A stretch of DNA of 64,000 nt from a virus. Position 1 is the first letter of the stretch, and each line of letters begins with the position of its first letter. The stretch covers positions 41,811 through 105,810 of the IMG/VR virus record IMGVR_UViG_3300025133_005699; one strand, written 5' to 3'. Made by a program: the position numbers and the translations under genes. Shown here piece by piece: positions 1-64,000 of the stretch. Under the pieces are notes generated by a model. The model was not told the DNA's origin. It made no database searches and worked only from the letters and a program-made list of their open reading frames with translations.

Positions 1-3000
1 TGTTCCAGCCGCGAGGCACAGATACTGTTCCCGCCATGCTTACTCCGGGTGAGTTTGTTATGCAGAAGAGCGCCGTGGATAGTATTGGGTTATCAACCCT
101 AAGTTCTATGAATAGTGGCAAGAAGCCTATCTATAGGCAGGCGGGTGGTCCTGTTACGAGTTGGACGAATTTTAACCAAGAACAACTCAATAAAGGTGTT
201 CAGATATCGCCAGAATTACAGAAGATCCAAGACACTATTTTAAACGGTATAACTAATAGTATTAACAGTATCGATAAGTTAAATTTTGCAGAGCTTAATC
301 CTGCGATTGATGGTAAAAAAATAATAGAGGCCGATACGGGCTGGCCGATGGGCGGAGCGAATTGGAAAAATTTTGAAATGGATACTGGGGCTGGCGGTGC
401 TGTTTTTCTACAAAACGGTGCCTTAGCTAGGGCTGCGCTAAACGATAAGGCGAAGCAGGGGATTAAGGCGTGGAGTCTGCTGGCAACCCCTCTTGGTGCA
501 ATCAATGACCCCCTTCTGATGGCAAACCTTATGTTACAAAAATATGAGGGAAAAGATGCTGCTAGAGCTATCCAAGCCCATAGATTCTTTTACAATAAAA
601 CATATCCGAATGGTGGCCGCATAGGAAACAATAAAAACACGCTCGCTTATGACTGGTGGGATATTGACGAAAATACTGGGACTCGTAATACGCTAACGGC
701 TCTTGTGACCTCTTCAAGTACAGACGACGATACGATTCAGGGGGATATTTCAGGTGGCCTTATTCAAAGCGTAATGGGTTCTGGGCAGATTAGGGACTGG
801 TATAAGGATGGTGGAACAGGCGACTTGGGCTATAAAGATCTCGATAATGTTAAAAATGTGGAACGCACGGGCCCAGCGATGGCAAATATATTTAAGCAAT
901 ATACCGAAAATTCTACATGGCCATGGAAATCACATTCTTCAGATCTATATGGAGGGACTAGTGTAGCCGGTATAAATTATGGACTACCCTATCCTCCTAG
1001 CGAAGAACGTGGATTAATAATTCCAAACCGAGCAACCGCCGGAACCCTTATGGGTAATCCGGGCAAGCAACAGTTTCAATGGTTGAGTGGTTCTCGTTTT
1101 AGGGGGACCAAGTCTGTAGAACAAAACGAAGAGTACTACCGCGCTTTGCTTAAGAGTGGGGAATTTAATGATGTGAAAATGCCGCTCTTCGTTATAGATC
1201 AGCTTGCTGGGGGAGCTATGAAGTCCGCATCTTCTGCTTATGGTAGCTTTTTGCACGACAATTTATTTAACGAAGCAATGCAGGGTCAGCTTAAAGAGTT
1301 TTATACAGACCCAAACGCGGCGACCGCAGAATTTCAAATGGGCAACATAGCCAACGCACTTACAAATGCCGCATATGGTAACTGGTCGGGTACACCCAAC
1401 GCACAGGCTATGCTCAAAGTTGATGGTGCGATATCCGCAATGCCAAACTTTGAGCTAGATACGGCTGCAAAATCTGGGTTTACTGGCGGGCCTTTTGGAG
1501 ACACTGAGGTAGCAAAGGCCTTTAAGGGAAAAGTTGGATACATTCCTTGGAGTCTTCAGCATGAGCCAGTGTTAAATCGCGGACTACTACAGAATCTTAT
1601 GGACATGCAGGCGAATGCCACGGGGAGACTCGCCGCAGCTAACAACATAACTAACGGTTGGGGCGCAGAGTTCACAAACCTTTGGAAGAATAGCGACGCT
1701 GAAAATAAAGGTCAGTCGGCGGAATTTCTCGCAACAAAGATTTCAGAGCTTTTTAATAAGATAGAGGGAGGAAATGATGTTTGGGGAGCACCTCTTTTGG
1801 GTGTCATCAAACAACAACAAGAAGCCGCTGCCGCCGACGCAGCAGCACAAGAAGCCGCCGCTGTGGAAGAGGTTGAAGGTAGGGTCGTGCCAAATCTAGA
1901 TGTTTTCTATGGCGGTGATGCTCAAAAAGCACAGGCTTTACTGACGGCTCTTGGAGAATATCCGGGTCGCGACAAAGCACCAAAAGGTATATATCGAATG
2001 CCAGCATACTCAGGATTACGCGGAGAGGAGGGTGTCATTGATGAAAAAACGGGCAACCCAAGGCGAATCTTCGCCATAACAGATATCAAGCGTAATAAAG
2101 ATCATTTTGATGCAATGTTCCCGTTCTTTAAGGAACTCAGTAACGAGATTTTGGGTATGGCAGGACAGGGCTATATTACGTCAGCTTCTACGGATGGAGG
2201 TGTTGGGTTTAATCCACAGAAAATGGCAGACCTTGGCGGAGGAATAGGTGGGGCGAGTAGGGATGCTCTAGCGCGTTGGTCAACGCTGGAGGATGTATCC
2301 AGTTGGTATGGTAAAGACGGACTCCCAGATAGAGAAGCAGAGAAGATGATTGGCCTGTTTTGGAATTTTAAAAAGGTAAACACAGCTCTTAAAAAGATGC
2401 AGGGAAATGCACGAACAGCAATGCGAATGGCTGAGGAGCAAAATAACGGAATGTGGGCTAGATCTGGCCTGTTTGGTGGCGATGTCAAAAATTATCCAGA
2501 CTGGCTGAAACCCGCACAAAGAAATCAACCAAATCAACGACCAAACCAACAGCCAAACCAACCCCAGCAGATTCCCCAACAAAACGCACAAGGCCAAGCA
2601 TTCGCAACAGGTGGCCCAGTAGGAATAGACTGGTCTCCAAGAGGAACTGACACCGTTCCCGCGATGCTAACACCCGGCGAGTTTGTTATGAAAAAATCCG
2701 CCGTAGACAAGTACGGCATAGGCTTTATGGCTGCTATTAATGAAGGCAGAGGAGGTTCTGGAGGATATATGCACGAAGGTGGTGTTGCTAGTGGTAGTGT
2801 TTCACAGTTTGGCCCACAAGAAGACTTGCGTATCGATAGAGTGTTAAGCAACACGAAAACAACCTCCAACACCGTTAAGAAGATAGCGGGCATGATAACC
2901 AATGTGGACAATAAAACCACTAATCAGGAAGACCTATTAAATAGTTTTAACACAATGAGTGAAGCTGATTCGGCACTTTCCGCCCAAATCCAGTCGGGAC

Positions 3001-3749
3001 TCTCCGCCATACTCAATCAGCGAATAGACCTCCCCGAAGATCTTGGTGAGGGTATTGTTGGTCGTCTAACAGGTGAATTTTTGGCTCAGCTTGGCACCCT
3101 CAGACAGGAGATGGACACAGAGCATACAGACCTAAAGAAACAAAATCGACGAATGCTGAAGCGGACGCGGGGGAATTTCGGTATATTGGCAGGCGCCATA
3201 CCAGCAATGATGAGACCTTTTAATCCGGCGGGACCCCCTCAGTTTATGGCCACGGGAGGTATGGCTAGAGGAACCGACACTGTTCCCGCAATGTTAACTC
3301 CCGGCGAATTTGTAATGAAGAAAAGCGCTGTTGATAAGTATGGCGTAGGCTTTATGAGAAGCCTTAATAATGGTGCCTCTCCTACATCAAGGTCAAGAGG
3401 TGTACAATACCTTAAAAATGGAGACTTGGCAACATCGGGTGGCGGAAACCTCTTTGCGGGGGTCGGAGATATTGTTTCTTCAATTAGTGACTCTTTATCT
3501 GCCTTTACTCAAGCTTTTAGCTTATTTAGTGGGCTTTCTAACCTGCTAAGCAATACAATTAATAGTATGGCAGACATGAACATAACCCATAATATTAACA
3601 TTAATGGAAGCGTAAACATTCCGGGCTTCTCAAAGAGGGCAGTCAAAAAGATAATTAACGCCGTAGTTGAAGAGGTTGTTGATGACGTAGACGCGAAGAT
3701 AGACCAAGCTTTTGCAGAGCGAGACAGGAACAACGAGAACAGAACATAA
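1..3749 (+). CDS. Tail tape-measure-like protein, 5' end outside window
   Basis: Probable tail tape measure or tail-lumen protein, at least 1248 residues. The frame is open to the left edge: residues before the first in-window ATG (position 36) read FQPRGTDTVPA and continue the same motif, so the true start lies upstream. The motif RGTDTVPAMLTPGEFV occurs three times (about nt 12-95, 2639-2720 and 3269-3350), each time followed by a K-S-A-V-D stretch; repeats of this type are common in phage tape measures. A Q/N/P-rich linker lies near nt 2520-2600, and the C-terminus is charged (about nt 3615-3745). The stop overlaps the next start as TAATG. The large size and position before other tail genes fit the role. 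No lysozyme or peptidase motif was recognised. Confidence 0.7.
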   Translation, partial: FQPRGTDTVPAMLTPGEFVMQKSAVDSIGLSTLSSMNSGKKPIYRQAGGPVTSWTNFNQEQLNKGVQISPELQKIQDTILNGITNSINSIDKLNFAELNPAIDGKKIIEADTGWPMGGANWKNFEMDTGAGGAVFLQNGALARAALNDKAKQGIKAWSLLATPLGAINDPLLMANLMLQKYEGKDAARAIQAHRFFYNKTYPNGGRIGNNKNTLAYDWWDIDENTGTRNTLTALVTSSSTDDDTIQGDISGGLIQSVMGSGQIRDWYKDGGTGDLGYKDLDNVKNVERTGPAMANIFKQYTENSTWPWKSHSSDLYGGTSVAGINYGLPYPPSEERGLIIPNRATAGTLMGNPGKQQFQWLSGSRFRGTKSVEQNEEYYRALLKSGEFNDVKMPLFVIDQLAGGAMKSASSAYGSFLHDNLFNEAMQGQLKEFYTDPNAATAEFQMGNIANALTNAAYGNWSGTPNAQAMLKVDGAISAMPNFELDTAAKSGFTGGPFGDTEVAKAFKGKVGYIPWSLQHEPVLNRGLLQNLMDMQANATGRLAAANNITNGWGAEFTNLWKNSDAENKGQSAEFLATKISELFNKIEGGNDVWGAPLLGVIKQQQEAAAADAAAQEAAAVEEVEGRVVPNLDVFYGGDAQKAQALLTALGEYPGRDKAPKGIYRMPAYSGLRGEEGVIDEKTGNPRRIFAITDIKRNKDHFDAMFPFFKELSNEILGMAGQGYITSASTDGGVGFNPQKMADLGGGIGGASRDALARWSTLEDVSSWYGKDGLPDREAEKMIGLFWNFKKVNTALKKMQGNARTAMRMAEEQNNGMWARSGLFGGDVKNYPDWLKPAQRNQPNQRPNQQPNQPQQIPQQNAQGQAFATGGPVGIDWSPRGTDTVPAMLTPGEFVMKKSAVDKYGIGFMAAINEGRGGSGGYMHEGGVASGSVSQFGPQEDLRIDRVLSNTKTTSNTVKKIAGMITNVDNKTTNQEDLLNSFNTMSEADSALSAQIQSGLSAILNQRIDLPEDLGEGIVGRLTGEFLAQLGTLRQEMDTEHTDLKKQNRRMLKRTRGNFGILAGAIPAMMRPFNPAGPPQFMATGGMARGTDTVPAMLTPGEFVMKKSAVDKYGVGFMRSLNNGASPTSRSRGVQYLKNGDLATSGGGNLFAGVGDIVSSISDSLSAFTQAFSLFSGLSNLLSNTINSMADMNITHNININGSVNIPGFSKRAVKKIINAVVEEVVDDVDAKIDQAFAERDRNNENRT

Positions 3750-6700
3750 TGGCAACAAAATCACTACATATACAGAATGATCAGACCGACGATGCTGGTG
3801 TATACCAGCGTAACAGGGGTGCGGATCTTTTTATGGAAGCTCCCGGCGGAATTCAGCAGTTTACAAACTTTGACGCCAAAGTTACGTCTTATAACAATAG
3901 TGGTAACGAGGTCAAAGCGGGATTCTTTGATAGCCCATATAGATATAGGGAAGTGTTCAGAACATACGGCAACGCCACCAATATGCCTTTCGAGTATGAG
4001 AATGGCCAGTACTCCCCAAGCGACATAAAGATTCTTGATGATATAGCTATCGTTGCCTATAAAGAGCATAGCCAATCAGTTTATACTGTTAATCAGGAAC
4101 TAGAAGGCGGGCATGTCATTATAAAAGTTACATATGAAAAGACTGGCGAAAAGGTTGAAGCTTTTAGAAGTGTTGATCTTAATAGCGGGTTGGTCATTCC
4201 GGACCTTGGAACCGCAGCTAGAAACTTAACGGAGTTTACTGGTAGCAACGAGATACCGGGCACTAATGCTGGCATAAATGCTGGATATAGTATTCAACCT
4301 ATTGGAGATGTTGCTGATGCTTTGGGGATAGGTCCGACTACTGAGAGTGGAAGTACTGGGCCATGCGCTGATGGTTTAGTAGGGGATACTTGGACTTGGA
4401 ATATGTCCGAAGAGGAGCCGGGATGGACAATAACCTCTCCGGGGGAATGTGCAGCGGCAGGGTGCGGCAGCCTGCCTCCTGCTTATGAGGGGGGGTCTGA
4501 TCTTGAAACAGGAGTAGGGCGTTGTGGTGTGGATGATACGATTGTATATGATCCGTTTGTATCCGATGATGATATCCCGAAGAAGGTTAACGAGGGGGTT
4601 CAAGGTTGCGCAGGTCCGACAATGCCCGCAGACGCACTAGAGAATAAAGACAGCGCAATATTCTTCAGTCAGGTAAAGAACAAAAAGGGCGAAATTATTG
4701 ACGTTCTTCAGGGGCTTGTGGTTGATTTTACACACGGTTCAACACCTGATGACGCAACACTGTTAAGCCTCAAGAGCATGTCTAATGCTAACTTGATATG
4801 GGTAGATGAGTGCTCCGCCGATTACGTGACTTACTATTATAAGGTTCCGGTCCCGCTGTCAGGTTACTACTACCAATACGGACAGAAGACCCAGTGCGGA
4901 AGAGTGGATATTTTTGAGCGGCGTAGCGGGACTATAACAGCTGTTGACGGGAATAAGATTACGGTAACAGGACCAACTGGAGATGGTGAGTTTGATATTC
5001 ATCTGCTGAATGACTACGATAGAATTAAAATTGTTTCTGGGGTAAACGAAACTAAAAAAGATCACCCCCATCCTATTAACGGAATTAAGTACGTTAAACG
5101 ACTTCCTGATTTGTATAATTCTGAAACAGAGAAATATGATATCCCTGTGGATAATCAGTATTATATATATGATGATGAAAACTTAACAATGGAAACAGAG
5201 ACCTCGTCTCTTAGGGGTACCGATGGGCTACTATGGGCTTTTCAGCCGGACGACCCTAACTCTCGCACCGCAATGCCGTGGAGCACCGCTGGTTCGAACA
5301 AAGGCGCAGTTGGGGTTTGGAGATATAAGCAAACATTGTTTTCCCCTCACGGCCTCAACGGAGATGGTGTGATATCTCGCGGGACTACACCCTATATAAA
5401 CGCGATGGGCATAGCGCCAATATCTGATTATGGGGGTGGATATGATGGCGCAATGGAGGACGATATAGAAAGAGTCAGCGATATTCGCAATGCTATGCAT
5501 TTAATGGCGTGGGGATATAGGTTTGGTCAGGCAATAGATATTATAAAACAGCCCGGCACAGATTATTACTGGCTTGCTATTAGCGAGCTGGGGAATATAG
5601 CCAATGCAGATAGTGGAATGACTTATTTTGGGGAGATTCAGACTGTTACTGGCATGAGCCCTGTAGTTAACGTTCCGACTTACGATGAGGAGGGCAAAAT
5701 TAACGGATATATAAAACGAGGTATAGGTCTACAAGCAGCTATTGACTTCGGTCTAGATCCCACAACGAAGGGGCTAGCCACGATATTTATAAATCATGAG
5801 ACTGGTAAATATGATCAATCTATCGACTGGAACAACATAGGAAACTATTCTTACGGCGGGTTCGAGGATGATATAAAAAGCGCGAAGAAGGGTATAACCA
5901 CAACTATTGTTTCTCCCTTTGGGTATCAATCCGTTCCGCCACTTAGCAAAGGATATGGGAAGGTTTGGCTTTACAAGGTAAGCATGAATAGTGCTGACTC
6001 TGCTATTCAGGCAATAGAAACCCCTGAGGAGATTAATGCGGGAACAAGAAATGGTCACGTTTCCTCAACTTCCGTTTTTACAAGGCGCCTGATGGATGTG
6101 TTCGCAACGGTCGGAGGTTTGTACTGGTTTAGAGCATGGATTTCTAACCTTAAGGCTGGACTGACTGGGTCGCCAAAACATTTCAAGACCCATAGAAGTA
6201 ATGTCAACACCGGCAGTTTTGGCACCACGGCTTCTGATCAAATCCATTATAATTTTGGATACCCCGAAAGATGGGCACCTTCATGGATAGATGGAGACGA
6301 AGACGAATATGGAAATCCGGGCGGATTTGATTCGGGTACGGGTGCTGATCTGCCCGACGGCGGTATGATGGGCGGCATGGGTATGGGCGGTGACGGTATG
6401 GGCGGTGACGGTATGGGCGGTGACGGTATGGGCGGTGACGGTGGCGACGGAGTCGAACCTGTCAGTCGTTCCGCTGGTACAAACCTATTGTTTGTTAAGT
6501 CGCAGAAGTTCGTAGCTGAGCTAATTACATATCAAGAAGAGTTCTCAAAAACGTGGGGCGATTCCGACGGGGGTGTTGATTTGTTTCGAGAATGGGTGAT
6601 TCCTTATTATAGGACTAACGAGTCTCCGTTTCACCCCTATCAAACATCCATGAATGCCATGACTAATGGCTTTAAATTCGCTGACGGGTTTGGCTTTAAT

Positions 6701-9700
6701 ATATGTATGAAGGTTGACGATATTACAGATGGAAATAAGCCAATAATAGCTATTGCAAATACGGTATTCCCATATTTACCCAGTATTAGTAGAACGGCGG
6801 ACGCTGCCCTGCAATCAATGCAGCAAGAATTAGATAGGCTTAAAAGGAGGGGGTATGAAGACGCAAACACTCAGAGCTTTATAGACAGACATACCAAAAC
6901 GAATGAGTTTATTACAGACTTTCTTAGTGATGGAAGCGGAGAAGCTATAGATCTTGCCAGTATGGCTAGAAATGGATCAATTTTCATACATAATTGTAAC
7001 CAGCCGGTAAATACTCAGGAGTTAGACTACACGTTAAGAGTCTCCCGGATGGACGCTATCCCCGAAGACCCTCGACTTGGTTGGCTAAATAAGAAATATC
7101 AAGGAAATTATTTTTATGAGTACAACTATTGGTATAGCGATCCCCCATCGATGATGTTTAGAGATGGGTCACTTCTTGTCGGCACAGATGAGGGTCGAAT
7201 TAAAGTGTTTAAAGAGGAGTCTCTATCAACGCATAGATATAAAGCTAAACGGATGCAGAACTATCCGACTCAACACAGTAGGTTTATCACCATTGGCGGC
7301 GTTGATTACCTTCTTCCAGAAAATAAAGCGGCTGGGGGCTTTGCGGGGGGTATGGATACGGGCCAGAGCATAATGGACGGCGATATGGGCGGTGATATGG
7401 GCGGCGGCATGGGCGGCGGCATGGGCGACAACAGCTATATACCAGACACACCCGTAGAGGGTTCGGGCTATAAGTATTTTACCGACGAAGAGAAAAAACA
7501 CATGAAGAAAGGCTTCTGGGCGAATAACGGGATGCTCGGCGATAGCGGCACCTCCGAGGGGGATGTGGATTATCTCGATACGTGGGTATGGAACGCGGGC
7601 CCGGGTGGCTACGACTACATGATAGACAGCGGTGTAACTGGATGGGCCAGCCTCCAGAGCCTCCTCGACGCTGGGCATGGCAGAGAAAGTTATGCTCCCG
7701 CTGGTTTTGTACCAATGATAACGGAAGATGATAAACCGGCAGATTATGTTTCCGTTTATCGCAATTACTCTCACTACTATATCAATCCTACTAGCGATGT
7801 TCTCACGACCCCTATTATGCCAGTGGGTGAACGTTTCATGCACACAGCAACCATATCCAAAGACAGGCACCCTGCTTATACTCTTGAGAACCAGAAAGAC
7901 CCAAGGGTTCTACCCAAAGACGAAAGGAATATATTACTTGGTCAGCCTTTTGGGTATCTATTTAGATGTGATAATGGACTTCTCGTTACTCACGGAGCTT
8001 CTTATACTAACGAGTTTGATATTGAGGGCAAGAGTCTAGCCCATAGGTTATATCTATACGAGGTAAATAAGGATGGGTTTTTTGACTTCTTCCAGAAGAT
8101 AACTCCGGCTACTAGCAATATGGCCAATGGGCTTATTCCCACAAACGGCATTCAGAATAAATACAATAGAGATGGCAATACTACTAGATATCGCACATTA
8201 GATATTCCAAAAGAATCTGTACCAAATTATGTCAATATCTTTCCCGAAGGATCTATAACTTTTGAAGAGAAGATAGAAGAAAGCAGAACAATAGCATACC
8301 TAATGAAAAATATGTATGACGTTCTGTCTGGGATGGTGGTATTGATGACTCCTTACGGGAATGCCGTATTTAGCGATAGCGGAGCCTCTAAGAGCTATGA
8401 TTTTATTAGCGACCACAGAAGCTCTCAGGTGTCTCCGTATTTCTCATTCACAGAAGAGTTTAATGCAAAAAATCCATATAACCTTAACAATATGTACTCA
8501 TATCGTGAGGGTCTTGGCATTGATTACCCCGCAAATATCTATGATGTAAATGATGAGCATAGCGGCCTATGTGCCTTCTATAACATAGAAACCAGCTCAT
8601 CACAATATAACTCAATTAGAATATTAAAAAGTGTAATATTTACAATTGATGTAGAAGAAAATACCACCCTTAAGGGTGCGGATGACTCTGACATTGCACA
8701 AGTTTTGCCGATTTTAACATTCTATAAAGACGACCCTAGAAAGACAATAACACAAACGGCAGTTGCTGATGCGATGGGGGGCGGAACCAAGCTGCCTTAT
8801 GGGCCTAATTCGGTTTACAATCCTAACTCGCCACACAGCCCTCTCTACGCCGATGGACTTCAAGATAGCGCAGCCCTAATAAAATATCCTACTTATCGCA
8901 GAACCAGTGTTGCTGGAGATCAGGGTTGGCGCGCAACAGTAGTCATAGATGGGCCTACTCTGTCCGCTCTTTCCGCGCATGGGTCGTTAATTAAGAATTC
9001 TAACGACAACAAGACTATTCTTTATAATGATGGAAATGGATATACAGATGGGTCTTACAGTCAAACGTTTGATGATGTAAACAAAGCTAGCTTTGATTCT
9101 AGGGCTCAGGTTGAAAGCACTTTAGTTGTAGGTCTGATGTCTCATAACACTCAAACTTCAGACTTTGACGGAATCTATAGAACGAAGTGGGTAGCTGGGG
9201 ACGAGAATAAAGGAACGTGGGGTCAAGAACTTAACTATATCCCATACAGTAAGCCATTTGATATTTCCTCCAACGTGCACTCATTTATAAATAAAGCTAA
9301 AATATCATCCGTTAAGCTTGCTTACAATGACTATGATCTTGGAGATATAAGGAGGTTTCGGTGTGCATCTTTCCGTGAGAATCAACACTCACCATCTGTT
9401 TTTTTTACGCGCCTTGAGGGAAATGATGCTCCGACAAAATTTGCACAGCCGGGCACTGAAGGGTTTTTAAGAATGGGAAGATCTAAAACCCCTGCGCTTT
9501 TTGATATAGAAGGTACAGTTCTTGGTGGCACAAATAGTGAATCTATACAGATAGTACAATCTGCTAGTTATGATTTTTGGGGTGAATGGGCCGTTAATTA
9601 CGTTGCGGATTACGTTAGTCACTCTTCAGATATTCAAAAACCAGAGTTCTTAAGTCTCTCAATATACTCTGCACCCCAAAGCTCTAAAAGCTTTAATATG

Positions 9701-12700
9701 TCAACATCTGGTCATGTTGTTTCTAGTGGATTGGCTCCTACTTACATAGGCGGTGTCGCGAGTCATTCTGATAGTATGCCACTCAAAATTGGATCTACTC
9801 CAGCTGTGAATTATCTGGGGTTATCTCTTCCTGTTCCGCTTGGATTTAGATGTGGCGGAACATCTCTGTTTACCCCAACAGCATTTGGTAACACCATAGT
9901 TAGCGGTATGTCGGCTCAATTTCCGGGCGGAACTGGCGTAAATAAAGGTGTGGCGCTATCTGTAGGTATGCCTTATAGTAGTGGAGGAATGAGGCTTGCA
10001 ATGGGTCAGCCACATTTAGGTAGTGGCAATATGAATGTTGCAATGTCTGGAGTGTATGGCTCCTATAATAGCATACCATGCATAGAGGGGAATTTATATC
10101 TTAACGCTACTCATGTCGATAACGCCAATATACCTTTAAACTTAGGTAGGCTTTCAGATAGTGGAAATATGCCACTATACATGAGAACACCAGACCCTGC
10201 GTCCGGAGTCATGAACCTAACCATTAATACAGAACCATTTAATAGCAATAACGCTTCATATCCATCTGGGCTTCATCTTCACCAAAAGGGGTTTGCAGAA
10301 AAGACAGCAAATACAAGCCTGTATATTGGTGAGCAGGCTAGTGCGGGCTCTGCACCTCTGTTCTTAATGCAGCCACACAGGCTTCCGTTTATAGACCCAC
10401 AGTCACCGCCAACATTTGAGGGTGATGACACAATGCAGATACCCAATCTTTATGTGTCTGGAGCCGCTGTTCCTACTGCTAATAGTTTAGATGATAATTT
10501 TCATCATCAAAAACAGATCGTTCGGGAAAATTCACAGCTTGACTATAGCTCTAACGCAGAGTCTATTATTTCTTACAATAGCTCGAACTCTCTATCTAGG
10601 AATGCATTTATTCCAAACGGGTCACATGACTATGGCGTAAAAAGGATTTCTAAAGTCGGAAGCAGTCTAGAAAGCTATAACGGGTTGGGCACAACCTCTT
10701 TCTATAACAATGAAATGTCTAGGCAGGCAATAGATTCAAATGGAACATATTTAGCGGTTGGCACGAATTCTAGCCTCGTGTCCAATATGCCACCTTTGCA
10801 GATTTTTAATATTTTAGATGAAAGCTCTGTCAAGTTAGCATATACATACACTGAGTTTAAGGAAGACCTTGTAGATTTGAGCATTTCTAATGCTAGTGAG
10901 GTTATGTTTTATTATAAAGACGTTAAGATCTCACCAGAAAATAAAATAGCAGTTTCCGTAAGGGCTCAGTTTAATGAGTATATTTCTGATATGATATTCA
11001 TATTAGAGGAAAAAGCGTTCGATAGATTATCAACAACAAAAAATGCTTTTGATGAGTGCGCAATAAAGCCTCAAAAAAGACTTAACGTTACCATCGAATC
11101 TTTCAAGAGGTGGAAAATCACATCAGCATTTACTTCTAGCTCTTGGAAAAAAACGACCAGCGTAGATAAGATTCTGAATAGGGTTATGGGCGAATCTATA
11201 TCTTGGAAGGGTGAAGACCTATACTACGGAAAACAAAGTACGCGGTTTGCCAATATTTACGCTAGGTATGAATCGGATGATTATGCAACAGAAAACAAAG
11301 CGTTTGGATTCAACCAGACGCGCGACGCTGCGGGATACAACAGCAATATAAACAATATACCAGCAGGAACAAAAACTGGATTTGGATCAAAAATTCAGCT
11401 TGCGGGAGACTTCGCTTTTGTTGGTGCTCCACTGCTCGACCCATACATTGCAAACAATAATCTTTCTGCTGTTAATGCCGCATCGCCAGATGGAGCCGTT
11501 TACATATTCAAATATGATAGTGGGTGGTCGTATGTTGATGCAATTTATAGTGGCGGATTAATCTCTTCTGCTATTGCAGGAGTGGATAGTTGTGCTTATG
11601 ATGCAAAACTGTTTGGTTATGATTTAGATTATGATTCTAAGTCTGGATACCTATCTGTGGGTGAACCAATGTCTAATACAGTATATCAGTTTAATATCAA
11701 CGCTGCGGGAACGCCTTCGCTATTGAATTCTTACTCTAGTACAGACAGCAAGTTTGGAACTTTTGTTAATTCTGTATCGGCAGGACTGATAACAAATACA
11801 AAGTCTAAAATACAAGATGTAGTATATTCTCAAGATTTTGAGTTCTCAACAGAAGAAATAGAATCCGAAATTCAGCAATATGTACCCGGCATCAATGTTA
11901 TAAACAGCGTTTCTCACGAGATAGTGTCAGTCCAGAAGGCTACCCTTATCGGTGAAGAAAAGCTATTGGTGACGCGAGATTTTGAGGTCAATTACGGTGC
12001 TGGAAGAATCAAGAAAATACAAAAGATATCACTCTTGGACCTGCGAGATATAAACGGCACGCTGTATATCTCTGGCCCATCACCCGTTTCTGATTCACTA
12101 AACCTAAGTGTTCTCATTCCTTCGGGAGGGGCTACTGGAGATTTAGGTATAACATTCGGGTCAATCGGGACTGGCGTCGCGATGCCATTACATCTAACTA
12201 ATTATATTGGTAGTGGAGAAGCTCCTCTATATATGAGGGCACCATTACAGCATCCTCAAACCCTCTATATGAGCGCTGACTTTACACCGGCTACATCAGA
12301 GTCTTCATTAGTTACGGCAGGGCCACTTTATGCTAGCAACGCTTCTGATCTTAGTATTGAGGGCAAAACTGCTCGGGACTTGTCTTCCTCAGTATTTGTT
12401 CTTGGGGGAAGAGAAGGGGGCGGAGGAATGGCTCAAATGGGCGTGAATATGAGGATTGCTCAGGTTGATCTTTATCCTACATCTGGCCAGCAAGATGTTT
12501 TAATTACTGGTATCGGACATGGAACCGGAAATATCACGGGCAGTCCTTCTCTTTGGCTTGGTGCTGGGGATTATGGGCCTGCTAGCGGAACAACCTTCAT
12601 GAGAATGGAAGCACCTCCATCGGCAGAGGTTAGTGCTTCTAAAGGCTTGGCAATCATTACAGATCCCGCGTCGGGAGTAGCTGAGAACACAGCCACCCTA

Positions 12701-13012
12701 ATGATGCCTAACACACAAACTATTGAGGTAAACCCCACCATACTAAGAGAGGCTCAACCTCTACATATAATTTCTTATGTTCAAAGCTCTGGAAATAAGA
12801 ATCTGGTTGTATGGAGAGAAGGTGTTGGTGGAGGAACAGAGGCAGAGGCAGATACTAGCCTAACGCTAACCAGTATTACATCAGCATCGGGCGTAAATGT
12901 GTATATGTCAGGGGGATATATATCTACAAACACAGCAAGTCTTACACTTCCAGAGGTTTACACGACACCTAGTGGAGATCCAGATTTGTTCATAAGAGGT
13001 TATAGCGAGTAA
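3749..13012 (+). CDS. Giant tail/virion structural protein (3087 aa)
   Basis: Very large structural protein, translationally coupled to the preceding gene by TAATG. Two Gly-Met-rich linkers lie at about residues 878-898 and 1211-1227. A segment near residues 2540-2600 resembles an FG-GAP/beta-propeller blade (FGSKIQLAGDFAFVGAP, then GAVYIFKYDSG). Two stretches (about residues 1985-2225 and 2785-3000) carry degenerate beta repeats of the kind MPLYMRTP / APLYMRAP / APLFLMQP separated by SG-rich turns, suggesting a fibre-like or beta-solenoid fold. There is no signal peptide or transmembrane segment. It is likely a tail-tip, neck or fibre component that contacts the host, but exact function is not recognised. 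The N-terminal third has several Cys-containing loops. Confidence 0.65.
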   Translation: MATKSLHIQNDQTDDAGVYQRNRGADLFMEAPGGIQQFTNFDAKVTSYNNSGNEVKAGFFDSPYRYREVFRTYGNATNMPFEYENGQYSPSDIKILDDIAIVAYKEHSQSVYTVNQELEGGHVIIKVTYEKTGEKVEAFRSVDLNSGLVIPDLGTAARNLTEFTGSNEIPGTNAGINAGYSIQPIGDVADALGIGPTTESGSTGPCADGLVGDTWTWNMSEEEPGWTITSPGECAAAGCGSLPPAYEGGSDLETGVGRCGVDDTIVYDPFVSDDDIPKKVNEGVQGCAGPTMPADALENKDSAIFFSQVKNKKGEIIDVLQGLVVDFTHGSTPDDATLLSLKSMSNANLIWVDECSADYVTYYYKVPVPLSGYYYQYGQKTQCGRVDIFERRSGTITAVDGNKITVTGPTGDGEFDIHLLNDYDRIKIVSGVNETKKDHPHPINGIKYVKRLPDLYNSETEKYDIPVDNQYYIYDDENLTMETETSSLRGTDGLLWAFQPDDPNSRTAMPWSTAGSNKGAVGVWRYKQTLFSPHGLNGDGVISRGTTPYINAMGIAPISDYGGGYDGAMEDDIERVSDIRNAMHLMAWGYRFGQAIDIIKQPGTDYYWLAISELGNIANADSGMTYFGEIQTVTGMSPVVNVPTYDEEGKINGYIKRGIGLQAAIDFGLDPTTKGLATIFINHETGKYDQSIDWNNIGNYSYGGFEDDIKSAKKGITTTIVSPFGYQSVPPLSKGYGKVWLYKVSMNSADSAIQAIETPEEINAGTRNGHVSSTSVFTRRLMDVFATVGGLYWFRAWISNLKAGLTGSPKHFKTHRSNVNTGSFGTTASDQIHYNFGYPERWAPSWIDGDEDEYGNPGGFDSGTGADLPDGGMMGGMGMGGDGMGGDGMGGDGMGGDGGDGVEPVSRSAGTNLLFVKSQKFVAELITYQEEFSKTWGDSDGGVDLFREWVIPYYRTNESPFHPYQTSMNAMTNGFKFADGFGFNICMKVDDITDGNKPIIAIANTVFPYLPSISRTADAALQSMQQELDRLKRRGYEDANTQSFIDRHTKTNEFITDFLSDGSGEAIDLASMARNGSIFIHNCNQPVNTQELDYTLRVSRMDAIPEDPRLGWLNKKYQGNYFYEYNYWYSDPPSMMFRDGSLLVGTDEGRIKVFKEESLSTHRYKAKRMQNYPTQHSRFITIGGVDYLLPENKAAGGFAGGMDTGQSIMDGDMGGDMGGGMGGGMGDNSYIPDTPVEGSGYKYFTDEEKKHMKKGFWANNGMLGDSGTSEGDVDYLDTWVWNAGPGGYDYMIDSGVTGWASLQSLLDAGHGRESYAPAGFVPMITEDDKPADYVSVYRNYSHYYINPTSDVLTTPIMPVGERFMHTATISKDRHPAYTLENQKDPRVLPKDERNILLGQPFGYLFRCDNGLLVTHGASYTNEFDIEGKSLAHRLYLYEVNKDGFFDFFQKITPATSNMANGLIPTNGIQNKYNRDGNTTRYRTLDIPKESVPNYVNIFPEGSITFEEKIEESRTIAYLMKNMYDVLSGMVVLMTPYGNAVFSDSGASKSYDFISDHRSSQVSPYFSFTEEFNAKNPYNLNNMYSYREGLGIDYPANIYDVNDEHSGLCAFYNIETSSSQYNSIRILKSVIFTIDVEENTTLKGADDSDIAQVLPILTFYKDDPRKTITQTAVADAMGGGTKLPYGPNSVYNPNSPHSPLYADGLQDSAALIKYPTYRRTSVAGDQGWRATVVIDGPTLSALSAHGSLIKNSNDNKTILYNDGNGYTDGSYSQTFDDVNKASFDSRAQVESTLVVGLMSHNTQTSDFDGIYRTKWVAGDENKGTWGQELNYIPYSKPFDISSNVHSFINKAKISSVKLAYNDYDLGDIRRFRCASFRENQHSPSVFFTRLEGNDAPTKFAQPGTEGFLRMGRSKTPALFDIEGTVLGGTNSESIQIVQSASYDFWGEWAVNYVADYVSHSSDIQKPEFLSLSIYSAPQSSKSFNMSTSGHVVSSGLAPTYIGGVASHSDSMPLKIGSTPAVNYLGLSLPVPLGFRCGGTSLFTPTAFGNTIVSGMSAQFPGGTGVNKGVALSVGMPYSSGGMRLAMGQPHLGSGNMNVAMSGVYGSYNSIPCIEGNLYLNATHVDNANIPLNLGRLSDSGNMPLYMRTPDPASGVMNLTINTEPFNSNNASYPSGLHLHQKGFAEKTANTSLYIGEQASAGSAPLFLMQPHRLPFIDPQSPPTFEGDDTMQIPNLYVSGAAVPTANSLDDNFHHQKQIVRENSQLDYSSNAESIISYNSSNSLSRNAFIPNGSHDYGVKRISKVGSSLESYNGLGTTSFYNNEMSRQAIDSNGTYLAVGTNSSLVSNMPPLQIFNILDESSVKLAYTYTEFKEDLVDLSISNASEVMFYYKDVKISPENKIAVSVRAQFNEYISDMIFILEEKAFDRLSTTKNAFDECAIKPQKRLNVTIESFKRWKITSAFTSSSWKKTTSVDKILNRVMGESISWKGEDLYYGKQSTRFANIYARYESDDYATENKAFGFNQTRDAAGYNSNINNIPAGTKTGFGSKIQLAGDFAFVGAPLLDPYIANNNLSAVNAASPDGAVYIFKYDSGWSYVDAIYSGGLISSAIAGVDSCAYDAKLFGYDLDYDSKSGYLSVGEPMSNTVYQFNINAAGTPSLLNSYSSTDSKFGTFVNSVSAGLITNTKSKIQDVVYSQDFEFSTEEIESEIQQYVPGINVINSVSHEIVSVQKATLIGEEKLLVTRDFEVNYGAGRIKKIQKISLLDLRDINGTLYISGPSPVSDSLNLSVLIPSGGATGDLGITFGSIGTGVAMPLHLTNYIGSGEAPLYMRAPLQHPQTLYMSADFTPATSESSLVTAGPLYASNASDLSIEGKTARDLSSSVFVLGGREGGGGMAQMGVNMRIAQVDLYPTSGQQDVLITGIGHGTGNITGSPSLWLGAGDYGPASGTTFMRMEAPPSAEVSASKGLAIITDPASGVAENTATLMMPNTQTIEVNPTILREAQPLHIISYVQSSGNKNLVVWREGVGGGTEAEADTSLTLTSITSASGVNVYMSGGYISTNTASLTLPEVYTTPSGDPDLFIRGYSE
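6380..6439 (+). repeat. Four perfect 15-bp tandem repeats (Gly-Met-Gly-Gly-Asp)
   Basis: The unit GGTATGGGCGGTGAC is repeated four times without mismatch, in frame inside the 3087-aa tail protein, encoding GMGGD units. Degenerate copies flank it on both sides (about 6358-6379 and 6440-6452). It probably forms a flexible linker and could vary in copy number by replication slippage. Confidence 0.95.
7382..7429 (+). repeat. Degenerate 12-bp tandem repeats (GDMG/GGMG)
   Basis: Four 12-bp units of the pattern GRY-ATG-GGC-GGY encode a second Gly-Met-rich linker about 330 residues after the first, in the same protein. The units differ at one or two bases, so this array is older or under weaker homogenisation than the one at 6380. 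Confidence 0.85.
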
Positions 13013-13023
13013 GGAGTTAATTT

Positions 13024-14499
13024 ATGGCAGTTACATTTAATCCAGTTGGGGGAGACTCAATCACAATCGGCGGTACAGCCGCTACGGGGCCTTTCCCTAA
13101 ATATTCAGTTTCTACCGAAAGGGTAGAGGCGTCGGACGGCACCCTTATAGATATGACATACAGCATATCTGTAACTGGTCAGATTATAGCTAGTGGAGAC
13201 ATGGTAGATGCTGGTGCCAGACAGGATAGTTTACATGAAGCAATGATAGCTAAACTAGTAGCTATGGAAAATGATATTCCTGTTGGAACTCTGGAAATAG
13301 TTGCCTATGGTGGGCGCGCAAATGTTTTGAATTTTAATGACGCAACACTCACAAGTATAAGCTTTGGTGAACAAGATGACGACACCGCCGGAACTCAAGT
13401 TGGGGATTATACTTTTGAGTTTACCGCCCATAAAAGAAGTTCTACTAAAACTGGTAGTTCGTACAGTCTAGCCAGTGCAGAAGAGAGTTGGGATATATCT
13501 GAGAACGCTGAGCGATATTACGCAAGTAATGATTTCACCAACCTTCCTAGCAAGACTTATACTATAACCCACACAGTAAGTGCTGCCGGATATAACAAAG
13601 TTACAGATACTACGTTTAATGATTCTGGATGGGCTCAAGCTAAAGACTGGGTTCTCAGTAGGTTGGTTACTACTCCCGCAACAACTATCACACAAAGTGT
13701 TGCAGGACAAGACAGGTTCACGGATTTTCAGGGAATCTACATGGGCGAAAGCTCTAGCGACTTTATTGACCTAAGCACCGATAGCGCATACAACCATAGT
13801 CGAGTGGCGCAGTCAGACCTTCCCGGCGGCTCATATTCTGTTACAGAAACATGGTACATATCTAAACTCGCGGTCACGCATGATTTTGATATGTCGTTAG
13901 ATACGGGAGAAGATGGAGTAACCAATATTACAGTTAATGGTAGCATACAGGGGCTTAACACATCTTCTTTTGCTACAAGATCTGAAGATAAAATTACACA
14001 GGCGGAGGGCGTTCTTGATAATTGTTTAACTCAGGCTTATGGGTTAGCAAATACCTTTTATCAAGCAACTATTACGTCTGCTACACCTCTTAGTACCTCA
14101 GAAATGTCTAAAAGTGTATCTAAAAATAGAACAACTGGTGTTATAACCTATAGTTTAAGCTATAATGATAATGAGTTAGAGTCAGATGATACAATAACTG
14201 AAAGTCTTCAAATTTCAGACGATAACGAAGATCGGTCAAACAATGTTGTTGCCATAATACAAATTATAGGTAAAACTGATGGCCCTATTTTTCAGAATAT
14301 GGGAACAACCACTGAAAGGAAAAGGAGTGCAAGCTTGGAATGGACAATGAAAAGAGCTAATAGGAGCAGTAAGCCCTCTGCGGATGCTCTCGCTGCTGTT
14401 AATGCGTATAAACCTACAGGAGCGTATCAGCTGAGTAAGTCAGAAAGTTGGACACCCTCAACTGGCGGATATTCTTTATCAATAGAATGGACATATTAG
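13024..14499 (+). CDS. Putative tail structural protein (491 aa)
   Basis: Soluble, Ser/Thr-rich, beta-strand-rich protein without signal peptide or membrane segment. The start is set by an AAGGAG Shine-Dalgarno at 13011-13016 that overlaps the stop of the preceding gene, 7 nt before ATG. Two sections look alike: VTGQIIASGDMVDAGARQD near the N-terminus and ITVNGSIQGLNTSS past the middle are both followed by alpha/beta segments, which suggests a duplicated tail-tube or sheath-like fold. It sits between two large tail genes. No confident family assignment; a tail tube or tail terminator role is inferred from position only. Confidence 0.55.
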   Translation: MAVTFNPVGGDSITIGGTAATGPFPKYSVSTERVEASDGTLIDMTYSISVTGQIIASGDMVDAGARQDSLHEAMIAKLVAMENDIPVGTLEIVAYGGRANVLNFNDATLTSISFGEQDDDTAGTQVGDYTFEFTAHKRSSTKTGSSYSLASAEESWDISENAERYYASNDFTNLPSKTYTITHTVSAAGYNKVTDTTFNDSGWAQAKDWVLSRLVTTPATTITQSVAGQDRFTDFQGIYMGESSSDFIDLSTDSAYNHSRVAQSDLPGGSYSVTETWYISKLAVTHDFDMSLDTGEDGVTNITVNGSIQGLNTSSFATRSEDKITQAEGVLDNCLTQAYGLANTFYQATITSATPLSTSEMSKSVSKNRTTGVITYSLSYNDNELESDDTITESLQISDDNEDRSNNVVAIIQIIGKTDGPIFQNMGTTTERKRSASLEWTMKRANRSSKPSADALAAVNAYKPTGAYQLSKSESWTPSTGGYSLSIEWTY

Positions 14500-14500
14500 C

Positions 14501-17500
14501 ATGGTACAATTAACAGAGCCTTTAAAAATGTTCGGCGTATACGTCGAATCTTTTACGTCGTCGGTTGGATATGGCGCGGAATCCAGCACTATGCAGATGA
14601 CCCTCGTAGAAGATCCAGACGATAACATTACAATAAAGCACTCTCTTGATGGTGGAGCTACATTTGTAGATGGGTTTCCAGAGGTTGGCACAGTGTGCCA
14701 GTTTGCTTTTGAGGGGTTTGAGTTTGTAGGTATATTCCAGAGGTATAACTATTCTGAGTCTACTGGTGGTAGAAAGTATGACGTAACTTTTGAGTCTCCA
14801 TCTAAAATTCTTGATGGCGTACAGGTTATATTGAGTGGGTTTGAGGGTACTGGATTTTGGGATAAACCATTTTACCCTTCTACTGATTGGAATTTCACTA
14901 GCCAACTTAACAATGTTTATAACCCCTTTGGTATTAAAGAAAACTACACTTGGGGAGGAACGTTTGGCTATTCTGATTATAACTCAGCTGGCTTTCCTGT
15001 CGTAGACGACCCAAACCAAACAGGGTTGGCGGCTAAGGGTCTCCTCACCATGATAGAGGAGATATCTCAGTCTAAGTATACTTACGACAATCCAAACGGA
15101 GCCGCGATACATACTTCAGTTAACTCTAGCGGTGAAGAGCTGATAGGTGGGCCCATATGTTATGGCGACAGTAAATTTGTCATAGACTTTGGAAATCTAA
15201 AAACTATTGTGCCGGATTTCTTCAGGCTAAAGGGGCCCACCAAAAGTATAAATGCTATACTTCAAGAGTGCTGTGAATTGATTGTTCATGATTATGTTAC
15301 GATCATAGACCCTGTATATACTCAGGTACAAACAGGGTATAGCGTTGCCCGCCCCACTAGCTTTGCTCCCGGTGTTCCGCAGGGTCAATACAAAAAGGTT
15401 ATTAGAAATGGAGTAGTTCCAATTCAATATGATGTAAATGGTAACGTCACAGGGCCGGTAATATCATTTAAGTACTTAGATAAGTCTGAGCAGCCCAGAC
15501 CGGGCGTTGTCGCAGACCTTGTTGCGGCGGCAAAACAAAACGATACTCTTATTTCTGCTAATAATGGTCAGGAATATGCTGATGTCGTTACACAAAAAAT
15601 GATTATTGGAGATCAAGCTACTCGCGTATGGGAAGCGGGTATGGAATATCTTATTCCCGTATATGGAAAAGATCTTAACGGTAACTGGCTAGTAGGAACG
15701 GGGTTTGGCGATCAAGATTTCGCTCCAGTGGCGCTCGGTAATGGTGGAGTGTATCAGGCTCGTATTCAGGAGTTTAGGTCTGCAATGTCGGGATTTGAGC
15801 AGTGGCAATTATATCATGAGCTAGGGGGATTTTATGGGTATAGCAATGTGGGCAACCCTCTTTACGGTTCAATAGCTATGGGTACTTCGGCAGCTATGAG
15901 CGCCTTTCTCCAAAACACGATGCCGGGTGGCGCTGTCTTACCCGGCTTTAATGGAGATTGGCATAGAAGGATGTTAATGGATGGGAGGGGGGCAGCTTCA
16001 GAAGGCGCGGGTCGCGGTCAGCAAAAAGAGATATTTGACGCGGTTTTAAATGCGGCTACAAACTATTGGGGTAAGACATACTTTGTATTGCTCCCCGTAG
16101 AGCCGGGCGGCTATGATAACAATATTAGATATAAGAATGCATTTGAAACAGAAGCAGCTTGGGAAATAACTGATGCTGGCTGGGACCCTGATTTTCGTGT
16201 TAAAGACATAAGTATGTATAATGATGAGGGCGCACTAAAAGCTTGCGCCGGATATTATCCCTCTATTTCATCAGGCAGAACAAGTGCAGCCAAGATGAAA
16301 GATTTTGGGAATATAGAAAAAACTGTACCTTATACACTTCCCGGATCTACCACACTAGTAGGGTCAGAGATAAAGGTTGATAAGCAGATCTACTGGATGA
16401 ATAATCCATACCATCAGAATAATAATAATCCATATGATGATGTAAGTGCTATGGTACATATAGAGTGCCCACAAGTATGGGAATTTGACCCTAATGCAAG
16501 CGAAAAGGCTGCTTTAGATTCCACGATGGGGCTCGGGGCATTCTCGGCTGCATTCCTGCACACTCCCGGGTGGGGGGGAAGTATCGATGTAGAGGGTGAG
16601 CAATACTGGCTGGAGGTGGAAAATCCGGATACTGGCAATAAGACAACGGAATACTACAACACATCTAGCTATTCATCATTTGAAAACGAGATGATGGCAA
16701 TGAGATATTCGCCAAGGGTTGTTAGGCCTTTTAAGGTTTCAATTCCTCAAAAGAGCAATCGCTATAGCTGGGGTCCTTGGTATAGGTTTAGCACTAAAAT
16801 AGGTAAGGCTGAGGTAGAACAAAACAGTCAGTTAAAACCTGAAACATTTGGAAGTAGAGCGCTTTTAGATAAAGCCGGTGCGGCTTTAACTTATGCTGGA
16901 ACTGCTGATTTATATGCTTCTGAGTCTGGGTCTGTTGATTTAGCTGAATTCCCACAATACAACATTGCAGATAGGTTTGACACAAACGGCCCATATATTA
17001 CAAAGATGGATGTCTCCGTTGGTACGGGTGGGATTACTACAAAATATCAGTTCTCTACATGGACTAGGAATTTTGGTAAGATAGCTAAGTATAATATTGA
17101 CCGAATAGCGAAGATAAACAAAGATAAAATTAAGGCCCAGAAAGAGGGAACTGTCGCTCGGTTTAGCACTAATCAAAAGAGCTCTGTAAATGCATTACAG
17201 CAGCATGCCAATGTCCTTAATCCCATAGATACAAACTTCATGAGTGGACTTCAGGTTCCTGCTCTTCCCGCTGGCGGCGCTAACTCCAATTCGCTTGGGT
17301 CAACTGTTATGTCTATGTCTACAAAAAATGCGGCGTCTTTACATTTTTCTTCTGGTCGAGGTGTTAGCTTTCACGGCAAGAATGCGCCCAGTTATAATTT
17401 TAGCTTTGGATGTACTCCCGAGCAGCTATGGTCTCCGGTCGGTATAAGAAAAGCACCCACCGAGGGAAAAGATCCGCAAGGCAATCCAGACATTCTACCT

Positions 17501-18286
17501 TACATTTGGGAGCCGACTAAGGGGGAAAATATAGATGAAGATGCCGATACGTCTGGTGGAGCAGATCATTTTTATAACCAGCACGTATCTCCTACTTCCA
17601 GAGATTTAGACCCATATGCTTTGAGTAGGGATGATCCAAATATGCCTGCGAGAATGAAAGAATTCGTTAAGCTTGATTTTGGGGCAGTTCTGATGGATGA
17701 CTTTAATTGGCTAATTGGTAAGAGTCCCCTTACGGGCGAAACAAACAACATGCATCTATCTTTCAATGGTAATACTGTTCCTAGCGATGTTGACGAGGTA
17801 AGAACATTTGGCTTGCGTGGCCCACTACTGCTGTCTGGTTGGGGTTATGACGTTATGGGGCATCCTGTTCCCGGAAAGGCAGATGGTAATTTTGAACCAC
17901 TTAATCCCGCAGAAAATAGAGCGAGCTGGAAAACCGGCCCTGTTGATTTAAAATGGGACGATGAGCGTCAGGTTTGGGCTGGCGGACTTCAGTTTGTAGA
18001 GGGGATTCTCGAAACCAAGATTGAACCAGCTGAAGATGCTATTGATACGCCAGACACTACGGGCACAATGAAAGTATATAGGCGTACCAATAAGGTCGCA
18101 GGGATGGAATGGAGCGAGGAAGACGAACATGGAGAATATGGAATTATAACCCTTACAAACCGTGACCCCTCTTTGTCTGTTGATCCCGGCGCCGCTGACT
18201 ATGATATATATGTAATGGCGGTGAGGATTAATCAAGAGTGGCGAGTAGTTTATGTAAGTTGTGACAACAAAAGCACAGGAGCATAA
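14501..18286 (+). CDS. Putative tail hub/baseplate protein (1261 aa)
   Basis: Large virion protein starting one base after the preceding stop, with no clear Shine-Dalgarno, so it is probably translated by coupling. The first 130 residues (TEPLKMFGVYVESF, then FEFVGIFQRYNYSE and YDVTFESPSKILDGVQV) resemble the start of baseplate-hub or gpD-like tail proteins that bind the tail tube. The middle is Trp/Tyr/Gly-rich and the C-terminus is acidic (about residues 1180-1255). There is no signal peptide, transmembrane segment or recognisable lytic motif. It belongs to the plus-strand tail operon. The hub assignment is inference from the N-terminal pattern and gene order. Confidence 0.5.
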   Translation: MVQLTEPLKMFGVYVESFTSSVGYGAESSTMQMTLVEDPDDNITIKHSLDGGATFVDGFPEVGTVCQFAFEGFEFVGIFQRYNYSESTGGRKYDVTFESPSKILDGVQVILSGFEGTGFWDKPFYPSTDWNFTSQLNNVYNPFGIKENYTWGGTFGYSDYNSAGFPVVDDPNQTGLAAKGLLTMIEEISQSKYTYDNPNGAAIHTSVNSSGEELIGGPICYGDSKFVIDFGNLKTIVPDFFRLKGPTKSINAILQECCELIVHDYVTIIDPVYTQVQTGYSVARPTSFAPGVPQGQYKKVIRNGVVPIQYDVNGNVTGPVISFKYLDKSEQPRPGVVADLVAAAKQNDTLISANNGQEYADVVTQKMIIGDQATRVWEAGMEYLIPVYGKDLNGNWLVGTGFGDQDFAPVALGNGGVYQARIQEFRSAMSGFEQWQLYHELGGFYGYSNVGNPLYGSIAMGTSAAMSAFLQNTMPGGAVLPGFNGDWHRRMLMDGRGAASEGAGRGQQKEIFDAVLNAATNYWGKTYFVLLPVEPGGYDNNIRYKNAFETEAAWEITDAGWDPDFRVKDISMYNDEGALKACAGYYPSISSGRTSAAKMKDFGNIEKTVPYTLPGSTTLVGSEIKVDKQIYWMNNPYHQNNNNPYDDVSAMVHIECPQVWEFDPNASEKAALDSTMGLGAFSAAFLHTPGWGGSIDVEGEQYWLEVENPDTGNKTTEYYNTSSYSSFENEMMAMRYSPRVVRPFKVSIPQKSNRYSWGPWYRFSTKIGKAEVEQNSQLKPETFGSRALLDKAGAALTYAGTADLYASESGSVDLAEFPQYNIADRFDTNGPYITKMDVSVGTGGITTKYQFSTWTRNFGKIAKYNIDRIAKINKDKIKAQKEGTVARFSTNQKSSVNALQQHANVLNPIDTNFMSGLQVPALPAGGANSNSLGSTVMSMSTKNAASLHFSSGRGVSFHGKNAPSYNFSFGCTPEQLWSPVGIRKAPTEGKDPQGNPDILPYIWEPTKGENIDEDADTSGGADHFYNQHVSPTSRDLDPYALSRDDPNMPARMKEFVKLDFGAVLMDDFNWLIGKSPLTGETNNMHLSFNGNTVPSDVDEVRTFGLRGPLLLSGWGYDVMGHPVPGKADGNFEPLNPAENRASWKTGPVDLKWDDERQVWAGGLQFVEGILETKIEPAEDAIDTPDTTGTMKVYRRTNKVAGMEWSEEDEHGEYGIITLTNRDPSLSVDPGAADYDIYVMAVRINQEWRVVYVSCDNKSTGA

Positions 18287-18288
18287 CT

Positions 18289-21200
18289 ATGGGTAGGCCA
18301 GCGTGCAGCTCTTGTTGTAAAGTAATAGAAATCCTCCCTACGAGGAGCGGGTGTCGTGACCAATACTATAAAGTATATTATAAGTTAGGGGGTGGCGGAT
18401 GGAAGACGTCCGATGAATATGATGACCACTTGCAAAATAATGAGCTTAAGTTAGGCGACAAAATAGGTGCTGCTTGGCGTTCCACCCGCAATAAATCCCC
18501 AGCGACAGCCACAGTCACCATAACTGATGTTGCTGAGCTTGCTATCGGAGACAAAGTGACTCTGCGGGCAACAGATGCCCCAGCTACGGATATTGATTTT
18601 AGCGTAGCCTTGGCCGGACCTAATACTTGGGCTGTTGCCTTAACAAACGCCGCCACGGCAACTAGCTTGGCAGCAGCGATTGACGACCACCCCGATTTTA
18701 GCGCTTCGGCAGTCGGTGAGGTTGTAACGATCACGCAGGAAACCAAGGGGCTGGCAGGAAACACCCCCGTGACGTTAACAGATGCCGGAATTGCTGGCAT
18801 GACCTCGACAGATTTCGTTGATGGCAGCGATAGTAAAGCCCACAGATTCCCCTTCGATTGGAGTGGTCGCCGTTGGGACGGATCGATGGGCTACAACGCC
18901 GTTTTTCCATATACCATTACCAACATAGTGGCGACGGGACCAAATGGTGAACCTACTAAGATTGAACTTACACCTCTACCTTGGGGTGGCTATCCGGCAG
19001 TCGGTAGCCCCTTCGTGATCGACGTAACAGAAACAAGCACCTATGAACTAAGAAAAGAGGACGGCATTGTCGTGTGGAATAAGAAGGGTTTTAAAGGTCT
19101 AACAGCAATAAAGTATGTCCTTACCAAGTCTGATTATGGTGAATACCTTTTGGGCAAAACAGAAGATTGGCCCGCAGTCAGCTGTTGGACTTTCGGTCAG
19201 GACTTTTATAATCCAAACGATACAGATGCTGAGATAATGGATAATTTCAAATCTGGGGATCAAGACGTTGGCTGGCATCTACCAGCCCGTTGGACCGCTA
19301 CGATTGGCGATGCTAATGGGCAAAATATAGTAGTTACTAAACAGATTTCTGGGAACATCTCGCGCGCAAGTTTCGAAAGAAAGCCAAGCCCAGATCATAT
19401 ACCACCAACCGTGTTGATGAATGTTGACTGTAGGGATAATCTAGGGGTCGATCAATCTGGTCGCATAGACTGTCTGCCCTCAGAGAAAGATGCTTTTGGT
19501 CAATGCCCGACTGTTAAGCCGGTTCTTGCTTGGAAAGATTGGTTAATCAACAACGGCTATCTAAAGCCCGGCACTTACGGGGGAGTTGTAGATTCAGGTA
19601 AACCTAGTAATTTCTCAGTTCAGGTTACAGATTATTTTGTAGAACATACTACAAAAATAACCCACAATGGAAAAATAATATCTGACACCGTTACAGAGAC
19701 GCTCTATAAGACCGAGCGGAGGCTATTTAATTTTGGAGTTGATACCTACGCGGGAACTTGCACCAGCTTCCGAATGGGTATGAAGATATCAGGCCAAGGG
19801 GGGGCCGTTTCAAGTACATTGTGGGGCACCAACATGGACGAGTATACTTCGCTAAGTTACTGTCTTACGTATCCATTTTTTAGCCATGAACACGGTACAT
19901 ATTATTTCCGCAACGGTGTGGATGTCGATTTCACCCCACCTCCAGACGGAACAATAGAGGATACGGATGGAATAGAATTTTATCATGCAGATAAAAAATT
20001 GTTTAACAAAATAAGTGTAGAGTCTACAGAGTTTAGGGTGTTCAACCCATACTCGAATGCAGGCCCTGAGGGGGTGGGGAGAGTGGTAACAGGTAGCGAG
20101 CTTGAGGACTATACTACCATTGATCCACGTTTTAAACCCCAAAACCCATATCCGTACTATGGAGGTATACAGGCCGCAGAACATGGGGACAGTCTTAACA
20201 CTTGGCAAACGTGGTATGTAACTCCGCCGAGCGCTATATATACTGACAACAAGCTGAGCCTTTCGAGAGAAGAGCCTCAAAGTATAGTGGCGGAGGATCA
20301 ATCTCTAGATAAGATAGTGGAACTCCCAGTGGGTTGGCCTAGAGTTGATGGAAAGCTCGGTCAGTCAGTTGAAACATTTGAAAAATATATGCTCTCGAAC
20401 CCCAGAAAACACGAAGAAGGCGGCCCATATATTGATATTATTTTTGTGTCATTCAGAACGAAGAGGGGTGCTGATGAATCTGGGATAGATATTGAAGAAG
20501 GTATGGAAGTATATCATCCTGTGGGAGATGATGATAAATATACCATTAAACAAATATTAGAACAGGGGCCAAATCTTAAGCCTACCAAAGTCAGGATTAG
20601 TAGTGGTAGGATCATGAATGATAAGGTTGTTGATGTATCAGAGATTGAGCTATTAGAAGACGTACTTCAATACACTATGTGTGAACGTACATATAAATTA
20701 CAGTTGGTATACCTCAAAGCTTTGAGCACAAAAGAGGGTAAAGATTATTATAATCCATTTAAATATAGGGTTACGCGGATTGATCTTATTAATCCGGACA
20801 TTGATATAGATCGTGTAGGGAGTGAGATTTCCGGGAGCCCACAGATGGTAGATATTGAGGTGGGCGTTAAGGTTTTATATCCTATTGGGCAGTTTGACGC
20901 GAATGGTGATGCGATAGTTCCCGATGAATACACTATTGACGAAATAGTGGAGCCTGCGCCAGACTCTGAAAACGCTGGAGACGAACCCACTAAGGTTAGG
21001 CTTAGCAACCCATTAGCCGGTGCTGATGGAGATGTGGTTGACGTGTCAGAGATTGAGCTGATAAACCCAAATGAAAACCCGACCTATATAAAGATGACGA
21101 ATAACTGGACGCTTGATGTGTGGGATAGTCGAGCCGATTGGCTTGAAAGGGCCTACGGTTTTGATGTTTTTGGAGAAAGTTATTATTTGAGCCTAACCGA

Positions 21201-21708
21201 AGGAAACCCTGCAAATTTAGAGCCCGTTAAGTCATTACCAAAAGGTGTACGTAACACCCTTGTTACTAGTGAATTCGCCTTTGAAGAGTATACTAGTACA
21301 ACGGAGGAACTGGTAGACAAAAGAAAACAGGGTGCGACATATGGACAACATTCAAGGGAGAAAGGTGTCGAAAATGATAATATCTTTGCCAGCAGAGACA
21401 AGATGTTTCCGAAACAAACTCATTGGGTTATTGGAACGTATAATATGGGACGAGAGGCCCTAGCGTTCCAACACAAAGAAGATGGCACAGCGATGAGGCA
21501 TAGCGGCGGCGCGAGGGTGACAAACCCGAAGGCTGGCTTGGGGGGTGGGTTTCCCAACGGGCAAGGTGGGAATCCTTGGAATTCCTATTATCTTGGTCCA
21601 CGCTGGGAGAATAGACAGCTACCTCAATCCGGGTATTTCTTTGGTGGAGGTTTCAAATTAAAATTTTATTTACAGGATATAGATGAATGGAAAAAAAAGC
21701 AGCTATAG
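18289..21708 (+). CDS. Putative tail fibre/baseplate protein with inserted repeat domain (1139 aa)
   Basis: Starts 2 nt after the preceding stop with AGGAG at 18277-18281. The N-terminus has a Cys cluster (CSSCCKVIEILPTRSGC, residues 5-21). Residues about 66-182 form an Ala/Thr-rich beta domain (TVTITDVAELAIGDKVTLRA, then GEVVTITQETKGLAGNTPV) of a kind often inserted in phage tail proteins; its DNA looks more GC-rich than the flanks. Further on there is a tandem duplication of about 75 residues, with VVDVSEIELL and VVDVSEIELI ending the two copies. The 3' end carries A AAA AAG at 21693-21699 and overlaps the next gene by 22 nt in the -1 frame, so a frameshifted fusion product is possible. Confidence 0.55.
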   Translation: MGRPACSSCCKVIEILPTRSGCRDQYYKVYYKLGGGGWKTSDEYDDHLQNNELKLGDKIGAAWRSTRNKSPATATVTITDVAELAIGDKVTLRATDAPATDIDFSVALAGPNTWAVALTNAATATSLAAAIDDHPDFSASAVGEVVTITQETKGLAGNTPVTLTDAGIAGMTSTDFVDGSDSKAHRFPFDWSGRRWDGSMGYNAVFPYTITNIVATGPNGEPTKIELTPLPWGGYPAVGSPFVIDVTETSTYELRKEDGIVVWNKKGFKGLTAIKYVLTKSDYGEYLLGKTEDWPAVSCWTFGQDFYNPNDTDAEIMDNFKSGDQDVGWHLPARWTATIGDANGQNIVVTKQISGNISRASFERKPSPDHIPPTVLMNVDCRDNLGVDQSGRIDCLPSEKDAFGQCPTVKPVLAWKDWLINNGYLKPGTYGGVVDSGKPSNFSVQVTDYFVEHTTKITHNGKIISDTVTETLYKTERRLFNFGVDTYAGTCTSFRMGMKISGQGGAVSSTLWGTNMDEYTSLSYCLTYPFFSHEHGTYYFRNGVDVDFTPPPDGTIEDTDGIEFYHADKKLFNKISVESTEFRVFNPYSNAGPEGVGRVVTGSELEDYTTIDPRFKPQNPYPYYGGIQAAEHGDSLNTWQTWYVTPPSAIYTDNKLSLSREEPQSIVAEDQSLDKIVELPVGWPRVDGKLGQSVETFEKYMLSNPRKHEEGGPYIDIIFVSFRTKRGADESGIDIEEGMEVYHPVGDDDKYTIKQILEQGPNLKPTKVRISSGRIMNDKVVDVSEIELLEDVLQYTMCERTYKLQLVYLKALSTKEGKDYYNPFKYRVTRIDLINPDIDIDRVGSEISGSPQMVDIEVGVKVLYPIGQFDANGDAIVPDEYTIDEIVEPAPDSENAGDEPTKVRLSNPLAGADGDVVDVSEIELINPNENPTYIKMTNNWTLDVWDSRADWLERAYGFDVFGESYYLSLTEGNPANLEPVKSLPKGVRNTLVTSEFAFEEYTSTTEELVDKRKQGATYGQHSREKGVENDNIFASRDKMFPKQTHWVIGTYNMGREALAFQHKEDGTAMRHSGGARVTNPKAGLGGGFPNGQGGNPWNSYYLGPRWENRQLPQSGYFFGGGFKLKFYLQDIDEWKKKQL

Positions 21709-23501
21709 GCATTAACGGACAAAGCTTTGCGGGACAATGCTATCGATGTTGGACATCATGTGGTAGCGAAATAGCTAAGTTTGCAAGTAAATTTCCTCAG
21801 GGTATTTCTGTTGACGCTCAAAATGGCGCCAGTAATCCTAACCTTTTATATACAATAATCGGCGATCTTAGCGAATCGCGGCTTTATGACCAGTCATCCT
21901 ATTGGGATGAGAATCCCGGGTATAGTCTTTTTCCTGTAAATCTTACGGATGGGGTTTTTACTGTTCGGAACAAAGAAGCAACTATAGATGGCTGTGAACC
22001 TGAGGAAGAGAGAATAATCCCCAACTTTTGGGACCCCAGCGAGCCGCCACGGATTGTTCCTGCGGTTGATTGTATAGGCCCTCCTAATTGTGGCTATTGG
22101 ACAAATCCAAATAATCCCCAAACCGGTGGTCCATCCCCCGATCTGAGTACCAAGAAGTGGGTGAAAGGCGACTGTACGACCACACAAGACACTGTATATG
22201 GTATACTTGAGGAGGTAAGACTATTTCCAGTCTGTGGAAAGCTAGAGGTGCAGGACAGCGGCAGTAATTACTATCAGTTTACACGCAGCAATTATGGTAT
22301 CGACGAACATCATGAGATACTCTTTCTGCTTGTAAAGTCGGTTTCTCCAGATGCGTCCATTTCTACCCGGTCTGAGCACCCTCATATGGTTGGAACCTCA
22401 AACTTAGATAATGTTTCTTATTATTATCGCAGGTCCGGCCCGGCTGCACTAACGGGCGGAATTAATAGAGGCAGGCGATTTGACAACAATGAAGAGTTTA
22501 GGAATGTTGGGATGCAAAGGACTCTCAGGGCTGTAGAGCTTGGCAAAATAACAATAAAAGCATGTTGTGAAGAGGGCGCCTGTAAAAATTCCGCAACAGA
22601 TCCGATTTATAACCCAAAATTTAGATGGTGGGATGATGGCCAACGGGGCACGACGTGTAACAACAATACAAAATACTTTCCGGAGGCCCACGCGACAAGC
22701 GGGATGCAAGGCGACCCAGATTACAATGCGATGGGAGAACCGGTATTGTCGCCGGGCGGGCGCGATGGTTACTTCAATCGGGAGCCGAAGAGCACGATGC
22801 GGGAGTGGCAGAGGTGGGATTTTCAAGGTTATGACACCTACGCCGAGGCCCATAACGCTCTTTTAGAGCTGTCATATATAAGCGGTATAGACAGATTTCC
22901 ACAGACCGATCAATCTTTCGCAACAAGCACCCAAAAGGAATTTGCGGTTTTTCAGTATGGGAAAGGGCCCGGGGCGGGGACGAATACCAGCGGGTGGGGG
23001 CCGCCAAAGTCACCCGGACCAGCAAACTGGGCAAAGTATAGCGGAGTGGGCGGAAAGTCCCAATTAGATAGAGATGTAATAGTTAAAAGGCATATCGGCG
23101 GCAGGGCCACTATTATAGAGTCATTGAGTGGGGTGGGCCATGATGTCAACTTATATAACTTCAAACTGTCTGTAGATAACGACTCTTTTGATCTTGATTC
23201 TTCGACAGAGTATTATCCATTAGCTGAAACAACTGGAGCCGGGCTCTCTGGAGGGACTGCACCGATGGAGTCGGCGGCTATAATAGGGGTAGAATTTTAC
23301 GAAGCGAATCTTTCTTACGATGGTGATGGCGCAGCTATAAATAAAGAGTGGAACCTTGATTTTGGAAGTCCGATATACCAAAAACAATTTCCCTTTGAAT
23401 ATCATATTCTGGAACGGCTCCCTCTTGGTTTTCAGCAATCAAAGAATGTGACAAAAACTATACCGATTCCACTACTGACTACAGTTTTAACTTATAAATA
23501 A
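21687..23501 (+). CDS. Putative tail/virion protein (604 aa), possibly also made as a -1 frameshift extension
   Basis: Gly/Pro/Cys-rich structural candidate with paired Cys near the start (CYRCWTSC, residues 18-25), CCEEGACK about halfway and PNCGYW near residue 130. No family recognised. The ATG lies inside the end of the preceding gene, with AGGA at 21674-21677 nine bases upstream, so independent initiation is plausible. The same overlap holds an A AAA AAG heptamer that would join the preceding protein to this one by -1 slippage. Sub-segments near 22640-22860 and 22960-23060 look more GC-rich than the surrounding DNA, suggesting domain exchange. Confidence 0.5.
   Translation: MEKKAAIGINGQSFAGQCYRCWTSCGSEIAKFASKFPQGISVDAQNGASNPNLLYTIIGDLSESRLYDQSSYWDENPGYSLFPVNLTDGVFTVRNKEATIDGCEPEEERIIPNFWDPSEPPRIVPAVDCIGPPNCGYWTNPNNPQTGGPSPDLSTKKWVKGDCTTTQDTVYGILEEVRLFPVCGKLEVQDSGSNYYQFTRSNYGIDEHHEILFLLVKSVSPDASISTRSEHPHMVGTSNLDNVSYYYRRSGPAALTGGINRGRRFDNNEEFRNVGMQRTLRAVELGKITIKACCEEGACKNSATDPIYNPKFRWWDDGQRGTTCNNNTKYFPEAHATSGMQGDPDYNAMGEPVLSPGGRDGYFNREPKSTMREWQRWDFQGYDTYAEAHNALLELSYISGIDRFPQTDQSFATSTQKEFAVFQYGKGPGAGTNTSGWGPPKSPGPANWAKYSGVGGKSQLDRDVIVKRHIGGRATIIESLSGVGHDVNLYNFKLSVDNDSFDLDSSTEYYPLAETTGAGLSGGTAPMESAAIIGVEFYEANLSYDGDGAAINKEWNLDFGSPIYQKQFPFEYHILERLPLGFQQSKNVTKTIPIPLLTTVLTYK
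21693..21699 (+). other. Candidate programmed -1 frameshift site (A AAA AAG)
   Basis: In the frame of the upstream gene the codons read AAA AAA AAG CAG CTA TAG, giving the classic X XXY YYZ heptamer A AAA AAG nine bases before the stop. A -1 slip continues as AAA AAA GCA GCT ATA, exactly the frame of the 604-aa protein. An AGGA element lies 15 nt upstream. No strong downstream stem was found by eye. Same heptamer as E. coli dnaX. Confidence 0.5.
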
Positions 23502-23511
23502 GGAATTAAAT

Positions 23512-23913
23512 ATGCGTGAATGCAAAGGATGCTCGATAGAATTAATCTGTCATACTACCTGTATATGTGGAGTATGCGGGACCCTAAGCGAGCCTGAACC
23601 ACCAACAGGAACGGAACCACCGACAGAACCCGCAAAGAAGCAAAAAATGCCCTCTGTATTTAAGCAGGCGAAAAACTTTGCTACGTCGGCAGCAAGACAT
23701 ATAGCTGACGGTGGACAAAACGTACCGGAGAACCTAAAAAGGGCTCGATTAGAGATATGTAGTGGTTGCGATAAGCTCTCTGGAGATAGATGCTCTGAGT
23801 GTGGATGTATGGTATCAATGAAGGCTGCGTGGGCCTCAGAAGAGTGCCCGATAGGAAAATGGGAGAGATACAAACAAACTAGAGGAAAATGCGGAGGGTG
23901 TGGAGGAAAATAA
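23512..23913 (+). CDS. Zinc-ribbon protein of the phage C-GC-CPxGKW type
   Basis: Small protein of 133 residues with an AAGGA ribosome site just upstream. The N-terminus is Cys-rich (CKGCSIELICHTTCICGVCG). A Pro/Glu/Thr linker follows, then a C-terminal zinc ribbon with spaced pairs: EICSGCDKL, RCSECGCMVSMK and CPIGKW. The latter pattern is common in small proteins encoded near tail genes of marine phages, but no biochemical function is known to me. Four or more Cys at the C-terminus should bind one zinc ion, and the N-terminal cluster may bind another. Confidence 0.6.
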   Translation: MRECKGCSIELICHTTCICGVCGTLSEPEPPTGTEPPTEPAKKQKMPSVFKQAKNFATSAARHIADGGQNVPENLKRARLEICSGCDKLSGDRCSECGCMVSMKAAWASEECPIGKWERYKQTRGKCGGCGGK

Positions 23914-23952
23914 CTTAAAATTTAACTTAAAACTAGGCATTTTGTGTATTAC

Positions 23953-23962
23953 ATTATATAGG
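23953..23962 (+). promoter_or_regulatory. Possible late promoter -10-like element
   Basis: The 81-nt gap before the last plus-strand gene is AT-rich and contains ATTATATAGG about 33-42 nt before the ATG, after two near-repeats of TTAACTTAAAA. No convincing -35 element is present. The separate gap and strong Shine-Dalgarno suggest this gene may be transcribed independently, perhaps from a late-type promoter. Weakly supported. Confidence 0.25.
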
Positions 23963-23994
23963 TGCCCTTAGATTGCAAAAAAGGAGATATTATA

Positions 23995-24933
23995 ATGGCA
24001 GAAATCACATTTGGTATAGGAACACAGCAAAATATTGTTGGTTCTGGTTTAGGATTTTACGGTGCCACGTTTGGCTCATCGGTCCAAATCGGATCGTTCC
24101 AAGATTCAACATACGTAACTAACGCAGCTGGAACCGCACAAGGCCCAGCAGCCACGAACATAAAATTTAGTACACCGGGCTCTGGTACGCCCAGTACAGT
24201 GGGGTCAGGTATCCCCCTGACTAAAATGAATTCTGGAAACAGAACTTTCCACGTTAACTTTGACCATACTTCTGATGTCAATGTGCAAAACTGTCAGCTA
24301 AGAATATACGATAGAACAGACACTAACTTCCCAGCATCTGGTGTTGTAACCAAAGTAGCAGAAATTGTTAACTTTGATGGCAAAACAACGGCAGCTTGGA
24401 CGTCAAGCAACGGCTCTGATAATGTTGCTTATAATAGTAATTGCTATGGTTCTGGAGACATGTTTTGGTGGGGAGCTCCTTGGCCAGACGCAGGTACATG
24501 GCGAGCAGCACAAAATTACTACGATAACTCTTCTGGCGTTAGATTCCGGAACTTTACCCAGACTGAAGCAACGGCTGGTAATGGTAATGGCGACTCTAGA
24601 CTTGGTGTGGTAACTGGTGACACTGAAACTGTCGGAGGTACTGGAGTAGTGGTTCCACTCTTCAATTCTCCCGGTAGTGGTGGGCACTTTGTTAACTCTG
24701 TTAATACAGATGTTGCCGCCGTACAGCCTAAATGGTTGCAATACTACGACAGCACGAACAGAGATACCGCAGCTGGCGGAACACCGAATCTCGGAACAAA
24801 AACCACGACCAATACTTTTGGCGGAACTGGATTAGCAAAAAGACATACTTGGTATGCTGCTCTTTCTGCATCTCCTCTTAGTATCGGTTCTAAGACGCAA
24901 TATGGACTGTATGTATCTCTAGAGTACCTATAA
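23995..24933 (+). CDS. Putative virion protein, last gene of the plus-strand block (312 aa)
   Basis: Gly/Thr/Asn-rich, beta-rich protein without Cys clusters, apart from single Cys residues. I chose the ATG at 23995 because AAGGAG sits 8 nt upstream (23981-23986); an in-frame GTG 33 nt earlier (23962) has no such site. The sequence opens AEITFGIGTQQNIVGSG and includes NRTFHVNFDHTSDVNVQNCQ and a Trp-rich segment (FWWGAPWPDAGTW). It resembles small decoration or tail proteins in composition, but I do not recognise the family. It is followed within 25 nt by a strong terminator. Confidence 0.55.
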   Translation: MAEITFGIGTQQNIVGSGLGFYGATFGSSVQIGSFQDSTYVTNAAGTAQGPAATNIKFSTPGSGTPSTVGSGIPLTKMNSGNRTFHVNFDHTSDVNVQNCQLRIYDRTDTNFPASGVVTKVAEIVNFDGKTTAAWTSSNGSDNVAYNSNCYGSGDMFWWGAPWPDAGTWRAAQNYYDNSSGVRFRNFTQTEATAGNGNGDSRLGVVTGDTETVGGTGVVVPLFNSPGSGGHFVNSVNTDVAAVQPKWLQYYDSTNRDTAAGGTPNLGTKTTTNTFGGTGLAKRHTWYAALSASPLSIGSKTQYGLYVSLEYL

Positions 24934-24957
24934 AGCTTGAGCCTTTTGGTCCATTAT

Positions 24958-24990
24958 AAAGCCCTTCACTCGCGTGTGGGGCTTTTTTTT
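24958..24990 (+). terminator. Rho-independent terminator closing the plus-strand block
   Basis: AAAGCCC (24958-24964) pairs with GGGCTTT (24979-24985), an inner CAC/GTG pairing extends the hairpin, and the right arm runs into an eight-base T tract. It lies just after the last plus-strand gene. Confidence 0.85.
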
Positions 24991-24996
24991 ATGCAC

Positions 24997-25031
24997 AAAA
25001 AAACCCCGCCCAAGAATTAACTTGAGCGAGG
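24997..25031 (-). terminator. Rho-independent terminator closing the minus-strand block
   Basis: Read on the minus strand, CCTCGCTCAAG (from 25031) pairs with CTTGGGCGGGG (to 25004) around a TTAATT loop, with two G-U pairs, followed by seven Ts. It sits back to back with the plus-strand terminator and stops convergent transcription. Confidence 0.85.
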
Positions 25032-25053
25032 TAGCCCTAACCGGAGCTTCCCT

Positions 25054-25383
25054 TTATTCAAGGGATTTGGTCTTAGGATTCCACTTCTGCCAACCGCCAT
25101 TATCGATCCAGTTGCCATCAGCATCTTTTCTTCGGGGGAATAAACCACCGCCCTGCTTGTTTGCACCAAACTGAAGTTTAGCATTACAGTCCATACATCG
25201 CAGCTCGTAGTACTCGTTACCTTCATTTTCTCTTACGACAAAACGTAGGTTTTCAGAACCACACTTCCCACAGGCAGATTCGCCGAATACTTCCTGAAAG
25301 ACAGCAATCTGTTTCCAGACGTCTCGTACTGTCTCACCATCAAATTCTACGCTCAGCTTGCTTAAATTATAGTTTACCTTCAT
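25054..25383 (-). CDS. Zinc-ribbon protein linked to the annealase gene (109 aa)
   Basis: Small protein with a four-Cys zinc ribbon in the middle (CGKCGSENLRFVVR, then YYELRCMDCNAKL) and a Gly/Lys-rich C-terminus (LFPRRKDADGNW). I chose the ATG at 25383 because GGAG lies 9 nt upstream; the TTG 15 nt earlier is less likely. It follows the single-strand-annealing gene within 2 nt, which suggests a shared role in recombination or ssDNA handling. Similar ribbons occur beside phage recombination genes, but I cannot name a function. It is the last gene of the minus-strand block. Confidence 0.6.
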   Translation of the reverse strand: MKVNYNLSKLSVEFDGETVRDVWKQIAVFQEVFGESACGKCGSENLRFVVRENEGNEYYELRCMDCNAKLQFGANKQGGGLFPRRKDADGNWIDNGGWQKWNPKTKSLE

Positions 25384-25385
25384 CT

Positions 25386-26159
25386 TTATGATCTCCAATT
25401 CTTGTTATAGCCCAGTATGTTTTCAGGTATAACTTGCTGTTTAGTTTGATACTTGTTAAGGACTCCGAGCATTGCGGCAGCTTTGGTTTTCTCCACTATC
25501 TCAATTGACTCATAATCGCCCTCTCCAGAATTTACAAACTTCATGACATTGATATCTAGTTGTCTACACTTGTTATCAATAAAATTAATTTGTGAAGAGC
25601 TTACAATAGCGCCTTCATCCCATTCCCCATCGGTGGGGTTATCCTTTTGTACACTTTGTTGAACAATAGATACAATATCTTTTCTTGCCAATTCCTCAGC
25701 AGCTAAACATCGCACCTTTAATGCTTTTCTAAGTGCCCTTCCTTCTGCTCGCGTACTCGCTGTGGCAACAGGGTGTGCACAGAATAAATCATCTGTGTTC
25801 CCATGCCATACGTCTGCAACTTCCTTAAAAACCCTTAGCTCTCCAGAGTTCATCCAGTTGAAAACAACCTTATAAACTACCGTAGCTCTTCCGGGCCCAT
25901 TTCCGTCCATAGCTGGAAAAACCTGATCGGGGCCAGACTCAATTACGTCACCAAGCAATAGCTCAGATACACGTCTTAGTCCAGCACAAATAGGGTTTTT
26001 GTCTATCAGCTCATTCCTTTGAAAATGTGACATCACATAATCGCTCCAACCTTCACTACCGTAAGCTACTGCGTCTGAATCCGTTTCCTCTTCTGGAATC
26101 AAAACATCTTCGGTAATACTATCAACATCAAATAATTCTGTTTCAACTTGCTCTGGCAT
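25386..26159 (-). CDS. Rad52/Sak-like single-strand annealing protein
   Basis: Probable recombination annealase (257 aa). The segment ASTRAEGRALRKALKV (residues 134-149) is a hallmark of phage Rad52/Sak-type annealing proteins. The C-terminal part, with SSQINFIDNKCRQLDINV, looks like the small DNA- or partner-binding domain found at the end of these proteins. I chose the ATG at 26159: GGAG lies 10 nt upstream, while the frame can be extended only to a TTG. It begins one base after the stop of the homing-endonuclease-like gene and is followed by the zinc-ribbon gene. It probably works with the RecA/UvsX homologue encoded 30 kb away. Confidence 0.65.
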   Translation of the reverse strand: MPEQVETELFDVDSITEDVLIPEEETDSDAVAYGSEGWSDYVMSHFQRNELIDKNPICAGLRRVSELLLGDVIESGPDQVFPAMDGNGPGRATVVYKVVFNWMNSGELRVFKEVADVWHGNTDDLFCAHPVATASTRAEGRALRKALKVRCLAAEELARKDIVSIVQQSVQKDNPTDGEWDEGAIVSSSQINFIDNKCRQLDINVMKFVNSGEGDYESIEIVEKTKAAAMLGVLNKYQTKQQVIPENILGYNKNWRS

Positions 26160-26160
26160 A

Positions 26161-26931
26161 TCAACAAATCTCCAATTCAATAAGTCTTTTGTTCTTAGAT
26201 GGGAATTTTTTCTCTACTTGCTGAAGAACAGGTTCAACAAGTTCCCACAACCTTCTACCAACCGAACGGGTGAACGTAGGGCATAGGTACTTTACTCTAA
26301 TTACACAATAGCCTCTTTTGACAAGAACGCCATTCTTAATTATATCGTGTTTTACATAACCCCGTAACATCTTTTCTCCAAAAACTGGCTCAAAGTGTTG
26401 GGGCCCATCTACCTCTATTATAGTCGAAAGCTCGGGCAAAAACAAGTCCATTTCATATTTTGTACCTTCTATTAGGTCTTTTTTATGAAGGATAACTTCC
26501 CTGCCTGATGCGTGAATTTTTTCATAAAGGAGTCTTTCGGGCTTTGAACCTTCCTTGATTGTTAGCAATAAAGCTTTAGCCGCCTTACTGCGTAACTCCT
26601 CCTTGTCGTGGTCAGACATGTTTTCCCATTGCTCTTTAGCAAGGGCAGATCTGCGTTTACGTTCTTTTTTTGGCAAGTCCGCCCACGCCTTTTCCAGACT
26701 GATACTAATTTTATCTTTAACCTTTTCGGTTCTAGTCTTTCCCTTTGTTGGGTGGGAATGTCTACCAGACTTTAAAGCCTCTTTTTGAGCCTCGCTTTTG
26801 CTGCGTAACTCAACACCATTAGATATTAACACTCTGCGTATTTTATTGGGATACGTGTCAAAGTTATCTGCAATGGCTTTCGTGCTTAGGTTATTTTTTG
26901 TATACATTTCTATTACTGTTTTTACGTCCAT
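26161..26931 (-). CDS. VSR-like (EDxHD-type) homing endonuclease
   Basis: Free-standing endonuclease candidate of 256 aa. The N-terminus has a helix-turn-helix pattern (STKAIADNFDTYPNKIRRVL, residues 16-35), and the middle is a basic, NUMOD-like region with many Lys/Arg. The C-terminal half has the VSR/DUF559-type nuclease core: PERLLYEKI, YEMDLFLPEL, IIEVDGPQHF, then RGYCVIRVKYL. The E, D and H residues fit the EDxHD family exemplified by I-Bth0305I. It sits directly upstream of the annealase gene, as expected for a mobile gene targeting a conserved recombination locus. It overlaps the preceding gene by 10 nt. Confidence 0.7.
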   Translation of the reverse strand: MDVKTVIEMYTKNNLSTKAIADNFDTYPNKIRRVLISNGVELRSKSEAQKEALKSGRHSHPTKGKTRTEKVKDKISISLEKAWADLPKKERKRRSALAKEQWENMSDHDKEELRSKAAKALLLTIKEGSKPERLLYEKIHASGREVILHKKDLIEGTKYEMDLFLPELSTIIEVDGPQHFEPVFGEKMLRGYVKHDIIKNGVLVKRGYCVIRVKYLCPTFTRSVGRRLWELVEPVLQQVEKKFPSKNKRLIELEIC

Positions 26932-27383
26932 AGTATTTTCTCCATTTTCTCCATATCCCAGTCATCAACGATGCCTGCGACTTTTTTGTTAGAGTAGTTT
27001 TCAAACAGCTCCTTGTGGGAGTAGCTTCTAGTTATTATATTAAGTTCCGGGTTTCTTACAACAGATGAAACATAGTTAAAGTCCATCGGCTTCCTTAACC
27101 ATTCTAAGTCCCATAGGTATAGGAATTTCTTGGCATTATTCTTTGTCTTTATCATCATGTTCGCACAATCAACACTTGTCGCAATCGCGACCCCATCAAA
27201 TTTAGCATAATAAGAAATATTCATACATGCGAAAAATGGTGTTATTGGAGCCGCACTTAATGTGCTATAAAAACACATAGGTGAACAGTCCGTATCCTCC
27301 TTCATTTTATTAAAAGCCTTTATAAGGTAATAAGACTCTTGTGAGGTTGACAGTGTTTCAATTATCGCCGCTATCTTTTTCAT
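26922..27383 (-). CDS. Short glycan-locus protein, glycosyltransferase N-domain-like (153 aa)
   Basis: Hypothetical protein at the downstream end of the glycan locus, starting in a 4-nt ATGA overlap with the exostosin-like gene. It opens with a beta strand (KKIAAIIETLSTSQ) and later has AKKFLYLWDLEWL and PELNIITRSYSHKELFENY, which look like one Rossmann half of a GT-B glycosyltransferase. At 153 residues it lacks the donor-binding C-terminal half, so it may be a remnant or an accessory subunit. It could be a glycosyltransferase fragment cut by the neighbouring homing endonuclease, but no matching second half is visible. Confidence 0.45.
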   Translation of the reverse strand: MKKIAAIIETLSTSQESYYLIKAFNKMKEDTDCSPMCFYSTLSAAPITPFFACMNISYYAKFDGVAIATSVDCANMMIKTKNNAKKFLYLWDLEWLRKPMDFNYVSSVVRNPELNIITRSYSHKELFENYSNKKVAGIVDDWDMEKMEKILWT

Positions 27384-28141
27384 GCTAGTATTTTGTTCTT
27401 CCAGTAAGAGAATGACAATTTATTAAGTTTATATTCTTTGGTTTGCATGTCCTTGTATTCTTTTTTAAGTCTATCCTCTGTGACTTCATTCCAGTCCTCG
27501 ATAAACAACACAGGCAAACCTTCTAGGCACTCATGAGTTATGTATTTTTTAACGATAGGAATACACCCAAGATACAGGGCCTCCCATATTCTATGTGTAT
27601 CTATTCCGTTTCCTCTTGGGCACAGGCAAAAAGCATACTCTCTCAAGTGATTGACATATCTTTCAAAATTTTGTCCGTTTATAGATAGCCCATAGTCTGC
27701 AAAAACTGTTCCTAAGTGCAATTTGTGCAATAAATCGTGCCTCTCTTCATGTGTCGATGGGTTAAACTGGGTAAAAGCCCGCACCTTTCTATTGCCTAAA
27801 AGTGGGGCGTTTTTCATTATATTTCTTTTTTGAGGGTGCCAGTGGTTATTCTCTAATCCAATGGGCAGAGGGCGGACTCTAGGGTGCTTAAAACCGAGGT
27901 TTTGAGCATACCAAACAACTAAATTATCGGGCACTTTACACTCTTTTATCTCTACATCACTATTATGTGTTAACAGCTTAAACTGACTGTCTGGATGCCT
28001 GACAATAAAATCCAATACCTCTTCATGATTATCAGAGGCTGTGTACATTAAAGACACGCTTTTTTTTGGAATTTTTTCACCAAATTTAAAATCACATGTA
28101 TTTTTAAACTTTTCTCCGTCTACCTCATCTATAGGGTACAT
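27380..28141 (-). CDS. Exostosin/GT47-like glycosyltransferase
   Basis: Predicted inverting glycosyltransferase of 253 aa. The diagnostic segment is CLCPRGNGIDTHRIWEALYL followed by GCIPIVKK, the nucleotide-sugar binding signature of exostosin-type enzymes. The N-terminal half has a degenerate Rossmann fold with VRPLPIGLENNHW. It overlaps the GT25-like gene upstream by 13 nt and the small downstream gene by 4 nt, so the three are probably co-translated. Acceptor and donor are unknown. No transmembrane helix or signal peptide, so it would act on the cytoplasmic side. Confidence 0.75.
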   Translation of the reverse strand: MYPIDEVDGEKFKNTCDFKFGEKIPKKSVSLMYTASDNHEEVLDFIVRHPDSQFKLLTHNSDVEIKECKVPDNLVVWYAQNLGFKHPRVRPLPIGLENNHWHPQKRNIMKNAPLLGNRKVRAFTQFNPSTHEERHDLLHKLHLGTVFADYGLSINGQNFERYVNHLREYAFCLCPRGNGIDTHRIWEALYLGCIPIVKKYITHECLEGLPVLFIEDWNEVTEDRLKKEYKDMQTKEYKLNKLSFSYWKNKILA

Positions 28142-28812
28142 CCGTACACTCCTGCTGTGCTTAACTGGCTACATAGATATGGATTGGTGTGCCAAACCTT
28201 TAGTTTGTTTTCTTTAAAATGATAGTTAAGTTCCCAATCAATAGAAGTACATATCGTGGTGAATGTACCGAGAACCTTCTCCGCCGCACTTCTTGTTAGG
28301 GCATAGGAAGATGTACAGTTAGTGGCGGGATGGTCAACGAGTAATAGGTTTCTATAAGATCCGCAAACCCTATCGGCAACAAGGTTGTGGTCAAAACCCC
28401 CACCAAAGAAGAGAGCATCATGAGGAACCCCTTCTGCCGTATGTAGAGAATCAATAATATCTTTTTTGGTTCCGTGAAAAACAACATCATCTTCCAAAAA
28501 GACTGCGTTGTCATAACCAGAAGATACCAAGTCTTCCATACATTTTATATGTTTTATACATAAAGATATATGTCCCATTGTCGGTCCTTTATATCCGTCG
28601 TAATCGACCTCCTCATACATACCTAAAGTTCTCTCTTTAAAGAGATCTAAATTAATATTGCAGTATGTGTCGATGACGGCTTCTGATAATTCATTTTTAT
28701 CATAGTCAGTATACCATGTGGCGTCAATTTCCATCTCCTCTAGAATAGGCTCTAGCCTAGCTCGCCGCTCAACGTTCTTTTTGTAGTGCATAACATAAAA
28801 TTTTGTCTTCAT
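28129..28812 (-). CDS. GT25-family (LPS-type) glycosyltransferase
   Basis: Protein of 227 aa starting one base after the aminotransferase stop. It opens FYVMHYKKNVERR and contains GHISLCIKHIKCMEDLV followed by NAVFLEDDVVF, which is the metal-binding EDD motif of family 25 glycosyltransferases used in LPS and procollagen glycosylation. A third hallmark near residue 165, NCTSSYALTRSAAEKVL, fits the family. The length is usual for bacterial members. It probably adds hexose to the glycan built by this locus. The donor sugar cannot be told from sequence. Confidence 0.8.
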   Translation of the reverse strand: MKTKFYVMHYKKNVERRARLEPILEEMEIDATWYTDYDKNELSEAVIDTYCNINLDLFKERTLGMYEEVDYDGYKGPTMGHISLCIKHIKCMEDLVSSGYDNAVFLEDDVVFHGTKKDIIDSLHTAEGVPHDALFFGGGFDHNLVADRVCGSYRNLLLVDHPATNCTSSYALTRSAAEKVLGTFTTICTSIDWELNYHFKENKLKVWHTNPYLCSQLSTAGVYGCTL

Positions 28813-29970
28813 TTATACCATCCTGTTGATTATAGAACAAATTCTCTTAATGTCTTTATGTCTAAGGTCTTGGTGATTGGGAATATACATTCCGTATTTT
28901 TCCACAATGTTCGCATTGACCATCGGCTCTTCCCCATAGAGGTTGACCCATGCTGGCTGAAGACCCATGCTACCAGCTACAAGAGGGCGACACTCAATTT
29001 TTTTATTGTTTAACTCCCTGTAAACTTCTTGCTTGTTTTCCAAGATAAGAGGAAAACCCATGTTAGATATAACCTCTTGAGTTGTCTTCGGCTTTGGAAA
29101 CCAGATTTTTTGATTTAAGTTATTACAATAAGCGTAATAGTTTTCCTCGCGTGTTTTTGATATGTGATTTATTTTAGGTATCTGATTAAGACCTATGAAG
29201 GCCTGTAGATCGGTTGCCCTCAGGTTGAATCCTGCATAGTAGAATTTATACAGCGAATCAAAATCGTCCACCCCATATTTCTGTCTGTATTTTTCTTTAG
29301 AATCTTGACTTAAGTCTCTATCCCAGCCGTGACTTCTAATCATCTTTACAACGTCCGCAAAATCGCTATTATCGGTACAAACCATTCCCCCTTCAATAGT
29401 TGAAATGTGGTGGCCAAAGTAAAACGAAAACGAGCTAGCAAAGCCAAACGTGCCAAGCATCTTGCCGGACGTTCTAGATCCTAAGCTCTCGCAGGTATCC
29501 TCAATTACCAGTATATCGTTCTGGTCGCATATTTTGATAATCTCTTCTATAGAGGAGTCAAGACCCAATACATGTACGAGCATAACCGCTGCGGGCTGTT
29601 CTTTAATTATAATCTCTTTTAGATGATTAACATCTAGCCCCAAGTTTTTCATATTGCAGTCACAGAGGATCGGCTCTAAACCAAACTGTATAGCAGGAAA
29701 GATAGTTGTTGACCAAGAAACCTGTGGGACTACTATCTTGGAGTTTCTAAGAAGTCCCATCTGCTTGAGGGCGGACACTATTAAAAGATTTGCCGAAGAG
29801 CCAGAATTACAATATACGGAGTGTTCACATCCTAGATATTCGGAGAACTTTTCCTCGAACTCTAGCGTCTTAGCTCCTTTTGTTAATTGAGGCATTTTTC
29901 TTAGCCAGCCGATAAGAGAGTTTATATCCCTTTCGTCTATAATGTCTGAACATAGTTTAATTGGTTTCAT
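28813..29970 (-). CDS. ColD-like PLP-dependent GDP-sugar 3-dehydratase (DegT family)
   Basis: DegT/DnrJ/EryC1 fold protein of 385 aa. At the position of the usual PLP-binding Lys it has His: SFYFGHHISTIEGGM around residues 182-196 (His187, His188). This replacement marks the 3-dehydratase branch (ColD, E1) rather than aminotransferases. The region KYGVDDFDSLYKFYYAGFN and LRATDLQAFIGL matches what I recall of ColD. No extra Cys cluster for the iron-sulfur type (E1) is seen, so ColD-like activity on GDP-4-keto-6-deoxymannose is favoured. It needs a co-substrate such as glutamate. It overlaps the GT10 gene by 4 nt, supporting a GDP-deoxysugar pathway. Confidence 0.75.
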   Translation of the reverse strand: MKPIKLCSDIIDERDINSLIGWLRKMPQLTKGAKTLEFEEKFSEYLGCEHSVYCNSGSSANLLIVSALKQMGLLRNSKIVVPQVSWSTTIFPAIQFGLEPILCDCNMKNLGLDVNHLKEIIIKEQPAAVMLVHVLGLDSSIEEIIKICDQNDILVIEDTCESLGSRTSGKMLGTFGFASSFSFYFGHHISTIEGGMVCTDNSDFADVVKMIRSHGWDRDLSQDSKEKYRQKYGVDDFDSLYKFYYAGFNLRATDLQAFIGLNQIPKINHISKTREENYYAYCNNLNQKIWFPKPKTTQEVISNMGFPLILENKQEVYRELNNKKIECRPLVAGSMGLQPAWVNLYGEEPMVNANIVEKYGMYIPNHQDLRHKDIKRICSIINRMV

Positions 29971-30893
29971 AGCTCTAGCACCGTTTTGAATTTCTCCAAT
30001 AGGAACTCTGGGTTAGCACAGTCGGGAATTTTGTTGTCTGGAAAACATGGCTGACTCTGAATCTCTTGGAACAGGTCAGGTTTATTATATATACCAAGAA
30101 CGGCCTCGTTTAGTTCATCTATATTGTTAAATCTTCTAGCATGAATGAAGGCGTCCTCATTAAATTCTTCACCCACATCTGGACAGCCCCAATATATTGG
30201 TATTACCCCTTTAGATAGTGGATGTATTAGTTTTTCAGTTATCCACCCGTCAGCCTCACCATTATCAAAACATAGGTTAAACTTAAAGTCATTAATATAC
30301 TCTAGCTTGTCTTTTTCATCTCCTCCTATAGAGGGCATATTTGTAAAGGCTCGACCTCTACTTTCTACCAAAAGGCCGTTCTCTACGCCGAACCCTATGA
30401 ACTCAGGGTACACTTCGGCTCTCAGCGCCATATCGTTATTTGTTAATACACAGCAGAACTTTTTCTTTTCCGTGTAGTCGGGAGGATTTAGCAACAACTC
30501 TGGTGAAACAAGAAAGGCTTGGTTCCTTCCTTGAACATATTGGTTTCCAAACCAGTCTACATACATAGCCCATAGTGGTATTCGCACGTTTCTATTATCG
30601 TCAAACTTGCAGGACGAAAAAGAGAAATCGCAGCTACTGTAGTCTGGGTCTCCCGTTCTATCAATTGACTCTACGAGCCAGTGGATAATCTTAGCTCGCC
30701 CCTTCATTCCATCCGTTAGGCTTGCTGCCGACGGAGACTGATGATCTGGCGGAGAGCTCTGGCAAACGATAATGTCTGGATTGTTTTCATCAACAATAAC
30801 ATTATATTCTAATGACAGAGTGTTGGTGATTATGTTGTCATGCTTAAAGAAGCCGCCCCACATGTTTTTAAAATCTATTTTTATCTGCTTCAT
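29967..30893 (-). CDS. GT10 fucosyltransferase-like enzyme
   Basis: Protein of 308 aa with the alpha-1,3-fucosyltransferase signature: FKFNLCFDNGEADGWITEKL followed by PLSKGVIPIYWGCPDVGEEF. These residues bind the GDP-sugar donor in the H. pylori-type enzymes. The N-terminal acceptor domain holds DIIVCQSSPPDHQSPS and VRIPLWAMYVDWFG. It lies between a ColD-like dehydratase and further glycosyltransferases and about 4 kb from a GDP-fucose-synthase-like gene, so the donor is GDP-L-fucose or GDP-L-colitose. No membrane anchor is present. Overlaps of 4 nt on both sides imply coupled translation. Confidence 0.82.
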   Translation of the reverse strand: MKQIKIDFKNMWGGFFKHDNIITNTLSLEYNVIVDENNPDIIVCQSSPPDHQSPSAASLTDGMKGRAKIIHWLVESIDRTGDPDYSSCDFSFSSCKFDDNRNVRIPLWAMYVDWFGNQYVQGRNQAFLVSPELLLNPPDYTEKKKFCCVLTNNDMALRAEVYPEFIGFGVENGLLVESRGRAFTNMPSIGGDEKDKLEYINDFKFNLCFDNGEADGWITEKLIHPLSKGVIPIYWGCPDVGEEFNEDAFIHARRFNNIDELNEAVLGIYNKPDLFQEIQSQPCFPDNKIPDCANPEFLLEKFKTVLEL

Positions 30894-31714
30894 TTTTCAA
30901 TCCTTTTAAACATATATTCCGCAAGCCTTTCTGGAGAACAAAAGTGTTCGTACCACAGCTTGGCGGCATTAGAATGGTATTCCAACACCTCTTCTTCTCT
31001 TCCTAAGATGAAGTCTACTGTTCTAGTCAGCTCTGCCCATCCAGCGTCCATTGGGAACGCCGGAGCTGCGTTATACATTGGGGTTTGTGGCATCCCCACA
31101 TTTATTACTATACACCCCGCGCACATAGCTTCAAAAAATCTAAAGCTTTCTTTGCTACCCGAGCCAATGGGTACCAACGCTATCTTGGTATCATTCATCA
31201 CATCGCAGTAGCTGTCTATAGCATCTCCGTTATTCCAGCCCTCATACCACAGGACATGACTATTGTAATTTGGTCGCTCGCCCTGTAATCTGTCTACAGC
31301 CTGTCTAAAGTTCACCCTAGTATAGGGATCAAACTGGCCCATCCAAGACCAGTCTTTTGTCCTTTTCGTTATTGGGATGTCTTGGTTGACAAACCCTTCG
31401 AGGCAACCTAAGGGCAATGGGCTAACTCTATTTATGTTCTTTACCGATGTCTGGTCTGTAGGTGTTCCCATAGGTGCGTACTGCTTGAATATGTGCACAT
31501 ACGAGTCATCCTGTGTTTGGTCAGGAACATTGTGTGCCTCATCTGATGTAGATATTAATATTTTTGGATACTTTGTTTCTTTCGGCATCTCATGATTCCA
31601 TACCTGCAAGATAAAAGAATAATCATTTTTCAGCTTCTTGGATAGTATCTCGACAGCCTCTTGATACACATAGCTGTCCGGATTTTGTTCAATAAGGTTA
31701 ATTATTTCAGACAT
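30890..31714 (-). CDS. Exostosin-like glycosyltransferase
   Basis: Protein of 274 aa with the late signature KIALVPIGSGSKESFRFFEA followed by MCAGCIVINVGMPQT, which is the donor-binding region of exostosin/GT47-like and some GT4-like enzymes. The N-terminal domain contains KILISTSDEAHNV and NRVSPLPLGCLEGFVN. It overlaps the neighbours by 8 and 4 nt. Substrate unknown. It differs clearly in sequence from the other exostosin-like gene at 27380, so the two are not recent duplicates. Confidence 0.65.
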   Translation of the reverse strand: MSEIINLIEQNPDSYVYQEAVEILSKKLKNDYSFILQVWNHEMPKETKYPKILISTSDEAHNVPDQTQDDSYVHIFKQYAPMGTPTDQTSVKNINRVSPLPLGCLEGFVNQDIPITKRTKDWSWMGQFDPYTRVNFRQAVDRLQGERPNYNSHVLWYEGWNNGDAIDSYCDVMNDTKIALVPIGSGSKESFRFFEAMCAGCIVINVGMPQTPMYNAAPAFPMDAGWAELTRTVDFILGREEEVLEYHSNAAKLWYEHFCSPERLAEYMFKRIEK

Positions 31715-32570
31715 CTATAAAACCCTCCAAGTTTTTACTATGTACATGTAGATTAAAAATTGGGTGTTTCATTCCATCTGACCCAATGGCATATGGCTTA
31801 TCTGTAAACTCTGCCCCTATTTTATTATTTCTAAGTAGCGCGCCTATCATATGTTTAGGGTCTGTAAACCCAGATTCATGCCCGTTATTTGTACCTCCTA
31901 AGTATTGGCCATAGGAGCCGGGATCAAACACGAAGTCCTTTTCTCCAATTTCAGGTACCGTCTTGAAGGCTTCAAACATCTCACACTTGTGAGCCACATG
32001 CAGGAGCGACATTTCGCTTACGTGATCAAATCCAAACTTGTTTATCAGTACCTGCTCCCCAAGAGCCAGCACCTCGTTTAAAAACTTGCATAGATAAACA
32101 ATGAGTACAGGCATTGGAACGTGGACAAAAGCAAACGTAACTTGATCGACTGACATTGGTGTAAGGCTTATCCTGTTAGACTGTGGAACGCCCTCAAGGT
32201 CGTGATATAAAAGAACATCATTTTCAAAGTGAAAGACATCGTACAGTCTATTCTTGTCTATATACTCACTGAGATAGTATATTCTTTCACAGGTTCTATG
32301 CCAGAACAGCTCAGGGCTAGGGTGGGTCGTGTTAGGCGTTCCGTGTCTTTTAAACCAGCACAGGTTGTTAAATTCTTTAAGGGTGGTGCCATCCTTTAGT
32401 GAGTCCTGAGGAACCCAGTTTACATCAATATCTTTAAAAAATGGCTGGTCATCTTTACATATAAAATCTATAGTAACGTCAGGATTTGTCTTGCGAGCTT
32501 GCGCTAGTGAAATTTGTGTATATGCCGGTAACTCTCCGCCATCTGAAATAAATGTATTAACTATTCTCAT
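31707..32570 (-). CDS. GT-A-type glycosyltransferase-like protein (287 aa)
   Basis: The ATG at 32570 (residues MRIVNTFISDGG) was chosen because it overlaps the methyltransferase stop by 14 nt; the longer frame has no better start. The protein has a GT-A pattern: QISLAQARKTNPDVTIDFIC, then YDVFHFENDVLLYHDLEGV, where END is likely the DxD-like metal/nucleotide motif. Later residues DPGSYGQYLGGTNNGHESGF look like an acceptor loop. I do not recognise the exact family. It sits in the middle of the glycan operon. Confidence 0.55.
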   Translation of the reverse strand: MRIVNTFISDGGELPAYTQISLAQARKTNPDVTIDFICKDDQPFFKDIDVNWVPQDSLKDGTTLKEFNNLCWFKRHGTPNTTHPSPELFWHRTCERIYYLSEYIDKNRLYDVFHFENDVLLYHDLEGVPQSNRISLTPMSVDQVTFAFVHVPMPVLIVYLCKFLNEVLALGEQVLINKFGFDHVSEMSLLHVAHKCEMFEAFKTVPEIGEKDFVFDPGSYGQYLGGTNNGHESGFTDPKHMIGALLRNNKIGAEFTDKPYAIGSDGMKHPIFNLHVHSKNLEGFIDV

Positions 32571-33342
32571 TCTGAAATATACCCCTCTCTTTATCCCCTG
32601 AGTGTTCAAGCTTCCCGCCAATAGCCTCCACATACCAGCTGTGTTTTAATATCCATCGCATATCGTTCTCTTTTTCTGTTTTGTCGGTAGCTTTCAAATG
32701 CTGTATAGCTTTAGAAAATATTTTATACTCATTATTAGCATATTTAAACTGTAGACTGTTCTTTTCGATCTCTTCGTTGGCTATAAAAATCGCATCTACT
32801 CCCGACGCCGCCACTAAAGTGTACCCCATCCAGTTCAATAGATCTTTTGCTGCCGTTATGCTGCAACCATAGCGGCTGTCGCCAGACCAGACCCAATCTT
32901 TTCGGTGGATTTGTATTATAGTGCGAGGAGGAGGGATTTCCGGATTAAACTCTATGGATACCACTCTAGGTTTAAATTTTTCCAAATCCACGCTTCCAGC
33001 TACCCAGAAATCCTCTCCATCAATATCTATGGATAAAAAATCAAATACTCTCGGAACCTTGTACTTTTCTAGCAGCTCATTTATGTTTTCTGCGGAAACA
33101 AACTCATTTTTTAGATCATAAATAGCCTCTGGGTTTTCTGTGCCGTCCATTAGTAAGCCGTCAAACCCTAGAGTTTTTCTTAGGTAGATAGAGTTACCCC
33201 GTCCTGTATCTGTGCCATTTGATCCAAACTCAACAAAATACTTGTTGGTAACACCTATTAGTTCAAAAATTTTCTCCAAAATACCATCTTGGTAAAATTG
33301 TGAAAAAACACGCTTCTCAAAATTAAATAAATTTATTTCCAT
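32557..33342 (-). CDS. FkbM-type SAM-dependent methyltransferase
   Basis: Protein of 261 aa with the FkbM-family N-terminus FSQFYQDGILEKIFELIG, then the SAM-binding strand KYFVEFGSNGTDTG and acidic loop LLMDGTENPEAIYD. FDFLSIDIDGEDFWV forms motif IV. These enzymes O-methylate sugars or other hydroxyls. Placement among glycosyltransferases suggests it caps or decorates the glycan. It begins one base after the stop of the upstream glycosyltransferase-like gene and overlaps the downstream gene by 14 nt. No signal peptide. Confidence 0.75.
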   Translation of the reverse strand: MEINLFNFEKRVFSQFYQDGILEKIFELIGVTNKYFVEFGSNGTDTGRGNSIYLRKTLGFDGLLMDGTENPEAIYDLKNEFVSAENINELLEKYKVPRVFDFLSIDIDGEDFWVAGSVDLEKFKPRVVSIEFNPEIPPPRTIIQIHRKDWVWSGDSRYGCSITAAKDLLNWMGYTLVAASGVDAIFIANEEIEKNSLQFKYANNEYKIFSKAIQHLKATDKTEKENDMRWILKHSWYVEAIGGKLEHSGDKERGIFQNENS

Positions 33343-33343
33343 G

Positions 33344-34066
33344 CTATGTCCAACTATGAATTGTAAAAAGGTCTACGTCTTCAGTTCTATTTTCGTCAAC
33401 TATTTGTTTTATCTCTTCTCCAGACCAAGGTTCGTTACTGTACCTTCCGTACATTTTGGTTTTAGTGAGCTGTGAGCCATAAAGATTCGGGTGGTTTTTT
33501 GTGATATAATTACCATAGGTCTCAAATTCTGACAGGAGGCAGTCATCAGACATAAGTGCATTAATAGCAAGAACCAAATGATCTTTGTTTGGTATCATTT
33601 CTGCGCATATATTTTTATCAAAAACCATGAAGTCGTTAATAAATGTATGGTCAACCTGCCTGCTTAACCCAAAATAAAGCTCCATAAATTTAAAGTATGG
33701 CTCATGGTGTTGATCTCTATCGCTAACAAAAAAGTTTGGTTTGCCGTCTTTAAATATATCAATAGGCCTGTTGAATATGAGGTCAGAATCTACACATAGA
33801 TAAAGGTCGTTTTCCGTAAAGTCTTGAAATAGTTTGACAAGCTGTTGGTATATCCAGTTAGACCGCCTGTATTTTATAGTGGCTTTATTTATTTGGACTG
33901 CATCTTCGTCCTTGATGCCCGTAGCAATACTTCCCCCCAGACCATCTGGAGTTATTACATATATGTTTTCTGGTGATGGGTTAAGATGCTCTAAGCATGA
34001 ATTCAAACAGAACTGTAGCTTTACATAATCTTTAGGGTGTGATGGTATTATAAGATCGTATTTCAT
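33344..34066 (-). CDS. DUF6492-like glycosyltransferase (240 aa)
   Basis: GT-A fold candidate. It opens YDLIIPSHPKDYVKLQFCLN and has LYLCVDSDLIFNRPIDIF, where DSD is the metal-binding DxD motif, and later CLLSEFETYGNYITKNHP, a pattern of the DUF6492 group near bacterial glycan genes. Cytosolic by sequence. The ATG overlaps the preceding stop by 4 nt. Donor and acceptor unknown. Confidence 0.6.
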   Translation of the reverse strand: MKYDLIIPSHPKDYVKLQFCLNSCLEHLNPSPENIYVITPDGLGGSIATGIKDEDAVQINKATIKYRRSNWIYQQLVKLFQDFTENDLYLCVDSDLIFNRPIDIFKDGKPNFFVSDRDQHHEPYFKFMELYFGLSRQVDHTFINDFMVFDKNICAEMIPNKDHLVLAINALMSDDCLLSEFETYGNYITKNHPNLYGSQLTKTKMYGRYSNEPWSGEEIKQIVDENRTEDVDLFTIHSWT

Positions 34067-34947
34067 TCTAGCCCCTTCATTATATCTATTTCTGTGTGCG
34101 GACAGTCAATATCTCCGAAGTTTATCTTGTCAAGATTTAACCTTCTTCCTTTTTGGAATTGCTCATTGAGCTCATAGGGTACTAATGGATAGACAGACCC
34201 GCTAAGGTTCTCTATGTGGGAACTCTGCACCCTGTTGTTAGGCGAGTTCACAACACAGCTATATGTTGGTGCCGCCATGAACGCTGGAACCTCAAAGTGA
34301 AACCGTTGCAGTTTAGACTCAAATTCGTTGGGGGTGTCCCGCCATCTTGCGCTGTTATGTTCGTGGTATTCGCTTTGATGTAGAAGCTCATTACAGATTG
34401 GCGCGATGGCTTCTTTTTTAAATATATGACCGTCTACAGATAGCGCATAAGACCAGTACCCGCAGGGTGTAACCGTCATTCTATTCCATGCTATAAATCG
34501 GTGGCCGTCTTTCGCCCTTTCTACTACTTCAAAAGCTTCTTTAGGTAGGGCATCTACACCTGTTACTCCATCAAGTTCTCGCTGTGTAGTATTGACCCCC
34601 ATTCTAAGAGAGAGGCAACAAATATCTTCGCCAAACAATAAATTCATCTCATCGTAAGTAAAAGATATTTTTTTGTAAAAAATATTATCGTCTGTAAAAA
34701 AGACTATATAGTTATCTTCGCTTTCCGATACTAGGAGGCTGATATCTTGGAAAATAGAATTGCCCTGCTTATGAAACACAACGTCAGGATATTCGTTTTG
34801 AAGAGTTTTATAAGAACCGGCACACCCTGTAGTTTCCTTGTATAAAACCAAAATGTTGTTTTGGGCAAAGAAATTTTTACATATACTTTTAAGCGCAAGG
34901 TCTAATTGAAGTGGACGATCTTTACTAAATACTATCGAGGTAAGCAT
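34063..34947 (-). CDS. GT2-like glycosyltransferase (294 aa)
   Basis: I chose the ATG at 34947, preceded by GAGGAG and a 4-nt spacer; the frame could begin one codon earlier at TTG. It opens LTSIVFSKDRPLQLDLALKS, typical of GT2/GT-A folds, and carries YIVFFTDDNIFYKK, where TDDN is a DxD-like motif. The C-terminal half contains FHFEVPAFMAAPTYSCVVN and unusual His/Asn loops. It overlaps the reductase gene by 23 nt. Function in detail unknown; one of about a dozen transferases in the locus. Confidence 0.55.
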   Translation of the reverse strand: MLTSIVFSKDRPLQLDLALKSICKNFFAQNNILVLYKETTGCAGSYKTLQNEYPDVVFHKQGNSIFQDISLLVSESEDNYIVFFTDDNIFYKKISFTYDEMNLLFGEDICCLSLRMGVNTTQRELDGVTGVDALPKEAFEVVERAKDGHRFIAWNRMTVTPCGYWSYALSVDGHIFKKEAIAPICNELLHQSEYHEHNSARWRDTPNEFESKLQRFHFEVPAFMAAPTYSCVVNSPNNRVQSSHIENLSGSVYPLVPYELNEQFQKGRRLNLDKINFGDIDCPHTEIDIMKGLE

Positions 34948-35911
34948 CAAACTCCTCTACATTGGCGTTAAACCATTCTATAGTTTTCTCTAGCCCCTCA
35001 TATAGGCCCACGGTGGGTTTGTATCCAAGCCATTCTTTTGCGCGACTAATATCTAAGCACCTTCTAGGCTGACCATCAGGGTATTCAGAGTTAAATCTTA
35101 TTTTACCGTCATAACCCATAATTTCAGCAATAGAAAGGGCTAGATGTTTTATCATCACCTCTCCCCCTGTCCCAATGTTAATAGGTTCTGCGGATACGTC
35201 TTTCTCTAAAGATAGCCTAATAGCTTCTGCACAGTCATCTATATAGAGAAACTCTCGGCTTGCCTTGCCCGTTCCCCAAATCTCCACAGCGTCTTCTTTT
35301 TTGTAAAAGCTTTTATTGTCTTTAACGTCACGCATTGCCTTATGAAACTTAAGTATTAGGGCGGGTATAACGTGACTACTAGCAGGATTAAAGTTATCTT
35401 CCGGCCCGTACATGTTTACCGGAATCAGATTAACACCATTGAAATCATACTGCTCTTTGTATGACATTATTAACTGCATCAGGCTTTTCTTTGCCACGCC
35501 ATAAGGCGCGTTTGTTTCTTCTGGGTATCCGCTCCATATATCTTCCTCTTTAAATGGGACGGGAGTAAACTTTGGGTATGAACATACCGTTCCAACCATG
35601 ATAAACTTCTTAACAGAGCGTAGCTTTCTGCACGCTTCAATTAGGTTGGCCCCCATGATGAGGTTATTGTACATATATAGTCCCGGATTTGCTTTATTGG
35701 CTCCAATTCCCCCAACGGTAGCTGCTAGATGAACAACAGCAACGGGCTCAGCATACCTTAATAAGTCATCGACCTCTGATGTTATTGTTAAATCATAGCT
35801 ACTACCTACAGCAATAACGTTTTTATATCCGTTTTCTCTAAGGTTTCGATACACGGCTTTACCTAAAAACCCAGTACCTCCAGTAACTAAAACTGATTTT
35901 TTCTTAAACAT
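34925..35911 (-). CDS. GDP-L-fucose/GDP-L-colitose synthase-like epimerase-reductase
   Basis: Short-chain dehydrogenase of 328 aa. Residues 11-17 (GGTGFLG) bind NADP. The catalytic set is Ser111 in GTVCSYP and Y137-x3-K141 (YGVAK). The stretch VGGIGANKANPGLYMYNNL and the DNFNPASSHVIPALI region are diagnostic of GDP-fucose synthase (Fcl/WcaG), a GDP-4-keto-6-deoxymannose 3,5-epimerase/4-reductase. Because a ColD-like gene lies in the same operon and ColC is homologous to Fcl, GDP-colitose synthase is an equal possibility. The GDP-mannose 4,6-dehydratase needed upstream is not in the window and may come from the host. GGAG lies 7 nt before the ATG. Confidence 0.8.
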   Translation of the reverse strand: MFKKKSVLVTGGTGFLGKAVYRNLRENGYKNVIAVGSSYDLTITSEVDDLLRYAEPVAVVHLAATVGGIGANKANPGLYMYNNLIMGANLIEACRKLRSVKKFIMVGTVCSYPKFTPVPFKEEDIWSGYPEETNAPYGVAKKSLMQLIMSYKEQYDFNGVNLIPVNMYGPEDNFNPASSHVIPALILKFHKAMRDVKDNKSFYKKEDAVEIWGTGKASREFLYIDDCAEAIRLSLEKDVSAEPINIGTGGEVMIKHLALSIAEIMGYDGKIRFNSEYPDGQPRRCLDISRAKEWLGYKPTVGLYEGLEKTIEWFNANVEEFDAYLDSI

Positions 35912-36950
35912 CTATATGCTCCTTTGCTTGATTCCAACCTTTTATAATGTCTTGGGCTTCTTGCTCGCAGCCAAAATAGCTTAATATTTGAGCAATTCGA
36001 TGAAAGTTCGTATGGTTATCCAAGATGAATTGCCTTCCTGTGGTTGCAATTTCTTTTCTCTCGTCATCATGAGATAGATAATAATCAATCTTCTCTTTAA
36101 AGTCGTCTGGCGAATCAGCAAAAACAACCCCGTTACCGTTGAAGATTTTACTTATCCCCTCTATATTATCAGAGATACAGAACCCTCCGGCACATAATAT
36201 CTTGAAGCACCTCTCATTAATATCAAACCCAAACTCGTGAGCGTGGGGCTCGCTTAGGTTTGGGCAAATTTTTGCAGAGACAAATAAGTCTTTGGCCTTT
36301 TCGTCTGCTAAATATCCGCAATATTGGTTGGCATTGGGCCAAGGTTGATTTCCAAATATTTTGACGTTATATTTATCAATGGGGTGTAGCAGGGGGGTAA
36401 GATACCTATCTATAATGATACCTTTATATGGCCAGTAACCACCAAGAAAGCCTATATCGCAAGAAAGACCTTCGTCAAACGTTGGAGTAACATACTCATG
36501 TACATTTGCACACATTATGAGTGATTTAGCATCAACACCTATCGATTTGAACTTTGAGTGTGTTTGGTCTACAGCGCACTGGTCGTAATGGATATGTACA
36601 AAGTCTGGCTTGCCCGTCTCATCTTTAAGTTTCTTTAGTATATCTTTTTCTTTCTCTGAGGAATACAGGACATTAAATCTAGGGTCTGCCTCAAAGTCTC
36701 CCCAATCTCCGGCTCTTAGCCCGACTTTTAAGTGAGGTCTTTCGTATATACATTTAATTAGTGGTGAGTCTAAGTTATAAGACTGCCCTAAGAAGATATC
36801 TGGCTCGAAAGTATCAAACGCATCAAAAGCTGAAACTTCTTTGCAATGCCAAAAAGAGGCCTCAATGCCACACTCATTGAAAGCCCTTAACCAAGACTGT
36901 CTCTGGAAGTAGTGGGCGTGGAGTCCGTCACTAGCAATTAAAATTTTCAT
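35904..36950 (-). CDS. CgeB/GT-B-like glycosyltransferase (348 aa)
   Basis: GT-B fold protein. It opens KILIASDGLHAHYFQRQSW. The second domain has CDIGFLGGYWPYKG, ERCFKILCAGGFCISDNIEG and VVFADSPDDFKEKIDYYL, typical of the CgeB/DUF3880-linked glycosyltransferase domain (Glyco_trans_1_2). The EFGFDINERCFK segment is the donor phosphate-binding region. It overlaps neighbours by 8 and 20 nt. Cytosolic. Donor unknown. Confidence 0.7.
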   Translation of the reverse strand: MKILIASDGLHAHYFQRQSWLRAFNECGIEASFWHCKEVSAFDAFDTFEPDIFLGQSYNLDSPLIKCIYERPHLKVGLRAGDWGDFEADPRFNVLYSSEKEKDILKKLKDETGKPDFVHIHYDQCAVDQTHSKFKSIGVDAKSLIMCANVHEYVTPTFDEGLSCDIGFLGGYWPYKGIIIDRYLTPLLHPIDKYNVKIFGNQPWPNANQYCGYLADEKAKDLFVSAKICPNLSEPHAHEFGFDINERCFKILCAGGFCISDNIEGISKIFNGNGVVFADSPDDFKEKIDYYLSHDDERKEIATTGRQFILDNHTNFHRIAQILSYFGCEQEAQDIIKGWNQAKEHIDV

Positions 36951-37641
36951 TCTTTATATCCTTCATACAGTCTATTTCAACGATAGACATACTGTCTGGT
37001 TCGTAAACTTTTATAGTTCCACCTCTACTTATTATAGAGTTAATAACCTCAAAAGCCAACAGTGTTTTTGTTTCGTTGGCTGCTTTTGAGCAAATTTGCC
37101 GCAGTATAGCAAACTCTTTTCCTGTCAAGAAAGCGATCTGGCACCACTTGGTGTCTAGCCCGTAAGATAATATGCTCGCTTTGTTATTAACAACGGTAAC
37201 TCCAACCTCTTTCTCTCTCATCTTATTCTTATTGTCTACGACAATGAATGACTTAGAAAAGTCTGCTGAGTTGATGGTTTTAATATCAAAATATAAATCC
37301 CCATGAAAGAACAAAACACTATTACTGGTTATATTGTTTACTATTAGCCTTAGAGTTTCAAAAGGCCCAGTCGTATCATGTAATTGGTTTTCTACAAACC
37401 TGACTTCGCCGGGGAATTTTTTAAGTATTCTATTTGCTTCTACCCCTATACCAACCACAATCTCGGGCTCGTGAAAAATCGAATTCACTGTGTCTAGCTG
37501 GTGTTGCAATAAAAACTTTGGCCCAACCTTAAGTAAGGCTCTAGGCTCATGGGACTTTATCCTGCTACCTGTTCCGGCAGATAAAATGCCGACGCTGGTA
37601 TCAAGAGGTTCCTTCTTTATTTTTTGTGTAAATCTACTCAT
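36931..37641 (-). CDS. Sugar-phosphate nucleotidyltransferase-like protein
   Basis: NTP-transferase fold of 236 aa. It opens SVGILSAGTGSRIKSHEPRA followed by LLKVGPKFLLQHQLD; the usual signature is GxGTRL...PK, and here an Arg stands where the first conserved Lys normally lies. FHGDLYFDIK provides the metal-binding Asp. It is shorter than ManC-type GDP-mannose pyrophosphorylases, so it may make a different NDP-sugar or act as a pyrophosphorylase for a small precursor. It overlaps its neighbours by 8 and 20 nt. A true guanylyltransferase role feeding the GDP-deoxysugar genes is possible but unproven. Confidence 0.65.
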   Translation of the reverse strand: MSRFTQKIKKEPLDTSVGILSAGTGSRIKSHEPRALLKVGPKFLLQHQLDTVNSIFHEPEIVVGIGVEANRILKKFPGEVRFVENQLHDTTGPFETLRLIVNNITSNSVLFFHGDLYFDIKTINSADFSKSFIVVDNKNKMREKEVGVTVVNNKASILSYGLDTKWCQIAFLTGKEFAILRQICSKAANETKTLLAFEVINSIISRGGTIKVYEPDSMSIVEIDCMKDIKNENFNC

Positions 37642-38437
37642 CTCTAGAGTTTATTTTCTCCATATTGTCTGCAAATATACTTTGCGTCATTCTCATAGAT
37701 TGATTCTGTCCTGTTTCTCTAACAAAAGATAAGGGTTGTGGGACATGAACCATCATGCAAACTCTTGAGAGCCTAAGCCACAAGTCGTAATCTTCTGTGC
37801 ATCCAATAAAGCCCTGAGATGCTGGGCCATGTAAATTACTATCATAAAATTCCTTTTTTTCTGGTAGCAGTATTGCCTGTAAAAATCTTTTCTTTATAAC
37901 CCCAGCACTATGAACTATACACTGTTCGTGTAGTCCCCTTAGAGAGTATGGGTGTTTATACTCATATTTTTTATAATCATTACCATTATAAGTTTTATGT
38001 ATAATATAGTCAGAATATGTAACCCCAAAATCCTCGTGCTCCATCAGCTTTTCAACCTGTATAGATATTTTATTGTGAGCATACATATCATCGGCATCTA
38101 ATATAGCAAAAACATCAGCCCATTCCCAAGCCTCCCAGATGGCCACGTTTCTTGCCGTGCTGGCTCCAGAATTATTAATCCTAAAAGCTGTCAGTCCATC
38201 CATCTCTCTATACTCAATTGGGCCATCGTAGTAAGGGGTATGCAAGACCTTTTTTGACATTGAGCTTGCGGTAAATGGAGATATCTTTTCCCAAGAATCG
38301 TCAGAAGAGCCGTCGTCTACAACAAAAACTCTTAGCTCTCCTTTGTAGTCTTGATCTAAAGCGCTATGTATAGCCTCCAAAACAAATTCTCCATAATTGT
38401 AGTTGCTTATTATGACAGCGACCTTAGGCAGTACCAT
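37634..38437 (-). CDS. GT2-family glycosyltransferase (267 aa)
   Basis: Classic family 2 transferase: residues from the chosen start read VLPKVAVIISNYNYGEFV, followed by FVVDDGSSDDSWEKI (first Asp motif) and VFAILDADDMYAHNKI (DxD metal site). GCTEDYDLWLRLSRV is the ED-Y catalytic base region. I chose ATG at 38437: GGAGGAG lies 8 nt upstream, and it overlaps the preceding stop by 14 nt. The upstream extension of 22 residues lacks a good site. Cytosolic, no transmembrane helices, so it is not a processive membrane synthase. Confidence 0.8.
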   Translation of the reverse strand: MVLPKVAVIISNYNYGEFVLEAIHSALDQDYKGELRVFVVDDGSSDDSWEKISPFTASSMSKKVLHTPYYDGPIEYREMDGLTAFRINNSGASTARNVAIWEAWEWADVFAILDADDMYAHNKISIQVEKLMEHEDFGVTYSDYIIHKTYNGNDYKKYEYKHPYSLRGLHEQCIVHSAGVIKKRFLQAILLPEKKEFYDSNLHGPASQGFIGCTEDYDLWLRLSRVCMMVHVPQPLSFVRETGQNQSMRMTQSIFADNMEKINSRDE

Positions 38438-39233
38438 TAATGAACTCCTCCCACTCACAAATACAGTCTGGGTTCTCAGAAACCATAAGCTCAACCTTTT
38501 CAATAAAGTTGATTCTAACCTTTTCTTTAGTCTTCGGGTCTACCACATCTTTATCCCCGTGGAGGAATTTATATATAGCAGTCTGAAAAATCATACCGTT
38601 CATTTTTTTGTATGGTTTAATCAGAGCGAGCCGCTTCATGTCGATATTCATTCTATTGTCTATTTTTTCAAACAGGTTTTCTGGAACATCTTCACCAGAA
38701 GTTGTCACAAAAATCCAACCATTCTTAGCGTGTCTAAACGCTTCACCTATCATAAACAAATCCATCTGACCGACGAGACTCAATACAATATGGTATTCTG
38801 TTTCTTCAAAGTCAAACTCGCTGGCAAGCAGTGCTTGTATCTCCTCATTATATTCAACATTAGCGTTGATAACCACTATGTAGCGAGGAGTACCTCTTGT
38901 TTGGCTCTTTATCTGCGCAACCGTATGACGAAGATCTATCATGGCGTTTTTAGATCTAGTGTCTAAAAATACAAAAATTCCAATACGAGGAAAAACCTCT
39001 CTAAGGACCGTTTGTTTTAAATTCTTCTTCTCTTCTTTAGACAAAACCTTCTTCCATTCTTTGGGTCTATAGGTATTACAAAATCTACTAAAAAGAAAAT
39101 CAAACTTACCGTCTTCAGTTTTTCCAGTTTTTTCTGGGTTCAGCAGTTCTATCCTATTTAACTTGCACCCGGTTTGCTTTTTATTTCTATATTCAGCAAA
39201 TACGCAACCCTTGCAGTGTGTTTCAATTTGCAT
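38424..39233 (-). CDS. Glycosyltransferase-like protein with N-terminal Cys motif (269 aa)
   Basis: The N-terminus has a small Cys cluster (CKGCVFAEYRNKKQTGCKLN, residues 8-27; another Cys in FCNTYRP) that may bind metal. The remainder resembles a GT2-like Rossmann domain: RIGIFVFLDTRSKNAMIDLR, RYIVVINANVEYNEEIQALL and NGWIFVTTSGEDVPENLFEK, but the DxD motif is not obvious, so it may be inactive or use another mechanism. It overlaps neighbours by 11-14 nt inside the glycan operon. Function unproven. Confidence 0.5.
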   Translation of the reverse strand: MQIETHCKGCVFAEYRNKKQTGCKLNRIELLNPEKTGKTEDGKFDFLFSRFCNTYRPKEWKKVLSKEEKKNLKQTVLREVFPRIGIFVFLDTRSKNAMIDLRHTVAQIKSQTRGTPRYIVVINANVEYNEEIQALLASEFDFEETEYHIVLSLVGQMDLFMIGEAFRHAKNGWIFVTTSGEDVPENLFEKIDNRMNIDMKRLALIKPYKKMNGMIFQTAIYKFLHGDKDVVDPKTKEKVRINFIEKVELMVSENPDCICEWEEFINGTA

Positions 39234-39660
39234 TATTGTTTCTCCTTGCTGTTATAACTACTTGCATTGTTTCATTATTGATGAACTGTTCTTCTATCGT
39301 TAGCCCCATTTGCTTCAGGCTTTCTCCTAATGTTTCTGCATTCAGGACGGAGGCTATCGAGCTAGATGTATCAAACAATAAGTCATTTATATCCTGAACA
39401 TCCATTCCCATCTTGTTGTAATGGTGACATATGATATCTATATCTTTTTCATAGATAATTATTCTGCCGTTAATCCTAAGCTTTGACACAATCTTACTCA
39501 ATACAGATCCAAGCTCAGAACGTGGAAAAGAGGTGAGCATTGAGTCTATGATGATTTCTGTGGACTCTGAATCATCAACAAAAAGATCAATTGATGATAT
39601 ATCGCTCACCCATATATGATTTGACTCAGAGGGTTTTCTATTAGACAATATAATTTTCAT
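39223..39660 (-). CDS. Reduced methyltransferase-like protein (145 aa)
   Basis: Small protein resembling the C-terminal part of class I methyltransferases: IDSMLTSFPRSELGSVLSKI, then VSKLRINGRIIIYEKDIDII, which parallels the VLKPGG motif. The SAM-binding glycine loop is missing, so it is probably not catalytic on its own. It may be a degenerate regulator or a structural partner. It overlaps the downstream gene by 11 nt and is separated from the upstream GT4 gene by 2 nt. Confidence 0.45.
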   Translation of the reverse strand: MKIILSNRKPSESNHIWVSDISSIDLFVDDSESTEIIIDSMLTSFPRSELGSVLSKIVSKLRINGRIIIYEKDIDIICHHYNKMGMDVQDINDLLFDTSSSIASVLNAETLGESLKQMGLTIEEQFINNETMQVVITARRNNNAN

Positions 39661-39662
39661 GT

Positions 39663-40685
39663 TTATTTCCTGTAGTTTTGTATAACGTTAAAAAACTGTT
39701 TGTTCCAACCCTCAACGAATCGGTCTAGACTGAACTCATTTACAATTGTAGTCTTTGCATTGTCTCCCAACCTTCTGGCTTCGTCAGGATTGTTAAGGAG
39801 ATACTCGCAATGCTCTCTAAGCTCTTCTGGAGTGTTAGCGAGCAGTCCGTTCTCTTCGTGTTGTACAATTTCTGGTATCATACAGTTGTTGGTACTAACG
39901 ATAGCGCACCCGCAAGCCATAGCCTCCATCAATACTGTTGGTACGGGAGAGTGGATAGACGTGTTCAAAAATATAGAAGATTTCTTGTACCCTTCTCTTA
40001 GGGCCTCAAGACTAGGAGCAGGCTCAGATAATCCGGGACTGCTGCCAAACACCCTTATAGGTAGCTGGTCAGGAGAGTTGAACCTAACTGTTTGCTGCCA
40101 TAGGTTCCAGCCACAACACCAATCTCTATTTGGCCAATCGTTGACTACGGATATACAAACATTTTCGCGGTCATATAAATCGCCACCGCCCCAAAAATCA
40201 GTATCTATCCCGTGTTCAATAAAAGAGGTAGTTTTGGATAAATTTTTCCCCCACTCTTCCATATTGTATCGAGATATAAAGCTGTCATGATCGACTTCAA
40301 TAGCATTAAAACCAGCCACCTGAGAATGAACATCAAATCGAATATCCGGTAAAACATGCGTATGTCGCAAGATAGGTATATTGAAAAGCTGTTGAATTTG
40401 TTTGGCAGTCATGATTCTCTCACAGCTCGTATGACAAAGAATTAAATCAAAGTTAATATGCCAAGGCACGATATCAATCTCTTGATAGTTTGCGGGAATT
40501 AAGCCATAGTCTGTATTCCATGTTTTTCCATGATTCATAGAATAGAAATTATGTCCTGTCTTACATAGACCCTGCTCGTATCTTTCATGTGTGCAAAACG
40601 TCAATATATTAAGAGTGTCTCCTTCGCTCAGGGCAGACCTTCTCATTATAGACCTTATAGACTGCTGGCTAGCGGTACTACTCAT
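39663..40685 (-). CDS. GT4-family glycosyltransferase (340 aa)
   Basis: GT-B glycosyltransferase. The C-terminal donor domain has the family motif SPVPTVLMEAMACGCAIVST followed by NNCMIPEIVQHEENGLLA, ending in the usual LGDNAKTTIVNEFSLDRFVE. The N-terminal domain contains FDLILCHTSCERIMTAKQIQ and ATG-proximal Ser/Arg-rich residues with no signal peptide. Retaining mechanism is expected for family 4. It overlaps the next GT4 gene upstream by 8 nt. Substrate not predictable. Confidence 0.85.
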   Translation of the reverse strand: MSSTASQQSIRSIMRRSALSEGDTLNILTFCTHERYEQGLCKTGHNFYSMNHGKTWNTDYGLIPANYQEIDIVPWHINFDLILCHTSCERIMTAKQIQQLFNIPILRHTHVLPDIRFDVHSQVAGFNAIEVDHDSFISRYNMEEWGKNLSKTTSFIEHGIDTDFWGGGDLYDRENVCISVVNDWPNRDWCCGWNLWQQTVRFNSPDQLPIRVFGSSPGLSEPAPSLEALREGYKKSSIFLNTSIHSPVPTVLMEAMACGCAIVSTNNCMIPEIVQHEENGLLANTPEELREHCEYLLNNPDEARRLGDNAKTTIVNEFSLDRFVEGWNKQFFNVIQNYRK

Positions 40686-41784
40686 ATAGCAACTCCTTTA
40701 ACTTTTTACCAATACATTTTATATCGTATTCTCCAGCCTTAGCTATGGAATCATCTTTTTTGGTATTGTATTCTTTTGGGTTGTTCTTATAGGTCTCATA
40801 AGCCACCCTCATTGTAGAGCACAGCGACTCCAAGTCTGGCTCCATCCATCTGGTAAGCGATGTATACACACTATCCATCGAATCTGTTGCCATGTAACAT
40901 GGGGCCGGAGACGATTGGACTTTCCACCCCACACAGAAATCATCCATACCAGTATTAGCCGTATGTATAACAGGTATGCCCATAGCCATAGACTCTAGTG
41001 CCGGTATACACCAAGCCTCTCCAAAACTAGGCATAACAAAACAATCGCACTTACCCATCAGTGAGTGTAAGTGTCTACTTTCCAGATGCCCCGTTATGGT
41101 GATTTCTTTTCTGTAGTTCTTTCTTATTTTAAGGGATCGCCTTACATTGTCTGAAAGGGTCTCGAAATATTTGAGCGTTTCATCGTGACTGTATCCCGGC
41201 TTACTTAGCTTTAAGAATAGGTTGACAGGCTCTGAGGGGTGAAACTCTGTGTGAAAAGCTCGTAACAAAGTTTCGATATTTTTTCTCTTAATCATCTCTC
41301 CGACAAAGCAGAAGTTAAAACATCCTTTAAACTCCCCTACGCTTGCACAGTCTTCTATATTTTGGTAATCTTCTATAGGTAAGCACAGAGGTGCTAACTT
41401 AACAGGAGTCGTTACTCCGCTTTTCTGAGAGGCCGTTATCATCTGGTTGTTAGGAACCCACGCTTCGTCAAGCAGGTTTATGTACTTGTGCCACATGGTT
41501 TCTGAAAAGGTCGCCGTTTCGGTATAGAAGATGCCTATGTTTTTAAAGCTCGAATTATAAGAGTACAACGGCGGAAGTGTGTGCTGAATGCAAACATCTA
41601 CACCTTGTTCGCTCTGGCTTTCTAGCTCCGCAATTCTTTGGTTGCCAGTATTGTGTGAATCGTTAAAGGTAATAGCTCTAGGCACAACATTTACTCCAGC
41701 AGAATCTAAAGCTAATATATTGTTGGCGCAAGCATTTCCCCAACCCGTCCTATCGTTATAGTTTCCTATATAGAGAACTTTCAT
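40678..41784 (-). CDS. GT4-family glycosyltransferase (368 aa)
   Basis: GT-B enzyme. It opens KVLYIGNYNDRTGWGNACAN (acceptor-domain Gly-rich loop). The donor domain holds NFCFVGEMIKRKNIETLLRA, ITGHLESRHLHSLMGKCDCF and FVMPSFGEAWCIPALESMAM followed by GIPVIHT: the E-x7-E motif of family 4 is visible. Length is usual for the family. It starts in an ATGA overlap with the 550-aa gene. Retaining sugar transfer, probably to the glycan made by this locus. Confidence 0.85.
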   Translation of the reverse strand: MKVLYIGNYNDRTGWGNACANNILALDSAGVNVVPRAITFNDSHNTGNQRIAELESQSEQGVDVCIQHTLPPLYSYNSSFKNIGIFYTETATFSETMWHKYINLLDEAWVPNNQMITASQKSGVTTPVKLAPLCLPIEDYQNIEDCASVGEFKGCFNFCFVGEMIKRKNIETLLRAFHTEFHPSEPVNLFLKLSKPGYSHDETLKYFETLSDNVRRSLKIRKNYRKEITITGHLESRHLHSLMGKCDCFVMPSFGEAWCIPALESMAMGIPVIHTANTGMDDFCVGWKVQSSPAPCYMATDSMDSVYTSLTRWMEPDLESLCSTMRVAYETYKNNPKEYNTKKDDSIAKAGEYDIKCIGKKLKELLYE

Positions 41785-43433
41785 CGCTGCCCTCCCTGAA
41801 TTTTATTAGCCCTAATTTTTTCCCACTCATTATGCATCTCTCTCATTTTAGCCATGTGGGTATATGCCAAATTGACATCAAACTTACCCCAATTTCTTAT
41901 ATTGTTGTTAAGGTGTGATTCATTGAAATAGAAATCAACATTTGTACTACTAGCGGTACACTTATACGTAATGTCCCTTAGTGTTCTTTTCCACATATGG
42001 TTTCCAACCCAGTCTGGTCTTCGTAGAACATGATTAAAGAGGAAATCTACCTGCTCTTTGACGCTAAGGTTTGGCGGGATTTCAGTAGCAGATGGTAGTA
42101 TTCTTGGGGCAGAAAACCATGTCTCGGCGTGATTTCTAACTGGCGTCTTATCAAAATAATCCGCCCATTTGCTCGCAGTATCATCCCAGTTATATCGAGA
42201 AAGCGTGCGCTGTCTCATGTTGTAGCCCGCCTGTTTACGTTTCTCATCGCTGGTATTGTAGAGGTCAGTAATATGCTGTAGCGCTACGCTGTTGTCTGGG
42301 ATAGCTCTATTGCAGCCAGTCTCACATTCCATTTGAAGGTAGCTTACCGGAACCTTGAGAGCCCCAATATTGTCTGCGACAGACTGCATAGCGGAATAGT
42401 CAACGGTAATGACGGGAACTCCCGACTGAGACGCTTCTAATTGGGGCATCCCGAACCCCTCACTATTTGCATATTGTATATATACATCAAACAGGCTATA
42501 TATTTGCGCAAGCTCATCTCTTTCTATTTTATTGTTTATACCAACGAGCTCTCTTGTGAAATTTGCACATTGATAGCAATGGTTGATAACGTCATTAAAA
42601 AATGAGGTATTAATATGGCCGCACTTCTTACATCTATACGTAAATAAAACCCTATTGGTCAGCCCATACTCTTGAAGAAGCTGAGGTATTTCCCACCCAA
42701 TATCAGGATAAGATGTGTGGCAGTAAAGATATGCGTTTGGGGCATCGTTAGAGTCTAGAAACTCCCTGAATGTTTTGAATAAGTCTGGAAATAATTTTCT
42801 TCGCTGGTTCCTCATTACCGTACCAAGAATAAACGAGTCTTCAGCTAGCCCAAAATTTAATTTATGCGAGATCTTGTCATGAACAATATCAAACTCCTGA
42901 CTGGCACAGGGAGATGCTATATCTATAAAGTTCAAATCTTGACATTGCCCCAAGAGAACATCTTTGCCGAACTCGGAGTACGCAAACACGGCGTCTGCAC
43001 TAGCGAAGGTATCCATCCACTGGTTATTCTGAGGGGCGGCGTCTACTGTCGGCATTATACACCAATGAAAGAAGTCTCGAAATGGCGTTCTTTGTTGGAA
43101 TTCAAACATCCACCAGTCCCGTATGTCCACAACAAAGTCCGGCATAAAGTCTAACAAGACATGATTGAAGGTATACTCACCAAATTCATATGATGGCTGT
43201 GATTTATACTCATGCCATTCTGGGCTATCTTTTACGGGCTGGTTTGGAAATATAGTCCAGTTGCAGTTCTTGGCCTCTTTATTTGCTCTTGCTTGGTCTA
43301 CATAACAGGCAAGCTCGGCAACCTCAAATCTAGGGTCTACACTCAGGCGAGAAAGAACCTCTTTTGTGTATACAGAATATCCTGTAGGCAAGAAGTGTCC
43401 CTCTGAGCAAAAAAGTATTTTTTTACGTCTCAT
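41781..43433 (-). CDS. Large GT4-like glycosyltransferase with zinc-ribbon insert (550 aa)
   Basis: It opens KKILFCSEGHFLPTGYSVYT, with the acceptor-side loop of GT-B enzymes. The donor domain has FGMPQLEASQSGVPVITVDY. Between the two halves of the donor domain (about residues 275-300) a four-Cys ribbon is inserted: YRCKKCGHINTSFFN then HCYQC. This is not a standard part of GT4 enzymes and may serve partner or substrate binding. The C-terminal 110 residues (VRNHAETWFSAPRILP onward) are an additional domain I do not recognise. First gene of the glycan locus, overlapping the sigma-factor gene by 11 nt. Confidence 0.75.
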   Translation of the reverse strand: MRRKKILFCSEGHFLPTGYSVYTKEVLSRLSVDPRFEVAELACYVDQARANKEAKNCNWTIFPNQPVKDSPEWHEYKSQPSYEFGEYTFNHVLLDFMPDFVVDIRDWWMFEFQQRTPFRDFFHWCIMPTVDAAPQNNQWMDTFASADAVFAYSEFGKDVLLGQCQDLNFIDIASPCASQEFDIVHDKISHKLNFGLAEDSFILGTVMRNQRRKLFPDLFKTFREFLDSNDAPNAYLYCHTSYPDIGWEIPQLLQEYGLTNRVLFTYRCKKCGHINTSFFNDVINHCYQCANFTRELVGINNKIERDELAQIYSLFDVYIQYANSEGFGMPQLEASQSGVPVITVDYSAMQSVADNIGALKVPVSYLQMECETGCNRAIPDNSVALQHITDLYNTSDEKRKQAGYNMRQRTLSRYNWDDTASKWADYFDKTPVRNHAETWFSAPRILPSATEIPPNLSVKEQVDFLFNHVLRRPDWVGNHMWKRTLRDITYKCTASSTNVDFYFNESHLNNNIRNWGKFDVNLAYTHMAKMREMHNEWEKIRANKIQGGQR

Positions 43434-43902
43434 ATCTTCTTATTTTTCCTATTGCCGAGTATAATAAACTATAGTATTCATTCTTTGAAAGGAAAAGCTC
43501 TCCGCAGATGTCTTTTCTGGTATATCCTCTCGATTTAAAATCCAGTATTTTTCTTTCCATCGGTAATAGCTTATCCTTATACGCCGCCAACAAACTCTGG
43601 AACTCCAGCATGTGATGATCTTCTGTGTATTCAGACGGTGTGGCTATTTCTAGTTTTGATAGGCTCTGCCAATCGCTCTCTTTCTTTAGGAATTTTATTA
43701 GGTGGTTTCTGACAGAAGAAAACATATAATTCCTGAGTGGGCCAATTTCGGCATCATAATTTTTAATAGCCTGTAGGGAACCTAAAAAGGCGACCTGAAG
43801 CAAATCCTCAAACTCATAAGATTCAGACTGGTCATTAAACTTTGTAACAAGATATATAATTACATCTAGGTTGTCGTCGATGCTCGCTTTAGTTCTAATC
43901 AT
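43423..43902 (-). CDS. Phage-encoded sigma-70-like factor
   Basis: Protein of 159 aa. Residues about 30-75 match sigma region 2 (YEFEDLLQVAFLGSLQAIKN, then PLRNYMFSSVRNHLIKFLKK), the core-binding and -10 recognition part. The C-terminal 60 residues form region 4-like helix-turn-helix (LLPMERKILDFKSRGYTRKD then ICGELFLSKNEYYSLL). Region 3 is short, as in group 4/phage factors such as late sigma proteins. It overlaps SSB by 8 nt and the first glycosyltransferase by 11 nt. It probably redirects host RNA polymerase to phage middle or late promoters. Its target promoters are not identified. Confidence 0.8.
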   Translation of the reverse strand: MIRTKASIDDNLDVIIYLVTKFNDQSESYEFEDLLQVAFLGSLQAIKNYDAEIGPLRNYMFSSVRNHLIKFLKKESDWQSLSKLEIATPSEYTEDHHMLEFQSLLAAYKDKLLPMERKILDFKSRGYTRKDICGELFLSKNEYYSLLYSAIGKIRRYET

Positions 43903-44230
43903 TCGGTCTTTCTTTTTCGTTGAAAATCTTAAAGCTCTGCACCCTGAAATTTATTTTTTGCTTGCTTTCACCTTGTGGGTTAGTCCATTTTTGCTGCCTA
44001 GCGGAGGCGTGAATGGCTATAATCTGGCCCTTTTTGCAGATTTTATGTATGGTTGTCCCTCCGCTATCCCAAGCCTCGAACTCAAAAAAATCAACTCGCT
44101 TCTTCTTGTTTCCCTCTTTGTCTCTGCGGTATTCTTCAACGGCAAGGAAAAAGGTTACAAGCTGGGTATTTCCAACATCTCTTATTTCAGGGTCAGCAGT
44201 AAACCTTCCCACAAAGTTACAGTTATTCAT
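43895..44230 (-). CDS. ssb: Single-stranded DNA-binding protein
   Basis: OB-fold SSB of 111 aa: CNFVGRFTADPEIRDVG, VTFFLAVEEYRRD, VDFFEFEAWDSGGTTIHKIC and KKGQIIAIHASARQQKW align with bacterial SSB, with aromatic residues for ssDNA stacking. It lacks the usual acidic C-terminal tip (ends KERPND), so partner recruitment through that tip may be reduced. GGAG lies 7 nt before the ATG. A TATAAT element occurs about 35 nt upstream. It precedes the sigma gene and follows the alpha-subunit genes. Confidence 0.88.
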   Translation of the reverse strand: MNNCNFVGRFTADPEIRDVGNTQLVTFFLAVEEYRRDKEGNKKKRVDFFEFEAWDSGGTTIHKICKKGQIIAIHASARQQKWTNPQGESKQKINFRVQSFKIFNEKERPND

Positions 44231-44262
44231 TTACAATCTCCAATAATGTATGCATATAGAAG

Positions 44263-44268
44263 ATTATA
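44263..44268 (-). promoter_or_regulatory. Isolated TATAAT -10-like element upstream of SSB
   Basis: Perfect TATAAT on the minus strand in the 46-nt gap between the DnaE-C stop and SSB. At a 17-nt spacing the -35 position reads GTGTCC, which is poor, so support is weak unless a phage-specific factor is used. Confidence 0.25.
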
Positions 44269-44276
44269 GCCTATTG

Positions 44277-45839
44277 TTACGCTTGGGACACTTTGTTAAT
44301 GACCAAACTTGTATCTTTTTTGCTGGATACTTGACCAAAAGCAACAATTGTATTGCCTTCATATAAAATTTCCTTGAATTTACCATATGCCTCAGGAAAT
44401 ATAACAGCAGAGTCAAGGGTTGCTGTAGAGTCTTCCACTGACAAGAAAGCCATAATCTGACCCGGATTTTTACCGTTCTTTGTTGCATATTCTCGCAGGG
44501 AGTTTATATGGATTGCTACGTTTACGTTGCCCGTTCTACCGTTAACTATCTCTTTACATGTACAGTTAACCGCCGCACTTTGTATGGCATCAGTTTTGGA
44601 GAAGGTTAGCGCCACGCCCATATATTTATTTTCTGCATCTGCAATCCAGTTTGGGTGGTCGGTAAGATCAAATGGCGGAGACTCGATAATATTCCGAACA
44701 TCAAATACTTTGATTAGCCTGTTAGAGTTTATCTTTAGGTTATTTATCATATTATCTATAGCAGCAATGATAGAGTCATCTGAGTTGTAGTTTTCAGACA
44801 ACCATTCTCTTTCTCTGATAGACAAATCCCTATAGCTCTTGTATTCATAGAGAAGGGAGTTTCTATGTTTAGTGTTATTTTTACCATTAAAGGCACCAAC
44901 AGTTATCAGTGCCTCAGCACATGTCTTGTTTACTTTTAGTCCCAAGTTAAACAGGGTATCAAGCCAAGTGAATTCTGCAAAAGTTTTACCTAACTTTTGT
45001 TCTATCTCTGGAACCAAATCTAGCATCTTCTTTGTTTCAGCGGTGCCGACGCCCTTGATGTTTGTAACACCAAAATATATATTGTCCTCTGCCGCAGTAA
45101 AAGATGGGTAGAAGTGTCCCAGTCTAGGCGGTAGGGTTTCTATATCATATAGTTTTGCGTCAGACACAAGCTCTTTGATTTCCACCTGTTGGTCTGGCTT
45201 TCTTTCTGAGTGATTGAGATAGGACTCAAAGAATCTCATCTTTCTGTGAACCTTACAGTATGCGCTCCTGTAGGCATTAACAGCATAAGAAACAGCGTGA
45301 GATTTGTTAAACGCATAGCGATTAGATTTTTCAATCCAGCCAAAGATTTCTTCTGCCGTTTCTTTATCAAGCCCTTCGGTACTGGTTGCTCCAGACAAGA
45401 AGGATTTTTTAACTTCTGCCATCAGACCGGCTTTCTTCTTTCCAATAGCCTTACGGAGGTTGTCCGCCTCTTTTAAGTCGAATCCAGCAAGCTGCTGAGC
45501 GATCTTCATGGACTGCTCTTGGTATACAAGAACTCCATAGGTCTCACTGAGAATTGGCTCAAGGCTAGAGTGAATATATTTAGCTTCGTCGATGCCTGCT
45601 TTTCTATCTACGTAGTGCTGGGTCATAGACTTACCCTCGGTAAACGCCTTTAAGCATCCGGGCCTAATGATTGAAATTAGAGCCGCAAGCTCTTCTATAT
45701 TTCGAGGCTTAACCCTCTTTGCCCAAGATCTACCAAGCTGAGACTCTAGCTGGAATACCCCTTTGGTTCTTCCGTCGCAAATCAAATCCCACACTTTGTC
45801 GTCTTGGAAGTCGTTAATATCAAACGTAGAATTCGCCAT
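44277..45839 (-). CDS. dnaE: DNA polymerase III alpha subunit, C-terminal part (split DnaE)
   Basis: Carries the fingers, helix-hairpin-helix and OB-fold parts of DnaE. FDINDFQDDKVWDLICDGR then TKGVFQLES, the family region after the palm; IIRPGCLKAFTEGKSM; YGVLVYQEQSMKIAQQLAGF; KSNRYAFNKSHAVSYAV, the canonical FNKSH block; FGVTNIKGVG, the tandem helix-hairpin-helix; and a C-terminal OB-like fold. The three catalytic Asp residues are in the other gene (46739). I chose ATG at 45839; an in-frame TTG lies two codons earlier. It overlaps the exonuclease gene by 20 nt. No intein sequence is present, so the two halves must associate non-covalently. About 520 residues. Confidence 0.9.
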   Translation of the reverse strand: MANSTFDINDFQDDKVWDLICDGRTKGVFQLESQLGRSWAKRVKPRNIEELAALISIIRPGCLKAFTEGKSMTQHYVDRKAGIDEAKYIHSSLEPILSETYGVLVYQEQSMKIAQQLAGFDLKEADNLRKAIGKKKAGLMAEVKKSFLSGATSTEGLDKETAEEIFGWIEKSNRYAFNKSHAVSYAVNAYRSAYCKVHRKMRFFESYLNHSERKPDQQVEIKELVSDAKLYDIETLPPRLGHFYPSFTAAEDNIYFGVTNIKGVGTAETKKMLDLVPEIEQKLGKTFAEFTWLDTLFNLGLKVNKTCAEALITVGAFNGKNNTKHRNSLLYEYKSYRDLSIREREWLSENYNSDDSIIAAIDNMINNLKINSNRLIKVFDVRNIIESPPFDLTDHPNWIADAENKYMGVALTFSKTDAIQSAAVNCTCKEIVNGRTGNVNVAIHINSLREYATKNGKNPGQIMAFLSVEDSTATLDSAVIFPEAYGKFKEILYEGNTIVAFGQVSSKKDTSLVINKVSQA

Positions 45840-46509
45840 TTGCAAATGCTTTCTCGAACTTTGTCTTTTGTGAAATGTTTCTTTGGAACTTCAGGAACTT
45901 AATGAGGATATTTGCCGTATCTTTCACGTCTTGAAGGGCGTCATGAGCGTTCTCTTTGCTCTCTTCTGGGAATCCCATATACTCTCGCAGGAAGTCCATA
46001 CTAATACTCTTGAAGTCTCGATTGTTTTCTGTCCAAGAAAATACCATATCCATCAAGTCGATCTTGAAGATTGGATTAAAGATAGACTGCCGACCCCTAG
46101 TATCGGTAGTGCCGTACATCTCGCACATTCTCTGAGCAATAGGTAAATCAAAACCAATAATATTATATCCAGCGGCTATAGGTGCAGTATAAGACGAGCC
46201 TCTAAAGTTGAACTTATTGCAGAAGTCCTCAAACTTTTTCCATACTGTCTTTGGTAGCGGAGCCTTAGCAAGGGCTTTTCTGTTCTTGCCAGTAATCTCT
46301 AGTGCTTCCTCCTCTAGTGGGTCAACCCCAGCTTCAATAGCTTTCTTGTCGTCAATGATGGGTCTAATCTCGCTATTAAAAATACCGCCCGGCTGAATTG
46401 TTAGTTTACGCCCATGTAGAGCAATAGCCGCAATCTGCGTTGGCTGTGTTGTTAGCGGGTTTCTAGAACCTGTTTCAAAGTCAAATACAATTATATCTCT
46501 AAAATTCAT
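45820..46509 (-). CDS. DnaQ-like 3'-5' proofreading exonuclease
   Basis: DEDDh-family exonuclease of 229 aa. Exo I is IIVFDFETGSRN (Asp10, Glu12), exo II is GYNIIGFDLPIAQRM, and exo III contains ENAHDALQDVKDTANIL, where His and Asp complete the site. It probably supplies proofreading for the split DnaE, whose PHP domain lacks metal residues. It lies between the two polymerase halves. It overlaps the 76-aa gene by 4 nt and the C-terminal polymerase gene by about 20 nt. Confidence 0.88.
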   Translation of the reverse strand: MNFRDIIVFDFETGSRNPLTTQPTQIAAIALHGRKLTIQPGGIFNSEIRPIIDDKKAIEAGVDPLEEEALEITGKNRKALAKAPLPKTVWKKFEDFCNKFNFRGSSYTAPIAAGYNIIGFDLPIAQRMCEMYGTTDTRGRQSIFNPIFKIDLMDMVFSWTENNRDFKSISMDFLREYMGFPEESKENAHDALQDVKDTANILIKFLKFQRNISQKTKFEKAFANGEFYV

Positions 46510-46736
46510 TTAAGTAATCCTTTTAATTCAACAAACTTATTAACAGCTTCATCTATGTCTTTAAAGATTTTGCTATACTTATGACGAGGGTTATCTGAAT
46601 GCACTTGATAGGCACCCATAGTATCCCCTCTATATTGTGGTAGAAAATGTCTCAAATCGCACAAACTTATGCTTTTAGATTCAATAGCACAGCCAGAAAA
46701 AATGACTGACTTATAATCGTTCTTAATACCGCTCAT
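46506..46736 (-). CDS. Small protein between polymerase halves (76 aa)
   Basis: Unrecognised protein with a clear AAGGAG six bases before its ATG, overlapping the 3' end of the N-terminal polymerase gene region, and an ATGA overlap with the exonuclease start. It has no Cys cluster or transmembrane segment. The sequence CDLRHFLPQYRGDTMGAYQV and KIFKDIDEAVNKFVELKGLL suggests a small alpha-beta fold. Its position inside the replisome block raises the possibility of a bridging subunit, but that is only inference. Confidence 0.6.
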   Translation of the reverse strand: MSGIKNDYKSVIFSGCAIESKSISLCDLRHFLPQYRGDTMGAYQVHSDNPRHKYSKIFKDIDEAVNKFVELKGLLK

Positions 46737-46738
46737 TC

Positions 46739-48316
46739 TTACTCCTTAATTTCCATGATTTTACTAAGTAGATCAATACCTAGTATATCAAATTTAACAT
46801 GTCCTTGATCTTCTAAATCGCCCATTTCAAAACCGGCAATGAGATTTTTACTTTTATCTTTAACCATAGGACAAACTTGGTTTAGTTTATTTGCTGATAT
46901 AATAACTCCAGCAGCATGTTTCCCTTGAGATTTTATCGTACCCTCAATGTCGATTGCTTGCTGAAAAATTGCTGCGAATGGGCCAATCAAATCGTTATCA
47001 CTGTTTAGCTTGCACCACCTGTCTAGAACTTCTGGTTGATAAGCAAGTGTCCACCGAATTAGCGAGCCCTCACCGCTCTCCTCTAAAAGGTCTGAAACGT
47101 CAGCCTCGTTAGGTATGTTTTTAGTCACGTCGTTCATCTCTCCAAAAGAAACTGCGCTATTAATACGCATGATTTCCTTAAGGGCTGCTCGACCCTGTAG
47201 CTTATTAAATGTCAACATCTGGGAGACATTATCTTCGCCGTATTTAGATTTAATATATCCAATAACTTCATCTCGCTTTTCGGCAGGAACATCTAGGTCA
47301 ATATCCGGAAGAGATACATGACCCTCGGTATTACGGCCAGCATTGTAAAATCTCTCAAAGATTAAGTCGTACTTAATAGGGTCAATTTCTGTAATACCAA
47401 TAAGATATGAAATCAAACATCCGGCAGCCGACCCTCTTCCCGGGCCCGGCAACCACCCCTCAGACCTAACATAATTAACAATATCTTGAACAATAAGAAA
47501 GTACCCAGAAAGACTAGCATCAAAAATTACACTCATCTCGTTTTTAATTCTTTTTAGGTATTCCTCTTTCTTGTCTTCGCTCTTAACAATGCCAGTATCC
47601 TCTAAGAGCTTCTTCCAGCCCTCTCTACAAAGCTGCTTTAAGTATTCGTCTTCGGTGTACCCTTCTGGGCAATCGAACGCAGGAAGCATTGGGCTGCCAA
47701 GAATGTCATACTCCTCACACTGGTCGGCAATCTCTAGACTGAGCTTTATTTGCTCTGCGCTGTAAATATTTTCAACTTCGCTTGGACTCAGTAGATAATG
47801 ACCGTCGCTCTTAAAAAAGGGCTTTAAGTGTTTAAACGAATCAGAAACGATTTTATCTTTAGCTTTTTTCATGCTGGTTTTCATACCCGAGCATAAAAGT
47901 ATTCTGTGTAGCTCTGCGTCTTTAGTCTCGACGTAATATGCTGGTTTTTGTTTTAGGTCATCAATACATATAAGGTTTTCGTTTAGAGAGACCTTTAGCA
48001 GTTTCTTCATTACATCATCAGAGTATGTGCTCTTCTTAGAAACAATATCAATGAGCGCGTACCAGCCGTCTTTGTTCTTTGCTATATATGTCTTGCTCTT
48101 GTGGTTTTCAAACTCAACAGTGCACCCCATAATAGGTTTAATGTCATGCTTTTTACACTCTTTGTAAAAATTGACAGCTCCAGATATAGTATTAATATCT
48201 GTAATAGCACAGGCCGGATAGCCGTACTCTTTACACTTAGCCACTAACCCATCAGGTTTCGAGAAACCTCTCTGTAGGCTAAAGTGCGTCTTGTTATTTA
48301 GTGGAACCCAAGTCAT
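46739..48316 (-). CDS. dnaE: DNA polymerase III alpha subunit, N-terminal part (split DnaE)
   Basis: PHP plus palm of DnaE (525 aa). The PHP domain starts NKTHFSLQRGFSKPDGLVAK and AITDINTISGAVNFYKECKK: the first metal His and the usual TDH His are replaced, so PHP exonuclease activity is probably lost. The palm has GPGRGSAAGC (residues 291-300) and PDIDLD (337-342), carrying two catalytic Asp, and the third Asp is in HVKFDILG (Asp509). The protein ends 16 residues later, in the helix before the segment where the C-terminal gene begins. All three catalytic Asp are here. It overlaps the preceding gene by 23 nt. Confidence 0.92.
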   Translation of the reverse strand: MTWVPLNNKTHFSLQRGFSKPDGLVAKCKEYGYPACAITDINTISGAVNFYKECKKHDIKPIMGCTVEFENHKSKTYIAKNKDGWYALIDIVSKKSTYSDDVMKKLLKVSLNENLICIDDLKQKPAYYVETKDAELHRILLCSGMKTSMKKAKDKIVSDSFKHLKPFFKSDGHYLLSPSEVENIYSAEQIKLSLEIADQCEEYDILGSPMLPAFDCPEGYTEDEYLKQLCREGWKKLLEDTGIVKSEDKKEEYLKRIKNEMSVIFDASLSGYFLIVQDIVNYVRSEGWLPGPGRGSAAGCLISYLIGITEIDPIKYDLIFERFYNAGRNTEGHVSLPDIDLDVPAEKRDEVIGYIKSKYGEDNVSQMLTFNKLQGRAALKEIMRINSAVSFGEMNDVTKNIPNEADVSDLLEESGEGSLIRWTLAYQPEVLDRWCKLNSDNDLIGPFAAIFQQAIDIEGTIKSQGKHAAGVIISANKLNQVCPMVKDKSKNLIAGFEMGDLEDQGHVKFDILGIDLLSKIMEIKE

Positions 48317-48803
48317 AATTCGTAAATTCTTTCAATTCTGATATAGCAACGTTATGGCAATCTGCCCGAACAACGAACCCGTTAGATGGGTCAACCTGTC
48401 CTTTGGTTAGCTTCCGAGCCCTTTTGAAATATTCATCATGCTCAAGCCACCCAAGAACCCACGCTCTTCCCCATCTCTTATTTTTATTTTCTATTCTAAC
48501 AAATACATACCTATCGCACTTTTGCTCGGTATTAAAGTTTGCAACAGAGCAATCATAATATGGTTTTGGCGGAGATGTACATCTTTTGGTTTTGACATCA
48601 TATTTAATTCCACTTTTTGAAACCACGTCGTAGTCGTATGTATTACTTATTGTACCATCAATAACTACATTTGCAACCTCTTCTCCTAAAAAACCTGCAA
48701 TATTTCCGTCACCCTTCATTATAGAGTTACGTATTACGCCCATTTCACGGGATTTAGCCCAAGCCTGCTTCTTCATTTTTTCTGTAATTTTTATCTCAAT
48801 CAT
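48294..48803 (-). CDS. PD-(D/E)XK-type nuclease-like protein (169 aa)
   Basis: Small protein with a restriction-nuclease-like core: GFLGEEVANVVID, YDYDVVSKSGIKYDVKTKRC (the D...DxK pair) and a later YVFVRIENKNKRWGRAWVLG strand. This arrangement is common in phage-encoded nucleases that cut host DNA or process phage DNA, but the exact family is not recognised. It overlaps DnaE-N by 23 nt and starts in an ATGA overlap with the Cas4/RecB-like gene. Confidence 0.55.
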   Translation of the reverse strand: MIEIKITEKMKKQAWAKSREMGVIRNSIMKGDGNIAGFLGEEVANVVIDGTISNTYDYDVVSKSGIKYDVKTKRCTSPPKPYYDCSVANFNTEQKCDRYVFVRIENKNKRWGRAWVLGWLEHDEYFKRARKLTKGQVDPSNGFVVRADCHNVAISELKEFTNYDLGSTK

Positions 48804-49813
48804 CCCGGCGCCTCATAGTGTCCAATACTGAAACCTTCTTTAGTGCAATTTTGAACGGTGTCCATCATGCCAAACTGCTCTAAATTGTTACTTACATGCC
48901 TGCATATATTATCATTGGTTCCGGGCCAATCGTTTTTACAGAAATCGCAAAGCTTTGTACATTTCCAGTGCGCCTGTCTTCTAGATAGCATTTTTGGGTT
49001 AGTCGTTTTCTTGATTTCCTCAAATCTATCCTTCAGCATACCCAAGAACTTCTCTTTGTCTGAATCTTCAAAGCAAATACTAAATGGCCCACCGTCGCGT
49101 ATATAAAATATCGACATGATGGCATCCTTGTATTCAGGAAACTTTTTAGAAATAGCATAATAATAAAGCATTAACTGAGGGTCTTCGCATAGCTTTTCAT
49201 ATGTCTTCTCTTCTCCTGTGGCCCAGTTTAGCCTTCTTCCTGTTTTCCAGTCAATGACCTCAATGACACCATCATCAAGTTCCGTCACTAGGTCGATAGT
49301 ACCCTTAATAGCTAGCTGACCCTCTAGAGTTTCCCCATCTTCTGTTTCATATGAAAATTTTGCCCAGTCTTCCTCAATCGCGATATCGAAGTGAGGCTCT
49401 GATGCGATAATATTTCTATTTCGAGGATCGAAATTTCCGTCATCATATAGTAGGCCCTCCCAAGTTGTGTCTTCACAGAACTTATAGTCGGCATTTGTGT
49501 AGTGATGACTACAGTTCTCTGTGTAGTATTCATAACTTCTCTTGATAATCTCGTTCACAAACTTTTTTGTATTGAGTTTTCTTTTAGTGAACTCTATCTT
49601 TCCTAGACCATCATCATTTAATACCATCTCACTCTTGTCCTGCAAGATCTTTTTACACCCACCTAGCACCTCCATGACCTTGTGGACGATTGTTCCAAGC
49701 TGGGCTTTTTTACCAGAGACACTTTGATGACCTAAGACATAGGTTATAAAGTATTGCATCTGACAGTATTCAAAATTATTATAACTAGAACTACGTATAT
49801 ACGTTACTAACAT
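48800..49813 (-). CDS. Cas4/RecB-like PD-(D/E)XK exonuclease with Fe-S-type Cys
   Basis: Exonuclease of 337 aa by the ATG at 49813 (AAGGA 6 nt upstream; an in-frame GTG at 49840 has no site). It has SYNNFEYCQMQYFITYVLG with the first Cys, GTIVHKVME, the nuclease core GTIDLVTELDDGVIEVIDWK then TGRRLNWA, and a C-terminal Cys group KCTKLCDFCKNDWPG and ICRHV. One N-terminal plus three C-terminal Cys is the pattern of a [4Fe-4S] cluster in Cas4/AddB. Probable recombination or DNA-end processing nuclease working with the annealase. Confidence 0.8.
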   Translation of the reverse strand: MLVTYIRSSSYNNFEYCQMQYFITYVLGHQSVSGKKAQLGTIVHKVMEVLGGCKKILQDKSEMVLNDDGLGKIEFTKRKLNTKKFVNEIIKRSYEYYTENCSHHYTNADYKFCEDTTWEGLLYDDGNFDPRNRNIIASEPHFDIAIEEDWAKFSYETEDGETLEGQLAIKGTIDLVTELDDGVIEVIDWKTGRRLNWATGEEKTYEKLCEDPQLMLYYYAISKKFPEYKDAIMSIFYIRDGGPFSICFEDSDKEKFLGMLKDRFEEIKKTTNPKMLSRRQAHWKCTKLCDFCKNDWPGTNDNICRHVSNNLEQFGMMDTVQNCTKEGFSIGHYEAPG

Positions 49814-49814
49814 A

Positions 49815-50642
49815 TTATTCCTTAATCTTTTGGATGCCACCTAGAAGATTTGGGTCTTCTGTAGGGGGTGCAGGACTGGGTTCCTCGATAACGCTACCGA
49901 GCCATCCCCATTCTTCAAGTAGAGATATTACCTTCACATTCGTTTCCATTAAAGATAACTCCTTGTTGTCAATAATGGCGTCGTATTCAATGTCATCAAC
50001 AGAGGACTCGCTAGAATGACTGTCGCCATCTATACCGCGAGTTAATTTAATAACCTTGCCTCCAGCTTTTTGTATTGCTTTTGATTCGTTTGGGAATCTA
50101 CAGTCAGAGATTACAGCCATTAAAGAACCCTCTTCTCTAATACTTCTCATGGTTCTGTCTGTCCAAATGTCTGTGTAGATATACCGACAAATATCTGTAC
50201 CAAAGACCTGTAAAAATTCTCTGGCTGTCATTCTGCCGGTTTCGCTTCCGGTGTAGCCCGGCATGTCTTCCCACTTAATCCATGTGGGGCTATTTTTATC
50301 TGCATCTGTCCCGTAGCACTGTTTCTTTGTCAGTCCAAATAATCCACATGCAATCTCCTTAAGAGAAGAAGCAAACGAATAATGTTTTACAAATGGCCAC
50401 ATGTTGTGTGCGGCCCAAGGTGCAAATTCTGGGTCAGTTCTAGTTACGTCCAAAACGCCTTTACCTGTTTCTTCTACCCCAGAGCCGTCAGTATCAACGG
50501 TATCGACAACAATCCTTCCCTTAGTGTCTAGATCAAAACCCTTAATAATGTGATAAGACCGCATTTGATATCCGTGTAGAAAGGCACAGCACGAATTTTT
50601 ACCTGATTGCTTTTTTCCCGCAAAAGCCAAGATTCTTGTCAT
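49815..50642 (-). CDS. Deoxynucleoside monophosphate kinase
   Basis: P-loop kinase of 275 aa. The N-terminus has LAFAGKKQSGKNSCCAF (Walker A GKKQSGKN, residues 9-16). The family marks MTAREFLQVFGTDICRYI, ISDCRFPNESKAI and GGKVIKLTRGIDGDSHSSE match phage dNMP kinases such as T4 gp1. Converts dNMPs to dNDPs for phage DNA synthesis. It has a Pro-rich C-terminal tail (PSPAPPTEDPN) not essential for the fold. It overlaps the primase stop as TAATG. Confidence 0.85.
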   Translation of the reverse strand: MTRILAFAGKKQSGKNSCCAFLHGYQMRSYHIIKGFDLDTKGRIVVDTVDTDGSGVEETGKGVLDVTRTDPEFAPWAAHNMWPFVKHYSFASSLKEIACGLFGLTKKQCYGTDADKNSPTWIKWEDMPGYTGSETGRMTAREFLQVFGTDICRYIYTDIWTDRTMRSIREEGSLMAVISDCRFPNESKAIQKAGGKVIKLTRGIDGDSHSSESSVDDIEYDAIIDNKELSLMETNVKVISLLEEWGWLGSVIEEPSPAPPTEDPNLLGGIQKIKE

Positions 50643-51688
50643 TATAAAACTCCTTGTAGTTCTTCTAGTATTTCAGTTTTAATTTGTTCTACCGACATAT
50701 CACCAACGTCTTTTTCTGATATATTGGGCCTATAGTAGTTGAAGCGTCTTCCGCATTTTTTCATAATTTGCTCTGCTGCTCTATGTCCAGCATCATCGTA
50801 ATCTGTAAGTATAACTAAGCTAAGGGCACCGCTTTGTTCTAATAAAACCAGTTGATCATCACTGAGGCTAGCCCCAAAAATACCAACTGTATTTTCTACA
50901 CCTGCTTCGTGCATACGCCAAACGTCGCCTTGACCCTCAACCAAAACTGCCGTAGCTGTTTCAAGTATTTTTTCTTTTGCCATGTTTAGGCCATACAGAT
51001 ATGAGCTTTTTCTAAACCCCTTGCTGTGCAGCCATTTAGGCTGCATGTTCTCGTAACATGACCTACCTATGCATCCAATATAATTATAGCCTTCATCATA
51101 GATTGGGACAACAACTCTTCCTGACATTGGCTTATTTTTTTTGTCACAGAGGCCAATATCAAATTTAGTTAATATATCAGTAGTGTACCCTCTGTTAATA
51201 TAGTATTCAGCTGGTATTTGTATTGTGTCTAAAATAACTTCCCTATCTACTTTTGGGGGCTCTCTTTCTGGCTCCCTGTTGAAGATGTCCAAAAGCTTAA
51301 TAGCATTATTGCTCTCTACGTCTTGTAATAGGTCGAGTTCAGAGATGTCAAGATCTAAGAACTCTAAGCAAAAATTAATTGTATCAATAATACTAACCGT
51401 TGAGGCTCGCCTGTTGGACAGCACACCCCTAATGAAACCAAACAGGTTCCTAGAAAAGTCTTCTTCACAGTGGTTAGTCCAGCAGTTCCAGTTACCCTTG
51501 GCGGTATTTCCGTCCGTGAATATAGTACAAGCCTCTGCGTTGTCTCCCCCATGAATAGGGCACGCAAAAGCAAACCTATTAGGATACTCTATGTAGTCTA
51601 TATTGAAATACTTTAGAAGCTGTGACAGCTTAGTGAATAACTGGTTAGACAGTTTCAATATCTGCTGGTTGTTGATCTCCTGATTCAA
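50642..51688 (-). CDS. DNA primase (zinc and TOPRIM domains), TTG start
   Basis: Protein of 348 aa with a zinc-binding primase N-terminus (ACPIHGGDN..., GNWNCWTNHCEED, Cys43-His46-Cys69-Cys74) and a TOPRIM core (AVLVEGQGDVWRMHEAG, then LVILTDYDDAGHRA). It lacks a helicase domain, since DnaB is encoded upstream. No ATG is available; TTG at 51688 has AAGGA eight bases before it, inside the 3' end of the helicase gene (overlap 44 nt). It makes RNA primers at the replication fork. Confidence 0.85.
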   Translation of the reverse strand: MNQEINNQQILKLSNQLFTKLSQLLKYFNIDYIEYPNRFAFACPIHGGDNAEACTIFTDGNTAKGNWNCWTNHCEEDFSRNLFGFIRGVLSNRRASTVSIIDTINFCLEFLDLDISELDLLQDVESNNAIKLLDIFNREPEREPPKVDREVILDTIQIPAEYYINRGYTTDILTKFDIGLCDKKNKPMSGRVVVPIYDEGYNYIGCIGRSCYENMQPKWLHSKGFRKSSYLYGLNMAKEKILETATAVLVEGQGDVWRMHEAGVENTVGIFGASLSDDQLVLLEQSGALSLVILTDYDDAGHRAAEQIMKKCGRRFNYYRPNISEKDVGDMSVEQIKTEILEELQGVL

Positions 51689-53120
51689 AACCTGTATCCT
51701 TAATAGTTGACTTAGTTCTCAATTCATTGCGAGTTTGACCCTCTACTAATTTGCCAAACTTCCCAAACATATTCATATTTATATAGTCGCCATCATCTAA
51801 TCCTGCTCCGTGACGAGCAACAATAGGTACCAGCTTCCTGTTTCCATTTTCGTCTGTGTCGTCGGCTATCTCCTCGTCGGACTTTAGCTTGAAGATGCTA
51901 AAGCTCGTACAGAGCCAAATAAGCCTATCGGAACCTGAAACGACATCTGTTGATTCTTTTGTTATGCCGTCTCTGTTTAATTGTACAAAGCTAAGGCATG
52001 GCACGTCGTACTTAACGCAGAAGTTATGCAGCTGTGTGATTTGAAACCCTAGAACTTGAAATTCTTGCATAGAGTTTGATATACTAGATGAGTTCATTAG
52101 CTTAAGATAGTCATAAACAATTAGGCAGTCTTTGGTTCTTCCGTTTTCATCAAACCCAACTTCCTGATAAATCCATTTGCGCATAATACTAAGAATGTTC
52201 TCAAACGGCTGACCCGCAATACTAACATAATGAAAAGGTATTTCTCCCAATTCGGTAGCTGCGTTTTCTACCTTTTCGGTATTTAGTTGGTTACTGTCGA
52301 ACTTGCCGCTAGCAATAGTGTTGATTTCAACTCCACTCAGGTTCGCTAGCATTCGATTGAGATGGTCTTCTTTGGACATTTCGGTATCTAGAACTAATAC
52401 TGGGATTCCTAAGTTTTTAGAAACATGCATAGCAACAGCGTCACCAAACATAGATTTACCAACCTTAGGTCTAGCGGCAACTAAGTCTACACACTTTCTT
52501 CTTAGCCCTCCGCCGATAGCTTCGTCATAAGCAGGGAACCCTGTGCTTATGCCAATCATGTCGTTTTTGTTTTCTTTTAGAAACTCTATATAGTCTGTTA
52601 TTTCCCCGCCGATTACCTCAGGCTTATTGTCGGAACCTTGATATATTTTAGACGTTGCGTCAAGAACAGGAGTTTCTATGAGAGAGATGATATCATTTAT
52701 ATCCTCGTCTCCTGTGACCTCATCAATTTTATTAGAACAAATAGCCAGTGTCTTCTTGACTTCTCTTGCTATTCCTAGCTTCGCCAGCTTACCTGCGTGT
52801 ATTGAAACATTTTCTTCGTGTATTGGAAAGTTAAACAGAGAACGTAAAAAACCAATCTCCTCTTGGTTGTTTATATTTTCATAACACCCAAGCTGATTGG
52901 CAGCAGAAAGCAAGGAAGATAATTCTACCTTGTTGGATTTCTCTAAGACCTTTTTAATGCACCCAAAAATAATTTGGTTGGTGGGGTCTGTGAAGTGTTC
53001 GGACTCCAGATAGTCTGAATCAAGCGAAACGCTTAGTCCATATTGACACAATCCGGAGAGAACCGCCCTCTCTGCTGCTAGGTCTTCTAGCTTCCGCTTG
53101 TTTTTTTGATTTCGTACCAT
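51645..53120 (-). CDS. dnaB: DnaB-family replicative helicase
   Basis: Hexameric helicase of 491 aa. An N-terminal DnaB-like domain (LEDLAAERAVLSGLCQYGL) precedes a RecA-type ATPase domain: ISTGFPAYDEAIGGGLRRKC, Walker A ARPKVGKS (residues 216-223), VLVLDTEMSKEDHLNRMLA, CLIVYDYLKLM (Walker B) and CLSFVQLNRDG. It unwinds DNA at the fork and pairs with the primase encoded just downstream. A small membrane-protein candidate overlaps its first 34 nt in another frame. Confidence 0.9.
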   Translation of the reverse strand: MVRNQKNKRKLEDLAAERAVLSGLCQYGLSVSLDSDYLESEHFTDPTNQIIFGCIKKVLEKSNKVELSSLLSAANQLGCYENINNQEEIGFLRSLFNFPIHEENVSIHAGKLAKLGIAREVKKTLAICSNKIDEVTGDEDINDIISLIETPVLDATSKIYQGSDNKPEVIGGEITDYIEFLKENKNDMIGISTGFPAYDEAIGGGLRRKCVDLVAARPKVGKSMFGDAVAMHVSKNLGIPVLVLDTEMSKEDHLNRMLANLSGVEINTIASGKFDSNQLNTEKVENAATELGEIPFHYVSIAGQPFENILSIMRKWIYQEVGFDENGRTKDCLIVYDYLKLMNSSSISNSMQEFQVLGFQITQLHNFCVKYDVPCLSFVQLNRDGITKESTDVVSGSDRLIWLCTSFSIFKLKSDEEIADDTDENGNRKLVPIVARHGAGLDDGDYINMNMFGKFGKLVEGQTRNELRTKSTIKDTGFESGDQQPADIETV

Positions 53121-53248
53121 AAGAGTCCACTATTGGCTAACGCATAAGAAAACCACATTAGGGCATGCGGGTAATCTTTTTGCTTGACGCATGAAGCGCA
53201 AGTTAATAAATAAAGTAATATCGTAATCCCTACGGCGGTAATGGCCAT
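53087..53248 (-). CDS. Candidate 53-aa two-helix membrane protein
   Basis: Reading frame begins ATG at 53248 and stops at 53087, overlapping the helicase start by 34 nt. Two hydrophobic stretches (AITAVGITILLYLLTCASC and HALMWFSYALANSGLLWYE) are separated by a charged turn (VKQKDYP), as in small holin-type or accessory membrane proteins. No clear Shine-Dalgarno is visible; it could be read through coupling with the 31-aa frame upstream. Composition supports a real protein, but function is unknown. Confidence 0.45.
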   Translation of the reverse strand: MAITAVGITILLYLLTCASCVKQKDYPHALMWFSYALANSGLLWYEIKKTSGS

Positions 53249-53252
53249 TCTA

Positions 53253-53348
53253 TTATATCCCGTGATAAATGTAGATCCCCATACATATGCTAATTCCTAG
53301 CAATAATCCCAATAAAAAATCCTTAATTTCAACATTTAATTTCTTCAT
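53253..53348 (-). CDS. Candidate 31-aa single-helix membrane peptide
   Basis: ATG at 53348 preceded by AAGGAG eight bases upstream, in an overlap with the stop (ATGA) of the 88-aa gene. It has the sequence MKKLNVEIKD followed by one hydrophobic helix (FLLGLLLGISICMGIYIY). The strong ribosome site and coupling support translation. Function unknown; may act with the neighbouring two-helix peptide. Confidence 0.5.
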   Translation of the reverse strand: MKKLNVEIKDFLLGLLLGISICMGIYIYHGI

Positions 53349-53611
53349 TCTTCAGTCTCCTTTTTGTGTTTCTGGTATAAAAAATTATCATTAAAATACT
53401 CATTAGACAAAAGTTCAATAAGTTTATCCCTTAGGTCTTTATCTTCTACAAAAGATAGAACCTTAGATGCTATGTCTAAAGCGCCCTGCCTAAACACAGG
53501 AATCTTGAGTGGTGGTTCAGGTCGGCGCTTAGTATAGTCTCTATGGTAAAAGGTTGGCGGCGGAACATGTCGGCCATTTATATCGGACGTTTTGGGTTTT
53601 GGTTTTGACAA
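53345..53611 (-). CDS. Hypothetical protein (88 aa), TTG start
   Basis: No in-frame ATG or GTG is available; translation must start at TTG (53611), with AGGGG seven bases upstream. The N-terminus is Lys/Pro-rich and basic (SKPKPKTSDINGRHVPPPTF), the C-terminal half helical (GALDIASKVLSFVEDKDLRD). Not recognised. It sits in a cluster of small minus-strand proteins before RecA. Confidence 0.6.
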   Translation of the reverse strand: MSKPKPKTSDINGRHVPPPTFYHRDYTKRRPEPPLKIPVFRQGALDIASKVLSFVEDKDLRDKLIELLSNEYFNDNFLYQKHKKETEE

Positions 53612-53620
53612 TATATACCC

Positions 53621-53896
53621 CTAAAAGAATCCCTTGATTATTTCTAGAACTCCGCCACCTCCGCCAAAACCACCCTTTGAAATCACAAAATAGGCCACAA
53701 GACCCAAGCCAATCATAAACACTAACCACTTACGCTTTTTTGCGACGGCAGTAGCTTTGGCTGTGAGCGCTTTGATTTTGTCCAGCTTATACCCCCTTCT
53801 GGAATCAACCTTTTCTTCACGTTCATCTTTTCTATCTTCTTTTTTATCTTCGCGAGTATTGCTATTATCCTCGCCTCGATTTCTACCAATCGGCAT
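53621..53896 (-). CDS. Small membrane protein with charged N-terminus (91 aa)
   Basis: Strong AGGAGG seven bases before ATG. The first 45 residues are highly charged (EDKKEDRKDEREEKVDSRR), then a single transmembrane helix (KWLVFMIGLGLVAYFVI) and a Gly-rich tail (GGFGGGGG). It could anchor a complex to the inner membrane, but I do not recognise the family. Confidence 0.6.
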   Translation of the reverse strand: MPIGRNRGEDNSNTREDKKEDRKDEREEKVDSRRGYKLDKIKALTAKATAVAKKRKWLVFMIGLGLVAYFVISKGGFGGGGGVLEIIKGFF

Positions 53897-53917
53897 AATA
53901 CTGCCTCCTATTTAAAA

Positions 53918-54358
53918 TTATCTTCTTTTGTTTGATAAGCACTCATCACAGACAAAGAAATCTCTCCTGTGAACATCTGCTACTTCTATAGTTTTTTTAC
54001 ACTCAACGCATTTCTGTTTGATTTTTTGGGTTTTGTCTCTTCTTGGCGAAGGGGTAAAGGCGGGAGTCTCAATGTCCATATGTTCTGACTTGTCGTCAGT
54101 AAAAAGGTTATCTCCACGATCAACCTTATTAATTGGCATTGGGCCTTCCTTTGCTTGTCGGCCAATCATTGAGAAGTCATCAGCACCAACCCTCTCAGGC
54201 GGAGCGGGTTGCTCAACAACCTGTGTAATGTCAGATTGAACAGCTGTTTCAGCCGCCGTGTCCGCCTCTATGAGAGAGTTAGCCATTTCTATTAGCTCTG
54301 AATCATTAAGAGCTATACCTTTTCTAAGTAATTCTTTTGCTGTATTAAGAATAGACAT
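53918..54358 (-). CDS. Zinc-ribbon protein (146 aa)
   Basis: Acidic N-terminal two-thirds with a C-terminal zinc ribbon: QKCVECKKTIEVADVHRR then FFVCDECLSNKRR, giving four Cys. Family unknown. The start overlaps the preceding gene's stop as TAATG. Lies between the UvsY-like gene and small membrane proteins. Confidence 0.55.
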   Translation of the reverse strand: MSILNTAKELLRKGIALNDSELIEMANSLIEADTAAETAVQSDITQVVEQPAPPERVGADDFSMIGRQAKEGPMPINKVDRGDNLFTDDKSEHMDIETPAFTPSPRRDKTQKIKQKCVECKKTIEVADVHRRDFFVCDECLSNKRR

Positions 54359-54825
54359 TAATAATTTCTCCTTCTTCCTAAGTCTTGCAGGACTGAAGCC
54401 ATCTTTTTGACTATATCAATCTTTCCTGAAATTCTTGTTATTCTAGATTCTGCTGAGGTCTTTAGTCTGTTTAGCTCTGAAGCTAGTGGGTTTTCTTTTA
54501 TTGCGGAAAAATATCGGACTTCCCATTTTGCGTACTGTCCGCCATAGTTCTCCATTTTATCTGCGACTATGTACCAAATGCTGTTATTGCAAAAGTCTAA
54601 TACTGACTTCTCTTTATTATATAGTGACTGGAGGTATTCTGCATGCGCAAAAAGTATAAAACTGTTGGATAAAGCCAAAGTAATATCCATATTATTGATA
54701 TCATCGGAATTTAAGTTTAATATACTTTCTACATCCTCGTTCTTCTTAACAAGGTCTGCATTTCTATCTTCTACCCAGTCGTCTACCTTCTGTAGAAATT
54801 CAATAGCTTTTTGTTCGTTAGTCAA
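54358..54825 (-). CDS. Possible UvsY-like recombination mediator (155 aa), TTG start
   Basis: Helical, charged protein with GGAG and an 8-nt spacer before TTG at 54825; no in-frame ATG is near. The C-terminus SAESRITRISGKIDIVKKMA then SVLQDLGRRRNY and its position one gene away from a RecA/UvsX homologue suggest a recombination mediator analogous to T4 UvsY, which loads UvsX on SSB-coated DNA. Sequence similarity to UvsY itself is not obvious to me, so this is a hypothesis. It could instead be an unrelated structural helper. Confidence 0.35.
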   Translation of the reverse strand: MTNEQKAIEFLQKVDDWVEDRNADLVKKNEDVESILNLNSDDINNMDITLALSNSFILFAHAEYLQSLYNKEKSVLDFCNNSIWYIVADKMENYGGQYAKWEVRYFSAIKENPLASELNRLKTSAESRITRISGKIDIVKKMASVLQDLGRRRNY

Positions 54826-55231
54826 ACTTCACTCTCCACTCAGGCTCTTTCTCATTATAATTTAGTTCAATCAAATTCATGTTATTCAATTCACACCAAG
54901 CCGCTTTGTCTGTATCTCTAGCTTTTGCCTTAAAAAATGCCATCTTGTCTTTATAAAAAAAGGAGTTAAACTTAAAGTGCTGCTCTCCATGAACCTCAAC
55001 AATTAAACTTCTGTTTGGTATGTAAAAATCAGCATGTAGTAGTGTTCTTCTGGAGCCCGTCTTGGTTCCGGGAAGTGTTAGCTCTTCTAGCACCCTATCA
55101 AACGGAAACAAGTCCTTTAGGAGTGCTCTTGCCTTAATGTGTAATTTTGATCTATTTTTATCTGCAACAGAGGACTGTCTTCTAGATGGGTTCCATTTGT
55201 GTTCTTTCCCGTCTAGACCTAGAATAATCAT
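54818..55231 (-). CDS. VSR/DUF559-like endonuclease (137 aa)
   Basis: Small nuclease candidate. After a basic N-terminus (KNRSKLHIKARALLKDLFP) it has FDRVLEELTLPG, the acidic strand HADFYIPNRSLIVEVHGEQH and MNLIELNYNE. The D...EVHGEQHF arrangement resembles the VSR and very-short-patch type fold, with putative catalytic Asp, Glu and His. It shares the core pattern with the nuclease at 26161 but lacks the N-terminal helix-turn-helix. Could be a repair or branch-cutting nuclease, or a homing enzyme. Starts in an ATGA overlap with RecA's stop. Confidence 0.55.
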   Translation of the reverse strand: MIILGLDGKEHKWNPSRRQSSVADKNRSKLHIKARALLKDLFPFDRVLEELTLPGTKTGSRRTLLHADFYIPNRSLIVEVHGEQHFKFNSFFYKDKMAFFKAKARDTDKAAWCELNNMNLIELNYNEKEPEWRVKFD

Positions 55232-56292
55232 AGCATTGCCTTAATCTCTTCTTCTAGTATACCAAACACTTTCTCATTTGCAAGTAAAAAATTGTATAAT
55301 CTTTCCTGTCCCTGAAACTTAACAGCCTTTAAAACCTCTTCGATATTTTCAGTGTCTATTTCGGGTTTTATTTCTTTAACTACTTCTGCGTGTTCTGCCA
55401 TAAACTCACACGTTAGCCAAGCTCCGGCCTTGCCAATGAGTCCAATGTCTAGCCCGAGCATAACAAGCTCTTGAACCTTATCTATCCCGTGACCATACTT
55501 AATCCAGCTTTGACATTCGGTTCCCGGCGACCCAATAGACGAACAGATAACCTTCCAGTTGACAGCCTGACCAACCTGCTTATCGCTTTGAGTCCATGGG
55601 GTTATTGATTTTACTTCCATTCTAGTGTCTGCTTGGTACTGAATTTTTTTACCGCAGTCAGGCATACGAGAAGCCCCATATCCAGACGTGTTTGCGATGA
55701 AGTGCGTTATGATAATCATGGTCGCTCGCTGATTGGGAACAATCTGTCCCATTTTTTTGCAGAACATGGATAGTATTCTGGGCAGCCCTGCTCTTCCCGG
55801 AGACATATCTCCATCTAATTCTTTTTCCGGTATTAGGGCAGATGTGGAATCTATAATACAGACACAGCCCTCGTTTTCTTTTGCGCTCACGAGCTTGACT
55901 GCAATATCTAGAAAGGCTTCTGCGCTTAATGGTTCATCTTCCGAGTGGATGATTTTCATTTTATCTCTATCGAGACCATCGACACCAAGAAGGTTCATTT
56001 CTTTTAGTCGCCCCTCTGCGTCTAAATATATAATTGGACGACCTTCCTTTTGGCAGTTTGCCGCTATCTGTAATGCTGTGGTTGTCTTTCCGCACTTAGG
56101 GTCTCCCGTAAGTATAACCCACGAACCCTCTTTGATTCCTCCACCCAGAGAGAGGTCAACTGAGGGACTAACCTTAATTATCTTATAGTCTTTTCTTCTT
56201 TCGAGAACTTGCGCTCCAGTAGAGATAACATTCCCATACTTTTTGACTATCTCTTTAATAAAGGCTGGGTCGTTATTCTTGGTTCTTGCCAT
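55228..56292 (-). CDS. RecA/UvsX-type recombinase
   Basis: Protein of 354 aa. Walker A is GDPKCGKTT (residues 63-71), Walker B is GCVCIIDSTSALIPEKEL (142 onwards), and LSLGGGIKEGSWVILTGDP is the family lead-in. L1/L2-like loops lie in the region RATMIIITHFIANTSGYGAS. It catalyses strand exchange and would support recombination-dependent replication together with the annealase. The sequence is closer to phage UvsX-type recombinases than to host RecA in length and motif spacing. It overlaps neighbours by 20 and 4 nt. Confidence 0.88.
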   Translation of the reverse strand: MARTKNNDPAFIKEIVKKYGNVISTGAQVLERRKDYKIIKVSPSVDLSLGGGIKEGSWVILTGDPKCGKTTTALQIAANCQKEGRPIIYLDAEGRLKEMNLLGVDGLDRDKMKIIHSEDEPLSAEAFLDIAVKLVSAKENEGCVCIIDSTSALIPEKELDGDMSPGRAGLPRILSMFCKKMGQIVPNQRATMIIITHFIANTSGYGASRMPDCGKKIQYQADTRMEVKSITPWTQSDKQVGQAVNWKVICSSIGSPGTECQSWIKYGHGIDKVQELVMLGLDIGLIGKAGAWLTCEFMAEHAEVVKEIKPEIDTENIEEVLKAVKFQGQERLYNFLLANEKVFGILEEEIKAML

Positions 56293-56722
56293 CGGTGTTC
56301 CTCAATTTTGAAAAAAGTGTTTTCTTGCCAAATGTTTTTCTTGGCTGAGACTCTATATTATCTCTAGATACTTCTGTTACTTCAATTTTTTGTTTGGGTT
56401 GTCGGTCTAGAACTGACTTATGTTTTTCTACCGCTTCTCTTACCCATTTAGGAGATGCCGAGTACACTCGCTTATTTGTATTGATAATATAATCAAATAC
56501 TGCTGACTCCCCAAACTTTCCTATTAGGGTGCTAACGGCCTGTACTTGTCTGGTATAGTTTTTCTTTTGGGTCTTATTCCAGAACTTGTAAGCCAAAGAG
56601 CCCTTATTGTCGGCCTCTGCTTTTCTCTGGATGAGTATCTCTGCTATGTATTGAGCGACCGTGCAATACTCACCCGTTGAGGGTGACTTGAACCTGCTCG
56701 CTTTGCTTCTTTGTCTCGCCAT
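56273..56722 (-). CDS. Conserved phage hypothetical protein near RecA (149 aa)
   Basis: Basic protein. It opens ARQRSKASRFKSPSTGEYC and has helices FWNKTQKKNYTRQVQAVSTL and GKFGESAVFDYI, with a basic C-terminus (KTLFSKLRNTDGK). The charge pattern suggests nucleic-acid binding, but no known fold is recognised. It overlaps RecA by 20 nt, so it is likely co-translated and may be a recombination helper. Confidence 0.5.
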   Translation of the reverse strand: MARQRSKASRFKSPSTGEYCTVAQYIAEILIQRKAEADNKGSLAYKFWNKTQKKNYTRQVQAVSTLIGKFGESAVFDYIINTNKRVYSASPKWVREAVEKHKSVLDRQPKQKIEVTEVSRDNIESQPRKTFGKKTLFSKLRNTDGKNQE

Positions 56723-57179
56723 CTCGCCATATCATAAAAGAAAGGTTTTCTTGGGTAGCTTTTCTTTTTTGTGAAAAGTTTTCAAACTCACATTCAGGCC
56801 AGCTATATTTTTTAACGTCAACTCGTTCTAGGCTGTCTTCTAATAATCCGAATGTCATATGTTGATATGATGGGCCATCCCCAGTAACCATGTCTATATC
56901 CTTAGAAAACCCTCTAGCAATAAAGAATCCATCTAAACCATTCTCATCTTCAAACACAACCTCTTCAGGCGCACCCATAACAATTACCTGAGCTTTTGCT
57001 ACGCACCGCCCATTCTCTTTGCAGAACTCTTGAAGTCTAACCCATGGACTTTCGGGAACTCCGGGACGCTCATAGTCGCCCCATACAATAGTTCCGTCAT
57101 CTAGGGTGCACTTCCAAGTCATGGAAATATCTTCCATTATGAGTTTACGTATATGTTCGTCTCTAATCGTGCAAATCAT
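56670..57179 (-). CDS. Hypothetical protein (169 aa)
   Basis: I prefer ATG at 57179, since AAGGA lies about 9 nt upstream; an in-frame ATG at 57230 would overlap the upstream gene by 50 nt. It carries CTLDDGTIVWGDYERPGVPE and AQVIVMGAPEEVVFEDEN, giving a beta-rich acidic fold. No family recognised. It overlaps the downstream gene by about 50 nt. Confidence 0.5.
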   Translation of the reverse strand: MICTIRDEHIRKLIMEDISMTWKCTLDDGTIVWGDYERPGVPESPWVRLQEFCKENGRCVAKAQVIVMGAPEEVVFEDENGLDGFFIARGFSKDIDMVTGDGPSYQHMTFGLLEDSLERVDVKKYSWPECEFENFSQKRKATQENLSFMIWRDGETKKQSEQVQVTLNG

Positions 57180-57180
57180 A

Positions 57181-57507
57181 TTATTTATCCTTAATTCTAT
57201 GAATTGCCCCTCTATGTCGTCGGGCAACATTTACTTCTTCTGATTTATCTTCTTCTAGCTTGGTAGCTTTGGACTCATCTCCAAGCATGGAAGCTTGCTC
57301 TGTCATTGTAACGGCGCCATACTTCTCATTTCTACCCATTAGCTCGCCCGCCTTTGGCAACTCAGGAACATCTTCCTGTTTAGACAGCTCTTTGCTGACA
57401 ACGTTTTCTGACCTACCTAGCGCCTCCGCAATTGCTGCAACGCTATCATCGCTGTGTTCGGCAATATAAGTCTGCTCTTTTTTTGAAAGTCTGCCTTTTT
57501 TAGTCAT
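57181..57507 (-). CDS. HTH-like small protein (108 aa)
   Basis: The N-terminus LSKKEQTYIAEHSDDSVAAI then AEALGRSENVVSKEL has the shape of a helix-turn-helix DNA-binding region. The remainder is acidic with a basic end (ARRHRGAIHRIKDK). GGAG lies 9 nt before the ATG. Could be a small transcription factor or a packaging/replication helper; not recognised in detail. Confidence 0.5.
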   Translation of the reverse strand: MTKKGRLSKKEQTYIAEHSDDSVAAIAEALGRSENVVSKELSKQEDVPELPKAGELMGRNEKYGAVTMTEQASMLGDESKATKLEEDKSEEVNVARRHRGAIHRIKDK

Positions 57508-57843
57508 TTAATTAATCTCCATTAATGCTCTTCTTGCTCTTGTCAAAAAGATTCTTTCAGAATTTGTAATATATTGCATATAATAATTATATACATCCTC
57601 ATTTACTTTTTTAAAGTCGAAGTACGGTCTGCTGTGTTTACCTCTATCTGTACCCAGTGGGTCTAGAAGATCTCCTCGACCATACTTAATATAGTAAGTC
57701 ATGAAGCCTCCATTATCAACAACCTTAACGAAAGCGTCGTTTTCTTTGGATTCTTCACCACCCACACCAAAAAATGTATAAACTTTTTTCTCTGGGTCTG
57801 GTAAATTTAGACTCTCTAGGTTCTCGTTTTCCCATCTAGCCAT
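57508..57843 (-). CDS. Hypothetical protein (111 aa)
   Basis: Starts in an 8-nt overlap with the preceding gene. Contains EKKVYTFFGVGGEESKEN and MTYYIKYGRGDLLDPLGTDR, a beta-rich pattern, then a helical end (NYYMQYITNSERIFLTRARR). No family recognised. Part of a run of small minus-strand genes. Confidence 0.55.
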   Translation of the reverse strand: MARWENENLESLNLPDPEKKVYTFFGVGGEESKENDAFVKVVDNGGFMTYYIKYGRGDLLDPLGTDRGKHSRPYFDFKKVNEDVYNYYMQYITNSERIFLTRARRALMEIN

Positions 57844-58060
57844 TGAATTTCTCCAATCTCTTTTTAATGTTATCTATGCATGATGCCCTATCAACCCCAT
57901 CAACTTTAATGGCGGCCTTTGGGGCGATTCCATATTTGTTTAGCTCTTCTGTGGAAACAGGAATGGGGTCTAAGCTACCGTCTTTCAGTACTTTGTGAAC
58001 GACAATAGTAAAATCAATAATTGCCGCATGTGGAATATCAGCTCGGTTAGTTTCACTCAT
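57836..58060 (-). CDS. Hypothetical protein (74 aa)
   Basis: Small acidic/basic protein (ADIPHAAIIDFTIVVHKVLK, then APKAAIKVDGVDRASCIDNI). Start codon shared as TAATG with the FmdB-like gene's stop. No family recognised, though it could be a small subunit or inhibitor. Part of a tightly overlapping cluster. Confidence 0.55.
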   Translation of the reverse strand: MSETNRADIPHAAIIDFTIVVHKVLKDGSLDPIPVSTEELNKYGIAPKAAIKVDGVDRASCIDNIKKRLEKFNG

Positions 58061-58401
58061 TAGTCACCATTCTCTATATAGTTACGTTTTTGTTGGGGTG
58101 TCATTTTATTTATTTTGTTTCTAATCGCATTAGCCTCTTTGTTCTTTTTATGTACGTCCATATTGTCGGCTTTGCGACGATCTTGGAGTTCGTAGTGCCC
58201 CATTTTTTGGGTATTTCTGTCGGCGAGATGCCTAACTGTTGTGGGTTCACCTTTAATAAAACTAAGGGGAGCCTGTAGAATAACCCTACGATATGTGTTA
58301 GATCCACATTCTGGGCATGTATTAATCTCTTTTTCAGAGAACTTTTGAAAGATTTCTTCTAGATGTCCACACTCGGAACACTCATAATCATAGGTAGGCA
58401 T
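58060..58401 (-). CDS. FmdB-like zinc-ribbon protein (113 aa)
   Basis: Clear CxxC zinc ribbon: MPTYDYECSECGHLEEIFQK then NTCPECGSNTYRRVILQ, the FmdB/CxxC_CxxC_SSSS pattern. A basic, Asn-rich C-terminus follows. I chose ATG at 58401 because GGAG lies 5 nt upstream; a GTG six bases earlier is an alternative. A sigma-70-like promoter lies immediately upstream. Role in phages is unclear; may regulate or bind nucleic acid. Confidence 0.7.
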   Translation of the reverse strand: MPTYDYECSECGHLEEIFQKFSEKEINTCPECGSNTYRRVILQAPLSFIKGEPTTVRHLADRNTQKMGHYELQDRRKADNMDVHKKNKEANAIRNKINKMTPQQKRNYIENGD

Positions 58402-58433
58402 ATTCACTCCGCAACAAAAGGTATGTCTATGAT

Positions 58434-58462
58434 ATTATAGACTTGGCCCTCCGTTTCGGCAA
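58434..58462 (-). promoter_or_regulatory. Sigma-70-like promoter upstream of FmdB-like gene
   Basis: On the minus strand: TTGCCG (-35, 58457-58462), 17-nt spacer, TATAAT (-10, 58434-58439). The -10 matches consensus fully and the -35 at four of six positions. It lies in the gap between the 95-aa gene stop (58465) and the FmdB-like start, and could drive the small-gene and RecA cluster early in infection. Confidence 0.55.
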
Positions 58463-58464
58463 GA

Positions 58465-58752
58465 TCATTCTGAAGATTTTTCGAGAATTTTTTCATTGTC
58501 TTCGTGGTTATTTAGCTTTTCGTACCGTTCTCTAGTTTCTCGAAGCCATTCTTGTTCTTTCTCTCTGCTTTCTCTAAGCTTGAGGTTCAAGAGCACGTCT
58601 ATCTGCTTTGCTTGGTTTATATGTAGCATGTATACATTATTTATTTCTTTTCTTATATCATGTATACTATAGGCTAAAACCCACATTCCAATGGCAATAG
58701 TAACCAGAAGGGCTGCTCGTACATAGGGGGCTATCGATTTTAACAGCTTCAT
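58465..58752 (-). CDS. Small membrane-anchored coiled-coil protein (95 aa)
   Basis: One N-terminal transmembrane helix (YVRAALLVTIAIGMWVLAYS) followed by a charged coiled-coil-like stretch (LNLKLRESREKEQEWLRETR). Could resemble spanin- or holin-accessory proteins, but no lysis partner was found nearby, so this is not claimed. Function unknown. Confidence 0.5.
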   Translation of the reverse strand: MKLLKSIAPYVRAALLVTIAIGMWVLAYSIHDIRKEINNVYMLHINQAKQIDVLLNLKLRESREKEQEWLRETRERYEKLNNHEDNEKILEKSSE

Positions 58753-58777
58753 TTGCTAGGCCCTCATTTTAAAAGTA

Positions 58778-59488
58778 TTAAAAATATTTGACAGGGTTTT
58801 CGTTTTCATCTGTATCTTCCTTTTTGTTTAGCCTCATCAGTATTTTGGAAACGATATCACTCCGAACGATATCCTCATAATCCAATTTGCAAACACCAAC
58901 ACTTGGGATTTCCGAAAGCTTTTTCATGCATGTGTATAGGCCGCCTTGCTGGCTACCTAAGTCTGATTGTCTTAAATCTCCATTGATGACAGCCTTTGAT
59001 TGCTGCCCTATTCTTGTAATAAACATTTTAATCTGCTCAAAAGTGGCATTTTGTGCTTCATCTAAAATCATAAAACATCCATGAAAGTTCCTGCCTCTCA
59101 TGTATTCTAAAGGGCAAAGCTCAATAATGTTCTTTTTTCTATATGCTTCTACTGTCGCTTTGGTCAGATATTTATTCATCTCCTCAAGTATAGGTACTAA
59201 ATAAGGGTTTATTTTTTCCACTAAAGTTCCGGGAAGATGGCCCAAACCCCTACCGCTTTCCACTACCGGGCGAGTAATAATAATCTTATCTATCTTCTTT
59301 TCTATAAGGTATTCACAGGCCATTCCGACAGAAACGCTAGTTTTACCTGAGCCAGCAGGGCCAGAGCAAAAAGTCACGTCGGACTTGTTGATAAACCCCA
59401 TATAGTTTTCTTGGTTCCGTGTCTTAGGTCTTAATATTTTTCTTCTTTGTCTTGTTGTTCGCGGCTTCTTCTGGTTGCGTTTTACCAT
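58778..59488 (-). CDS. PhoH-like ATPase
   Basis: Protein of 236 aa with a basic N-terminus, Walker A FCSGPAGSGKT (residues 40-50), the PhoH signature ITRPVVESGRGLGHLPGTL, Walker B GCFMILDEAQN (residues 137-147) and VINGDLRQSDLG. Common in marine phages; a P-loop ATPase/RNA-helicase-like fold of uncertain role. TATAAT ends three bases before the ATG and no Shine-Dalgarno is visible, so a leaderless mRNA is possible. Confidence 0.85.
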   Translation of the reverse strand: MVKRNQKKPRTTRQRRKILRPKTRNQENYMGFINKSDVTFCSGPAGSGKTSVSVGMACEYLIEKKIDKIIITRPVVESGRGLGHLPGTLVEKINPYLVPILEEMNKYLTKATVEAYRKKNIIELCPLEYMRGRNFHGCFMILDEAQNATFEQIKMFITRIGQQSKAVINGDLRQSDLGSQQGGLYTCMKKLSEIPSVGVCKLDYEDIVRSDIVSKILMRLNKKEDTDENENPVKYF

Positions 59489-59509
59489 TAATTATACTCT
59501 AGTAAAGGT

Positions 59510-59782
59510 TTATATTTCAGTAATTCTTAGTTCTTCTTGGCACACAGGACACAGTCCTACAGTATCCCCTTCGTGAAGCCCTTCTTTATGTTGGCCTATT
59601 AAAAGCGCCTGTAGGATTATACTCTGTCTTAGTTTAGTGTCCTCCACTAGACCGTCTAGCGCAGGAATGCTAAGAGAGGGTAATGGTTTTTCCTTGTTCA
59701 GCTCCATAAAGGAGCAAACCGTGAGGGCTATATTAGCTACTGATAGAAATATAATTAAATAGACTGCTTTTTTTGGTGTCAT
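59510..59782 (-). CDS. Exported or membrane-anchored small protein (90 aa)
   Basis: I chose ATG at 59782, with AAGGA seven bases upstream; the longer frame lacks a good site. N-terminal hydrophobic segment (KKAVYLIIFLSVANIALTVC) is either a signal peptide or a membrane anchor, followed by acidic residues and a lone CPVCQEE pair near the C-terminus. First gene of the exported cluster. Family unknown. Confidence 0.55.
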   Translation of the reverse strand: MTPKKAVYLIIFLSVANIALTVCSFMELNKEKPLPSLSIPALDGLVEDTKLRQSIILQALLIGQHKEGLHEGDTVGLCPVCQEELRITEI

Positions 59783-59783
59783 C

Positions 59784-60164
59784 TTATTTCCTTTCGTTAA
59801 AAGATTGTGATGCTCCTGTTGAAAAATTGAAGGTGTGGACTGCCCCAATGCTCATGTTTGAGTAAGAGATTCCTATCCTAGCATACCTACGGTCTGGAGA
59901 GAGGATAACTGGGCCTGCTGTCATGGAATGACCCTGTGGAAGCACTGATATCATAGGGTAATATCCAACAACTCTATTCTTTTGCCCCAAAAACACACCT
60001 GCTAAAGATGCTCTTCTCCTGTCTCTTGCTAATTCTTTAACCGCAGGGGTGTAAGTAAGACTGTTTAGCTTTTCTCTGAGGGATAATTCTCTTTCCTGTG
60101 CGACCATAAGGGTTGGTAGTAGAACCATAACAATAACAATTAAAGACTTATTAAATATATTCAT
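59784..60164 (-). CDS. Exported protein with planctomycete secretin-like beta motif (126 aa)
   Basis: Signal peptide at residues 1-23 (SLIVIVMVLLPTLMVAQ, probable cleavage after VAQ). The mature part includes RDRRRASLAGVF, VGYYPMISVLPQGHSMTAGP and RRYARIGISYSNMSIGAVHT. I associate this G-x-P-x-I-x-V-L-P-x-G ... DRRYxR pattern with secretin-linked proteins of Planctomycetota; the comparison is from memory. The phage gene lies directly after the first DUF1501 gene, sharing a TAATG overlap. Possible role in envelope interaction. Confidence 0.5.
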   Translation of the reverse strand: MNIFNKSLIVIVMVLLPTLMVAQERELSLREKLNSLTYTPAVKELARDRRRASLAGVFLGQKNRVVGYYPMISVLPQGHSMTAGPVILSPDRRYARIGISYSNMSIGAVHTFNFSTGASQSFNERK

Positions 60165-61378
60165 TATGCAAATAGCTCCTTGATAACTTTACCACTGTTA
60201 GCTATCTTCATAGGTCTTCCGCTATTGCTGGTAAAGGTTGTGCTTAAAGAAATACCTAGTGCTTTGCAGACAGATGCCATGACATCCTGAGATGTATAGG
60301 GGTCTGTTATAACCTTGGTGCCATCATCACTTGTTGCTCCTACTGCAATACCACCATTCATGCCTGCACCACCAACCACGACGCTCCAACTACGAGCCCA
60401 GTGATCGCGACCAGCGTTTCCGTTGATACGAGGAGTACGGCTGAATTCACCCATCCAGATGATAGCCGTATCTTTTAATAATTCTCTTTGCTCAAGGTCT
60501 TCAACCAAAGCACTCATTCCTTGGTCAAGCACGGGCAACTTATTATCTTTTAGTGTCGGGTGGATATTTTGGTGATTATCCCACCCTCCTAAATTAACCT
60601 CAATAAAAGGAACTCCGACCTCGACAAGCCTTCTTGCCATTAGGCAACCTTTACCAAACCCATTATCTCCGTACCTTTCTTTAACTGGTTCAGGTTCGCC
60701 TGCAATCTTAAAGGCTTCCATCTGTTCACTTGTAAGAAGATTGAACGTCTGCTTTAATACCGATTGGTGATCCTTAGCAAGAGAGCCTCTTTTCTGATTA
60801 ATGAAATTAGTCTCTAAGAAATCAAGGGCATAAGCTCTTTGAATGAGTCTTGCGTCCACCTTCATGTCTAAATTTCTTATTCTACCATCGCTATTGACAG
60901 AGAAGGGATTATACTGAGCCCCAAGAAAACCTGCTCCCATACTACCTCCTCCGACAGTAACGAATTGAGGTATTTCAATGTCGTCTCGTCGCAACTGGTG
61001 AGACAGCAAAGACCCATAGCTAGGATGTTCCATTGATGGATTAGGGACATATCCTGTGTGCATATAGTAACGCCCACGCATATGGTCTGCTTCGCGAGTA
61101 CTCATCGACCGAATAATAGCCATGTTGTGCATCTGCTTGGCCATCAATGGCATATGTTCACAAATCTGAACATCTCCCGAGGTGCCTATTGGTCTAAATG
61201 GCCCTCCGGTTGCGGCATTTGGTTTTAGATCCCAAATGTCCATAGTAGACGGCCCTCCACCCATCCACAGCAGGATGGCGGATTTCCCATTTTTCTTTAT
61301 CTCTTCCTGATTGGCTTTTAGTGTTTGAAGAAGCCCAAGAACACCAGCGGTGCTCGTTAAAAATTCTCTTCTTTTCAT
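60164..61378 (-). CDS. DUF1501 protein with twin-arginine signal
   Basis: DUF1501 (alkaline-phosphatase/sulfatase-like fold) of 404 aa. N-terminus MKRREFLTSTAGVLGLLQTL is a twin-arginine leader. Family marks: MGGGPSTMDIWDLKP (residues 39-53), RSMSTREADHMRGRYYMHTG (90-109), GGWDNH (264-269), GEFSRTP (310-316) and GRDHW (323-327). In Planctomycetota such genes usually sit with DUF1549/DUF1553 partners, which are absent here. Exported to the periplasm; substrate unknown, possibly sulfated glycans. A few conserved His/Asp residues that could bind metal are retained. Confidence 0.85.
   Translation of the reverse strand: MKRREFLTSTAGVLGLLQTLKANQEEIKKNGKSAILLWMGGGPSTMDIWDLKPNAATGGPFRPIGTSGDVQICEHMPLMAKQMHNMAIIRSMSTREADHMRGRYYMHTGYVPNPSMEHPSYGSLLSHQLRRDDIEIPQFVTVGGGSMGAGFLGAQYNPFSVNSDGRIRNLDMKVDARLIQRAYALDFLETNFINQKRGSLAKDHQSVLKQTFNLLTSEQMEAFKIAGEPEPVKERYGDNGFGKGCLMARRLVEVGVPFIEVNLGGWDNHQNIHPTLKDNKLPVLDQGMSALVEDLEQRELLKDTAIIWMGEFSRTPRINGNAGRDHWARSWSVVVGGAGMNGGIAVGATSDDGTKVITDPYTSQDVMASVCKALGISLSTTFTSNSGRPMKIANSGKVIKELFA
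61319..61378 (-). repeat. Leader-coding repeat, copy 1
   Basis: The 60 bases coding the twin-arginine leader of the first DUF1501 gene match about 50 of 60 bases of the region at 62606-62665 by hand comparison. The similarity fades after the leader, suggesting leader exchange or strong local conservation. Confidence 0.7.
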
Positions 61379-61396
61379 TCTAATTCTTCCTTTAAA

Positions 61397-62665
61397 CTAA
61401 ATAATTAATTCTTGTCTTACTTTTCCGCCGTCTATGATTTCAATAGGTCTATCTCCGGGAGCCATTAGCTCTTTATCTGCGACAATACCTAACTGGTTAT
61501 ATATTGTTGTAGCCCAGTCTTTAACGGTTAGAGCATCTTCTTCTGGTTCACTAGCCGTAGCATTAGACTTACCGTAGACTATACCTCTTTTGACTCCCCC
61601 TCCAGCCATAACAACACTAAACACTTTAGGCCAGTGGTCGCGACCAGCGGTAGCATTAATCTTAGGGGTGCGACCAAACTCAGAAGCCATACATATAAGC
61701 GTTGAGTCAAGCATACCTCTATCATCTAGATCTGAAATAAGGGCAGCGAAACCTTGGTCAAGAGCCGGAACCTGTCTTTTAATTCCCTCTTCTATACCAT
61801 TATGCATATCCCACCCACCGTAGGTTAGTGTAACAAACCGAGTACCAGCCTCAACTAAACGTCTCGCAAGCAACATTCTTGCTCCCGCAGTATTACGCCC
61901 ATACTTATCACGAGTAGCAGCATCTTCTTTATTGATATCAAATGCTTCTCTAGCCTTCTGGCTATTAATTAAGCTGTATGCTCTATCATAGAACGTATCG
62001 ACTGCATCGAGCGAGTCTGAATTTTCTTTATTAGCAAAGCGATCATTAACAGTGGCTAGAACCTTCTGTCTCTTGATAAACCGATCATCATTTACTCCGT
62101 CAGGCAGGTTTAAGTCACGTACCCTGAACCCATCACTGGCTGGATCTGCCCCAAGACCAAACCCAGAATATGAACTACTTAAATAACCAGTTCCAGCGTA
62201 TTCATTAGGGGGACTAGGAATACAAACATAAGGAGGAAGGTTTTTTCGTGGGCCAAATTCATGTGACACTACAGAACCTATGCTTGGATACTGGAGGGCT
62301 GGACTAGGGCGATAACCAGTAAACATATTGTGCGTCCCTCTTTCATGAGCTGCTTCACCATGAGTCATTGATCGGCAAATCGCAATCTTATCAGCTATCT
62401 TTGATGTGTTAACCATCATCTCATTAAGCCTTACTCCGGCGACATTGGTTTGAATACTGTCCATCGGCCCACGGTATTCAATTGGAGCGAAGGGTTTTGG
62501 ATCCCAAGTCTCTTGGTGGGCAGAGCCGCCGGGAAGGTAGATAAAGATGACACTTTTTGCTGGCCCTTCCCTGCTCTCATAAAACTTCTGGTCGCCCCGA
62601 ACCTCTAGGGCTTGTAGAAAGCCTAAAACGCCAGCGGTACTCGTTAAAAACTCTCTTCTTTTCAT
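61397..62665 (-). CDS. Second DUF1501 protein with twin-arginine signal
   Basis: Paralogue of the preceding gene, 422 aa, with nearly identical leader (MKRREFLTSTAGVLGFLQAL). Family marks: YLPGGSAHQETWDPKPF, RSMTHGEAAHERGTHNMFTG, TYGGWDMHNG, ASEFGRTPKINATAGRDHW. The rest of the protein diverges clearly from the first copy, so the pair is not a recent duplication apart from the leader. AAGGAAG lies before the downstream DUF1501 start. Exported via Tat; function unknown. Confidence 0.85.
   Translation of the reverse strand: MKRREFLTSTAGVLGFLQALEVRGDQKFYESREGPAKSVIFIYLPGGSAHQETWDPKPFAPIEYRGPMDSIQTNVAGVRLNEMMVNTSKIADKIAICRSMTHGEAAHERGTHNMFTGYRPSPALQYPSIGSVVSHEFGPRKNLPPYVCIPSPPNEYAGTGYLSSSYSGFGLGADPASDGFRVRDLNLPDGVNDDRFIKRQKVLATVNDRFANKENSDSLDAVDTFYDRAYSLINSQKAREAFDINKEDAATRDKYGRNTAGARMLLARRLVEAGTRFVTLTYGGWDMHNGIEEGIKRQVPALDQGFAALISDLDDRGMLDSTLICMASEFGRTPKINATAGRDHWPKVFSVVMAGGGVKRGIVYGKSNATASEPEEDALTVKDWATTIYNQLGIVADKELMAPGDRPIEIIDGGKVRQELII
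62606..62665 (-). repeat. Leader-coding repeat, copy 2
   Basis: Counterpart of the repeat at 61319-61378, coding the leader of the second DUF1501 gene. A possible site for recombination between the paralogues. Confidence 0.7.
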
Positions 62666-63147
62666 CGCGAACTCCTGTTCATTCTTTGTCTCATATACTC
62701 TCTGATTGCTTCTCTTTCTTTCTCATCTAGTTTTCCATCGTTGTTTTTGTCAAACTTGCTGATAATCTCTTTATATCGAGACTCTCTGTCTGGAGAAGGC
62801 TTACCATGAGAAGGTCTGCCTTGAGGCGATCTAGTGTGCGATGGAGGTCCGAAGCTAGGGGTTCTTCCATCAAAGCCGCGAGTGGGCTTCCTATGTGGGG
62901 GCTGAAAGTTAGGAGTTTTTCCATCAAAGCCACTGGGGCGCTTACCGTGAGGCGATGGACGATCTGTTTTACAACATCCGGGCTTACACTTACAGCCTTT
63001 TTTACAATCACACTTACATGCACGACCGCATTTTTTACAATCTTTACAGGATGCCACCGGAGGCTTGCCCTTTTTGGGGGCAGCAACAAGGCTCATTGGA
63101 ATCATGAGCATTACAGCGACGATAGATATTACATTTCTTCTTTTCAT
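62662..63147 (-). CDS. Exported Cys-rich EF-hand protein (161 aa)
   Basis: I chose ATG at 63147, with GGAG six bases upstream; ATG at 63159 is the alternative. Signal peptide (NVISIVAVMLMIPMSLVAA). A Cys/Lys-rich block follows (CKDCKKCGRACKCDCKKGCK, then CKPGCC), then a His/Pro/Ser-rich linker with two similar units (KRPSGFDGKTPNF and KPTRGFDGRTPSF). The C-terminus has an EF-hand calcium loop (DKNNDGKLDEKE) with a flanking helix. It overlaps the second DUF1501 gene by 4 nt. Possible metal- or calcium-dependent surface protein. EF-hand proteins of this style are frequent in planctomycetes. Confidence 0.65.
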   Translation of the reverse strand: MKRRNVISIVAVMLMIPMSLVAAPKKGKPPVASCKDCKKCGRACKCDCKKGCKCKPGCCKTDRPSPHGKRPSGFDGKTPNFQPPHRKPTRGFDGRTPSFGPPSHTRSPQGRPSHGKPSPDRESRYKEIISKFDKNNDGKLDEKEREAIREYMRQRMNRSSR

Positions 63148-63217
63148 CTTCTTCTCCATTCATATTAAAGAATTAATTGATGTTTTTAACTTTAGTATTT
63201 AACACCTGAAAACCACT

Positions 63218-63307
63218 TTAGTTTCGCCAAGATGCTATTACTTTACCCGCTAACCACGATATACGTGAGATAATAGCAAACATCACAATAACTAGAAATG
63301 TTTTCAT
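63218..63307 (-). CDS. Candidate 29-aa membrane peptide
   Basis: ATG at 63307 preceded by AAGGTGAG; the stop is at 63218. Sequence MKTFLVIVMFAIISRISWLA followed by GKVIASWRN: one hydrophobic helix with basic ends. Lies in the 181-nt gap between the 87-aa and EF-hand genes. Possible export or toxin-like peptide; weakly supported. Confidence 0.4.
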   Translation of the reverse strand: MKTFLVIVMFAIISRISWLAGKVIASWRN

Positions 63308-63340
63308 TTTCTCACCTTGCTGACCCTCTGGGTCTGATAA

Positions 63341-63604
63341 TTATTCGGGAACGCACTTCCCATCTTTTTCCACATACCCCTCATTGCAGTTAGGTGGATA
63401 GCCCGCCTTTTCATCAGACTCAGATTTATGTTTTATTTGAAAGTCTACCGCAGCAATAAAACTAAGATCCTCTGTAGCCTTACTCATGCAAACAGCATAT
63501 CTTTGTTTATTATCTGGATATTCTTTATTCATGGTGCTGTTACCCATACAGCGTGACATAAAATCGCTTTTATCTTCATTTTCTTTGGTGTTTGGTATTG
63601 GCAT
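63341..63604 (-). CDS. Phage RCM/KEYPDxxQRxAVC-type protein (87 aa)
   Basis: Small protein with the pattern FMSRCMGNSTMNKEYPDNKQ then RYAVCMSKA, which is widespread in tailed phages, often next to or fused with head-maturation or portal-associated genes. The C-terminus has NCNEGYVEKDGKCVPE, a two-Cys loop. Here it stands alone between DUF1501 genes, proving the exported cluster is embedded in phage DNA. Stop/start shared as TAATG with the third DUF1501 gene. Confidence 0.6.
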   Translation of the reverse strand: MPIPNTKENEDKSDFMSRCMGNSTMNKEYPDNKQRYAVCMSKATEDLSFIAAVDFQIKHKSESDEKAGYPPNCNEGYVEKDGKCVPE

Positions 63605-64000
63605 TATAAAATTACCTTTGCTTCCCCTTCTAGTAAATATCTAGGTCGCCCACTGTTGTCTACCCTCATGGTTCCTTTGTCTATTCCAAAATGATCGAAC
63701 AGGGTCGCTTGAAGGTCGATTGGTCCAACAGGGTTCTCTATTGGGCTATATGACCTATCTGCTGCGCCAATCGTTCTACCGGATTGATATTCTCCACCAG
63801 CCATAAGCATTGGGGTAATTGAAGGCCAGTGATCTCTACCCGAGTTTGCGTTGAATTTGGTTCTTCCAAACTCACCAGTAACAACAAGAATAATTTTCTC
63901 ATTTAATCCACGATCCCAAACATCTTGTAGGAATCCAGCTATAGCCTTATCGATTGGGGGAGCTTTAGTTTTCATAGCTGTAGAGATATTGCTATGCATG
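63604..64000 (-). CDS. Third DUF1501 protein, 5' part outside window
   Basis: C-terminal part of a DUF1501 protein; the frame is open at the right edge, so the start and any Tat leader lie beyond. Visible marks: ILVVTGEFGRTKFNANSGRD then HWPSITPMLMAGG, and RYLLEGEAKVIL at the end. The arrangement NANSGRDHWPS matches the other two copies. Extends the exported cluster to the window edge and beyond. Confidence 0.8.
   Translation of the reverse strand, partial: MHSNISTAMKTKAPPIDKAIAGFLQDVWDRGLNEKIILVVTGEFGRTKFNANSGRDHWPSITPMLMAGGEYQSGRTIGAADRSYSPIENPVGPIDLQATLFDHFGIDKGTMRVDNSGRPRYLLEGEAKVIL

What the first reader, a model, noticed from the sequence alone, without database searches (positions are those of the whole stretch)
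44277..48316. DNA polymerase III alpha subunit split by its own proofreading exonuclease
DnaE is in two genes: residues up to 16 past the third catalytic Asp in one, fingers/HhH/OB in the other, with a 76-aa gene and a DnaQ exonuclease between. The breakpoint differs from the cyanobacterial split-intein site (FNKSH is intact inside the C-terminal half), and no intein sequence is visible. It suggests a two-piece polymerase assembled non-covalently, with the small protein as a possible bridge.
Basis: partly seen in the sequence, partly recalled or inferred. Interest (0 to 1): 0.75.

Follow-up and report, generated by a model that had tools for sequence, protein, structure and literature searches.

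The report
Phage replicase split into two genes
A large group of uncultivated, mostly aquatic phages makes its DNA-copying enzyme (a bacterial-type DNA polymerase III alpha subunit) as two separate proteins, with the gene for its proofreading partner in between; both halves are strongly preserved and no splicing element is present, so they probably dock together to form one working enzyme.

Summary
DnaE is encoded as an N half (PHP, palm, thumb; 48316-46739) and a C half (fingers, HhH, OB; 45839-44277), separated by a 76-aa gene and a DEDDh DnaQ exonuclease. The break falls in the palm-fingers linker (E. coli residues ~570-590); the catalytic Asp triad and FNKSH are intact. It is no artefact: the same break, with DnaQ between the halves, occurs in all 127 distinct complete relatives retrieved (51 clusters at 70% identity). 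They form one fully supported clade, and every unsplit DnaE lies outside it. dN/dS is 0.01-0.05 in both halves where measurable. None of 18 large contigs has an intact DnaE, PolA or PolB. Terminal extensions (<=21 and <=50 aa) leave no room for a split intein; a relative with a true split intein elsewhere in DnaE is a positive control. Best reading: an ancient fission giving a two-subunit replicase assembled non-covalently. A bridge role for the 76-aa protein is unlikely: 24 distinct loci have no gene there. HNH/endonuclease VII genes recur in the break, as in T4-type split genes. Rossellomorea phage phiT1 was split independently at the same linker, giving a cultured test case. New variant of a known kind.

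The parts
46739..48316 (-). DnaE N half (525 aa): PHP, palm, thumb; ends ...GHVKFDILGIDLLSKIMEIKE
47297..47305 (-). codons D338-D340, first two catalytic Asp (E. coli D401, D403), motif LPDID
   Evidence: invariant in A1
46787..46789 (-). codon D510, third catalytic Asp (E. coli D555), motif VKFD
46506..46736 (-). 76-aa ORF (S76), alpha-beta(4)-alpha model, optional in the clade
45820..46509 (-). DnaQ-like DEDDh 3'-5' exonuclease (229 aa), always between the halves
44277..45839 (-). DnaE C half (520 aa, start ATG 45839): fingers, HhH, OB
45297..45311 (-). FNKSH motif (cyanobacterial split-intein site), uninterrupted; H181 = E. coli H760
43895..44230 (-). SSB, next gene downstream
43423..43902 (-). 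sigma-factor-like gene downstream
48294..48803 (-). 169-aa ORF overlapping the N half, possible PD-(D/E)XK nuclease; relatives sit between N half and DnaQ in some phages
48800..49840 (-). PD-(D/E)XK exonuclease
49815..50642 (-). dNMP kinase
50642..51688 (-). DnaG-type primase (Toprim)
51645..53120 (-). DnaB-type helicase

Best explanation
An ancestral phage dnaE was cut once, in the flexible linker between the palm and fingers domains, and the two-gene state became fixed in a large phage clade. The phage now makes two subunits from a translationally coupled operon (N half - optional small ORF - DnaQ - C half). The N subunit carries the catalytic Asp triad and the C subunit carries the nucleotide- and DNA-binding fingers plus HhH/OB. 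They dock non-covalently, across the normal palm-fingers interface, into one C-family replicase proofread by the co-encoded DnaQ. Shown: the split, its clade-wide fixation, intact catalytic residues, strong purifying selection on both halves, absence of any other DnaE/PolA/PolB in the contigs, absence of intein or known intron. Inferred: non-covalent assembly, activity, DnaQ partnership, and a homing-nuclease-assisted origin.
For: Same break with DnaQ between on the same strand in 127/127 distinct loci. One split clade of 40 tree rows with SH-aLRT 100, all 26 unsplit rows outside it. dN/dS 0.007-0.045 (N) and 0.013-0.045 (C) where dS is not saturated. Triad and FNKSH His invariant. Break maps to the E. 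coli ~570-590 linker, little else missing. One palm and one fingers per record in 17/18 large contigs, no PolA/PolB. Independent split at the same linker in phage phiT1. C half modelled alone is low-confidence in residues 1-65 and 176-182 although these are very conserved, as expected if they fold against the N half (only 10 sequences). Precedent: split T4-type gp43A/B co-purify and have polymerase activity, split Aeh1 NrdA is fully functional (PMC2988022).
Against: No biochemical data; no complex of the two halves could be modelled here. The break removes covalent coupling across the active site, which could cost processivity. No canonical clamp motif is seen where E. coli has QADMF, so how processivity is achieved is unknown.
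Confidence: 0.85

Rival explanations
1. The halves are joined covalently after expression by a cryptic split intein or by trans-splicing of RNA.
For: Split inteins do occur in phage DnaE: L273 has one at PGRG|SAAG inside its N half, and L048 has an N-intein at the cyanobacterial FNKSH site.
Against: Across 220 loci the N-half tail after the last conserved motif is 4-21 aa and the C-half head 4-50 aa, together too short for a Hint domain; no Cys or HN junction in the window. No Rfam intron in the region or in ten related loci. In L273 the intein sits elsewhere while the palm-fingers break is still plain.
Confidence: 0.04
2. The halves do not form a phage polymerase: one or both act as modifiers of the host replicase or in another role, and the host Pol III copies the phage genome.
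For: Function is inferred from sequence only; no other polymerase is present, but phages can use host Pol III.
Against: Full catalytic triad and fingers conserved at dN/dS about 0.02 in both halves; always together, in one operon, with DnaQ, near SSB, primase and DnaB. A role for only one half would let the other decay.
Confidence: 0.07
3. The 76-aa protein is an obligate bridge that holds the two halves together.
For: Sits between the halves in 55/127 distinct loci; confident small fold (pLDDT 90); under constraint; unrelated small ORFs occupy the same place in 23 other loci and in phiT1.
Against: 24 distinct loci in 10 clusters have no gene there; 10/18 large contigs lack the family anywhere; evolves faster than the halves; no match to a known structure.
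Confidence: 0.03
4. Assembly error, frameshift or a decaying pseudogene.
For: None.
Against: Two complete genes lie between the halves in the window; 127 distinct independent loci show the same arrangement; very low dN/dS.
Confidence: 0.01

Closest known systems
T4-type split gp43 (43A/43B) of Aeromonas phages 25 and 44RR, and split NrdA of Aeh1 (PMC2988022)
   Same: Essential phage enzyme in two ORFs without protein splicing; homing nucleases in or near the break; halves shown to co-purify and be active (43A/43B of phage 25) or fully functional (NrdA)
   Different: Family B polymerase (or RNR), few related phages; here a family C polymerase, palm/fingers linker, fixed across a deep clade, with DnaQ between the halves
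Split minimal Pol III alpha of group 2.2 jumbo phages (PMC7824862)
   Same: Phage Pol III alpha in two proteins, predicted to reconstitute
   Different: There: minimal core, distant genes, alongside a family B polymerase. Here: PHP and OB kept, adjacent genes, no PolA or PolB found
Cyanobacterial split-intein DnaE
   Same: DnaE in two genes
   Different: Break at FNKSH with intein halves; here FNKSH is intact, the break lies elsewhere and there is no intein
Rossellomorea phage phiT1 gp20/gp19/gp18 (PV767480)
   Same: DnaE split in the same palm-fingers linker, with a small ORF between
   Different: Independent origin on the tree, no DnaQ between, cultured host
Split DNA polymerase of OM43 phages MEP401/402 (PMC10580990)
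   Different: Zobellviridae-related lineage; the authors leave splicing open; polymerase family not checked here

Membership tests
C-family DNA polymerase (DnaE) | Catalytic Asp triad D401/D403/D555 | tested here: met
   D338, D340, D510 invariant
C-family DNA polymerase (DnaE) | PHP, palm/thumb, fingers, HhH, OB in order | tested here: met
   Pfam and PDB matches over both halves; the OB match is below the Pfam cut-off but is supported by the fold model
C-family DNA polymerase (DnaE) | Single polypeptide | tested here: not met
   Two ORFs 0.9 kb apart
C-family DNA polymerase (DnaE) | Polymerase activity | not testable with these tools
   needs protein
DnaQ-type DEDDh exonuclease | D-E-D-H-D residues | tested here: met
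   D10, E12, D121, H189, D194 invariant in A4; RNase_T 7.4e-12
Cyanobacterial split-intein DnaE | Break before CFNKSH with intein halves | tested here: not met
   FNKSH intact; tails too short
Split-intein 'fractured gene' | Split intein halves on the two exteins | tested here: not met
   positive control L273
T4-type nuclease-interrupted split gene | Break occupied by a homing nuclease | tested here: inconclusive
   None in the window; present in 20/127 distinct relatives, 11/49 inserted ORFs by Pfam
T4-type nuclease-interrupted split gene | Halves co-purify and are active | not testable with these tools
   needs protein
Jumbo group 2.2 split Pol III alpha | Coexists with family B polymerase, distant genes | tested here: not met
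   No PolB in 18 contigs; genes adjacent

The most novel reading that the evidence does not exclude
The split is functional, not just tolerated: the fingers/OB protein is an exchangeable or regulated subunit that loads onto a palm/PHP/DnaQ core, making this the first replicase of the C family that is a true heterodimer across its own active site, kept for control of assembly or replication switching.
Probability: 0.12. Interest if true: 0.85.

Novelty: new variant of a known kind. Interest (0 to 1): 0.6.

Why it matters
In the bacterial surveys I read, the replicative C-family polymerase is one chain, apart from cyanobacterial intein splits and sporadic fragmented sequences (PMC3919608, PMC12926913). 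Here a large phage clade has lived with an intein-free two-piece version long enough for its members to diverge to about 42% identity. It shows that the chain can be cut between the catalytic palm and the nucleotide-binding fingers. It marks the exact tolerated site, found twice independently. It also offers cultured (phiT1) and recombinant routes to ask how a split replicase assembles and whether subunits exchange at the fork. It warns annotators and marker-gene surveys that complete phage polymerases can appear as two partial genes.

Tried and rejected
Split intein: rejected on tail lengths, with L273 and L048 as positive controls. Group I/II intron: no Rfam match. Intact second DnaE or another polymerase: none. 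S76 as E. coli theta (HolE, also 76 aa, from memory): rejected, the model is alpha-beta(4)-alpha and not all-helical, with no PDB match. Bacteroides phages DAC16 etc. looked split from separate DnaQ and C-half hits, but their DnaE is one 1277-aa gene. Cultured members of the clade: none; best identity about 34%. Bacterial genomes: only three MAG contigs, which may be phage contigs misbinned into them, so the host is unresolved. My nuclease-density comparison is biased, because its models were built from the inserts; searches give the less biased count.

Full report
What is there. The region encodes, on the minus strand, an operon of replication genes: DnaB helicase, primase, dNMP kinase, a PD-(D/E)XK exonuclease, a 169-aa ORF, the N half of DnaE (525 aa), a 76-aa ORF (S76), a DnaQ-like exonuclease (229 aa), the C half of DnaE (520 aa), SSB and a sigma-like protein. 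The N half matches the PHP and DNA_pol3_alpha models, the C half the fingers and HhH models, with an OB domain recognised weakly by sequence and clearly in the fold model. Against E. coli DnaE, the N half ends at about residue 574 and the C half resumes at about 580-590, so only a short stretch of the palm-fingers linker is missing. The catalytic Asp triad (D338, D340, D510) and the FNKSH motif are intact. The genes overlap or are separated by a few bases, as expected of translational coupling.

It is real and it is old. Searches of IMG/VR with the N half, the 76-aa ORF and profiles of both halves, plus one genome scan and a few fetched controls, gave 293 loci. Of these, 257 are split, 22 are truncated contigs with only the N half, 13 carry palm and fingers in one ORF and one is unrelated. 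Among split loci with both halves complete there are 127 distinct at 99.5% identity and 51 clusters at 70%. In all 127, DnaQ lies between the halves on the same strand. In a maximum-likelihood tree (quick mode), the 40 split rows form one clade with SH-aLRT 100; every unsplit phage or E. coli DnaE is outside it. The searches would have returned unsplit members of the clade as readily as split ones; none was found.

It is functional. Pairwise dN/dS (Nei-Gojobori) is 0.007-0.045 for the N half, 0.013-0.045 for the C half and 0.005-0.028 for DnaQ in pairs where synonymous sites are not saturated. In 18 large contigs (61-206 kb) there is one palm and one fingers match each, in different ORFs, except one 206-kb record with two similar split pairs about 146 kb apart; none has PolA or PolB. 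These contigs are not certified complete.

It is not spliced. Beyond the last conserved motif the N half has 4-21 residues; before the first, the C half has 4-50. Together this is too little for an intein. The method can see inteins: relative L273 has a split intein at PGRG|SAAG within its N half, and phage contig L048 has an N-intein at the cyanobacterial site. No Rfam intron is found.

The 76-aa protein. It folds confidently in silico as alpha-beta(4)-alpha but matches no solved structure. Its family is in 55/127 distinct loci; 23 others have a different small SCC-motif ORF in its place; 24 (10 clusters) have nothing between N half and DnaQ; 10 of 18 large contigs lack it altogether. It cannot be a general bridge.

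How it probably arose. The intervals between the halves are invaded repeatedly: endonuclease VII, HNH_3 and GIY-YIG-type genes make up 11 of 49 inserted ORFs, while none appeared among the families listed for 100 random flanking ORFs (25 of 32 families were shown). Nuclease genes lie between the halves in 20 loci of 13 clusters. This parallels T4-type phages, where homing nucleases are associated with split gene 43 and nrdA and the two-piece enzymes work (PMC2988022). As in that case, the nucleases may have invaded an already split gene; the window itself has none. A second, independent split in the same linker is found in the cultured Rossellomorea phage phiT1 (gp20, 49-aa gp19, gp18). Other phage DnaEs are broken elsewhere: before the PDID motif in Bacillus phage Jayan and L293, and at the PHP/palm boundary in L042/L049. 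Phage DnaE is thus fracture-prone, and the palm-fingers linker is one tolerated site.

How it probably works. The two proteins dock across the palm-fingers interface. Modelled alone, the C half is least confident in residues 1-65 and around the FNKSH loop (176-182), which are among its most conserved parts, consistent with folding against the N half; the alignment was shallow, so this is weak support. DnaQ is the likely proofreader: in the window's subclade the PHP metal ligands are lost, whereas a sister subclade keeps them.

Novelty. I found no report of this clade-wide split. The nearest are the minimal split Pol III alpha of group 2.2 jumbo phages (PMC7824862) and split T4-type polymerases. 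Surveys of bacterial C-family polymerases mention only intein splits and fragmented sequences attributed mostly to frameshifts (PMC3919608). I therefore rate it a new variant of a known kind. The literature search covered open-access text only.

Noticed in passing
L273:4766-7105: Bona fide split intein inside the N half at PGRG|SAAG (N-intein starts CFVPETNIKMSDG, C-intein ends GIGVHN|S), so that phage has a DnaE in three genes.
   Followed up: partly
L048:9276-10898: A phage DnaE carrying an N-intein at the cyanobacterial split-intein site (FADY|CLAGNTEIL) and, in addition, broken before its catalytic Asp motif.
   Followed up: no
L309:5001-8408 (Bacillus phage Jayan) and L293:1861-4932: DnaE interrupted just before the PDID catalytic motif; no intein seen and no Rfam intron match. 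May be an undescribed intron or an insertion.
   Followed up: partly
window 48294-48803: 169-aa ORF with a possible PD-(D/E)XK signature (FLGEE...YDVKTKRC), no Pfam family; relatives move between upstream of the N half and the N-DnaQ gap (L092, L106, L110, L117, L124).
   Followed up: partly
window 48000-48316: PHP metal ligands lost (LNNKTH, ITDINT) whereas sister split phages keep them (PLHVHS, LTDHG), although both encode DnaQ: a natural comparison of PHP versus DnaQ proofreading.
   Followed up: partly
window 44277-45839: No recognisable beta-clamp motif at the position of E. coli QADMF.
   Followed up: no
L012:9569-10378, L024:6844-9039, L027:10475-11149: Sugar-nucleotide enzymes (UDP-glucose dehydrogenase, epimerases) and a sulfotransferase-like gene inserted between the polymerase halves.
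   Followed up: no
L221 record (206 kb): Two similar but not identical split DnaE sets about 146 kb apart; chimeric contig or duplicated replication module.
   Followed up: no
window 36-24933: Tail and structural region with a 3087-aa ORF and other giant proteins mostly without PHROG matches; a long run of genes including glycosyltransferase-like ones follows at 25-43 kb.
   Followed up: no
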